Shown here: positions 1 through 32,283 of the stretch, piece after piece
How positions within the stretch are numbered: position 1 is the first letter of the stretch
Layout of the letters: every line of letters starts with the position of its first letter
Assembly (NCBI GenBank): GCA_030524475.1
Contig: JAUNGO010000025.1
Location: 1 to 32,283 of the forward strand
From: Eggerthellaceae bacterium
GTDB lineage: Bacteria > Actinomycetota > Coriobacteriia > Coriobacteriales > Eggerthellaceae
Reading direction: 5' to 3'
Length of the DNA stretch: 32,283 bases
Translations under genes and position numbers: made by a program
The notes under the pieces: generated by a model
Seen by the model: only the letters and a program-made list of their open reading frames with translations
Told to the model about the DNA's origin: nothing
The model's database searches: none

Positions 1-431
1 GTTTGTCAGAAAGTGACGAGGGGGTAGGTCGTTTGTCACATGGGGAAAACCAGGCGGAATGCGGGGAGCAAGCAGCCTCCCGAAATATGACAAACGACCT
101 GTCCCCTCGTCATGATGATGCGAGCTCGGACGGGCTGGACGTACCAAGCGCAACGGCTTCGCTTGCGTCGCCGGACGCGGCGGCGCGCTACGACGACGCG
201 CTGAAAGAGGCTTGCGAGCGCATTGCCAGCCGCTATCTGCTGTCGCAGCGGCAAACCGAGGTGCTGTACCTGCTGGCGCGCGGCCACACGGCGCCCTATA
301 TCCAAGACAAGCTGTGCGTCACGCTGAGCACGGCGAAGTCGCACATCTACAACATATATAAGAAGCTTGACATCCACAAGCAGCACGAGTTGCTGTCGAT
401 GGTGGAATCCGAAATCGAGGACCACGCGTAA
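1..431 (+). CDS. LuxR-type HTH regulator, C-terminal part (5' end outside window)
   Basis: The frame is open to the left window edge, so this is probably the end of a longer protein. TTG at 3 and ATG at 87 are also possible starts. The last 65 or so residues form a LuxR/NarL-type DNA-binding domain: LSQRQTEVLYLLARGHTAPY is followed by the recognition-helix stretch LSTAKSHIYNIYKKLDIH. Coriobacteria commonly carry regulators with a many-helix membrane domain joined to this kind of HTH; that the missing part is such a domain is inference. The region before the HTH (codons about 4-37 of the visible frame) is encoded by a palindromic repeat that occurs again at 23903-23996, so this linker is probably acquired. 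The gene is convergent with the Tat-signal gene. The HTH call is firm; the ligand and targets are unknown. Confidence 0.8.
   Translation, partial: LSESDEGVGRLSHGENQAECGEQAASRNMTNDLSPRHDDASSDGLDVPSATASLASPDAAARYDDALKEACERIASRYLLSQRQTEVLYLLARGHTAPYIQDKLCVTLSTAKSHIYNIYKKLDIHKQHELLSMVESEIEDHA
14..112. repeat. Palindromic repeat family A, copy 1 (inside LuxR-type frame)
   Basis: The arms are 14-41 and 85-112, 28 bp each with 25 of 28 matching, around a 43-bp centre. Each arm carries the core GACCTGTCCCC / GGGGACAGGTC, slightly changed in the left arm, plus GTCGTTTGTCA. The same arm sequence, with small changes, forms the perfect palindrome at 23903-23996. It is read through in frame by the regulator. 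It resembles REP or MITE-type hairpins; no transposase is present in the window. Confidence 0.85.
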
Positions 432-445
432 CAGGAGACGAACGA

Positions 446-520
446 GGGGGCGAACACGTCCCCGTGCTCGCCTGGACTGAGCCGAGGGGGTGGTGTCGCC
501 CACTGCCCGTGTTCACCCCA
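446..520. repeat. Inverted-repeat family B, copy 1 (convergent gene end)
   Basis: Arms GGGGGCGAACACG (446-458) and CGTGTTCACCCCA (508-520) are near-complementary. They belong to a family with core CGAACRCGGGG recurring at 16926-17005, 19404-19493 and 20000-20067. It sits between two convergent genes and could end transcription from both sides. Confidence 0.5.
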
Positions 521-521
521 G

Positions 522-2270
522 CTATCCTGCCATCTCCCATACTTTGACGAGGCAGTGCTTCGTGCTTTCGCCGGTCAGGTCGGTGTGGTCGATGTTGGAG
601 TATGTCACCACGCGCTTGCCTGAGCCGGTCGACGCCAAAAACTCGCCGTAGTCGTCGGCGCCGTTTTCCACGTCGAGCGCGAAATACTCGCGCGCCGACA
701 GGTCGATTCCGCACACTGCGCTCGTCGACTTCACGATCATCCACTTGCCGCACCACGCGGGCGAGGTCAGCGGCGTGCGCGCGAAGCGGAACCACGAGGC
801 GTCGCCGTAGGGGATGGCGTCGAACTGCGCGATGGACGCCGCCGCCGTCGCGTTGCGCTCGGCCAGCGTGAGCGCCTCCGTTGCCGCGCCGCCCGACGCC
901 TCCGACTCCTCCGTCGTTCCGTTGCCTAAAATGCCCGTCGTCACGGACTCGGCGGGCGTGTACGTGCCCAAATTCGCGATGCCGTCGCCGTAGTTGTAGA
1001 TGCCGTCGAAGGCGAAGCTGAAGCCTGCGTCGCTAAAGCCCAGCTCGTAGGGCTTCATCGACGCGGGGAGCACCAGCGCGTCGGCAACTTGCCCCGACTC
1101 TGCCTCGATGCGCGTCAACTGGTAGTACGTGCCGTTCACGTCGGCGCGCGGGGCGCATATCACGGCGTCGCGCGTTGAGCACGGCGCGCACGAGAAGCGG
1201 CCGCTCGACGAGTAAACCACTTCCGAGCTCGACGAGCCGAATGCCGCGCGCGTCAGCGTGGAGTTCTCGAGCTGCGCGCTGCCTTCGGGGTTGGGAAGCT
1301 TCTGCCAGAAGGCATATCCGCCCGCCGCCGCCAACGTGGGCATCTCCCATTCGCTCGTGCCTTCCTCGGCAAGCACGGGCGTGCCGACAACCAAGCCGTC
1401 GAGCGTGGCGTGGTAAACGCGCCAAATGCCCTCCAGGATGTCGGCCTCCGCCCAGATCAGCCCGTCGTCGCACGAGCGCACGTCGTATATCTCGAAACCC
1501 TCGTCCTCGCCCACGGCGTGCTCGATCACCGTGGTGCACGTGCCGGAGGTGAGCGAGAGCAGCCCCACCTGCGCGAGCGGCTTCGCCGTTTCGGCGGGTA
1601 TGAGGCACGCGGCCGTTGTGTCGCTGTTTGCCCAGATGAGCGTTCCGTAGGCGAGCTCTTGGCTGCTTACGAGCGCGGCCACGGTGGACGCGTCCTCGAT
1701 TTGCGTGCAGTCGTCGGAGGAGAACACGGCGCTTTCGGGCACCTTGAGCGTGGTCACGCTTCCGCTGTCGCTTCCCGCCACCTGGCTGATCGCGTAGCCC
1801 CCGCCCCCGAGCGCGGTGAGCGCCGCCACGCCCGCGAGCCCGTAGAGGAAGTGGCGCCGCGTGATCAGCACCTCTCCTGCGCCCGGCAGCGTGACCTCGA
1901 ATCCCTGATCGTTTGCCGTGCGCGGCGTGACCGATCTTGCGGAATGGACAGGTTGCCTCGACGCTGCCGCCCCGCTGCGCTTGTTGCTGCCGAGGTTCGC
2001 GCGCGAGCTTGCCGCGCCGCCGCGTCTGCTGCCGCCAACGCTCGCGTGCGAACCCGCCGCGCCGACCGCGCGCGAGCCGATGCCGCGCGTGCCGCTGGCG
2101 CCCGCCGCCCCGTTGTGCTTGTGGGCGCTGCTGCCCGCGTGCGACCTCGCGCCGCCCGCCGCCCCGCCGCGACCTGCGCGCGAGCTGCCCCGCGACGAGG
2201 CGGGGGAGGGGGCGCGGTTCGAGCGACGCGCGTGTGGCGTGGGATTTTGTCGATTCTTTCTCTGTGGCAT
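522..2270 (-). CDS. Exported or anchored protein with internal Tat motif and long basic N-terminus
   Basis: The protein has 582 residues. Residues 1-120 are a low-complexity stretch rich in Arg, Ser, Ala and Gly. TRRHFL (137-142) is a good twin-arginine motif, followed by a hydrophobic segment at about 141-165 and then a large soluble domain. That domain has Trp-containing repeats such as LIWAN and AFWQKLP, suggesting a beta-propeller-like fold outside the membrane. The function is not recognised. The start is uncertain. The ATG at 2270 has no Shine-Dalgarno sequence, and a CACAAT box lies only about 6 bases before it, so either the message is leaderless or translation begins nearer the Tat motif. 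The gene is divergent from the two-component genes, but no functional link is shown. Confidence 0.75.
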   Translation of the reverse strand: MPQRKNRQNPTPHARRSNRAPSPASSRGSSRAGRGGAAGGARSHAGSSAHKHNGAAGASGTRGIGSRAVGAAGSHASVGGSRRGGAASSRANLGSNKRSGAAASRQPVHSARSVTPRTANDQGFEVTLPGAGEVLITRRHFLYGLAGVAALTALGGGGYAISQVAGSDSGSVTTLKVPESAVFSSDDCTQIEDASTVAALVSSQELAYGTLIWANSDTTAACLIPAETAKPLAQVGLLSLTSGTCTTVIEHAVGEDEGFEIYDVRSCDDGLIWAEADILEGIWRVYHATLDGLVVGTPVLAEEGTSEWEMPTLAAAGGYAFWQKLPNPEGSAQLENSTLTRAAFGSSSSEVVYSSSGRFSCAPCSTRDAVICAPRADVNGTYYQLTRIEAESGQVADALVLPASMKPYELGFSDAGFSFAFDGIYNYGDGIANLGTYTPAESVTTGILGNGTTEESEASGGAATEALTLAERNATAAASIAQFDAIPYGDASWFRFARTPLTSPAWCGKWMIVKSTSAVCGIDLSAREYFALDVENGADDYGEFLASTGSGKRVVTYSNIDHTDLTGESTKHCLVKVWEMAG

Positions 2271-2323
2271 GGGGCTATTGTGTCATTTCGCATACGGGTG
2301 TGCGCCCTGGTCAGCCCAAACGC

Positions 2324-2329
2324 TACAAT
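2324..2329 (+). promoter_or_regulatory. Candidate -10 box (TACAAT) for the two-component operon
   Basis: TACAAT lies about 115 bases before the response-regulator start. No convincing -35 box is visible at 16-18 bases. The GCTACAAT context recurs before the LysR gene and the M18 aminopeptidase gene. Confidence 0.35.
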
Positions 2330-2445
2330 AAACGCAAACACAAGCGCCGCCGGTGCCGTGGCGTTCGGCGTGTTCGGCATCCGTTTATGCCGCCGACCAG
2401 GTGTCAAGGCTGGCGCAAGCAAAGCAACCGAGTGAGGAGCGATTC

Positions 2446-3156
2446 ATGAGCAACGAAACCCGCCGTATTCTTCTTGTCGAGGACGAAAAGGCCATTCGCG
2501 ATGCCGTTACCGCCTACCTCGAGCGCGAAAACTACTGGGTTACCGCCGTGGGCGACGGCCAGGAAGCCGTCGAGGAGTTCCAGAAGCACCACTTTGACCT
2601 GGTGATTCTCGACCTCATGCTGCCGCGCGTCCCGGGCGAGCGCGTGTGCCGCATCATCCGCGACAACTCCGACGTGCCCATTATCATGCTGACGGCGAAA
2701 GGCGAGGTCGAAGACCGCATCATCGGTCTGGAGCTCGGCGCCGACGACTACCTGGTAAAGCCGTTCAGCCCGCGCGAGCTGGTGGCGCGCGCCCGCGCGC
2801 TTCTGCGCCGCGTGCACGCCGACTCCGAGCCGCAGCGCGAGGTGCTCGAGTTCGGCGAGCTCACCATCGACGTGTCGGGCCACAAGGTGCTCGTGAACGG
2901 CGAGGAAATCGACCTGACGGCCAGCGAGTTCAAGCTGCTCACCACCCTTTCGCGCTATCCCGGCCGCGTGTACTCGCGCATGGAGCTGGTGGAAAAGGTG
3001 CTCGGCTACGACTTCGAGGGCTACGAGCGCACCATCGACAGCCATGTGAAGAACCTGCGCGCCAAGATCGGCGACAACCCGCGCAACCCGAAGTGGCTGC
3101 ACACGGTTCACGGCGTGGGCTATCGCTTCGAGGATCCCACGAAGAACGGCCAGTAG
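2446..3156 (+). CDS. OmpR/PhoB-type response regulator
   Basis: This is a 236-residue DNA-binding response regulator. The receiver domain (about 7-120) has the acidic pair E12/D13, phospho-acceptor D56 in LVILDLMLP, T83 and K105. The C-terminal winged helix (about 135-232) ends in the typical SHVKNLRAKIG and HGVGYRFE. I chose the ATG at 2446 because GAGGAG lies just upstream and the receiver fold begins immediately after it; the frame is open further upstream without a good site. The kinase gene starts one base after the stop, so the two form an operon and presumably a cognate pair. The signal sensed is unknown. Confidence 0.95.
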   Translation: MSNETRRILLVEDEKAIRDAVTAYLERENYWVTAVGDGQEAVEEFQKHHFDLVILDLMLPRVPGERVCRIIRDNSDVPIIMLTAKGEVEDRIIGLELGADDYLVKPFSPRELVARARALLRRVHADSEPQREVLEFGELTIDVSGHKVLVNGEEIDLTASEFKLLTTLSRYPGRVYSRMELVEKVLGYDFEGYERTIDSHVKNLRAKIGDNPRNPKWLHTVHGVGYRFEDPTKNGQ

Positions 3157-3157
3157 C

Positions 3158-4756
3158 ATGCCCGAGCGCGTGATGGTCTCCGACGCCGAGCCGAAGGCGC
3201 CTTCTCCCGAGGGGGCGGCGTCCAAAGGGGGCGCGGCGTCGGCGAGCCCGGGCGCAACCGGTCCCATCGCGCGCGTCGAGGAAAAGAAGAAGTTCCGCTG
3301 GTCGAGCTTTACCTACACCACGCGCGTCACGCTGGCGTTCGCCTTCATTGCGGCCATGACGGCGCTCGTCGCCATCGGCGTGGTGTCGTTCGTGTGGGAG
3401 CAGCACTTCCAAACCTACACCACCGACAACATGCGCACGATGGCAACCACCACGGCCGAGCGCATCGCCTCCATCTACGAGCGCACGGGCGACCTGTGGG
3501 ACGCCGAAACCACCAAGCCCGCGCAGCAGGCGGCGGAAATGACGTCGGGCGTGGGCGTGAAGGTGATCGACGCGCAGGGCGACGTGCCCTTCGACTCGTC
3601 GGTTGCCGTGCGCAACAACGCCACGTCTTCGCAGCCGTCGTTCGAGCCGAGCGATCCTTCGCAGGTGGCAATGGCGCCCATCGTGGTGGACAACGTGGCG
3701 GTCGGCTCAGTGCGCATCTGGGTGTACGGCTCGGACACGCTCATGCGCCAGCCCGACCAGGAATTCCGCAACAACTCATACCAGGCGCTGCTGCTTGCCA
3801 CCATCGTCGCCATCGTTTTGGCGTCGTGCATCGGCTTTCTGTTCGCGCGCAACCTGGTGGCGCCCATCAACCGCGTGACCAAAACGGCGCGCGCCATCAA
3901 GGAAGGCGACCTGTCGGCGCGCACCGACCTGCGCGGCGAGGACGAGATTGCCCAGCTCGGCGAGACATTCGACGCCATGGCCGAGTCGGTGGAGAAAGAC
4001 CGCGAGCTTGAACGCCGCCTCACCACCGACGTGGCGCACGAGCTGCGCACGCCGCTGATGGCCATCCAGGCAACGGTCGAGGCGATGGTCGACGGCGTGT
4101 ACGAGGCCGACGAGGAACGCCTGGTCACCGTGAACTCCGAGGTCCAGCGCTTGAGCCGTCTGGTCGACGCGTTGCTGAAGCTTTCGCGTTTGGAGAACCG
4201 CTCGCAGCCCATGAAAGAAGAAGTGGTGGACGTGGGCGAGCTCATCGAGGGCATCGTGTCGACGCACGAGATGTTCGTGGCCGATTCCGGCCTCACCATC
4301 GACTACCATGCGCAAAAAGACGTGCGCGTGGTGGGCGATCCCGACATGATTCGCCAGGCCACCGCCAACCTGATCTCGAACGCGGTGCGCTACACGCCCG
4401 AGGGCGGGCACATCGACGTACGCGTGCGCAAGGGCGACATCATGGCGTCGATTTCCGTGCAGGACACCGGCATCGGCCTCACGCGCGAAGAGGCGAAGAT
4501 GGTGTTCTCGCGCTTCTGGCGCGCCGACGCGGGCCGCAACCGCGAAAGCGGCGGCTTGGGCGTGGGCTTGGCCGTGGTGAAGGAGATCGTCGACCGCCAC
4601 GGCGGCTGGGTGCAGGTGGAAGGCGAGAAGGGCAAGGGAGCGTGCTTCACCATCCACATCCCGCTCTACGACGAGGAACGCTCGAAGAAGCAGGCGAAGG
4701 CCGCGCAGGCTCAGGCGAACCGCAATCGCCAGAAGAAAACGCGCGGCGGCAAGTAG
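3158..4756 (+). CDS. Membrane sensor histidine kinase
   Basis: The 532-residue kinase has TM helices at about 55-80 and 209-231. They enclose an extracytoplasmic sensor region of about 125 residues, followed by HAMP (231-283) and the dimerisation domain with H294 in DVAHELRTPL. The ATPase domain has the N box (N404, N408), DTGIG (436-440) and GGLGVGLAVV. The N-terminal 45 residues are low-complexity and cytoplasmic. ATG at 3173 is an alternative start. The tail (about 508-532) is very basic. Its last nine codons and the first two bases of the stop are repeated exactly at 7528-7555, beyond the mod operon, so the 3' end marks the left boundary of an apparent insertion. The likely original terminator now lies at 7577-7610. 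Confidence 0.95.
   Translation: MPERVMVSDAEPKAPSPEGAASKGGAASASPGATGPIARVEEKKKFRWSSFTYTTRVTLAFAFIAAMTALVAIGVVSFVWEQHFQTYTTDNMRTMATTTAERIASIYERTGDLWDAETTKPAQQAAEMTSGVGVKVIDAQGDVPFDSSVAVRNNATSSQPSFEPSDPSQVAMAPIVVDNVAVGSVRIWVYGSDTLMRQPDQEFRNNSYQALLLATIVAIVLASCIGFLFARNLVAPINRVTKTARAIKEGDLSARTDLRGEDEIAQLGETFDAMAESVEKDRELERRLTTDVAHELRTPLMAIQATVEAMVDGVYEADEERLVTVNSEVQRLSRLVDALLKLSRLENRSQPMKEEVVDVGELIEGIVSTHEMFVADSGLTIDYHAQKDVRVVGDPDMIRQATANLISNAVRYTPEGGHIDVRVRKGDIMASISVQDTGIGLTREEAKMVFSRFWRADAGRNRESGGLGVGLAVVKEIVDRHGGWVQVEGEKGKGACFTIHIPLYDEERSKKQAKAAQAQANRNRQKKTRGGK
4728..4755. repeat. 28-bp direct repeat, left copy (3' end of the kinase gene)
   Basis: It is identical to 7528-7555, begins GCCAGAAGAAAAC and ends GGCGGCAAGTA. 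With the seven bases before it, 32 of 35 positions agree. Here it encodes the C-terminus of the kinase; the right copy is not in a gene. The copies are exactly 2800 bp apart. Confidence 0.95.
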
Positions 4757-4805
4757 CACACCGCCCCGCGTTCGCCTCCGCATTCGCCCTGCGCCCCGCG
4801 TTCAC

Positions 4806-5519
4806 CTACGGTTTTATGCCAAGAAAGCGGCGGATGTCAGGATCGGTTTGCGTGAACAGGTCGTCGGGGGTGCATACGACTCGCATTCGTCCATTGAGTA
4901 TGATGCCGATTCGGTCAGCCAACGTGCGTGCCTCGTTGAAATCATGCGTAACGAATACGATTGTGCAGTCGTATTGAGCGTGTACCTCCCGCATAAGGTC
5001 ATACATACGCAGCTTGGTCGATGGGTCGAGCGCTGAAAACGGCTCGTCAAGTAGCAAGATACTGGGTTCAAGGACGAGCGCGCGGGCAAGGGCGGTGCGT
5101 TGTGATTCGCCTCCGCTAATGATGCCAGGGTGTCGATCGGCAAGGTGAGAAATGCCAAACCGTTCCATAATGTCTGCGACACGTGAATGTGCTGCGTCGG
5201 CAGATAGGCCGTTGTGCCGCAAGCCATATGCAATGTTTTCGGCTACGGTTAAATGCGGGAACAGGGCGTAGTCCTGATAAAGTATTCCTAGGTGGCGTTG
5301 TTGAATGGGGAGGCTGCTCACGTCTTTTCCGTCCAGCAGAATACGCCCTTCGTTGAGGGGAAACGCGCCAGCGATTGACTCCATGAGTACGGTTTTGCCC
5401 GATCCGGTTGTCCCAAGTATAGAGAAAATCTCACGCGGTCTAATACTGAGTTCGTTGAGCGCGAGTGTAAAACTCCCCCGCCGTACGCGTACATTCTCTA
5501 TTGTTATGCTACCTGCCAT
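4806..5519 (-). CDS. modC: Molybdate/tungstate ABC transporter ATPase, ModC-like
   Basis: This 237-residue ABC ATPase has Walker A GTTGSGKT (36-43), Q-loop Q82, signature SGGES (135-139), Walker B ILLLDE (154-159) and switch histidine H192. Canonical ModC is about 350 residues with a C-terminal MOP/TOBE molybdate-binding domain. That domain is absent here, so the protein resembles the short ATPases of some Wtp/Tup/Mod systems. The frame runs upstream to 5597, but ATG at 5519 is preferred: homology starts there and it overlaps the permease stop by 11 bases, as in coupled operons. It is the last gene of the operon and converges on the kinase gene across a 49-base gap without an obvious terminator. 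Molybdate rather than tungstate is inferred from the ModA-like binding protein. Confidence 0.85.
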   Translation of the reverse strand: MAGSITIENVRVRRGSFTLALNELSIRPREIFSILGTTGSGKTVLMESIAGAFPLNEGRILLDGKDVSSLPIQQRHLGILYQDYALFPHLTVAENIAYGLRHNGLSADAAHSRVADIMERFGISHLADRHPGIISGGESQRTALARALVLEPSILLLDEPFSALDPSTKLRMYDLMREVHAQYDCTIVFVTHDFNEARTLADRIGIILNGRMRVVCTPDDLFTQTDPDIRRFLGIKP

Positions 5520-6423
5520 GTCGTCGCTCTCCTTCTTTCGGAACCGATGCTCTTCGCAGTCGGTCGAAGGGTGTGCGAGCTTTGTGCGACTCGACACGAG
5601 TTGACCCTATGGGTTTGTTGAGCGCATTGGCTACAACAAGCGTTGCGGCAGAGAGAAGAAGCATGATCATAGCTGTTGCCATGGCGGTTTCCGTATTGCC
5701 CGTTGATATGCTGAGATAAATACTTCCCGGTAGTGTTTCGGTGCGCATGCGCGTAACGCCGACCAACATGAGCGTTGCGCCGAACTCGCCCATGCCGCGC
5801 GCCCACGTGAGAACAAACGTCGAGATCAGCGAGTTGCGGCAAATGGGGAGAATGATAGTGCGAAAAACCTCCCCTGACGTAGCGCCAAGCGTTTTTGCGA
5901 CAAATTCCATGCGTGGATTGACCTCGGCAAACGCTGTACGCACCATGCGAATAGCAAAGGGAAGATTGACGATGAGCTGAGCCATGACGATGCCCGTCGG
6001 CTCGAACACCACGCCGAAACCGACCTCTTTAAGAGCTTTTCCGACGGGAGAAGAGAAGATGAGCAACAAAGCGAAGCCGAGCAAGATGTAGGGAAGGGAA
6101 AGCGTAAGTTCCATCAGGACTTCTGCAGCACGCTTAAAGGGCATGTTGGTCCTGGTGAGCGCGTAAGCGGTAGGTAACGCGAGCGCAAGGCAGATGATCG
6201 TTGAGATGGTGGACGTGACGACGCTCATGCGTAGCGAGAACAGCACTTCCGCCGACGTGACGGCTTCGCTTAGGTGCGTGGCGCCGCCGAGGACAATGGC
6301 AACAACGGCACTCCCTACGAATAGCAAAACACACGTTGCCACTACGATGGAAACACCGGGGAAGACGTCGCGACGTCTTCCCCGGTGTTTCCTTTTTGCA
6401 AGCGGGCTTGTTGCCTCGCTCAT
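5509..6423 (-). CDS. modB: Molybdate/tungstate ABC transporter permease, ModB-like
   Basis: The 304-residue permease has an Arg/Lys-rich N-terminus (about 9-19) and roughly six hydrophobic segments between 23 and 285. The cytoplasmic coupling loop EFVAKTLGATSGEVFRTIIL (about 173-192) matches the EAA motif of binding-protein-dependent permeases. MGEFGATLMLVG is typical of the ModB/CysT group. It should form the membrane channel with the ATPase encoded downstream. It starts three bases after the modA stop and overlaps modC, so the three are co-transcribed. The assignment as molybdate permease rests on family resemblance and on the neighbours; tungstate or sulfate cannot be excluded from this protein alone. 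Confidence 0.88.
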   Translation of the reverse strand: MSEATSPLAKRKHRGRRRDVFPGVSIVVATCVLLFVGSAVVAIVLGGATHLSEAVTSAEVLFSLRMSVVTSTISTIICLALALPTAYALTRTNMPFKRAAEVLMELTLSLPYILLGFALLLIFSSPVGKALKEVGFGVVFEPTGIVMAQLIVNLPFAIRMVRTAFAEVNPRMEFVAKTLGATSGEVFRTIILPICRNSLISTFVLTWARGMGEFGATLMLVGVTRMRTETLPGSIYLSISTGNTETAMATAMIMLLLSAATLVVANALNKPIGSTRVESHKARTPFDRLRRASVPKEGERRHGR

Positions 6424-6426
6424 AAG

Positions 6427-7278
6427 CTATACCTGCTCGTAGCCGTATTTTGCCCAGATTTCCTTGGCGGTGTCGGTCTGGAGAAAATCGCTGAAGGCTT
6501 GGGCGGCGTCGGCATTGGACGAGCAGGTGAGTCGAGCCGCGGGGACGGTCTTCACGAAGGGGTCAAGATCGGTGGTATCGACGATAGTCGCTCCATCAGA
6601 CTTGACGTTCTCTTTCCACACAATGCCAGCGTCGCCCTCTCCATTGGCAAGAGCGGTAGCAATTTGAGGTGCAGTTGTGGTAGTGGTAAGCGCACCACGC
6701 GCATCAAGTGCATCCCACAGTCCCGCTTCCGTGAGAGCTTTTTTCGCGATCTTGCCGATGGGCGTTGCTTCGGGATCGCCAACGAGAACCATGCGAGCGT
6801 TCTCGAGGTCGGCTAGACTGGAGATGTTTGCGGGATTGTCTGCGGGAACAGCCAAAACGGGAATGTGCTTGACGAGATCGGTGCTGGTGTCGACATAAGA
6901 CTCAACGGGTTTGAGCTCGTCAGCCGATCCTGCAATGAAGAAGTCACCCTCCTCGGTTGTCTGGATTTGCGTTTGGATTTGAGCTGCGTTAGCGAAGGTG
7001 ACGTTCATGGCGCAGCCGGTTTCGTCGGCGAAGGCGTCGGAGATTTCTTGGAAGGGGTCAGTCATGCCGGCGCCGCAGTATATATCAAGCGACGCGCCTT
7101 CGAGCGATTTTGTAGCAGGGGCGTTGGACTGCGCGCTCGAATTTGGGCTTGAATTGGATTCACTGCTCCCTGCGCAGCCGGCAAGGCTCATTGCTGCCAC
7201 TAGACTTAAGATGGCTGCTGTGCATACCATTCTGATGCAGTGATTTCTCGTGGTTTTGCTTGTGATTCTGCGGCGCAT
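6427..7278 (-). CDS. modA: Molybdate-binding lipoprotein, ModA-like
   Basis: The 283-residue substrate-binding protein has a basic start, a hydrophobic signal (about 17-32) and lipobox SLAGC with the lipidated cysteine at 35. A Ser/Asn-rich linker follows. The mature domain begins about residue 58 with LDIYCGAGMTDPFQEI, where ModA proteins have a similar AASLTD-type strand. FADETG and DFFIAGSADELKP also match the family. It captures the oxyanion outside the cell and delivers it to the ModB channel. It is the first gene of the operon, behind a roughly 160-base leader with a structured element and a promoter at 7446-7474. Codon use is less GC-biased than in neighbouring genes, supporting recent acquisition. 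Tungstate is a possible alternative substrate. Confidence 0.88.
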   Translation of the reverse strand: MRRRITSKTTRNHCIRMVCTAAILSLVAAMSLAGCAGSSESNSSPNSSAQSNAPATKSLEGASLDIYCGAGMTDPFQEISDAFADETGCAMNVTFANAAQIQTQIQTTEEGDFFIAGSADELKPVESYVDTSTDLVKHIPVLAVPADNPANISSLADLENARMVLVGDPEATPIGKIAKKALTEAGLWDALDARGALTTTTTAPQIATALANGEGDAGIVWKENVKSDGATIVDTTDLDPFVKTVPAARLTCSSNADAAQAFSDFLQTDTAKEIWAKYGYEQV

Positions 7279-7337
7279 GGAAGTCTCCGTTTCGTGAACC
7301 TTGCTTTTATATAGATCCGTTCACTCACTCCGGATGC

Positions 7338-7410
7338 GTGGGTGCAAGCTGGGCTGCTGGTGGCGAGTCAACGTTTGTTGTTTGCTCGCCCAGGAAGCAA
7401 AACACCCCCA
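7338..7410 (-). promoter_or_regulatory. Structured leader upstream of modA, possible Moco/tungsten-cofactor riboswitch
   Basis: Read on the minus strand, the leader can fold into nested stems. GGGTG (7407-7403) pairs with CACCC (7344-7340). GGCGAG (7390-7385) pairs with CTCGCC (7367-7362). CTGGG (7393-7389) and CCCAG (7353-7349) offer a competing pairing. It lies between the promoter and the modA start, where a cofactor-sensing RNA would sit. The segment GCTTCCTGGG resembles what I recall of the Moco RNA motif, but I cannot confirm a match. Confidence 0.35.
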
Positions 7411-7445
7411 TAGCCTTATCCATAGTAAGCCAACGGAATATTAAT

Positions 7446-7474
7446 ACTATATAAAGAATAGTCTTAAATAGCAA
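7446..7474 (-). promoter_or_regulatory. Sigma-70-type promoter for modABC
   Basis: On the minus strand, TTGCTA (7474-7469) and TATAGT (7451-7446) are separated by exactly 17 bases in an A+T-rich stretch. The start site would be near 7438, giving a leader of about 160 bases. A second TATAAT lies at 7494-7489 with a poorer -35. ACTAT/ATAGT around the -10 forms a short inverted repeat that could be an operator. Confidence 0.6.
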
Positions 7475-7527
7475 TATTTAAAAATGAGATTATATCTTTA
7501 CCAGGCAATATCAAGTTAATCGTAACT

Positions 7528-7555
7528 GCCAGAAGAAAACGCGCGGCGGCAAGTA
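7528..7555. repeat. 28-bp direct repeat, right copy (orphan kinase 3' end)
   Basis: It is identical to 4728-4755. Here it follows A+T-rich DNA and encodes nothing. It is followed by TAA in the kinase frame and then the hairpin at 7577-7610, as if this were the original downstream side of the kinase gene. Confidence 0.95.
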
Positions 7556-7576
7556 AACGCGCGGTGTGCAGGCGCT

Positions 7577-7610
7577 GAAGGCGGCCAGGTGCGTTCACCC
7601 CGCCGCCTTC
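7577..7610 (+). terminator. Hairpin terminator, probably originally of the kinase operon
   Basis: GAAGGCGGC (7577-7585) pairs with GCCGCCTTC (7602-7610), with an inner stem GGTG/CACC around CGTT, followed by CGTCTTCCCCTT. It lies 22 bases after the orphan kinase-end repeat. No plus-strand gene ends nearby, so it makes most sense as the terminator of the interrupted kinase operon. Confidence 0.6.
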
Positions 7611-7720
7611 CGTCTTCCCCTTATATTCCCGTGAAAAATTCCACTCTGTTCTCGCGGGGGTTTCCGTATTGCGCCATAATGAAACAATACGCGTTTTTTC
7701 GAGAAGGGGAGGTTTTTCGC

Positions 7721-8599
7721 ATGGCGGGAATCGACATCAAGCCTGATGCGCAGGGCAAGGTTCGCGATCTGTACGACTTGGGCGACAAGTTGCTGTTGGT
7801 GGCCACCGACCGCATTTCGGCGTTCGACTACATTTTGGAGGACGAAATTCCCTACAAGGGCCAGGTGCTCACGCAGCTGTCGTGCTTTTGGCTGGAGCTG
7901 CTTGAGGGTGTGATCGAGAACCACCTGATCAGCGCCGACGTGGCCGACCTGCCCGAGCAGTTCAAGCCCTACGCCGACTACCTGCGTGGGCGTTTCATGC
8001 TGGTGCGCAAGGCCGATATGTTCCCCGTCGAGTGCATCGTGCGCGGGTATCTGGCGGGCAGCGGCCTGAAGGAATACCAACGCCAAGGCACCGTGTGCGG
8101 TATCGAATTGCCGGCTGGCCTGGTGAACTCGTCCAAGCTGCCCGAGCCCATCTTCACGCCGTCCACCAAAGCCGAGATCGGCGACCACGACGAGAACATC
8201 AGCTTCGATCGCTGCGCCGAGATCATCGGCGAGCAAGACGCCGCCGCCCTGTGCGATTTGGCCATCAAGGTGTACTCCACGGCGCGCGACCATGCGGCCG
8301 AGCGCGGCGTGATCATCGCCGACACGAAGTTCGAGTTCGGGCGCATCGACGGCAAGATCATCCTGGCCGACGAGGTGCTCACCCCCGACTCCTCGCGTTT
8401 CTGGCCGGGTGATCAGTACGCCGAGGGCAAAGACCAGCCCAGCTTCGACAAGCAGTTCGTGCGCGACTGGCTCACCGCGAACTGGGACAAGAACTCGGGC
8501 ACCAAGCCGCCGCGCCTTCCCCAGGAGATCATCGAGAAGACTTCGGAGAAGTACATTCAGGCGTATGAGACCATAACCGGGAACAAATTCGAGCGATAG
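7721..8599 (+). CDS. purC: Phosphoribosylaminoimidazole-succinocarboxamide synthase
   Basis: PurC (SAICAR synthetase) joins aspartate to CAIR using ATP in purine synthesis. The 292-residue protein has GKVRDLYD (12-19), TDRISAFD (29-36), the ECIVRGYLAGSG segment and DTKFEFGR, all typical of the family; the length fits the longer PurC type. ATG at 7721 is chosen because AAGGGGAGG lies about eight bases upstream and homology starts there; the frame is open further upstream in the leader. A CATAAT box at about 7673 may be its -10. The next gene begins 21 bases after the stop and purL follows, giving a probable purine operon with a membrane protein between the two enzymes. Confidence 0.95.
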   Translation: MAGIDIKPDAQGKVRDLYDLGDKLLLVATDRISAFDYILEDEIPYKGQVLTQLSCFWLELLEGVIENHLISADVADLPEQFKPYADYLRGRFMLVRKADMFPVECIVRGYLAGSGLKEYQRQGTVCGIELPAGLVNSSKLPEPIFTPSTKAEIGDHDENISFDRCAEIIGEQDAAALCDLAIKVYSTARDHAAERGVIIADTKFEFGRIDGKIILADEVLTPDSSRFWPGDQYAEGKDQPSFDKQFVRDWLTANWDKNSGTKPPRLPQEIIEKTSEKYIQAYETITGNKFER

Positions 8600-8620
8600 A
8601 TTCAAGCATCAAGGAGCATC

Positions 8621-9295
8621 ATGTCCCAACGAAACCCGATGAACGAGCGCTACACGACCGAGGAACGCACGGGCGTGTCGCGCAAAAGCGCGGCGTCCGC
8701 CAAGCCGAAGCAGGCGGCGGCGTCTTCGGTGATCATCAAGCCGGTTGAGAAAACGCCGCAGCAGAAAAAGGCCGACCGCAAGGCCGAGCGCAAGAAGGCC
8801 CAGGCCGAGCAGCGCGAGCTCGACCGCAAGTACTACAAGCCCGACACGGAGCGCTACAAGCGCCTGAGGATGTTTTGGTGGATCAGCCTGATCGGCGCCA
8901 TCGCGTGCACGGCGGTTTCGTTCCTCGCGCGCGACTATCTGCCCGAAGTGGCGGCCATGGTGATCCTGTTCGCCGCGTATGCCCTGATCATCCTCGCGTT
9001 CTACATCGACCTGTCGCCGATTCGCAAAGAGCGTCGCGCATACCAGGAGCGCATGATCATCGAGGAAGAGAAGCAGAAGAAGGCCGCGAAGGCCGCCGCG
9101 CGTGCCGAGCGTGCGCAGCAGAGCCACCAGAAGGGCTCGGGCAAGAACCAGAACCGTCATGCGAAGGCGGCTGCTGAGGGCGCGGGCGCGCAAGAGGCGA
9201 AAACCGCCGAGGGCGCTGAGGGCGCGACCGGCGACGATGCGCCCGCCGAAGAGCCCAAGAAGGGCGGCTTGTTCGGCAAGTTCGGCAAGAAATAA
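8621..9295 (+). CDS. Two-helix membrane protein with charged tails, unknown function
   Basis: The 224-residue protein has two hydrophobic segments at about 83-103 and 109-130 joined by a short loop (ARDYLPE). The N-terminal region is basic and rich in Lys/Gln/Arg. The C-terminal tail (about 135-224) runs from a Lys/Glu/Ala-rich, probably helical part into an acidic Ala/Gly-rich part and ends KKGGLFGKFGKK. I do not recognise a named family. It has a good ribosome site (AAGGAG) and sits between purC and purL in the same direction, 21 bases after purC and 102 before purL, so it is probably co-transcribed. A role in purine synthesis is not implied by its sequence. Confidence 0.75.
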   Translation: MSQRNPMNERYTTEERTGVSRKSAASAKPKQAAASSVIIKPVEKTPQQKKADRKAERKKAQAEQRELDRKYYKPDTERYKRLRMFWWISLIGAIACTAVSFLARDYLPEVAAMVILFAAYALIILAFYIDLSPIRKERRAYQERMIIEEEKQKKAAKAAARAERAQQSHQKGSGKNQNRHAKAAAEGAGAQEAKTAEGAEGATGDDAPAEEPKKGGLFGKFGKK

Positions 9296-9397
9296 CTTCA
9301 TGTGCTGCGGCGCGCTGGGCGTCGCAGCCAAGAGCCGCGCGGGATCTTCCGCGCCCGCATTCAGCGGAATCGAAGGCACACGAGAAAGGCAAGACTC

Positions 9398-12300
9398 ATG
9401 GTCAAGCGTGTCTATGTTGAGAAGAAGCCCGGCTTCGACGTTGAGGCGCAGCAGCTGCTCGCCGAGCTGCGCGACATCCTGGGCATCGAGTCGCTCGAAG
9501 GCGTGCGGTTGGTGAACCGATACGACGTCGAGGGCATTACCGACACGCTGTTCGATCAGTGCGTGCCCACCGTGTTCAGCGAACCGCAGTCCGACGTGGC
9601 CGCGTTTGAGCAGCCTGACGCGCAGGGGGCTGTGGTGTTCGCCGTTGAGCCGCTGCCCGGGCAGTTCGATCAGCGCGCCGACAGCGCCAGCGAGTGCATT
9701 CAGTTGATCTCGCAAGGCGAGCGTCCGCAGGTGCTTTCCGCAAAGGTGTACTACTTGAAAGGCGCGCTGTCCGAAGCCGACGTCGCGGCGGTGAAGCATT
9801 ACGTCATCAACCCCGTCGAGTGCCGCGAAGCGTCGCTTGCTCCGCGCGACACGCTGGCGGTTGCCTATCCCGAGCCCGCCGACGTCGAGGTGATTGAGGG
9901 CTTCCGCACGCTCGACGAGGCGGGGCTGCAAGCGTTCATCGAGCAGCGCGGGCTGGCGATGGACTTGGCGGACATCACGTTCTGCCAGCAATACTTCGCC
10001 AACGACGAGCGGCGCGACCCCACCATCACCGAGATCAAGATGATCGACACCTATTGGTCGGACCACTGCCGCCACACCACGTTCGGCACGGTGCTTGAGA
10101 ACGTGGAGATCGACGACGCGGCCGTGCGCCGCGCGTTCGAGCGCTACCTCGAGATGCGCCACGAGCTGGGACGCGACGAGAAGCCCATCTGCCTCATGGA
10201 CATGGGCACCATCGGCGCGAAGTGGCTGAAGAAGCGGGGCATCCTGACGGGGCTCGACGAGTCCGAGGAGATAAACGCCTGCACCGTGAAGGTGAAGGTC
10301 GACGTGAACGGCGAGGAACAGGACTGGCTGTACCTGTTCAAGAACGAGACGCACAACCACCCCACCGAGATCGAGCCGTTCGGCGGCGCGGCCACGTGCG
10401 TGGGCGGCGCCATCCGCGACCCGTTGAGCGGGCGCAGCTACGTGTACCAGGCCATGCGCGTGACGGGCGCGGCCGACCCCACGGTGCCCGTGAGCGAAAC
10501 CATCCCCGGCAAGCTGCCGCAGCGCAAGCTGGTCACCACGGCGGCTGCGGGCTATTCCAGCTATGGCAACCAGATCGGCCTGGCCACGGGGCAGGTGCAC
10601 GAGCTGTACCACCCGGGCTACGCCGCCAAGCGCATGGAGATCGGCGCGGTGGTGGGCGCCACGCCCGCCGACCACGTGCGACGCGAGACGCCGGCACCGG
10701 GAGATGTGGTGGTGCTTTTGGGCGGGCGCACGGGCCGCGACGGTATCGGCGGCGCCACGGGCTCGTCGAAGGCGCACAACGTGGAGTCGCTCGAGACGTG
10801 CGGCGCCGAGGTGCAGAAGGGCAACGCCCCCGTTGAGCGCAAGATTCAGCGCCTGTTCCGCCGCGGCGACGCGTGCCGCATGATCAAGCGCTGCAACGAC
10901 TTCGGCGCGGGCGGCGTGTCGGTGGCCATCGGGGAGTTGGCGGACGGCGTGTTCGTGGAGCTCGACCGCGTGCCGAAGAAGTACGAGGGCCTCGACGGCA
11001 CCGAGTTGGCCATCGCCGAGAGCCAGGAACGCATGGCGGTGGCGCTGGCGGCCGAGGACGTGGACGCGTTCATCGCGCTGGCACACGAGGAAAACCTGGA
11101 AGCCACGCCCGTGGCGCGCGTGACGGAAGAAGCGCGCGTGCGCATGGAGTGGCGCGGAACCACCATCGTGGACGTGTCGCGCGACTTTTTGAACAGCAAC
11201 GGCGCGCCGAAGTACCAGGACGTGCACGTGGCGGAGCAGGGTGCGGATGCGGATGCGGCTGCTGGTGCGGCAACGGGCGCGAACGCGATGCCGGGCGCGG
11301 ATGCTGCCACGGCGACGCAGGGCGGCATGCCGAGCGTGCCGGGCGCCGCGTGCGACACGCTGGCCGCAGGGCTGCGCACGCTGGTGACCGACCTCAACGT
11401 GTGCTCGAACAAGGGGCTTTCCGAGCGTTTCGACTCCACCATTGGCGCCGCCACGGTGCTCATGCCGTTTGGCGGCAAGCATCAGCTGACGCCTTCGCAG
11501 GCCATGGTGGCGAAGCTGCCCGTGTTCGGTGAAACCACCACGTGCAGCGGCCTGGCCTGGGGATTCAACCCGTACCTCACGGCTGCCGACCAGTTCACGG
11601 GCTCGTATCTGGCGGTGCTGGAGTCGGTGGCGAAGCTGACGGCGGCCGGCTTCAAGCGCAAGGATATGTACCTCACGTTCCAAGAATACTTTGAGCGCCT
11701 GCGCGGTTGCTCCGAGCGTTGGGGCAAGCCCGTGGCGGCGGTGCTCGGCGCGCTGATGGCGCAGGTCGACCTGCGCGTGGGCGCCATCGGCGGCAAGGAC
11801 TCCATGTCGGGGTCGTTTGAGGACCTGGACGTGCCGCCGACGCTCGTGTCGTTCGCCACGGCGTGTGGCAAGGTCGACCGCGTGACCTCGCCCGAGTTCA
11901 AGGGCGCGGGGCATCGCGTGCTCGCGTTGATCCCGAAGTACGGCGCGCAGGGCAAGGCGTCTGTCGAGGCGGCTTCGAACTGCGAGGGCACGGCTGGCAT
12001 CGGTGCCGCCGTGTGCAGCCCGGAGCACCAGGGTGCCGGCTACTTCGGCGGCGGCTTCACGGGGTCCGATCTTGTCCCCGAGCCCATGAGCGTGAACTTC
12101 GTGACGAAGGTGGTCGAGGAGCTTATTGGCGACAAGTCGGCGGAGGCGGTGTCTGCCGTGGGCTTCGGCGGCATGGCCGAGACGCTCTTCAAGATGTGCG
12201 TGGGCAACGGCATCGGCGTGAAGCTGGCTGACGACGTGGCGCGCGCCGATTTGTTCAGGCACGCCTACGGCGCGTTCGTCGTTGAGCTGGCGGAGGGCAA

Positions 12301-13330
12301 AAGCGCGAGCAAGCTGCGTTCGAGCGGCTACATGGACGTGGTGTGCCTGGGCGAAACCACCGAGGCGTACGAGTTCGCGGCGTGCGGCGAAGTGGTCGAC
12401 TTGGCTGAGCTGCAGGAAGCGTGGGAGCACGGTATCGAAGACGTGTTCCCCTATCGGGGTGCAGGTTCGGCGGTCGATCCCATCTCCTTTACTGCTGCGG
12501 CGCCGCATGTGTTTGCGGGTCCGGCGGTGGCGCGGCCTCGCGTGGTTATCCCGGTGTTCCCCGGCAACAACTGCGAGTACGACTCGGCGGCGGCGTTCGA
12601 GCGCGCGGGTGCCGTGGTCGACACGTTCATCGTGAACAACCTTACGCCTGATGCAGTGGCGAAAAGCACGCGCGAACTGGTGAAACTCATCAAGGGTGCG
12701 CAAATCGTCATGATCCCGGGCGGCTTCTCGGGCGGCGACGAGCCCGACGGCTCGGCGAAGTTCATCACGGCGTTCTTCCGTGCGCCTGAGGTTACCGAGG
12801 CCGTGCGCGACCTGTTGCAGAACCGCGACGGCTTGATGCTCGGCATCTGCAACGGTTTCCAGGCGCTCGTGAAGCTGGGCCTGGTGCCTTACGGCGACAT
12901 TCGCCCGATGGACGAGAAATGCGCCACGCTGACGTTTAACAACATCGGCCGCCACCAGAGCAAGTTGGTGCGCACGCGCGTGGCCAGCTCGCTTTCCCCG
13001 TGGCTGTCGAAGTGCCAGGTGGGAGACATCCACACCGTGCCCATCAGCCACGGCGAGGGCCGCTTCGTGGCGCCGCCCGAGCTGCTTGCGCAGTTGGCGG
13101 AAAACGGCCAGGTGGCCACGCAGTACGTTGACGAGGCGGGCGTGCCGTCGATGGACCTTTCCGTGAACCCGAACGGCTCGCTGCTCGCCATCGAGGGCAT
13201 CACGAGCCCCGACGGGCGCGTGCTCGGCAAGATGGGACACACCGAGCGCAGCGGCGTGGGACTCTACAAAAACGTCCCCGGCGACCTGTACCAACCCCTT
13301 TTCGAAGGCGGCGTGAGCTATTTCGCGTAA
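9398..13330 (+). CDS. purL: Phosphoribosylformylglycinamidine synthase, single chain with glutaminase domain
   Basis: This 1310-residue FGAM synthase converts FGAR to FGAM with glutamine and ATP. It contains the synthetase and the PurQ-like amidotransferase in one chain. Synthetase motifs include SDHCRHTTF and ETHNHPTEIEPFGG; a second ATP-domain half follows. The glutaminase domain starts about residue 1047 (RVVIPVFPGNNCEYD), with nucleophile C1151 in GICNG and H1218/E1220 in SHGEGRF. ATG at 9398 (MVKRVYVEKK) is chosen because homology begins there and GAGAAAGG precedes it. Residues about 612-650 are an Ala/Gly/Asp-rich insert that looks like a low-complexity linker between the two synthetase halves. 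The enzyme completes the local purine cluster with purC and the PurF-like gene at 29261-30688. Confidence 0.96.
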   Translation: MVKRVYVEKKPGFDVEAQQLLAELRDILGIESLEGVRLVNRYDVEGITDTLFDQCVPTVFSEPQSDVAAFEQPDAQGAVVFAVEPLPGQFDQRADSASECIQLISQGERPQVLSAKVYYLKGALSEADVAAVKHYVINPVECREASLAPRDTLAVAYPEPADVEVIEGFRTLDEAGLQAFIEQRGLAMDLADITFCQQYFANDERRDPTITEIKMIDTYWSDHCRHTTFGTVLENVEIDDAAVRRAFERYLEMRHELGRDEKPICLMDMGTIGAKWLKKRGILTGLDESEEINACTVKVKVDVNGEEQDWLYLFKNETHNHPTEIEPFGGAATCVGGAIRDPLSGRSYVYQAMRVTGAADPTVPVSETIPGKLPQRKLVTTAAAGYSSYGNQIGLATGQVHELYHPGYAAKRMEIGAVVGATPADHVRRETPAPGDVVVLLGGRTGRDGIGGATGSSKAHNVESLETCGAEVQKGNAPVERKIQRLFRRGDACRMIKRCNDFGAGGVSVAIGELADGVFVELDRVPKKYEGLDGTELAIAESQERMAVALAAEDVDAFIALAHEENLEATPVARVTEEARVRMEWRGTTIVDVSRDFLNSNGAPKYQDVHVAEQGADADAAAGAATGANAMPGADAATATQGGMPSVPGAACDTLAAGLRTLVTDLNVCSNKGLSERFDSTIGAATVLMPFGGKHQLTPSQAMVAKLPVFGETTTCSGLAWGFNPYLTAADQFTGSYLAVLESVAKLTAAGFKRKDMYLTFQEYFERLRGCSERWGKPVAAVLGALMAQVDLRVGAIGGKDSMSGSFEDLDVPPTLVSFATACGKVDRVTSPEFKGAGHRVLALIPKYGAQGKASVEAASNCEGTAGIGAAVCSPEHQGAGYFGGGFTGSDLVPEPMSVNFVTKVVEELIGDKSAEAVSAVGFGGMAETLFKMCVGNGIGVKLADDVARADLFRHAYGAFVVELAEGKSASKLRSSGYMDVVCLGETTEAYEFAACGEVVDLAELQEAWEHGIEDVFPYRGAGSAVDPISFTAAAPHVFAGPAVARPRVVIPVFPGNNCEYDSAAAFERAGAVVDTFIVNNLTPDAVAKSTRELVKLIKGAQIVMIPGGFSGGDEPDGSAKFITAFFRAPEVTEAVRDLLQNRDGLMLGICNGFQALVKLGLVPYGDIRPMDEKCATLTFNNIGRHQSKLVRTRVASSLSPWLSKCQVGDIHTVPISHGEGRFVAPPELLAQLAENGQVATQYVDEAGVPSMDLSVNPNGSLLAIEGITSPDGRVLGKMGHTERSGVGLYKNVPGDLYQPLFEGGVSYFA

Positions 13331-13344
13331 CCGCCCGACGCTGC

Positions 13345-13445
13345 GAAGCGCTCGGGCACCCCATCTTGCCCCTTGTTTTGCGCTCGGCGTTGGCCAAAGC
13401 CAACTTGGCGCAAAAGCGGGGCAACCTGGGGCGCCGGAGCGCTTC
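13345..13445. terminator. Very long imperfect hairpin after purL
   Basis: The arms are about 47-50 bases and meet at GTTGGC-CAAA-GCCAAC. Outer ends GAAGCGCTC and GAGCGCTTC are complementary, and TTGCCCC/GGGGCAA and TTTTGCGC/GCGCAAAA pair between, with few mismatches or bulges. It is far longer than a standard terminator. It could end purL transcription but may be a third type of palindromic repeat element. Confidence 0.65.
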
Positions 13446-13516
13446 TCGCTGATGTCGACTAAAAGCTCGACCTGCCTCCTTGTCACATTGACCACACCCG
13501 ATGAAAGGTGGTTCCC

Positions 13517-13750
13517 ATGGGCTTTCTGAAAGACACGGCGGAGGAGTTCAGGCGTGGCGTCAGCGGCGTGGACACGTACGAGGTGGCCGGCAAAACGGTG
13601 ACGTGCTCGCATTGCGGCGGGCAGGATTTTAGCCGCGACTCGCGCCAGCTCAACACAACGGCCCTCACGTTTTTCGACCTCGACTGGGCGAACCGCAACG
13701 CCACCATCTACATCTGCAAGAACTGCGGCCACATCGAGTGGTTCGTGTAG
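13517..13750 (+). CDS. Small zinc-ribbon protein
   Basis: The 77-residue protein has two CxxC pairs, C30/C33 (TCSHCGG) and C67/C70 (CKNCGH), which should bind one zinc ion in a ribbon fold. The remainder is a short helical N-terminus and beta-strand segments. Such proteins often bind nucleic acid or act as protein adaptors; the sequence does not say which. ATG at 13517 is chosen over GTG at 13508 because AAAGGTGG is better placed. It is separated from purL by the long hairpin and is convergent with the DUF3990 module. Confidence 0.8.
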   Translation: MGFLKDTAEEFRRGVSGVDTYEVAGKTVTCSHCGGQDFSRDSRQLNTTALTFFDLDWANRNATIYICKNCGHIEWFV

Positions 13751-13773
13751 CGATTTGCCTCAACTCGTTCCGT

Positions 13774-14220
13774 TTACTCGAGTAATTCGTCCGCTTCGTA
13801 GCATGCGGCAATGTAGCTGCGAGGTTGGTAGAAAAAATCGGTGTTGTAGTCGGAAATGGCGTCGCTCACCCACGACGAGTACACGTTTTGCAGCATGGCT
13901 ACGGGGTCGCCGTCGTCGGGCATGACGTCTTCCACGAGCCTGCTGTACACCCCGGCAATCGTCCAACGCTCCGGTGCTTCATACTTGCAATCTCCTACGT
14001 TGTCGAAGTTGCCGTCGGTGATGTTCGCCATCTCGCAGTACTCGTCGGCAACGTGGTCGATCGAATCGCTGTGCAGTACGTCGGCATATTGATATATGCG
14101 GTGCAGCAGATCGGTGCCCAGCTGGGCAACAACCTCGCCGCGCTTCACTTTCCTCGTGCGCCCGATGTGCTCGATGAGCCCGCAGGTGTAAAACAAGTCG
14201 TTGTCGTTCTTAATCTTCAC
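13774..14220 (-). CDS. Partner protein of DUF3990 module, candidate antitoxin
   Basis: The 148-residue acidic protein has no named domain I can assign with certainty. Its first half (LIEHIGRTRKVKRGEVVAQLG, then LHSDSIDHVADEYCE) loosely resembles DUF3791-type proteins that accompany DUF3990. The second half ends in SSWVSDAISDYNTDFFYQPR. I recall similar proteins beside DUF3990 genes in gut anaerobes, but cannot verify it. Its start overlaps the end of the DUF3990 gene by 11 bases, so translation is coupled with the toxin-like gene first. Base composition is less GC-rich than the purine genes, fitting an accessory module. The antitoxin role is inference from position. Confidence 0.7.
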   Translation of the reverse strand: MKIKNDNDLFYTCGLIEHIGRTRKVKRGEVVAQLGTDLLHRIYQYADVLHSDSIDHVADEYCEMANITDGNFDNVGDCKYEAPERWTIAGVYSRLVEDVMPDDGDPVAMLQNVYSSWVSDAISDYNTDFFYQPRSYIAACYEADELLE

Positions 14221-14701
14221 GGGAAACCTCGTAGCTTCTGAGAAATTTCAATGTAGTCAGCGCGCGAGCAGTGTGAAAGCTGATTTGGTGGGTCGGTTTT
14301 TTGAACTTCGCCAACGCCCAAAACGCTTCGCGGGAAATTTTCCCGCTGGCAAAATCTTCCACATAGTTGAATATCGAGTCGTTCGCCATCGGCCCTTCGA
14401 CGATGTCATAATCGTGGGGAACGCCTTGTCGGCATGCTGCGATGAAGTCGAGCCATTCCTCGGTCATTTCGGCGAACCGCAACACACGAAGCGACTCGTC
14501 GGGTGTGTAGCAATACTCGTTCATAACCCCGCTGCCCGAAAAACGGCATGCCCATTTTCGCGCTTGCTCGGGGTAAAGCGTGCAGTAAAAGCCGAAATAG
14601 AAGTCTTTATTGAAGCGTGCGACCCTGATTTCGGGAAACTCCACCGCTTCCTTGCTGCCGTGATAAAGGGTTATAGCGTTCGCGTTCGCTTCGGCGGTCA
14701 T
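14210..14701 (-). CDS. DUF3990 protein, predicted ADP-ribosyltransferase-like toxin
   Basis: The 163-residue protein matches the DUF3990 pattern. ITLYHGSKEAVEFPEI (10-25) carries a histidine (H14) where ADP-ribosyltransferases bind NAD. DFYFGFYCT and EQARKWACRF follow, then DIVEGPMANDSIFNYV (99-114) and a C-terminal THQISFHTARALTTLKF (137-153). The family is predicted to be ADP-ribosyltransferase toxins; the activity of this protein is not shown by sequence alone. It is the first gene of a two-gene unit overlapping its partner. AAAGG precedes the ATG, and a TACAAT box lies at 14738-14733 on the minus strand. Confidence 0.8.
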   Translation of the reverse strand: MTAEANANAITLYHGSKEAVEFPEIRVARFNKDFYFGFYCTLYPEQARKWACRFSGSGVMNEYCYTPDESLRVLRFAEMTEEWLDFIAACRQGVPHDYDIVEGPMANDSIFNYVEDFASGKISREAFWALAKFKKPTHQISFHTARALTTLKFLRSYEVSRED

Positions 14702-14774
14702 GCGTATGCCTTTCGTTTGGGGCTAGCTTAGTATTGTACTACGCCTCTTTGCATTCGCCCGCGCGTCCCTGCTC

Positions 14775-16853
14775 TTATATGAGGCGCGCGAGTTTTATGA
14801 GGCCAGTGTAGGGGGTTGTTGCGGGCATCACGAGGCCGGGCTTGTAGGCGAGCATGGTAACGGTGAGATCGGCGGCGAAGCAGGGGTTAGCCGCGCGGCC
14901 CGTCTCGGCGGAAAGGCCGCTGGGCACGTCGACCGCCAGCGCGAACGGAGCGTGCGGGGCCTTAGGCGGAAGTATCGCGCGCTTGTTTGCCTTGCCCGCG
15001 CGCCTGCGGCCTTCCGCGCGAGCCCTTGCGCCCCGCTTGGACGCCCCGCTCGCCGTTTCGCCCGCACCCTCGTGCAAGCGGCGGCGGTGGCGCCCGCGGC
15101 CCTTCGTGCGCCTGCCCTCGAAGCGCACCTCGTTGGCGGCTTCGATCCACGACGCGTAGGGTTCGCGCACGCTTTCGCCCGAAAAACCTGTGCCCAGCAT
15201 AGCATCGACTACGGCCGCTGCCTCGTCGAGTGCGCGGATCAGCTGCTCGCGCTCGGGGGCAACCACCACGCTGAGCGGCAGTTTCTCGTTCGCAACCTGA
15301 GAAAACACCTCGATCGCCGCGCTGCGTGCGGGTTCGGCGTTTATGCTGTCGGGCACCTTGGGCGTGAACAGCGTCACGCGGTAACCCTTGCGCGCCAAGT
15401 CGCGCGCCACCACCCATCCGTCGCCGCCGTTGTTGCCGGAGCCCGCCAGCACCACCACGGGTGACGCGTCGGGCACCCAACGCATCACCTGCACCGCCGC
15501 AGCACCGCCCGCGCGCTCCATGAGCTCGCGCAGCGGCGTGCCCTGCGCGGCCAGCCGCTGCTCCAGGGCAACAACGTCGCTCACGTGCAACACCTCGTTG
15601 CGCTCGCGGGCTATGCGCGCGCCTTCAACTGTCATAACGCGCGTGTTGCTCATCAGACCGTTCAGCATGATGAAGGACGTGTTGCGCCTGCGCGCCCATT
15701 CCGCGCGAACCACCAGCGACACCATCCACACGCCCGCCAACGCGCACCACGCCGCCACAAGCGCCTTCGTGTGGCCGCTCACAAACGTTGCCACGCTGCG
15801 CGCCTCGGGCGAAAGCGCCAGGCGCGCGGCCGTGTCGCCGTTGAGCACCACGATGCCCACCAGCAAAAGCCCCGGCACCGCCAAAAGCAGGTACAGCAAT
15901 CCGTAGCGGGCGAGAGGCTGATAGCGTCGCGCGAAGCTGCCGTCGGGGCGCACCACCACGAGCTTCACCAGCATCTGCCCCAGCGTGCGCCCGCGCGTGA
16001 CGGCCGGCACCACGCCCAGTAGCACGAAGTAGCCGATGGTTGCCGCGCCTGCCACCGCGGCGAACGCGCACGCCCACGTCCACGAGCCCTGCATATGTGC
16101 CGCTACGGCGAGCTGCCCCATGCCGTCGGGCACGAACCACAGCAGCGCGCAGGTTGCCGCCGCGACCAGCGCCAGGTCGACGCCGAACGACACCGCGCGC
16201 CGCGGGGCGCTGGCGCGCACGCCCGCCTCCTCGGCCTCCACCTCAACCAGGCGCATGTCGGGCAGCACGTGCATGAGCGGCGTGACCAAAGCCGCGCCCA
16301 AGAGCGCACCCGCCGTGTTCACGATCAAATCGTCGACGTCGAAGAGCCTATAGGGATGCTCGTACAGCCCCCATAGCCCTGTGAGCTGCGACAACTCGAA
16401 GGAAAGCGTGGCCGCAAACCCCAAAGCCAGCACCTGCCACCACGGGCGGCGGAAGAAGTAGCGCAGATACATGCCCAACGGCACCGTCATCAACACGTTG
16501 AACAACACGTCATACTGCGTGGCCCAAAATGCCTTGACCGTGGGCAGCCACGTGGAAGGCTCGCTCGCCACGAACGGGCTGACGACGGCGAACTCTTTCA
16601 GGAAGTGGAAAGGCACCAACTGCGGGTGCGCCGCGTAGGGCACCACGGCGGTGCGGTCGGCGGGCAGCGGCAGAAGAACCAGGAAGTACACGCACATGAG
16701 GTACAGAATGAACGAGTACACGCCCAGCGCGCGCAGCCAGGGAATGCTGCCGAAGCGCCGGTAGCGATACACCATCCACGGCACGGTGAACAGCGCCGCC
16801 ACAAGCGGGAACAGCATAAACGCTGTGCGAATGTTGATCAGGTACACGTTCAT
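14775..16853 (-). CDS. VanZ-RDD-NAD(P)HX epimerase fusion protein
   Basis: Three domains occupy one 692-residue chain. Residues 10-200 are VanZ-like, with several TM helices, FNVLMTVPLGMYL, SFELSQL and FDVDDLIVNTAGALLGA. Residues about 217-395 are RDD-like, with further TM helices and TRGRTLGQMLVKLVVVRPDG. Residues about 420-692 are a YjeF N-terminal/NnrE domain with GSGNNGGDG (471-479), DAMLGTG (550-556) and VDVPSGLSAETG (641-652). NnrE epimerises damaged NAD(P)H hydrates and is normally soluble or joined to the NnrD dehydratase; none is seen here. An Arg/Lys/Gly/Ala-rich insert (about 577-636) interrupts the epimerase fold. ATG at 16853 is preferred to GTG at 16871 because GGAAAGGAG precedes it. 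The frame is continuous, so fusion is seen; membrane tethering of the epimerase is inferred. Confidence 0.85.
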   Translation of the reverse strand: MNVYLINIRTAFMLFPLVAALFTVPWMVYRYRRFGSIPWLRALGVYSFILYLMCVYFLVLLPLPADRTAVVPYAAHPQLVPFHFLKEFAVVSPFVASEPSTWLPTVKAFWATQYDVLFNVLMTVPLGMYLRYFFRRPWWQVLALGFAATLSFELSQLTGLWGLYEHPYRLFDVDDLIVNTAGALLGAALVTPLMHVLPDMRLVEVEAEEAGVRASAPRRAVSFGVDLALVAAATCALLWFVPDGMGQLAVAAHMQGSWTWACAFAAVAGAATIGYFVLLGVVPAVTRGRTLGQMLVKLVVVRPDGSFARRYQPLARYGLLYLLLAVPGLLLVGIVVLNGDTAARLALSPEARSVATFVSGHTKALVAAWCALAGVWMVSLVVRAEWARRRNTSFIMLNGLMSNTRVMTVEGARIARERNEVLHVSDVVALEQRLAAQGTPLRELMERAGGAAAVQVMRWVPDASPVVVLAGSGNNGGDGWVVARDLARKGYRVTLFTPKVPDSINAEPARSAAIEVFSQVANEKLPLSVVVAPEREQLIRALDEAAAVVDAMLGTGFSGESVREPYASWIEAANEVRFEGRRTKGRGRHRRRLHEGAGETASGASKRGARARAEGRRRAGKANKRAILPPKAPHAPFALAVDVPSGLSAETGRAANPCFAADLTVTMLAYKPGLVMPATTPYTGLIKLARLI

Positions 16854-16925
16854 AGGGCTCCTTTCCGGCACGACAATGGTACACGTCTGCGCCGTGCGGG
16901 AGAACCCCTATTTGATCGTCTTGTG

Positions 16926-17005
16926 AACGCGGGGCGTGGGTACGGGGAGGCGGGGGTGTGAACACGGGGGCGTAGCCCTTCACCCCAGCCCCCGCGTTCA
17001 GCCCC
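16926..17005. repeat. Inverted-repeat family B, copy 2
   Basis: Between the fusion gene's start and the MFS gene's end lie GAACGCGGGGCGTGGG, GTGAACACGGGGGCGTAG and CCCCCGCGTTCAGCCCC. They share the CGAACRCGGGGGCGTAG core with 20000-20067. Arms are imperfect. Confidence 0.5.
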
Positions 17006-17034
17006 ATCCGCCGCTTCGCCGCTTTCCGCTTGCC

Positions 17035-18375
17035 CTACTCCCGCTTCGACTTCGTGAACCGCGCGAACACGATGCTCGTGAGCAGGGCGACGCCGCCGAA
17101 CACCGCCATCGCGGCGTAGATGGCCGGGCTTGCCCCCGCGCACGCGCTCGTGACCGCCTGCTGGAAGGCCGAGCCGCCGGCTATATCGGTGTTCACGATG
17201 GCGAGGTGGTGCGGGAACCTCTTCTGCCCGTAGCGCTCGCGGGCAAAGCCGGTGGCCAGGGGCGCCACGCTTCCGTACGCCGTCACCAGCACCAGGCATC
17301 CCACCACGTAGAGCGGCGCTTGGCCGAAGCGGAAGGCGCACGCGAGTATCGTGCACGACACAAACGCTACCGACGCAACCAGAATCATGGAGAACCGCAG
17401 CCCCTTCTTGTCGTAGATGACGCCCATGGAAAGGCCCGACAGCCCGTTCACGATGGGGATGATGCCCACGAGCGTGGTGGCGAACGCGTCGAATATTCCC
17501 AGCTCAAGCGCGCCTTGCTTGGACGTGCCGATCATGGCAAGCCCCGCGCCTAAGATGATGATCGCCCAGAGGTAGTAGCCGTAGAAGGCGGGGTCGCGGA
17601 ATATGCGGCGCTGGTCGGCCTCGGCGTCTGTCGTCGCCCGAGCCCTCGTTTCCGCCTCCGTATCGCCGTCTGTCGCTGCGGCATCCTTCGCCTGTGCTCC
17701 TGCTTCCGCTCCCGTTTCGCCGTCTGCCGCCGCGGCGTCCTTCGCCCCAGCTTTCGCCGCCGCCTTTCCCTCAACGCCTAAAAGCTCGCCGATGTTGTCG
17801 GGCGCGCGCTTCAAAAACAGGGACAGCAAAACGAATACGACGCAGGCCGTTGCCGCAACCACGGCGAGCGCGGTGGGGATGCCCGCCGTCTCGATGATGG
17901 TGTTCGCCAGCGTGCCGAGCGTGAGCGAGCCCAAACCGAAGCCCATAAACATGACGCCCGAGGCAAAGCCGGTTCGGTCGGGAAACCACAGGGTGACCGT
18001 TGCGATGGTCACGTTGTAGCCGAGCCCCGTTCCGCAGCCGATCAGCACGCCGTAGCACAGGTAGAGCGCCCAGATGCCCCGCGGGGCGAGAAGCGCCGTT
18101 CCCGCGAAGCCGCACACGAGCAGCGTGGCGGCGAGCAGGATGGCACCCCGCACGCCGAGCTTCTTCAGCACACGTACGCCGATGAGCCCGCCCACGCAAA
18201 ACGACATCATGCAAATGGTGAACGTGACCTTCACTGCCGCCATTTCCCAGCCGTAGATGGTGGCGAGGGGCGTTGCGAACAGCGACCACGCGTACACCAG
18301 GCCGAGCACGAGAAACGACGCCGCCGATGCGAACAGGTACACGTAGCGTTTGCGTTTGATCGAACTGACGTCCAT
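17035..18375 (-). CDS. MFS transporter, oxalate/formate antiporter-like family
   Basis: The 446-residue carrier has about 12 TM helices in two halves. Features of the OFA group are YVYLFASAASFLVLGLVYAW near the N-terminus, GCGTGLGYN (113-121), WFPDRTGFASG (130-140) and, in the second half, SGLSMGVIYDKKG. The substrate is unknown; small organic anions are plausible for the family. The central cytoplasmic loop holds an 18-residue tandem duplication: AKDAAAADGETGAEAGA (211-227) and AKDAAATDGDTEAETRA (229-245). It is divergently transcribed from the LysR regulator gene across 113 bases, so LysR control is likely. The end of the frame meets a repeat-rich gap. Confidence 0.88.
   Translation of the reverse strand: MDVSSIKRKRYVYLFASAASFLVLGLVYAWSLFATPLATIYGWEMAAVKVTFTICMMSFCVGGLIGVRVLKKLGVRGAILLAATLLVCGFAGTALLAPRGIWALYLCYGVLIGCGTGLGYNVTIATVTLWFPDRTGFASGVMFMGFGLGSLTLGTLANTIIETAGIPTALAVVAATACVVFVLLSLFLKRAPDNIGELLGVEGKAAAKAGAKDAAAADGETGAEAGAQAKDAAATDGDTEAETRARATTDAEADQRRIFRDPAFYGYYLWAIIILGAGLAMIGTSKQGALELGIFDAFATTLVGIIPIVNGLSGLSMGVIYDKKGLRFSMILVASVAFVSCTILACAFRFGQAPLYVVGCLVLVTAYGSVAPLATGFARERYGQKRFPHHLAIVNTDIAGGSAFQQAVTSACAGASPAIYAAMAVFGGVALLTSIVFARFTKSKRE
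17660..17767. repeat. 54-bp imperfect tandem duplication in the MFS loop
   Basis: Units start at 17660 (GTATCGCCGTCTG) and 17714 (GTTTCGCCGTCTG), 54 bp apart. This keeps the frame and adds 18 residues. Differences are mostly at third codon positions. Confidence 0.65.
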
Positions 18376-18439
18376 GACAAGCCCCCTTCGGTTGTAGCGA
18401 TAGTCTTAGTGTAATAATCTCGCGTGCGTGATGAACCGC

Positions 18440-18475
18440 GATATTTGCTACAATAGTTTCAGGTTAAAACCTAAC
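18440..18475. promoter_or_regulatory. Extended -10 promoter and inverted repeat in the LysR/MFS divergent region
   Basis: TGCTACAAT (18446-18454) is an extended -10 for the LysR gene; no good -35 is seen. Just downstream, AGGTT-AA-AACCT is a 5-2-5 inverted repeat overlapping a T-N11-A context, a plausible LysR-type binding site for autoregulation and control of the divergent carrier. Confidence 0.4.
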
Positions 18476-18488
18476 GAAAGGGCTCAAA

Positions 18489-19394
18489 ATGTACTCGCGC
18501 CAGATCGAGTCTTTCATAGAGGTGGCGAACGCTGGAAGCTTCAGCAAGGCCGCTCGTGCGCTGTATATCGCGCCCTCGTCGCTCATTCAGCAGATCGATT
18601 TGCTTGAGCGGCGGCTTGGCGTCGTTTTGTTTGAACGGGGAAGGCGTGGCGTGGCGCTGACCGAAGCGGGTACGTCGCTTTACCGCGACGCCGTCGACAT
18701 CGTGCGGCGCGCCGACGCGGCGGTTGCCCGCGCGCGCAGCATCCAGAACGGGGTTGACCAGAGCATTCGAATCGGCACGTCGCTGCTGACGAAATGCCGT
18801 ATGCTGCCGACGTTTTGGGCGCACATGATCGAGCGCTACCCCGACACGCGCATCGAGTTGGTGGCGCTTGACGAGCCGAGCAAGGCGCTCGAGCGCCCGC
18901 TCGTCAACTTGGGGAAAACGTTTGACCTGCAAGAGGGGCTCTACTTGTCGGAACGCTATCGCGGGCGTTGCCGATTCTTGGAGCTGATGCGCTGCCCTCT
19001 TGTGCCGGCAATCCCCGAGGCGCATCCGCTGGCGGGCAAGGCGGCGCTGTCGCTGTCCGACCTGGCGGGAACAACGGTGGTGCTGCTTGAACGCGGGCTG
19101 TCGCGCGACTTCGACGCGCTGCGCAACAGTCTTGAGGCCGACGGCGCGGTGCGCATCGTCGACGTTCCCTTCTACGACATGAACGTGTTCTCGGCTTGCG
19201 AAATGGAGAACCGCATCCTCATGACGCCTTCTATCTGGGAGGACATTCATCCTGCGCTCAAGGTGCACGCATGGGAAGGTGCAGAAGGGGAGGAAGGGAG
19301 CGCTCCCACCTGCCCCTACGGGATTATCTACACGAGCGATCCCACGCCGCAAACCCAGCGCTTCCTTGACGTTATCAAGGAGGTGAAGGGGTGA
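18489..19394 (+). CDS. LysR-family transcriptional regulator
   Basis: The 301-residue protein has a winged HTH at residues 1-60 (SFIEVANAGSFSKAARALYI, then LERRLGVVLFERGRRGVALT), followed by the linker helix and an effector-binding domain from about 90. The effector is not predictable. The second half is somewhat divergent (a Glu/Gly-rich insert near 263-269). The ATG at 18489 has AAAGGG eight bases upstream. The divergent MFS carrier gene is the most likely target, and its substrate the most likely effector, as is usual for such pairs. It ends convergent with the MoaE-like gene across a repeat-containing gap. Confidence 0.9.
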   Translation: MYSRQIESFIEVANAGSFSKAARALYIAPSSLIQQIDLLERRLGVVLFERGRRGVALTEAGTSLYRDAVDIVRRADAAVARARSIQNGVDQSIRIGTSLLTKCRMLPTFWAHMIERYPDTRIELVALDEPSKALERPLVNLGKTFDLQEGLYLSERYRGRCRFLELMRCPLVPAIPEAHPLAGKAALSLSDLAGTTVVLLERGLSRDFDALRNSLEADGAVRIVDVPFYDMNVFSACEMENRILMTPSIWEDIHPALKVHAWEGAEGEEGSAPTCPYGIIYTSDPTPQTQRFLDVIKEVKG

Positions 19395-19403
19395 GAATGG
19401 GCG

Positions 19404-19493
19404 AAGGCGAACGCGGGGCGTGGCGACCACGGGGACGCAGCTCTGTTTGCTGAACCGGCGAACACGGCTACGTCCCCGCGTTCGCCGGTTCAG
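19404..19493. repeat. Inverted-repeat family B, copy 3, between convergent genes
   Basis: CTGAACCGGCGAAC (19450-19463) and GTTCGCCGGTTCAG (19480-19493) are perfectly complementary 14-bp arms. A further GCGAACGCGGGGCGTGG lies to the left. The inner CTACGTCCCCGCGTTCGCC matches the right arm of copy 4. Because two genes converge here, the hairpin may serve as a bidirectional terminator. Confidence 0.65.
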
Positions 19494-19508
19494 AAGTAGG
19501 CGGTGCGC

Positions 19509-19904
19509 CTACGCGAAGACTTCCTTCTCCACCACGAGCTCGTTTTTGATCTTGCCCACGAGCTTTTGCAGCGCGTCGATGCAGTTCGGGCGAATGTCGG
19601 CGCCGATCAGCACGTACATCAGCGAGTCGCCCACCTTGCAGGTGCCCTCGTTCAGCCACGTGCGTACGTAGTACACGCCCGGCCAGGTGAGCGCCTCGGC
19701 CTCGGCGGCGGCCAGACCCTCGGCGTCGTAGGAGAACTCGACTTGCGCCACTTCGCCCAAACCCTCAACGCCTTCGCGCACCTGCTTTTTCGGGGTGATG
19801 CGCACCACGCCGTTGTGCGTGAGGAACATACCGCACTGCGCGGCTTTCGGGTCGGCCTTCGCCTCGGCGAGCCACTGGTCGATGGAGGGTTCTTGCTTTG
19901 CCAC
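19509..19904 (-). CDS. MoaE-like protein (molybdopterin synthase catalytic subunit family)
   Basis: The 131-residue protein resembles MoaE, which with MoaD puts sulfur into precursor Z to form molybdopterin. GMFLTHNGVVR, then KVGDSLMYVLIGADIRPNCIDALQ and IKNELVVEKE align with the family. The C-terminal pair K120 and K127 keeps the spacing of the E. coli catalytic lysines K119 and K126. The usual HR-x-G before the VGD segment is replaced (TWLNEGTCKVGD), so it is a divergent member whose activity is not certain. The start is GTG at 19904 with AAGGGA upstream, and TATAAT lies at 19951-19946. It stands alone, divergent from lysA. It makes sense with the mod transporter but is not linked to it. 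Confidence 0.65.
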   Translation of the reverse strand: MAKQEPSIDQWLAEAKADPKAAQCGMFLTHNGVVRITPKKQVREGVEGLGEVAQVEFSYDAEGLAAAEAEALTWPGVYYVRTWLNEGTCKVGDSLMYVLIGADIRPNCIDALQKLVGKIKNELVVEKEVFA

Positions 19905-19999
19905 GATGATATCCCTTCTCTGAGGTTGATTTCCGAACGGGAACCATTATACCTTCCAGAAACACGACAGGGCGCGGGGAGGGTGCGGGGCGCGGGGGC

Positions 20000-20067
20000 G
20001 GCGAACGCGGGGGCGTAGCCCTGTTCACCGGTTCTGAGTGGAGCGGAACTACGCCCCCGCGTTCGCC
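20000..20067. repeat. Inverted-repeat family B, copy 4 (moaE-like/lysA divergent gap)
   Basis: GGCGAACGCGGGGGCGTAG (the last 18 bases at 20001-20018) and CTACGCCCCCGCGTTCGC (20049-20066) form a perfect 19-bp inverted repeat with one flanking pair and a 30-base centre. The 349-base gap at 19905-20253 otherwise holds only the two divergent promoters and the lysA leader. Confidence 0.75.
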
Positions 20068-20147
20068 CCGCGCCTTTTCTTCGCTTCCTCTTGCGGGTAT
20101 TTCCCCATAATTTACGTCCTTGAAAAACTTGACGCACCGCCCCGCGT

Positions 20148-20153
20148 TATACT
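20148..20153 (+). promoter_or_regulatory. Candidate -10 box for lysA
   Basis: TATACT is followed by GGGAAAAC and lies about 100 bases before the lysA ATG. TTGACG upstream is only 13 bases away, so the -35 is unclear. The leader shows no lysine riboswitch. Confidence 0.4.
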
Positions 20154-20253
20154 GGGAAAACTTTGCGTGCAGACCACCGTTTGCGCGCCGCGATTCAAGC
20201 AACGCCGATTGAAGGGCAACGCCGCCCGTTGAACGCATACGAAAGGAACCGCC

Positions 20254-21609
20254 ATGTCGCTGCCTGCCTCCGACCTCACCAAACAACCCGACAACCGCAC
20301 CACGATGGACCTCGGCGCGGTGCTGCCGAAAACCGCCGAGGTGCGCGACGACCACCTGTTCATCGGCGGGGTTGACATGGTAGAGCTTGCGCGCGAGCAA
20401 GGCACGGCGCTCTACGTGTTCGACGAGGCCGACCTGACCAGCCGCATGGAGGCGTACCGCGACTCGTTCCGCAAGCGCTTCGAGAACTCCGACATCATCT
20501 ACGCGTCGAAGGCGTTTCTCAACAAGGAGGTCGTGCGCCTGGCGCAGGCGCAGGGTATGTGTCTCGACGTGTCGGGCGGCGGCGAGCTGGCGTGCGCGCA
20601 AAGCGTGGGCTTCCCGATGGAGCGCGTGTTCGTGCACGGCAACAACAAGACGCCGCAGGAGCTGGAAGAAGCCATAACTGCCGGTGTGGGGCGCATCGTG
20701 GTGGACAGCCGCATCGAGCTGGCGCGCGTGAGCGAGATCGCCGGGCGCCACGGCGTCGTGCAGGACATCTACATGCGCATCACGCCGGGCGTGGAGGCCG
20801 ACACGCACGAGTACATCCGCACGGGCTGCGAGGACTCCAAGTTCGGCTTCACCATGCTTGAGGACTTCGCGTTTACCTGCGTGGGCACGGCACTCAACAC
20901 GCCGAATGTGCGCTTGGCGGGCCTGCACTGCCACATCGGCTCGCAGATTTTCGCGTTGCATTCGTTCCGCGAGGCGGCGGCGGTCATGGTGGAGTTCATG
21001 GCGCGCATTCGCGACGAGTACGGCTACGTGGTCGAGGGGCTCGACTTGGGCGGCGGCCTGGGCGTGGCGTACCTGGCCGAGCACAACCCCTCGTCGATCG
21101 ACGAATTCGCGGAAGTGACCACGCAGGCGGTGCGCGAGCTGTGCGCCGAGCACGACCTTCCGCTGCCGCACCTTTCCGTGGAGCCGGGGCGCAGCCTGGT
21201 GGCGAACGCGGGTGTGACCCTTTACACCGTGGGCATCCTGAAAACGCTGCCGGGCATCCGCAAGTACGTGGCCGTCGACGGCGGCATGTCCGACAACATC
21301 CGCACGGCGCTCTACCACGCCGACTACGAGCCCACCATCGCCAACAAGGCAGGTCAGCCGCGCACGGAAATCGTCACGCTGTGCGGCAAGCATTGCGAAA
21401 GCGGCGACGCGGTGGTTGTCGACATGCCGCTGCAGCACGCCGATTTGGGCGACATCGTGTGCGTGTTCGGCACGGGCGCCTACAACATGACGATGTCGTC
21501 CAACTACAACGGCCAGCCGCGCCCCGCCGTGGTGTTCGTGAAGGACGGCAAGGCGCGTGTCACCACCCGCCGCGAGACGTACGCCGATTTGTATCAACGC
21601 GACTTGTAG
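20254..21609 (+). CDS. lysA: Diaminopimelate decarboxylase
   Basis: LysA removes CO2 from meso-diaminopimelate to give lysine. The 451-residue PLP enzyme of the alanine-racemase fold type has the PLP lysine K86 in IIYASKAF, GLHCHIGSQI, the glycine-rich LDLGGGLGV, EPGRSLV for substrate/PLP phosphate binding, and CESGD near the C-terminus supplying the cysteine of the neighbouring active site. The ATG at 20254 has GAAAGGA upstream. It precedes hom in the same direction with its own probable promoter before hom, grouping the aspartate-family genes. The hairpin GGGCG/CGCCC at 21632-21646 may terminate it. Confidence 0.95.
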   Translation: MSLPASDLTKQPDNRTTMDLGAVLPKTAEVRDDHLFIGGVDMVELAREQGTALYVFDEADLTSRMEAYRDSFRKRFENSDIIYASKAFLNKEVVRLAQAQGMCLDVSGGGELACAQSVGFPMERVFVHGNNKTPQELEEAITAGVGRIVVDSRIELARVSEIAGRHGVVQDIYMRITPGVEADTHEYIRTGCEDSKFGFTMLEDFAFTCVGTALNTPNVRLAGLHCHIGSQIFALHSFREAAAVMVEFMARIRDEYGYVVEGLDLGGGLGVAYLAEHNPSSIDEFAEVTTQAVRELCAEHDLPLPHLSVEPGRSLVANAGVTLYTVGILKTLPGIRKYVAVDGGMSDNIRTALYHADYEPTIANKAGQPRTEIVTLCGKHCESGDAVVVDMPLQHADLGDIVCVFGTGAYNMTMSSNYNGQPRPAVVFVKDGKARVTTRRETYADLYQRDL

Positions 21610-21631
21610 TTCCGTTGAGCGAGCGGGCTTT

Positions 21632-21653
21632 GGGCGCGTTTCGCCCGTATAAT
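21632..21653 (+). promoter_or_regulatory. lysA-hom junction: small hairpin and hom -10 box
   Basis: GGGCG-cgttt-CGCCC (21632-21646) is a small hairpin directly before TATAAT (21648-21653), which is followed by AGGGAAAC. The box is 42 bases before the hom ATG. No -35 consensus is visible, and the hairpin occupies that space. Confidence 0.4.
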
Positions 21654-21694
21654 AGGGAAACACGATTTTCGGCGACGAGAAAAGGAAACTAGGC

Positions 21695-22978
21695 ATGGCA
21701 ATTCGCGTTGGCCTCGTCGGCACCGGCACGGTGGGCGGCGGCTGCATCGACATCATCCTGAAGCACGCGGACGACTTCAAGCGCCACTACGGCATCGACA
21801 TCGAGTTGGCGCGCGTGTGCTCGCTCGACTCGCGCGAGGCCGAGGCGCACGGCGTGGGGCACCTGTTCACCGACAACTTCCGCGACATCATCGACGACCC
21901 CGCGATTGACCTGGTTATCGAGCTGATCGGCGGCACCACGTTTGCACGCACGGTGGTCATCGACGCGCTCAACGCGGGCAAGAACGTGGTCACGGCCAAC
22001 AAGGCGCTCATGGCCACCTACGGCCAGGAGGTCATGGAAACCGCCGAGCGCAATGGGCGCGAGATCGCGTTCGAGGCGAGCGTGGGCGGCGGCATTCCCA
22101 TCATCGGGCCGCTGAAGCATTCACTCATCGCCAACGAGATCACTTCGGTCATGGGCATCGTGAACGGCACCACCAACTATATGCTCACGCGCATGGACGA
22201 GGACGGCATGGACTACGACGCCGTGCTGGCCGAGGCGCAGGCGAAGGGCTTCGCCGAGGCGAACCCCTCGGCCGACGTGGACGGCTACGACGCCGCCGCC
22301 AAGATTGCCATCCTGGCGTCCATCGCGTTCAACTCGCGCGTGACCATCGACGACGTGTACACGCGCGGCATCACCAACATCACGCCGATCGACTTGGAGG
22401 CGGCGCGCGACATGGGATATGTGGTGAAGCTTTTGGCCATCGCGCATCGCACCGACCGCGGCATTGACGTGCGCGTGCACCCCACCATGATTCCCGCCGA
22501 GCACCAGATGGCGAAGGTCAACGGCGTGTTCAACGCCATCTACGTGACGGGCGACTTCGTGGGCGAGACGATGTTCTTCGGCGAAGGCGCGGGCGCGGGC
22601 GCGGCGGCGAGTGCCGTCATGGGTGACGTGCTGGAAGTGGCGCGCCACATGCAGCAGGGCATCGCGCCCATCGTGGGCTGCACCTGCACCGACGAGCTGC
22701 CCATCCTGCCGATCGAGGAGCTGTCGATGAAGTACTACATCCGCTTCTCGGTGGCCGACCGCCCCGGCGTTTTGGCGGCGATGGCGGGCGTGTTCGCGAA
22801 GCGCGGCGTGAGCGTGCACTCCGTGGTGCAGCGCGGGCAAAAGAGCGGCGGCACGGTGGAGATCGTCTACGTGACGCATACCGCCGAGGAGCGCGCCATC
22901 CGCGAGGTTATCGAGGAAATCCGCAGCCTCGACGACGTCCTCCACGGCGACCCCAGCCTCATCCGCGTGGAGGAATAG
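21695..22978 (+). CDS. hom: Homoserine dehydrogenase
   Basis: Homoserine dehydrogenase reduces aspartate semialdehyde to homoserine. The 427-residue protein has the NAD(P) Rossmann motif GLVGTGTVGGG (6-16), KNVVTANKALMA, IVNGTTNYML and the central catalytic domain with DVDGYDAAAK. A C-terminal ACT domain from about 347 (RFSVADRPGVLAAMAGVF) suggests feedback inhibition, usually by threonine in this family. The ATG at 21695 has AAAAGGAAA upstream. Its stop TAG shares one base with the GTG start of the HAD gene (TAGTG), so the two are translationally coupled. Homoserine feeds metA downstream. Confidence 0.95.
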   Translation: MAIRVGLVGTGTVGGGCIDIILKHADDFKRHYGIDIELARVCSLDSREAEAHGVGHLFTDNFRDIIDDPAIDLVIELIGGTTFARTVVIDALNAGKNVVTANKALMATYGQEVMETAERNGREIAFEASVGGGIPIIGPLKHSLIANEITSVMGIVNGTTNYMLTRMDEDGMDYDAVLAEAQAKGFAEANPSADVDGYDAAAKIAILASIAFNSRVTIDDVYTRGITNITPIDLEAARDMGYVVKLLAIAHRTDRGIDVRVHPTMIPAEHQMAKVNGVFNAIYVTGDFVGETMFFGEGAGAGAAASAVMGDVLEVARHMQQGIAPIVGCTCTDELPILPIEELSMKYYIRFSVADRPGVLAAMAGVFAKRGVSVHSVVQRGQKSGGTVEIVYVTHTAEERAIREVIEEIRSLDDVLHGDPSLIRVEE

Positions 22979-23889
22979 TGCCTGATCTAGGTGTTATTTT
23001 CGATTGCGACGGGACGCTTATCGACTCGATGGCGGCTTGGCGGGAGCTTGAGGCCAGCTTGGCGCGCCAGGCGGGCGCTGAGCTGACGAAAGCCGACACC
23101 GACGCGCTCACCACCATGACCATCCCCGAGTGCGGGGCGTATTTGCATGAGAAGTTCGGGCTGGGCACGTCGGGCGTCGACGTCGAGGGCATGATCGACG
23201 CGTTCATGCTCGACTTCTACGCGAACCGCGCTGTGGCGCGCCCCGGCGTAATGCCGTTCGTGGAGGGCTTGGCGGCGGCGGGCGTGCCGATGGCGGTGGC
23301 GTCCTCCACGCCGAAGGCGCTGCTGGAGGCGGGTTTGGCGCATGCGGGCATCGCGCCGTACTTGCGTGCCATCGTTTCTGTCGACGACGTGGGGAAATCG
23401 AAGCGCGAGCCGGCGGTGTACAACCGCGCGCGCGAGGCGCTTGGCACCGCGCGCGCGCAAACGTGGGGCTTCGAGGACGCGCTGTATGCCATTCGCACGC
23501 TGAACGCGGCGGGGTATCGCACGTTTGGCATCTACGACTGCGATATGTCGGGCACATGGGTCGACTTGCAAGCCGAGGCCGACCGCGCCGCCCGCTCGTT
23601 CACGGACGTGTCGGCGGCGGAATTTCTGGAGTGGAATGCCGACCGCGCGAGCGCTTGCCACGCGCAAGGCGAGCCTCACGTGCGCGTGGTGTACAAGCCG
23701 GTGGCGCCCCGCGCGAGCGCGGGGGAGGGCGCACAAGGTTGCAGGGGCGCAGGCGCGAGTTCGGGCGTGAGCGACCCCGCGTTGCGCAATCCCTATCTGC
23801 GCGCGGAAAACGAGGACGACGACGGTTACGACCCTTATTCCGACCGCCGCGAGGAACCCCCTCTGTTCGAGGAAAACCCCTGGGATTAA
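22978..23889 (+). CDS. HAD-family hydrolase (phosphatase)
   Basis: The 303-residue protein is a HAD phosphatase of the phosphoglucomutase-like branch. The nucleophile motif is FDCDGT (D9, D11), the motif II serine/threonine lies in VASSTPK (107-113), K142 follows VGKS, and GFEDALYAI (164-172) is motif III. A helical cap sits at about 20-85. The last 75 residues or so are a low-complexity, finally acidic tail (ENEDDDGYDPYSDRREEPP) not expected in the family. The GTG start overlaps the hom stop by one base. The substrate is unknown; coupling to hom hints at a phosphorylated amino-acid or cofactor intermediate, but this is only position. Confidence 0.88.
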   Translation: MPDLGVIFDCDGTLIDSMAAWRELEASLARQAGAELTKADTDALTTMTIPECGAYLHEKFGLGTSGVDVEGMIDAFMLDFYANRAVARPGVMPFVEGLAAAGVPMAVASSTPKALLEAGLAHAGIAPYLRAIVSVDDVGKSKREPAVYNRAREALGTARAQTWGFEDALYAIRTLNAAGYRTFGIYDCDMSGTWVDLQAEADRAARSFTDVSAAEFLEWNADRASACHAQGEPHVRVVYKPVAPRASAGEGAQGCRGAGASSGVSDPALRNPYLRAENEDDDGYDPYSDRREEPPLFEENPWD

Positions 23890-23902
23890 AACTCTAGCGG
23901 GG

Positions 23903-23996
23903 CGTGACAAGGGGACAGGTCATTTGTCATATTGCGAAAGGCTGTTCGTTCCCTTGCGCTTTATCAATATGACAAATGACCTGTCCCCTTGTCACG
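23903..23996. repeat. Palindromic repeat family A, copy 2 (perfect 32-bp arms)
   Basis: The arms 23903-23934 and 23965-23996 are perfect inverted copies around a 30-base centre, which itself holds AAAG/CTTT. The core is GGGGACAGGTCATTTGTCAT. It lies between the convergent HAD and metA genes. The near-identical copy at 14-112 is inside a coding frame, so this is a dispersed element rather than only a terminator. Confidence 0.95.
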
Positions 23997-24017
23997 TAGG
24001 GCGTCGCGCACCGGCGA

Positions 24018-24959
24018 TTAGTTGTCGCCTTCGCCTCCTGCTTCCCCGATCGAATCGATGTCGTAGGGCGTCGTTTGGTACACGTAATAGTTCAGCCAGT
24101 TGGTGTAGAGCAGCTGGGCGTGCGCGCGCCACTTCGACTGCGGCGCCTGCGTGGGGTCGTCGTTGGGGTAGTAGTGCGCGGGCAGCGCGATGTCCAGGCC
24201 GCGTGCCACGTCGCGGTCGTATTCCGCCTTCAGCGTGCCGCGGTCGTACTCGGGGTGGCCGAACACGAAGAAGTTCGATGAGTCGGTCGACTTCGCGATG
24301 TACACGCCCGCCTCGTCCGACACGGCGATCAGCTCCAACTCGGGGTGCGCCTCGATGTCGGCCGCGTGCACCTCGGTGTAGCGCGAGTGCGGCGCCCAGA
24401 ACGTGTCGTCGAACCCGCGCATGAGCGGCGAGGTCCGCTTCACCACGTCGTGCTCGAACACGCCGAACACCTTGCGCGGCAGCTCGTGCTTCTCCACGCC
24501 GTAGTGGTAGTAGATGCCGGCTTGCGCGCCCCAGCAAATGTGCAGCGTGGAGTGCACGTTGGTTTTCGACCACTCCATGATGGCGCACAACTCGTCCCAG
24601 TAGTCCACGTCCTCGAAGTCGAGCAGCTCGACCGGCGCGCCCGTGATGATGAGCCCGTCGAAGTGGCGGTCGCGCACCTCGTCGAACGTGGTGTAGAACG
24701 TTTCCAGGTGCTCGGCGGCGGTGTTCTTCGCGTCGTGGCTGGCGGTTTGCAGAAGCTCCACCTCAATTTGCAGCGGCGTGTTCGAGAGCTTTCGCAGAAT
24801 CTGCGTCTCGGTGGTGATCTTGGTGGGCATGAGGTTCAGCAGCAGCAGCTTCAACGGGCGAATGTCCTGGTGCATGGCCCGAAACTCCGTCATCACGAAG
24901 ATGTTCTCGCTCTCAAGCGCCGCTGTTGCGGGCAGCTGATCGGGTATGCGGATGGGCAT
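24018..24959 (-). CDS. metA: Homoserine O-acetyltransferase, MetA family
   Basis: The 313-residue MetA-type acyltransferase activates homoserine for methionine synthesis. Catalytic residues fall at the E. coli numbering: C142 in [10 protein letters not shown]235 and E237 in FGHPEYD. Residue 111 is Glu (GAPVE); in studied MetA proteins Glu here goes with acetyl-CoA use and Gly (GAPLG) with succinyl-CoA, so acetyl is predicted. The frame extends upstream, but ATG at 24959 is chosen because GGAAG precedes it and MPIRIP is the family's usual start. It is divergent from metY, the enzyme that would use O-acetylhomoserine. The C-terminus ends beside the family A repeat. Confidence 0.95.
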
Positions 24960-24989
24960 GGTCGGACTTCCTTTCGTTGTGTCTTGCAT

Positions 24990-25106
24990 ACTATAAGGGA
25001 AGTCGGCGCGCGCGGGCGACATTCTCCATCGTTTGCGCCATACGAGTTTTGGAGAACGCGTTATCGGGAAAAACGCATATCCGACTATCGCTTGTAAAAC
25101 TATAAT
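24990..25106. promoter_or_regulatory. Divergent metA/metY promoter region
   Basis: A metA-side -10 TATAGT lies at 24995-24990 on the minus strand and a metY-side TATAAT at 25101-25106. Neither has a good -35. Between them TTCTCCA (25022-25028) and TGGAGAA (25050-25056) are an inverted repeat that might bind a shared regulator. No SAM riboswitch is recognisable. Confidence 0.4.
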
Positions 25107-25137
25107 AGGCAAGCTAACTCAAACGGAACTGTGGAAG

Positions 25138-25162
25138 GCGAAAATCTGGCACAGATTTTCGC
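25138..25162 (+). promoter_or_regulatory. Perfect 11-bp palindrome in the metY leader
   Basis: GCGAAAATCTG (25138-25148) and CAGATTTTCGC (25152-25162) are separated by GCA; with three more bases each side, 13 of 14 pair. It is 32 bases after the metY -10, inside the transcribed leader. It could be an operator or an RNA hairpin. Confidence 0.55.
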
Positions 25163-25205
25163 TTTCCGCCGTTGCTACGACCCCAACGACCATGTGAGGT
25201 GCACC

Positions 25206-26483
25206 ATGACCAACATCGCCACCGCGTGCGTGCAGGGCGGCTACCGTCCGGGCAACGCCGAGCCGCGCCAGATTCCCATCTACCAGAACACCACGTGGAA
25301 GTACGACACGAGCGAGCACATGGGCAAGCTGTTCGACCTCGAGGAGTCGGGGTACTTCTACACGCGCCTGGCGAACCCCACCAACGACGCAGTGGCGGCC
25401 AAGATCGCCGAGCTTGAAGGCGGCACGGCGGCCATGCTCACCTCGAGCGGCCAGGCGGCGAATTTCTTCGCGGTGTTCAACATTTGCGGCGCGGGCGACC
25501 ACGTGGTGTCGTCGGCGTCCATTTACGGCGGCACGTACAACCTGCTGGCGCACACGATGGGTCGCATGGGTATCGAGTGCACATTCGTGGACCCGAACTG
25601 CACCGACGCCGAACTTGAGGCCGCGTTCAAGCCCAACACCAAGTGCGTGTTCGGCGAGACGATCGCCAACCCCGCTCTCACGGTGCTCGACATCGAGCGC
25701 TTCGCGGCGGCGGCTCACGCGCACGGCGTGCCGCTCATCGTGGACAACACGTTCCCCACGCCGGTGCTGTGCCGCCCGATCGAGTGGGGCGCCGACATCG
25801 TGACGCACTCCACCACCAAGTACATGGACGGGCACGGCGCCACCGTCGGCGGCGTGATCGTCGACTCGGGGAAGTTCGACTGGACGGCGCAGCCTGAGAA
25901 GTTCCCCGGCCTCACGCAGCCCGACGAGAGCTACCACGGCGTGGTGTACACCGAGCGCTTCGGGTTGGAAGGCGCCTACATCACGAAGGCAACCGCCCAG
26001 CTCATGCGCGACTTGGGCTCCATCCAGGCGCCGCAGAACGCGTTTTTGATCAACATGGGACTGGAAAGCCTGCACCTGCGCATGGCGCAGCACGCGGCGA
26101 ACGGCCTGGCGGTGGCGAAGCACCTGGCCGCGCACTCGAAGGTTGCGTGGGTGCGCTACCCCGGCCTTGAGGGCGACGCGGAATACGAGCGCGCGCAGAA
26201 GTACTTGCCGCAGGGCGCGTGCGGCGTGGTGAGCTTCGGCGTGGCGGGCGGCCGTGCGGCGGCCGAGACGTTCATGGCGAACTTGAAGCTGGCGCAGATT
26301 GCCACGCACGTGGCCGACGCGCGCACCTGCGTGCTGCACCCGGCCAACGCCACGCATCGCCAGATGAACGACGCGGAGTTGGAAGCGGCTGGCATCTCGC
26401 CCGACCTGGTGCGCCTGTCGTGCGGCATCGAGGCCGCCGAGGACCTGATCGCCGACCTCGACCAAGCGCTCGCGGCGGTGTAG
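25206..26483 (+). CDS. metY: O-acetylhomoserine sulfhydrylase
   Basis: The 425-residue PLP enzyme of the Cys/Met metabolism family is of the longer OAH-sulfhydrylase type. It joins O-acetylhomoserine with sulfide (or methanethiol) to give homocysteine (or methionine). YTRLANPTNDAVAAKIAELE (52-71), SGQAANF, D180 in VDNTF and PLP lysine K205 in HSTTKYMDGHG are typical. The start is ATG at 25206, with GTGAGGTG upstream; the frame is open earlier through the leader palindrome. The match with acetyl-type metA, divergently transcribed next door, gives a complete homoserine-to-homocysteine route using direct sulfhydrylation. Confidence 0.94.
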   Translation: MTNIATACVQGGYRPGNAEPRQIPIYQNTTWKYDTSEHMGKLFDLEESGYFYTRLANPTNDAVAAKIAELEGGTAAMLTSSGQAANFFAVFNICGAGDHVVSSASIYGGTYNLLAHTMGRMGIECTFVDPNCTDAELEAAFKPNTKCVFGETIANPALTVLDIERFAAAAHAHGVPLIVDNTFPTPVLCRPIEWGADIVTHSTTKYMDGHGATVGGVIVDSGKFDWTAQPEKFPGLTQPDESYHGVVYTERFGLEGAYITKATAQLMRDLGSIQAPQNAFLINMGLESLHLRMAQHAANGLAVAKHLAAHSKVAWVRYPGLEGDAEYERAQKYLPQGACGVVSFGVAGGRAAAETFMANLKLAQIATHVADARTCVLHPANATHRQMNDAELEAAGISPDLVRLSCGIEAAEDLIADLDQALAAV

Positions 26484-26485
26484 AG

Positions 26486-26598
26486 CCTGGTCGCCGCGCG
26501 GGCGTCGGCGGGTTCGTAGGGCAAGGGCCATGCCCTTGCCGCTCAACCAGGAACGGGGCACTGCCGCCTGCGCCCTCGCTGCTGCCCTGCGGTGCCCC
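26486..26598. terminator. Hairpins between convergent metY and ZIP genes
   Basis: GGCAAGGGC-CAT-GCCCTTGCC (26520-26540) is a 9-bp hairpin inside an outer CCTGGT/ACCAGG stem. A second stem, GGGGCAC (26555-26561) with GTGCCCC (26592-26598), follows. Together they probably end transcription from both sides. There is no long T run. Confidence 0.5.
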
Positions 26599-26605
26599 CC
26601 GCCTT

Positions 26606-27472
26606 CTACGCGAAAATAATCAACAGGCCCAGCATCATGCCGACGATGACGGCGAACGCGGGCGCCTTGCTGCGGTACATCAACACCGACTGCGGGATGA
26701 TCTCGCCGAACACCACGTAAAGCATGGCGCCGCTGGCGAAACCGAGGCTCGCGGCCAGACCGAACGGTCCCACGTCGCCGAGCCACAGCCCCAGCCACGC
26801 GCCCAAAAGCGTGGGCAGTCCGCACGCCGCCGTGAGCAGCACCGCGCGCAAACGCCCCATGCCGCCCGAGATGAGCGGCACCGACACCGCCATGCCCTCG
26901 GGGATGTTGTGCAACCCGATGAGCACTGCCATGACCATGCCCGTGCCCAGCACCAGGTTCTCGGAAATGGCGAAGCTCGCGCCGATGGTCATGCCCTCGG
27001 GCACGTTGTGCAGCGCGATGGCGCACGCCATGACCACGCCCGCCACCATAAGCGACGCGCGCGAGTCGTTGTTGCGTTTGTGCTCGGCCCAATGGTCGGC
27101 GTGGATGAGCTCGTCGATGTCGTCGTGCGTCTTGGGGTGCTCGGCGTCGGCCACGTGCGGCACCTCGGGCGCCGTGCGCTTGTCGATCACGTAGTTCAAC
27201 CCGTACACCACTAAAACGCCGAGCGCCACCGCCGCAATCACCAGCAAAACGCCCAGGTCAAGCACTTCGCCGGCGGCTTCCACGGCCTCGGCCAGCAAAT
27301 CGAAGCACACCATCGCGGTCATCACACCGCCCGCAAACGCTAAAAGTAGGCTGATGGTGCGGTTGGAATCGCTTTTGCACAGCGCGCCGACAAGGCCGCC
27401 GACGCCCGTTCCCCCCGCGCCCGAAATCAGCGTGACCAGCGTCACGAACCAAAACGGATCCATTGTTTCCAT
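26606..27472 (-). CDS. ZIP-family metal transporter
   Basis: The 288-residue membrane protein has about eight TM helices. It carries the paired ZIP signatures HNVPEG (155-160) and HNIPEG (188-193) in helices IV and V, the binuclear metal site. A histidine-rich cytoplasmic loop (about 106-131: HVADAEHPKTHDDIDELIHA) may regulate or bind metal. It resembles ZupT/GufA-type carriers of zinc, iron or manganese; the ion is not predictable. ATG at 27472 is preferred over TTG at 27481 because GAGGG is about ten bases upstream. It is divergent from the M18 aminopeptidase, itself a zinc enzyme, which may be coincidence. Confidence 0.92.
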   Translation of the reverse strand: METMDPFWFVTLVTLISGAGGTGVGGLVGALCKSDSNRTISLLLAFAGGVMTAMVCFDLLAEAVEAAGEVLDLGVLLVIAAVALGVLVVYGLNYVIDKRTAPEVPHVADAEHPKTHDDIDELIHADHWAEHKRNNDSRASLMVAGVVMACAIALHNVPEGMTIGASFAISENLVLGTGMVMAVLIGLHNIPEGMAVSVPLISGGMGRLRAVLLTAACGLPTLLGAWLGLWLGDVGPFGLAASLGFASGAMLYVVFGEIIPQSVLMYRSKAPAFAVIVGMMLGLLIIFA

Positions 27473-27630
27473 GCCGAGCAATCCCTCGTTTTCGCTCTAA
27501 GTTTCTCTCGGCTCACTATGATAGTGGCTCGAACGCTGAACGATCACCGAAATTTGCAAGCGGACAAGCGTAAACTTGGGTGAACTTTTGCCGTTGCCGT
27601 GCCTGGCGCGACCAGGGTGCGCGCAAGCGC

Positions 27631-27636
27631 TACAAT
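27631..27636 (+). promoter_or_regulatory. Candidate -10 box for the M18 aminopeptidase gene
   Basis: TACAAT follows the palindrome GCGCAAGCGC and lies 38 bases before the ATG. No -35 is visible. The GCTACAAT context recurs elsewhere in the window. Confidence 0.35.
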
Positions 27637-27673
27637 GACCCCGAACGAAAGAATATTTTGAAAGGACGGACCT

Positions 27674-29212
27674 ATGGAACGCGAAGTGGCGTGGAAAAAG
27701 TACGACGAAGCGCAGCTGGCGGAGGTTGACGAGCTGGCCGCTGCGTACATCGACTTCATCTCGCAGAACAAAACCGAGCGTGAGTGCGCGGCGGCGGCTA
27801 TCGAGCAGGCCGAGGCGGTGGGCTACACGTCGCTGGAAGAAGCGGCGCGCGAGGGCCGCGCGCTCAAGCCGGGCGACAAGGTATGGGCGTCGGCGCACGG
27901 CAAGGCCGTCATCTTGGCGCACATCGGCGAGGAGCCGCTTGCGCGTGGCATGAACATTCTGGGCGCGCACATCGACTCGCCGCGTTTGGACATCAAGCAG
28001 AACCCGCTGTACGAGAAAGACGGGTTTGCCCTGCTCGACACGCACTATTACGGCGGCATCAAGAACTACCAGTGGGTTGCGCTGCCGCTGGCGCTGCATG
28101 GCGTGGTGGCGAAAACCGACGGCTCGGTGGTGCAGGTGGTCGTTGGCGAAGACGCGTCCGATCCGGTTTTCTGCGTGAGCGACCTGCTGCCGCATTTGGG
28201 GCGCGCGCAGATGGAGAAGACGGCCAACAAGGTGATCGAAGGGGAAGACCTCGACTTGTTAGTGGGGAACAGGCCGCTGCGTGCGCCCGGCGCCAGGCCC
28301 GCCGGCGCGGGCGAGGCACCGTTGCGTTCGGAAGCTGCGCAGCCCTCACTCCACGGTACGTCGCCCGCGTCAGCGGGCCTGGCGACAGGTGAGGCGGGTT
28401 GCGGAGTTCCCCATCAGCAGGCCGAAGCGGAAGAAAAAGACCCTGTGAAGGCTTTGGTGTTGCGGCTTTTGGAGGAGAAGTACGGCATTGCGGAAGAGGA
28501 CTTCCTCTCGGCTGAGCTTGAAGTTGTTCCCGCTGGTCGGGCGCGTGAGATGGGGTTTGACCGCAGCATGGTCATCGGTTATGGGCAAGACGACCGTGTG
28601 TGCGCCTACACGTCGCTTGTGGCGCAGCTGGCGCTGGCCGAGCCAGGTGTGCCGACGCCGCTTCGCACGGCCGTGACGGTGCTCGTCGACAAGGAAGAGA
28701 TCGGCAGCGTGGGCGCCACGGGTATGGAGTCGCTGTTCTTCGAGAACACGATTGCCGAGATCATGGAGCTGGCGGGCGAGGGCGGCGTGCTGCCGCTGCG
28801 GCGCGCGCTGTCTCACTCGCGTATGCTGTCCTCGGATGTGAGCGCGGGCTTCGACCCTGCGTACGCTAGCGTGTTCGAGGCGAAGAACGCCGCCTTCTTG
28901 GGACGCGGCCTCGTGTTCAACAAGTACATGGGCGCGCGCGGCAAAAGCGGCAGCAACGACGCGAGCGCCGAGTACATGGCGCGCATTCGACGCGTAATGG
29001 ACGATGCGCAGGTAACGTTCCAGACGGCCGAGATCGGCAAGGTCGACGCGGGCGGCGGCGGAACGATCGCCTTCATTCCCGCGCGCTACGGCATGGACGT
29101 CATCGACTCGGGCGTGCCGGTGCTCTCGATGCATTCTCCGTGGGAGGTCACGAGCAAAGCCGACATCTACGAGGCGCGCCGTGGCTACGAGGTTTTTCTG
29201 CTGAACGCGTAG
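27674..29212 (+). CDS. M18-family aminopeptidase with repeat-encoded insert
   Basis: This 512-residue zinc aminopeptidase of family M18 (aspartyl-aminopeptidase-like) has metal-binding H99/D101 in GAHIDSPRLD, the KEEIGSVGATGMES segment with the catalytic glutamates, SSDVSAGFDPAY and a C-terminal SMHSPWEVTSKAD with a metal histidine. It trims acidic or other N-terminal residues in the cytosol. Residues about 199-254, between LLVGNRPL and EEKDPVKALVLRLL, are low-complexity and not expected in the family. The DNA there is a 36-bp-arm inverted repeat (28289-28386), so a palindromic element has apparently been inserted in frame. GAAAGGACGG precedes the ATG. It is convergent with the purF-like gene across a strong terminator. 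Confidence 0.93.
   Translation: MEREVAWKKYDEAQLAEVDELAAAYIDFISQNKTERECAAAAIEQAEAVGYTSLEEAAREGRALKPGDKVWASAHGKAVILAHIGEEPLARGMNILGAHIDSPRLDIKQNPLYEKDGFALLDTHYYGGIKNYQWVALPLALHGVVAKTDGSVVQVVVGEDASDPVFCVSDLLPHLGRAQMEKTANKVIEGEDLDLLVGNRPLRAPGARPAGAGEAPLRSEAAQPSLHGTSPASAGLATGEAGCGVPHQQAEAEEKDPVKALVLRLLEEKYGIAEEDFLSAELEVVPAGRAREMGFDRSMVIGYGQDDRVCAYTSLVAQLALAEPGVPTPLRTAVTVLVDKEEIGSVGATGMESLFFENTIAEIMELAGEGGVLPLRRALSHSRMLSSDVSAGFDPAYASVFEAKNAAFLGRGLVFNKYMGARGKSGSNDASAEYMARIRRVMDDAQVTFQTAEIGKVDAGGGGTIAFIPARYGMDVIDSGVPVLSMHSPWEVTSKADIYEARRGYEVFLLNA
28289..28386. repeat. Inverted repeat inside the M18 aminopeptidase gene
   Basis: The arms 28289-28324 and 28351-28386 match at 30 of 36 positions; the outer 26 match at 23. 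The core is GCCAGGCCCG with GCGGGCGA. The loop is 26 bases. The element keeps the reading frame and encodes residues about 206-238, inside a family-atypical insert. Its sequence differs from families A and B. Confidence 0.85.
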
Positions 29213-29223
29213 CGTCGATACGA

Positions 29224-29257
29224 AAGCGGGGGCGCTTCACGTGAGGCGCCCCCGCTT
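29224..29257. terminator. Bidirectional hairpin terminator
   Basis: AAGCGGGGGCGC (29224-29235) pairs perfectly with GCGCCCCCGCTT (29246-29257) around an inner TCACGTGA. It sits in the 48-base gap between the convergent aminopeptidase and purF-like genes and ends in a T/A-containing flank on both sides. Confidence 0.8.
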
Positions 29258-29260
29258 CCG

Positions 29261-30688
29261 CTACTCCTTGCCGTTCCAGCAGTAGGTGCACACTTTCTCG
29301 GGCGGAATGCCGATGGCTTCCAGCATGCCGCTCAGCGACTGATACCCCAGCGAGTCGAAGCCCATTTGCTCGCAGATGCTTTTGAGTAGGCATTTTCCGC
29401 GCTCGGTGGAGCTGTCGGCGTATTCCTCCAGGTGGTTTTGTCCCTCGTCACCCTCGAGTTCCTGCACCACGCGGCGCGCGATGAGGTCCATGTCCGACTT
29501 GCCGCGCGAGAAACTCAGGTACTTGCAGCTGAACATGATGGGCGGGCAGGCCGAGCGCATGTGCACTTCCTTCGCGCCGGCGCTGTACAGGAAGTCAACC
29601 GTCTCGCGCAGCTGCGTGCCGCGCACGATGGAGTCGTCCACGAACAGGAGCTTTTTGCCGTCGATCAGCTCGGGGATGTGGATCTGCTTCATCTTCGCCA
29701 CGTGGTTGCGCACGTCTTGGTTGCTCGGCATGAACGAGCGCGCCCAGGTGGGGGTGTACTTGATGAACGGGCGCGTGAACGGCGTGTTGCTTTCGGTGGC
29801 GTACCCGATGGCGTGCGGCACGCCCGAGTCGGGCACGCCGGCCACGTAGTCGAGCTCGGGCAGGGTGCCGGCCGCCGCCTCATTGCGCGCCATGATGGCG
29901 CCGTTGGCGTAGCGCATCATCTCGACGTTGCGGCCCTCGTAGTTCGAGTTCGGGTAGCCGTAGTACACCCACAGAAACGCGCAGATCTTCATGTCGTCGC
30001 CGGCGGGCGCAAGCGTCTCGTAGCCGTCGGCGGTCACGCGCACGATCTCGCCCGGGCCCAGCTCGTACTCGTCGGCGTAGCCGAGCTTCAGGTAGGCGAA
30101 CGACTCGAACGACACGCAGTGCCCCTCGTCGTTCTTGCCGATGAGCACCGGCAGGCGCCCGCGGCCGTCGCGCGCGGCGATGATGGTGCCGTCGTCGGTC
30201 ATGATGAGCAGCGTGAGCGACCCGTCGACCGCCTCTTGGGCGTACTTGATGCCTTCGACGAAGCTGCTCTTCTGGTTGATGAGCGCCGCCACCAGCTCGG
30301 TGTCGTTCACCTTTCCCGAGCTCATGGCCATGAACTGATGCCCCGTGCCGCCCTTGAAGCATTGCTCGACCAAGGCTTCGGCGTTGTTGATGGCGCTCAC
30401 GGTGGTCAGCGCGAACGTGCCGAGGTGCGAGCGCACGAGCAGCGGCTGCGGGTCGGTGTCGGAGATGCAGCCGATGCCGCTTGCGCCGTGGAAGTTCGCC
30501 AAGTCGGCCTCGAACTTCGTGCGGAACGGCGTGTTCTCGATGGAATGGATCTCGCGCTGAAAGCCGTCCTGCGCGTCGTGGATGATCATGCCTGCGCGCT
30601 TTGTGCCCAGATGAGAGTGGTAGTCAACGCCGAAGAACACGTCGAGAACCACGTCGCGGTGAGAAACCGCCCCGAAAAACCCGCCCAC
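29261..30688 (-). CDS. PurF-like amidophosphoribosyltransferase lacking the N-terminal nucleophile cysteine
   Basis: The 475-residue protein has a class II glutaminase fold followed by a phosphoribosyltransferase domain with PRPP motif LLFVDDSIVRGTQ (347-359). PurF makes phosphoribosylamine, the first purine step, using an N-terminal Cys to hydrolyse glutamine. Here the protein starts MGGFFG with no Cys. The GTG start at 30688 is secure, with AAGGAG seven bases upstream. Either it uses ammonia or has another role. Cysteines C236, C381, C467 and C470 (CTYC) correspond closely to the four [4Fe-4S] ligands of B. subtilis PurF, so a cluster is likely. I recall similar GGFFG proteins in other gut anaerobes, which argues against a sequencing error. 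Whether a canonical purF exists elsewhere cannot be seen. Confidence 0.88.
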   Translation of the reverse strand: MGGFFGAVSHRDVVLDVFFGVDYHSHLGTKRAGMIIHDAQDGFQREIHSIENTPFRTKFEADLANFHGASGIGCISDTDPQPLLVRSHLGTFALTTVSAINNAEALVEQCFKGGTGHQFMAMSSGKVNDTELVAALINQKSSFVEGIKYAQEAVDGSLTLLIMTDDGTIIAARDGRGRLPVLIGKNDEGHCVSFESFAYLKLGYADEYELGPGEIVRVTADGYETLAPAGDDMKICAFLWVYYGYPNSNYEGRNVEMMRYANGAIMARNEAAAGTLPELDYVAGVPDSGVPHAIGYATESNTPFTRPFIKYTPTWARSFMPSNQDVRNHVAKMKQIHIPELIDGKKLLFVDDSIVRGTQLRETVDFLYSAGAKEVHMRSACPPIMFSCKYLSFSRGKSDMDLIARRVVQELEGDEGQNHLEEYADSSTERGKCLLKSICEQMGFDSLGYQSLSGMLEAIGIPPEKVCTYCWNGKE

Positions 30689-30998
30689 GAAAGTCTCCTT
30701 GTCTGCATGCGGTGTTCACGCTCGCGTTCGCCTGTCTGCGTTCACGCGCGAAGCCGCCGATTGCATTACCCAAGCAGTATATCAATTTGCGCTTTAATTC
30801 TGCCCCGCGCCGTCCGTTATGCTCGGCGCGGGGCGCGAACTTCCCTATAATGGTGGGAAACGTTTGAGCGGGCGCGGCTCTGCGGACGAGGCAGCGGCCG
30901 TTGCTCGCGCGGCGCGCTGCGCCGAGGTGCGTTCCGCATGACGCGCCCCGTGTTCCGCACCCCGCACCGCGCGTCCTGCACCCCGAAGGAGGGTATGT
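30689..30998. other. Divergent purF-like/cysE intergenic region
   Basis: The 310-base gap holds the inverted repeat GCCCCGCGCCG (30802-30812) / CGGCGCGGGGC (30824-30834) and a cysE-side TATAAT at 30846-30851 followed by GGTGGGAAAC. A purF-side TTGATATACT lies on the minus strand near 30786-30777. Weak family B-like GTTCACGCTCGCGTTCGCC occurs near 30714-30732. I see no small gene and no T-box before cysE. Confidence 0.5.
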
Positions 30999-31946
30999 AT
31001 GTTTGGAGACAACCTCGACCGCATCGTCAAGGGCATCGAGAAAAACTACGAAGCCGACGAGATCTTCTTCACGAAGCCGGGGCGGCGCTTTCCCAGCCGC
31101 ACCGCCGTCAAGGGCATGCTGAAGGACATCCGCCGCGTGATGTTCCCCGGGTACTTCGGCGAGGAAATGCTCTCGCCGCAGACGAGCCCCTCGTACTTCA
31201 TCGGCGAGACGCTCATCCAGATCGAGCGCGTGCTGCGCCAGCAGGTTATCCTGGCGCTCACCTACACGTCCGACGAGAAGCCGCCCGCCAACGACATCAG
31301 CCAGAGTACGTATCTGTGCGGCGGCTGCATGCCCGACGTCATCTGTGACCGCGCGAACGAGGTGTGCACGGCGTTCTTCGACGAGCTGCCGAACGTCCAA
31401 CGCGTGCTTTTGACCGACGTGCAGGCGCTGTTCGACGGCGACCCGGCGGCGGGCTCGAAGGAGGAGGTCATCTTCTCGTATCCCGGCCTGTACGCGATCT
31501 TCGTCTACCGCATCGCGCACGTTCTCTACGAGCAGAACGTGCCCATCATCCCGCGCATCATGACCGAGCTGGCACACTCCGGCACGGGCATCGACATCGG
31601 CGCGGGCGCGAAGGTGGGCGAGTACTTCTTCATCGACCACGGCACGGGCGTGGTGATCGGCGAGACCACCGAGATCGGCAACCACGTGAAGCTTTACCAG
31701 GGCGTGACGTTGGGCGCGCTCTCGACGCGCGGCGGGCAGCGCCTGGCGGGCGTGAAGCGCCATCCCACCATCGAGGACAACGTGACCATCTACTCGAACG
31801 CCTCGGTGCTCGGCGGCGAGACGGTCATCGGCGAGGGGTCGGTTATCGCGGGTTCGACGTTCGTGACCTCGTCGGTGCCGCCGCATTCCCGCGTGAGCGT
31901 GAAGTCGCAGGAAATTACCGTGCGCCAACCGGGGGAGAAGGACTAG
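30999..31946 (+). CDS. cysE: Serine O-acetyltransferase
   Basis: The enzyme acetylates serine with acetyl-CoA, giving O-acetylserine for cysteine synthesis. The 315-residue protein has a helical N-terminal part (1-185) and a left-handed beta-helix of hexapeptide repeats (about 195-300: GIDIGAGAKVGEYFFIDHGT, then VVIGETTEIGNHV). The catalytic H193 in LAHSGTG and H214 in IDHGTG are in place. It is of the longer EpsC-like type rather than the 270-residue enterobacterial form. AAGGAGGG precedes the ATG. Its stop overlaps the murB GTG start by one base (TAGTG), so murB is translationally coupled. It complements the methionine-side sulfur genes at 24018-26483. Confidence 0.93.
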   Translation: MFGDNLDRIVKGIEKNYEADEIFFTKPGRRFPSRTAVKGMLKDIRRVMFPGYFGEEMLSPQTSPSYFIGETLIQIERVLRQQVILALTYTSDEKPPANDISQSTYLCGGCMPDVICDRANEVCTAFFDELPNVQRVLLTDVQALFDGDPAAGSKEEVIFSYPGLYAIFVYRIAHVLYEQNVPIIPRIMTELAHSGTGIDIGAGAKVGEYFFIDHGTGVVIGETTEIGNHVKLYQGVTLGALSTRGGQRLAGVKRHPTIEDNVTIYSNASVLGGETVIGEGSVIAGSTFVTSSVPPHSRVSVKSQEITVRQPGEKD

Positions 31947-32283
31947 TGGCGTTGGGCGGTTCTACGGGTCGCGAGGGTTTCGAGGAGCAGCTGCGCGCGA
32001 TTGTGGGCGCGCAGGGCGTGCTGGCGGAAGAGCCGCTGGCGCGCCACACCACGTTTGCGATCGGCGGGCCGGCCGAGTGGCTGGTGCTGCCCACGAGCAA
32101 GAATCAGGTGCGCGACGTGGCGGCGCTGTGCCGCGCGCACGACGTGCCGATGCGCGTGCTGGGACTGGGGTCGAACGTGCTTGCGGCCGACGCGGGCGTG
32201 CGTGGCGTGGTGGTGAAGCTGGCCGAGAACTTCGCGCGGGTCGAGGTGCGCGCGGGCGGCGCGGCGGGCGCGGGCGACGCGGC
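31946..32283 (+). CDS. murB: UDP-N-acetylenolpyruvoylglucosamine reductase, N-terminal part (3' end outside window)
   Basis: The frame begins with GTG at 31946, sharing one base with the cysE stop, and stays open to the window end (112 complete codons). EEPLARHTTFAIGGPAEWLV and LGLGSNVLAADAGVRGVVVK are the MurB FAD-binding motifs. MurB reduces the enolpyruvyl group to the lactyl ether of UDP-MurNAc in peptidoglycan synthesis. GGGGGAGAAGG provides a ribosome site. The last residues seen (Ala/Gly-rich, from about 103) suggest another low-complexity stretch, but the catalytic C-terminal part lies outside. Confidence 0.9.
   Translation, partial: MALGGSTGREGFEEQLRAIVGAQGVLAEEPLARHTTFAIGGPAEWLVLPTSKNQVRDVAALCRAHDVPMRVLGLGSNVLAADAGVRGVVVKLAENFARVEVRAGGAAGAGDA

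Follow-up and report, generated by a model that had tools for sequence, protein, structure and literature searches.

The window analysed here is the whole 32,283-nt contig C97 of genome G000, a 2.3-Mb Eggerthellaceae bacterium assembly of 97 contigs that is 85% complete. Base 1 of the window is a contig end, and it truncates an open frame on the forward strand (positions 3-431) that encodes the C-terminal part of a LuxR-type regulator. A domain search placed a GerE/LuxR helix-turn-helix (HTH) at residues 80-133 of this frame (positions 240-401), and the G+C content by codon position was 0.63, 0.42 and 0.74, a pattern seen in coding DNA. Upstream of the HTH, and preceded by only 13 bases of contig (positions 1-13), lies a 99-bp palindrome at positions 14-112. 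Its left arm (14-41) consists of a divergent 25-bp unit plus 3 bp and is complementary at 25/28 positions to the right arm (85-112), with a 43-nt spacer (42-84) between them. This palindrome and its pairing, which a sequence-only reading had reported, were borne out by inverted-repeat finding and by folding against shuffles; single-strand folding gave z-scores of -6.7 as DNA and -8.2 as RNA, and none of 200 shuffles folded as well in either form. The regulator frame is open across the element, which occupies residues 4-37 and is predicted to contribute about 33 hydrophilic residues to the protein. The same reading had proposed an in-frame insertion of a REP-like element within a LuxR-type regulator, and our results agree with it, placing the element between the regulator's probable membrane domain and the HTH. 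The element does stand before the HTH in the same open frame, but "just before" was a loose description, as about 42 residues separate the two.

The palindrome at 14-112 was found to be a divergent copy of a dispersed family. Arm matches with at most 3 mismatches numbered 130 in the 2.3-Mb genome, while a reversed-pattern control gave 0. A survey of 198 kb of this genome yielded 31 inverted pairs, of which 19 measured 90 bp and 6 measured 89 bp, and 56 single units. The terminal repeat unit is 25 bp long, consensus arms end in TGAC/GTCA, and most arms carry GGGGACAG, which is present only in the right arm of the copy at 14-112. This copy also exceeds the usual length of 90 bp by 9 bp. The 90-bp copies mostly have a single open frame on each strand. 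The looser pairing at 14-112 had been attributed to age or to coding constraint. That explanation was not supported, as 8 of the 26 full-length copies (14-112 included) pair at 25/28 or fewer positions, while a copy read in frame within an MtaB gene pairs at 28/28. At one locus (G000:C33:335-517), an element pair was nested within another pair, 47 bp from each outer end.

A second copy in the window is located between convergent ORFs at positions 23903-23996. Its perfect 32-bp arms, described earlier, were confirmed for the outer 32 bp from sequence, and the repeat finder reported 38-nt arms with 95% complementarity. We tried this copy as a clean empty-site comparison and abandoned it, because the tail of the neighbouring gene is inverted in genomes G001 and G002. 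Specifically, the 3' portion of this gene (22978-23889), at positions 23670-23889, matches both genomes in reverse orientation between collinear flanks; judging by these matches, the segment is a local inversion beside the second copy. Several other repeats were observed in the window. A second dispersed motif, GAACACGGGGGCGTAGCCC-like, occurs at 16929-16979, 19452-19487 and 19972-20034. A perfect 44-bp palindrome with no spacer lies at 6349-6392 within the ORF range 5509-6423, and an imperfect 42-nt inverted repeat with 81% complementarity lies at 28286-28389 within a long ORF range.

The arm showed a patchy spread outside this genome. No match was found in two same-genus genomes that were searched for it, and 16 of 138 genomes of the host's family carried arm matches with at most 2 mismatches. 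Among named genomes, a scan returned 33 stretches, labelled Coriobacteriales, Coriobacteriaceae, Eggerthellaceae, Atopobiaceae and, for one MAG, Actinomycetes. Moreover, in other Coriobacteriia the arm flanks tyrosine-transposase genes of the RAYT/TIRYT-like kind. Exact arms flank a Y1 transposase gene in genome G086 and in Coriobacteriales bacterium OH1046, an exact arm overlaps the 3' end of a Y1 transposase gene in one further MAG, and in genome G155 such a gene is bounded on both sides by 90-bp copies. Counting arms with up to 2 mismatches, 4 of the 11 distinct RAYT ORFs in the loci examined had arms no further than 600 bp away, 3 of these ORFs being flanked on both sides, and the other 7 had no such arm nearby. 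All five transposases tested scored above the cut-off for Pfam Y1_Tnp and matched NCBIfam REP_Tyr_transpos below its cut-off, and, as regards the C-terminal HTH of TIRYT transposases, four of the five gave HTH matches that were weak and below Pfam cut-offs. Searches of G000 with the Pfam profile and with a purpose-built alignment found no RAYT gene in this 85%-complete genome, and none was found in the 99%-complete genome G123, itself a carrier of the repeat.

The N-terminal part of the regulator was sought by searching G000 with an alignment of the regulator membrane domain, which gave matches on contigs C39, C38 and C53. The matches on C39 and C38 each have their own HTH. Contig C53, which has a 10-N scaffold gap earlier in its sequence, ends within a LuxR membrane-domain gene 33 bases past the match and without an HTH of its own. 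Loci L162-L167, found by their likeness to the C53 domain, matched the C97 HTH with 62-66% identity over 74-80 aa (103-108 bits) and topped the list of its matches narrowly, other paralogues reaching 102-103 bits. Homology and the positions of the contig ends thus suggest that the regulator's membrane domain probably lies at the end of C53 and that C53 and C97 may carry the two halves of a single gene, broken at the element or close to it and putatively continuous in frame across the gap. No sequence overlap was found between the two contig ends, and no synteny was found, in the stretches compared, between C53 and the G001 region beside the C97 match. A LuxR gene of G001, near the match to the window gene at 522-2270, was considered as an orthologue and rejected, having 36% identity over 115 aa. 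In 12 relatives and a wider alignment, the linkers were long, hypervariable in length and sequence, and free of the element, so they allow no clean comparison by which a gain of just these 33 codons could be shown. In genome G074, which holds the closest relative of the C53 domain, a variant arm (CATTAGACGTGTCCC...) was seen as two close inverted pairs, at G074:C20:10206-10263 and 20125-20182.

These data bear on whether the regulator is intact. Because only 13 bases of contig precede the element, the regulator might be split or decayed, with the element marking a pseudogene breakpoint or an accidental start, and with only an HTH protein made from the ATG at 87-89, or nothing at all. The right arm does provide this ATG, as had been pointed out, and it is in frame, with no other in-frame ATG, GTG or TTG between it and the HTH. 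As a start it is unlikely, since the regulator should have a membrane domain upstream, the ATG falls within a predicted stem, and the sequence about 5-12 nt before it contains nothing resembling a Shine-Dalgarno sequence. A matching membrane domain, one with no HTH of its own, does stop at another contig end, and the G+C pattern of the frame is that of coding DNA, both of which argue against decay. We therefore regard a split or decayed regulator as unlikely. An assembly artefact at the contig end, where a repeat was added or collapsed and the true linker differs, would fit with the observation that contigs C71, C69 and C44 of G000 also end near an arm, and that the first 8 bases of the window are identical to the inner end of an arm unit. 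However, the regulator frame continues open for 300 bp after the right arm, and the left arm and spacer have their own sequence, which is no copy of another listed locus, making an artefact very improbable. Retention of the hairpin as a functional RNA or DNA structure, controlling translation or the transcript, would draw on the very stable predicted RNA stem of bases 1-125 (-65 kcal/mol), but an Rfam search of the window gave no match, and the copies are dispersed, absent from same-genus genomes and variable in pairing; such a role appears extremely improbable.

We further studied whether other copies are read inside genes. Each of the 87 copies was checked for ORFs running across it and for G+C by codon position, a survey that may have missed some. 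Six copies were flagged, and seven ORFs (these six and one found by eye) were submitted to Pfam; in three of them, domains either flanked the element or spanned it. The ECF S-component gene has 140 bp between matched flanks in G000 and 41 bp in the same-genus genome G001, a gain of 99 bp that is in frame and lies in a loop. This insert is not a clean copy, as it contains one arm and a portion of the interior, and lies next to another repeat motif; on contig C38, where this gene lies, a motif similar to the GAACACGGGGGCGTAGCCC-like one adjoins the element in the insert. In the MtaB gene, an in-frame 90-bp copy whose arms are perfect separates the UPF0004 domain from the radical-SAM domain. Over the range that aligns, the MtaB protein exceeds its family profile by only about 8 residues, so the element may have replaced linker sequence. 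In LysRS, one in-frame unit separates the synthetase core from the tRNA-binding domain. The peptides read from these copies are alike, being DKGTGRLS or DKGTGHLS in ECF, MtaB and LysRS and DEGVGRLS in the C97 regulator. The DKGTGRLS-like peptide was on the same strand and in the same frame in all eight ORF candidates viewed; four of the eight are established as coding on both sides, and the other four are putative. A comparison of the flanks of the 87 copies with about 1.02 Mb of G001 matched both sides for 17 copies, and for 12 of the 17 in one stretch and one orientation; the ECF site alone was both close and simple. Orthologues of MtaB and LysRS were not found in the compared sequence of G001.

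Based on the above results, we consider it very probable that 14-112 is a non-autonomous palindrome of the TIRtron/REPIN type, amplified within the species and spread by a RAYT/TIRYT, which landed in frame in a tolerant linker of the LuxR-type regulator. The element would be a REPIN-like inverted doublet of the 25-bp terminal repeat carrying GGGGACAG. Its mobilisation would probably be due to a tyrosine (HUH/Y1) transposase of the RAYT/TIRYT kind, acting most likely on a single-stranded hairpin. One copy would then have entered the linker of the membrane-domain regulator in the element's open frame and been tolerated because the linker is unconstrained, being translated as hydrophilic residues with presumably neutral effect. 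A broader and rather doubtful possibility is that a TIRYT-type element, having expanded in a single Eggerthellaceae-like species, provides unrelated proteins again and again with a preformed hydrophilic linker or loop. If so, new interdomain linkers would arise recurrently by in-frame insertion in bacteria other than Rickettsia, and some proteins with element-derived linkers may work differently. Otherwise the insertions are as the literature predicts, persisting in flexible linkers and loops. The in-frame ECF case offers a comparison with a same-genus orthologue.

In-frame insertions of such palindromes are already known from other bacteria. According to PMC3733652, REPs occur inside genes, where dimers or groups that have inserted contribute 20 to 30 residues, and insertions in linkers or loops may be neutral. 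In the literature under open licence that was searched, nothing relevant paired these elements with Eggerthella or Coriobacteria. Rickettsia palindromic elements (RPEs) are described, in PMC10969869 and PMC3733652, as palindromes in frame in genes of unrelated function, and the copies in ECF, MtaB, LysRS and the C97 regulator resemble them in this respect. They differ in sequence and lineage, and the arm studied here is tied to RAYT genes in other genomes, whereas the latter source assigns RPEs to CGTC-ended repeats without a dedicated transposase. The arms here have TGAC/GTCA ends and no CGTC tag at one end.

REPINs, defined as inverted doublets of a short palindromic unit in PMC3116915, share with the present family the inverted doublets at fixed spacing (25 of the 31 pairs span 89-90 bp), the conserved arms and variable spacer, and the folding into a hairpin. 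The differences are that no GTAG-type tag was present at the arm ends of the copies listed, that no RAYT was found in the genome, and that some copies lie inside genes. For TIRtrons/TIRYT, PMC3733652 describes GGGGWSAS in inverted repeats flanking a Y1 transposase gene, together with dispersed singles and dimers; GGGGWSAS is given as the TIRYT consensus there and in PMC6006769. As far as word counts show, Coriobacteriia are not named in these two papers (0 for actinobacteria and slackia in one, 0 for coriobacter and eggerthella in the other). The arm's GGGGACAG fits this consensus, and repeats flanking a Y1 transposase gene were found in other genomes only, the difference being that no transposase was found in the genome of the window. 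Since the arm flanks transposase genes elsewhere and carries GGGGWSAS, we classify the family as a non-autonomous element of the TIRtron/REPIN type. TIRtrons, probably subclass 2.1 of PMC6006769, are among the closest known systems, and the present family extends such elements, with coding insertions, to the Coriobacteriia.

What the first reader, a model, noticed from the sequence alone, without database searches (positions are those of the whole stretch)
4728..7555. modABC island flanked by a 28-bp duplication of the kinase gene's 3' end
Two identical 28-bp copies of the last codons of the sensor-kinase gene lie exactly 2800 bp apart, with only modABC and its leader between. The segment is clearly more A+T-rich than its surroundings. 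Beyond the right copy comes a strong hairpin that fits the kinase operon's original terminator. The simplest reading is insertion at the kinase 3' end with the gene end restored, as integrative elements do at att sites, but no integrase is present. This could be a minimal transport cassette moved in trans, or the remnant of a larger island.
Basis: partly seen in the sequence, partly recalled or inferred. Interest (0 to 1): 0.75.

Follow-up and report, generated by a model that had tools for sequence, protein, structure and literature searches.

The report
Acquired molybdate transporter, duplicated gene end
A gut bacterium of the Eggerthellaceae has gained a three-gene molybdate transporter, inserted right behind a sensor-kinase gene whose tail end is now present twice; the inserted DNA carries no mobility enzyme, and at least one other insertion in the same genome shows the same pattern, so this looks like one of the poorly understood ways bacteria add genes without breaking old ones.

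Summary
A 28-bp sequence, the 3' end of a sensor-kinase gene, occurs twice, 2800 bp apart, and nowhere else in the genome. Only modABC and its leader lie between. modABC is foreign: GC3 is 0.56-0.62, against 0.78-0.93 for clear neighbouring genes. In 82 of 83 other loci measured, the kinase is followed by purC within 736 bp. Both held same-genus genomes show this empty arrangement and lack modA. So modABC was inserted here.

The att-site reading is only partly supported. No integrase lies in the window; the genome's only detected tyrosine recombinase is XerD. The far copy continues upstream as a diverged kinase tail (QYQVNRNC versus QAQANRNR, mostly third-position changes). This suggests the incoming DNA carried its own lower-GC kinase tail and recombined inside the 28 bp. 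A HipB-like gene behind a peptidase gene shows the same design, checked against the same two relatives; a possible third case lies behind a vapC-like gene. [quoted passage not shown]

modABC's closest sampled relatives are about 70% identical, so the donor is unsampled. The mechanism is unproven: no same-species strain with the empty site was available.

The parts
3158..4756 (+). sensor histidine kinase gene, intact; its 3' end is the target
   Evidence: HAMP, HisKA, HATPase_c; full-length relatives across the family
4728..4755 (+). left 28-bp copy, last codons of the kinase gene
   Evidence: exact repeat; in frame with the kinase ORF
4757..4805 (.). G+C-rich spacer between kinase stop and modC stop
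   Evidence: read directly; which side it came from is inferred only
4806..5519 (-). modC, molybdate-type ABC ATPase
   Evidence: ABC_tran; aligns to the end with ModC of relatives; below the curated cut-off of TIGR02142
5509..6423 (-). modB, permease
   Evidence: BPD_transp_1; TIGR02141/TIGR01581 below cut-off; 65-86% identical to relatives
6427..7278 (-). modA, molybdate-binding lipoprotein
   Evidence: SBP_bac_11; TIGR01256 above cut-off
7279..7505 (-). A+T-rich leader and promoter region of modABC
   Evidence: GC 0.41; similar AT-rich stretch upstream of modA in most relatives; no Rfam family
7506..7527 (+). diverged extension of the far kinase tail (CAA TAT CAA GTT AAT CGT AAC T)
   Evidence: codon-level match to 4706-4727; 0 of 60,000 leader-like sequences as good over 21 nt
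7528..7555 (+). right 28-bp copy, identical to the left one, in no ORF
7574..7616 (+). stable hairpin, possibly the former end of the kinase transcript
   Evidence: -23.9 kcal/mol, z = -4.2; no T run
7721..8599 (+). purC (SAICAR synthetase), the ancestral right neighbour of the kinase gene
   Evidence: PF01259; next to the kinase in relatives

Best explanation
modABC with its promoter region was acquired horizontally and inserted directly behind the kinase gene. The incoming DNA, probably a small circle or an intermediate equivalent to one, already carried a somewhat diverged, A+T-richer copy of a kinase 3' end next to modABC. A single (Campbell-type) crossover inside the shared 28 bp put the whole segment in. 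Afterwards the left copy reads host kinase then insert, so the gene stays whole; the far copy reads the insert's own diverged tail, then the 28 bp, then the host's original downstream DNA. The product has the architecture called 'insertion with long target duplication'. Shown: insertion relative to related species, foreign composition, the duplication, the codon-level extension, no integrase in the insert and no tyrosine recombinase but XerD in the held assembly. Inferred: circularity, the single crossover, host recombination as the machinery, the donor, and that the repeats would still allow precise loss of modABC.
For: Empty kinase-purC arrangement in 82 of 83 other loci and in both same-genus genomes, which lack modA. 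GC3 0.56-0.62 against 0.90 for the kinase and 0.87 for purC. modABC patchy in the order, 25 of 397 genomes. Far copy extends as QYQVNRNC against QAQANRNR; 0 of 60,000 leader-like and 1 of 60,000 kinase-end-like random sequences match as well over 21 nt. All 10 mismatches in the 50 aligned bases fall in the first 22 (P about 6e-5 if evenly spread), 7 of them transitions, which fits a crossover within the identical part and not even decay of a plain duplicate. A parallel insertion in the same genome, a HipB-like gene with a 69-bp duplicated peptidase-gene end, is absent from both same-genus genomes.
Against: No donor with the diverged tail was found. No circle and no same-species empty site were seen. 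28 bp is short for homologous recombination (general knowledge). The codon-level extension was examined after the repeat tool pointed to it. The assembly is incomplete (85%), so an integrase elsewhere could be missing.
Confidence: 0.5

Rival explanations
1. Site-specific integration: the 28 bp is the att core of an integrative element that targets the kinase 3' end; its integrase acted in trans or was lost when a larger island shrank.
For: Same topology: target gene kept whole, direct repeat at both ends of foreign DNA; att cores at gene 3' ends are common (general knowledge).
Against: No recombinase in the insert; only XerD among tyrosine recombinases in the assembly; two serine recombinases elsewhere. 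No other kinase locus carries an element with a repeated tail. No match to the core in viral contigs or in 298 genomes of the order. In the other cases the target gene and repeat length differ (28, 69 and 98 bp).
Confidence: 0.2
2. Illegitimate insertion with target duplication: foreign DNA joined at two staggered points of the kinase end, copying the stretch between them; the far copy's upstream similarity is later decay or coincidence.
For: Matches the long and variable target duplications described for restriction-modification genes (PMC3031569; PMC3874152). Repeat lengths vary between cases in this genome.
Against: The mismatches in the far copy are not spread evenly (P about 6e-5) and six of ten fall on third codon positions; coincidence is unlikely.
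Confidence: 0.2
3. The repeat is older than the insertion (an internal repeat of the low-complexity kinase tail), or a junction is a metagenome assembly error.
For: Kinase tails of some relatives are internally repetitive. The assembly has 97 contigs and is 85% complete.
Against: Neither same-genus tail has such a repeat. The flanks of the two copies differ on both sides and keep codon-level similarity, which an assembly error would not create.
Confidence: 0.1

Closest known systems
Insertion with long target duplication (Nobusato et al. 2000, Helicobacter pylori; described in PMC1643837, PMC4978471, PMC3874152)
   Same: Genes present in one genome and absent from a relative, flanked by a long direct repeat of the target, with no recognised mobile element
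   Different: Cargo there is mostly restriction-modification genes and duplications are in the order of 100 bp; here a transport operon, 28 bp identical, and the far copy has a diverged extension
Integrative elements and islands at gene 3' ends (att sites)
   Same: Target gene kept whole, direct repeats at the ends, foreign composition
   Different: No integrase, no mobility genes, no element sharing the site in relatives
Minimal mobile elements of Neisseria (recalled, not looked up successfully)
   Same: Conserved flanking genes with different cargo in different genomes: L043 has a flavoprotein-like gene and a LuxR-type gene in the same kinase-purC slot
   Different: Those are exchanged by recombination in both flanks and need no duplicated gene end
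modABC molybdate transporters of Eggerthellales
   Same: Gene order modA-modB-modC, AT-rich leader, 65-86% identity for ModB in most relatives
   Different: Different genomic place and low GC3; long branch in the tree

Membership tests
Insertion with long target duplication | Insert absent at the orthologous site of related genomes | tested here: met
   relatives are other species, not strains of the same one
Insertion with long target duplication | Target sequence directly repeated at both ends of the insert | tested here: met
   28 bp identical plus a diverged extension, so not a plain copy
Insertion with long target duplication | No transposase, integrase or insertion sequence responsible | tested here: met
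   none in the insert
Insertion with long target duplication | Close strain with one target copy and no insert | not testable with these tools
   no same-species genome held; in both same-genus genomes the tail is too diverged to align
Integrative element at an att site | Recombinase encoded by the element or shown to act in trans | tested here: not met
   no recombinase in the insert; only XerD of the tyrosine type in the assembly; action in trans not testable
Integrative element at an att site | Direct repeat with gene 3' end restored | tested here: met
Integrative element at an att site | Same att core used by related elements | tested here: not met
ModABC transporter | modA binding protein, modB permease and modC ATPase in one operon | tested here: met
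   ModB and ModC below curated cut-offs of the Mod models, but full operons align in relatives
ModABC transporter | Transport of molybdate | not testable with these tools
   inferred from family only

The most novel reading that the evidence does not exclude
A general, integrase-free route adds small gene cassettes behind gene 3' ends in this lineage: DNA carrying a diverged copy of the target gene's tail recombines into it, keeping the gene whole and leaving directly repeated ends by which the cassette could be lost again. modABC, the HipB-like gene and perhaps the cassette behind the vapC-like gene would be products of the same route.
Probability: 0.2. Interest if true: 0.7.

Novelty: new member of a known kind. 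Interest (0 to 1): 0.42.

Why it matters
It shows a complete nutrient-uptake operon joining a core chromosomal locus of a gut bacterium with no recognised mobile element, while the neighbouring gene stays intact. The diverged tail gives a testable clue to how such insertions arise, which the accounts I read leave open for restriction-modification genes. The repeats also predict that molybdate uptake could be lost precisely in part of the population. As evidence it is one solid case, one checked parallel and one possible parallel in one assembly.

Tried and rejected
AT-rich leader as attP arms: rejected, most relatives have a similar stretch upstream of modA. Leader as a known riboswitch: nothing near a gathering score in Rfam. 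Transposon with terminal inverted repeats: only a 9-bp inverted pair, one arm between the repeats and one outside them, and no transposase. modABC as a generally flanked cassette: 24 other modABC loci have no flanking direct repeats above 14 bp; the one longer hit, in L127, was masked N. Phage or plasmid origin: no close homologue. L235 repeat, first taken as a further case: it is a diversity-generating retroelement, 12 of 16 template-variable differences at template adenines. Insertion hotspot with repeats: L043 carries another insert at the site without a duplicated tail. Literature searches for mobility of modABC in Eggerthella gave nothing direct; Furuta et al. 2010 is not held.

Full report
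Observation. The window is contig C97 of a 2.32-Mb, 97-contig assembly, 85% complete. Its nearest named relatives at this locus are Adlercreutzia sp. ZJ473 and ZJ176, whose sequences here match those of the two same-genus genomes G022 and G062. The 28-mer lies at 4728-4755 and 7528-7555 and nowhere else in the assembly at up to 3 mismatches. Its 26-bp core is absent from 298 other genomes of the order and its 25-bp core from viral contigs. It is therefore not a dispersed repeat. Exact repeats of at least 28 bp within 12 kb are not rare in this genome (35 pairs in 1.19 Mb), so length alone is not the argument; the arrangement is.

Insertion. I measured kinase-to-purC gaps in 84 loci including the window. 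The median is 105 bp. Apart from the window (2964 bp) and L043 (3668 bp) the largest is 736 bp. Some loci are the same species drawn from two collections, so 84 is not a count of independent lineages. Both same-genus genomes have the short gap and no modA match at E <= 1e-15. L043 carries a different insert at the same place, a flavoprotein-like gene and a LuxR-type gene by reading, without a repeated kinase tail.

Foreign composition. GC3 is 0.56 (modC), 0.62 (modB) and 0.61 (modA), against 0.90 for the kinase and 0.87 for purC. Clear neighbouring genes lie between 0.78 and 0.93; three ORFs with lower values in that table are probably not real genes. The leader has GC 0.41. In the order, 25 of 397 genomes have modA at E <= 1e-70. 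A tree of concatenated ModB, ModA and ModC puts the window on a long branch, with weak support (84/93), beside a set from families f1 and f6. The closest ModA is about 71% identical over its length. As far as the evidence goes, the donor is an unsampled, lower-GC member of the order.

The far copy is longer than 28 bp. Upstream of it, in the same register and frame, CAA TAT CAA GTT AAT CGT AAC TGC faces CAG GCT CAG GCG AAC CGC AAT CGC of the kinase gene (QYQVNRNC against QAQANRNR). None of 60,000 Markov sequences with the leader's composition reached both the identity and the BLOSUM score over 21 nt; with kinase-end composition 1 in 60,000 did. In the window no other position on either strand matched as well. 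All 10 mismatches in the 50 nt from 7506 to 7555 fall in the first 22 (P about 6e-5 if spread evenly). Six of the ten are at third codon positions (P about 0.03, calculated by hand). Even decay of a plain duplication does not give this. A diverged incoming tail that crossed over within the identical part does. No donor tail of this kind was found among the loci held.

Parallel cases. I scanned 1.41 Mb of the genome, about 61%, for direct repeats with one copy at a gene's 3' end and the other in no matching ORF. (a) L225: the last codons, stop and 5 nt of an M24 peptidase gene are repeated (69 bp, 99%) on the far side of a HipB-like gene with palindromes of the type TTATCCCGATCGGGATAAT. In G022 and G062 the peptidase gene is followed by the elongation factor P gene after about 140 bp, against about 820 bp here. 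The insert with its duplication explains 422 bp of this; the rest is unexplained. The far copy follows a few codons that could be the start of a lost hipA (inference). (b) L224: the end of a VapC-like gene is repeated (98 bp, 95%) around two small genes, one a ribbon-helix-helix protein. None of these genes occurs in the stretch held upstream of the neighbouring gene in G022 and G062, so the VapC-like gene is itself accessory and the order of events is unknown; I count this case as possible only. (c) L235 is a diversity-generating retroelement and not a case. I did not run a full control with gene 5' ends; by eye, one or two 5'-end repeats are in the same list.

Recombinases. The one PF00589 protein in the genome is XerD (TIGR02225, 347.6 bits against a cut-off of 329.6). 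Two serine recombinases lie on contigs C43 and C71. None is near modABC.

Mechanism and status. Insertion of a foreign modABC at this site is close to certain (about 0.93 in my judgement). How it happened is not settled: single crossover with an incoming diverged tail 0.5, site-specific integration 0.2, illegitimate insertion with target duplication 0.2, older repeat or assembly artefact 0.1. The first two are the same topologically; only the enzyme and the donor would separate them. Molybdate uptake is inferred from family membership, not tested; ModB and ModC score below the curated cut-offs of the Mod models.

Known frame. Insertion with long target duplication was described from two Helicobacter pylori genomes and linked to restriction-modification genes (PMC1643837; PMC4978471). 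PMC3874152 gives target duplications in the order of 100 bp; PMC3031569 calls them long and variable. I read these secondary accounts, not the original paper of 2000. The present case resembles that class in anatomy and differs in cargo and in the diverged part of the far copy.

Noticed in passing
L225 (G000:C65) 1021-1511: HipB-like gene inserted behind an M24 peptidase gene, with 69 bp of the peptidase gene's 3' end (99%) repeated on the far side; both same-genus genomes have the empty site.
   Followed up: yes
L224 (G000:C64) 9664-10888: End of a VapC-like gene repeated (98 bp, 95%) around two small genes, one a ribbon-helix-helix protein; possibly the same type of insertion.
   Followed up: partly
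L235 (G000:C75) 10777-13969: Diversity-generating retroelement in a phage-like region: variable repeat 11682-11809 at the end of a 348-aa gene, template 12469-12596, reverse transcriptase with YMDD; 12 of 16 differences at template adenines.
   Followed up: partly
L043 2072-5739: A different insert, a flavoprotein-like gene and a LuxR-type regulator gene, in the same kinase-purC slot of an uncultured Adlercreutzia, without duplicated kinase tail.
   Followed up: partly
window 7400-7500; upstream of modA in L127-L143: AT-rich leaders upstream of modA in most relatives hold recurring TATT/AATA-type and GGATAAT-type motifs that could be operators of an unidentified molybdate regulator.
   Followed up: partly
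window 6349-6392: Perfect 22-bp inverted repeat with no loop (GGAAACACCGGGGAAGACGTCG) inside the 5' part of modB; function unknown.
   Followed up: no
L179, L193, L204: Recurring short element TGACAAGGGGACAGGTCGTTTGTCAC, partly palindromic, in several places of the genome.
   Followed up: no
L127-L143: In six family genomes a ModD-like gene (by reading) lies next to modABC; the window's island lacks it.
   Followed up: no
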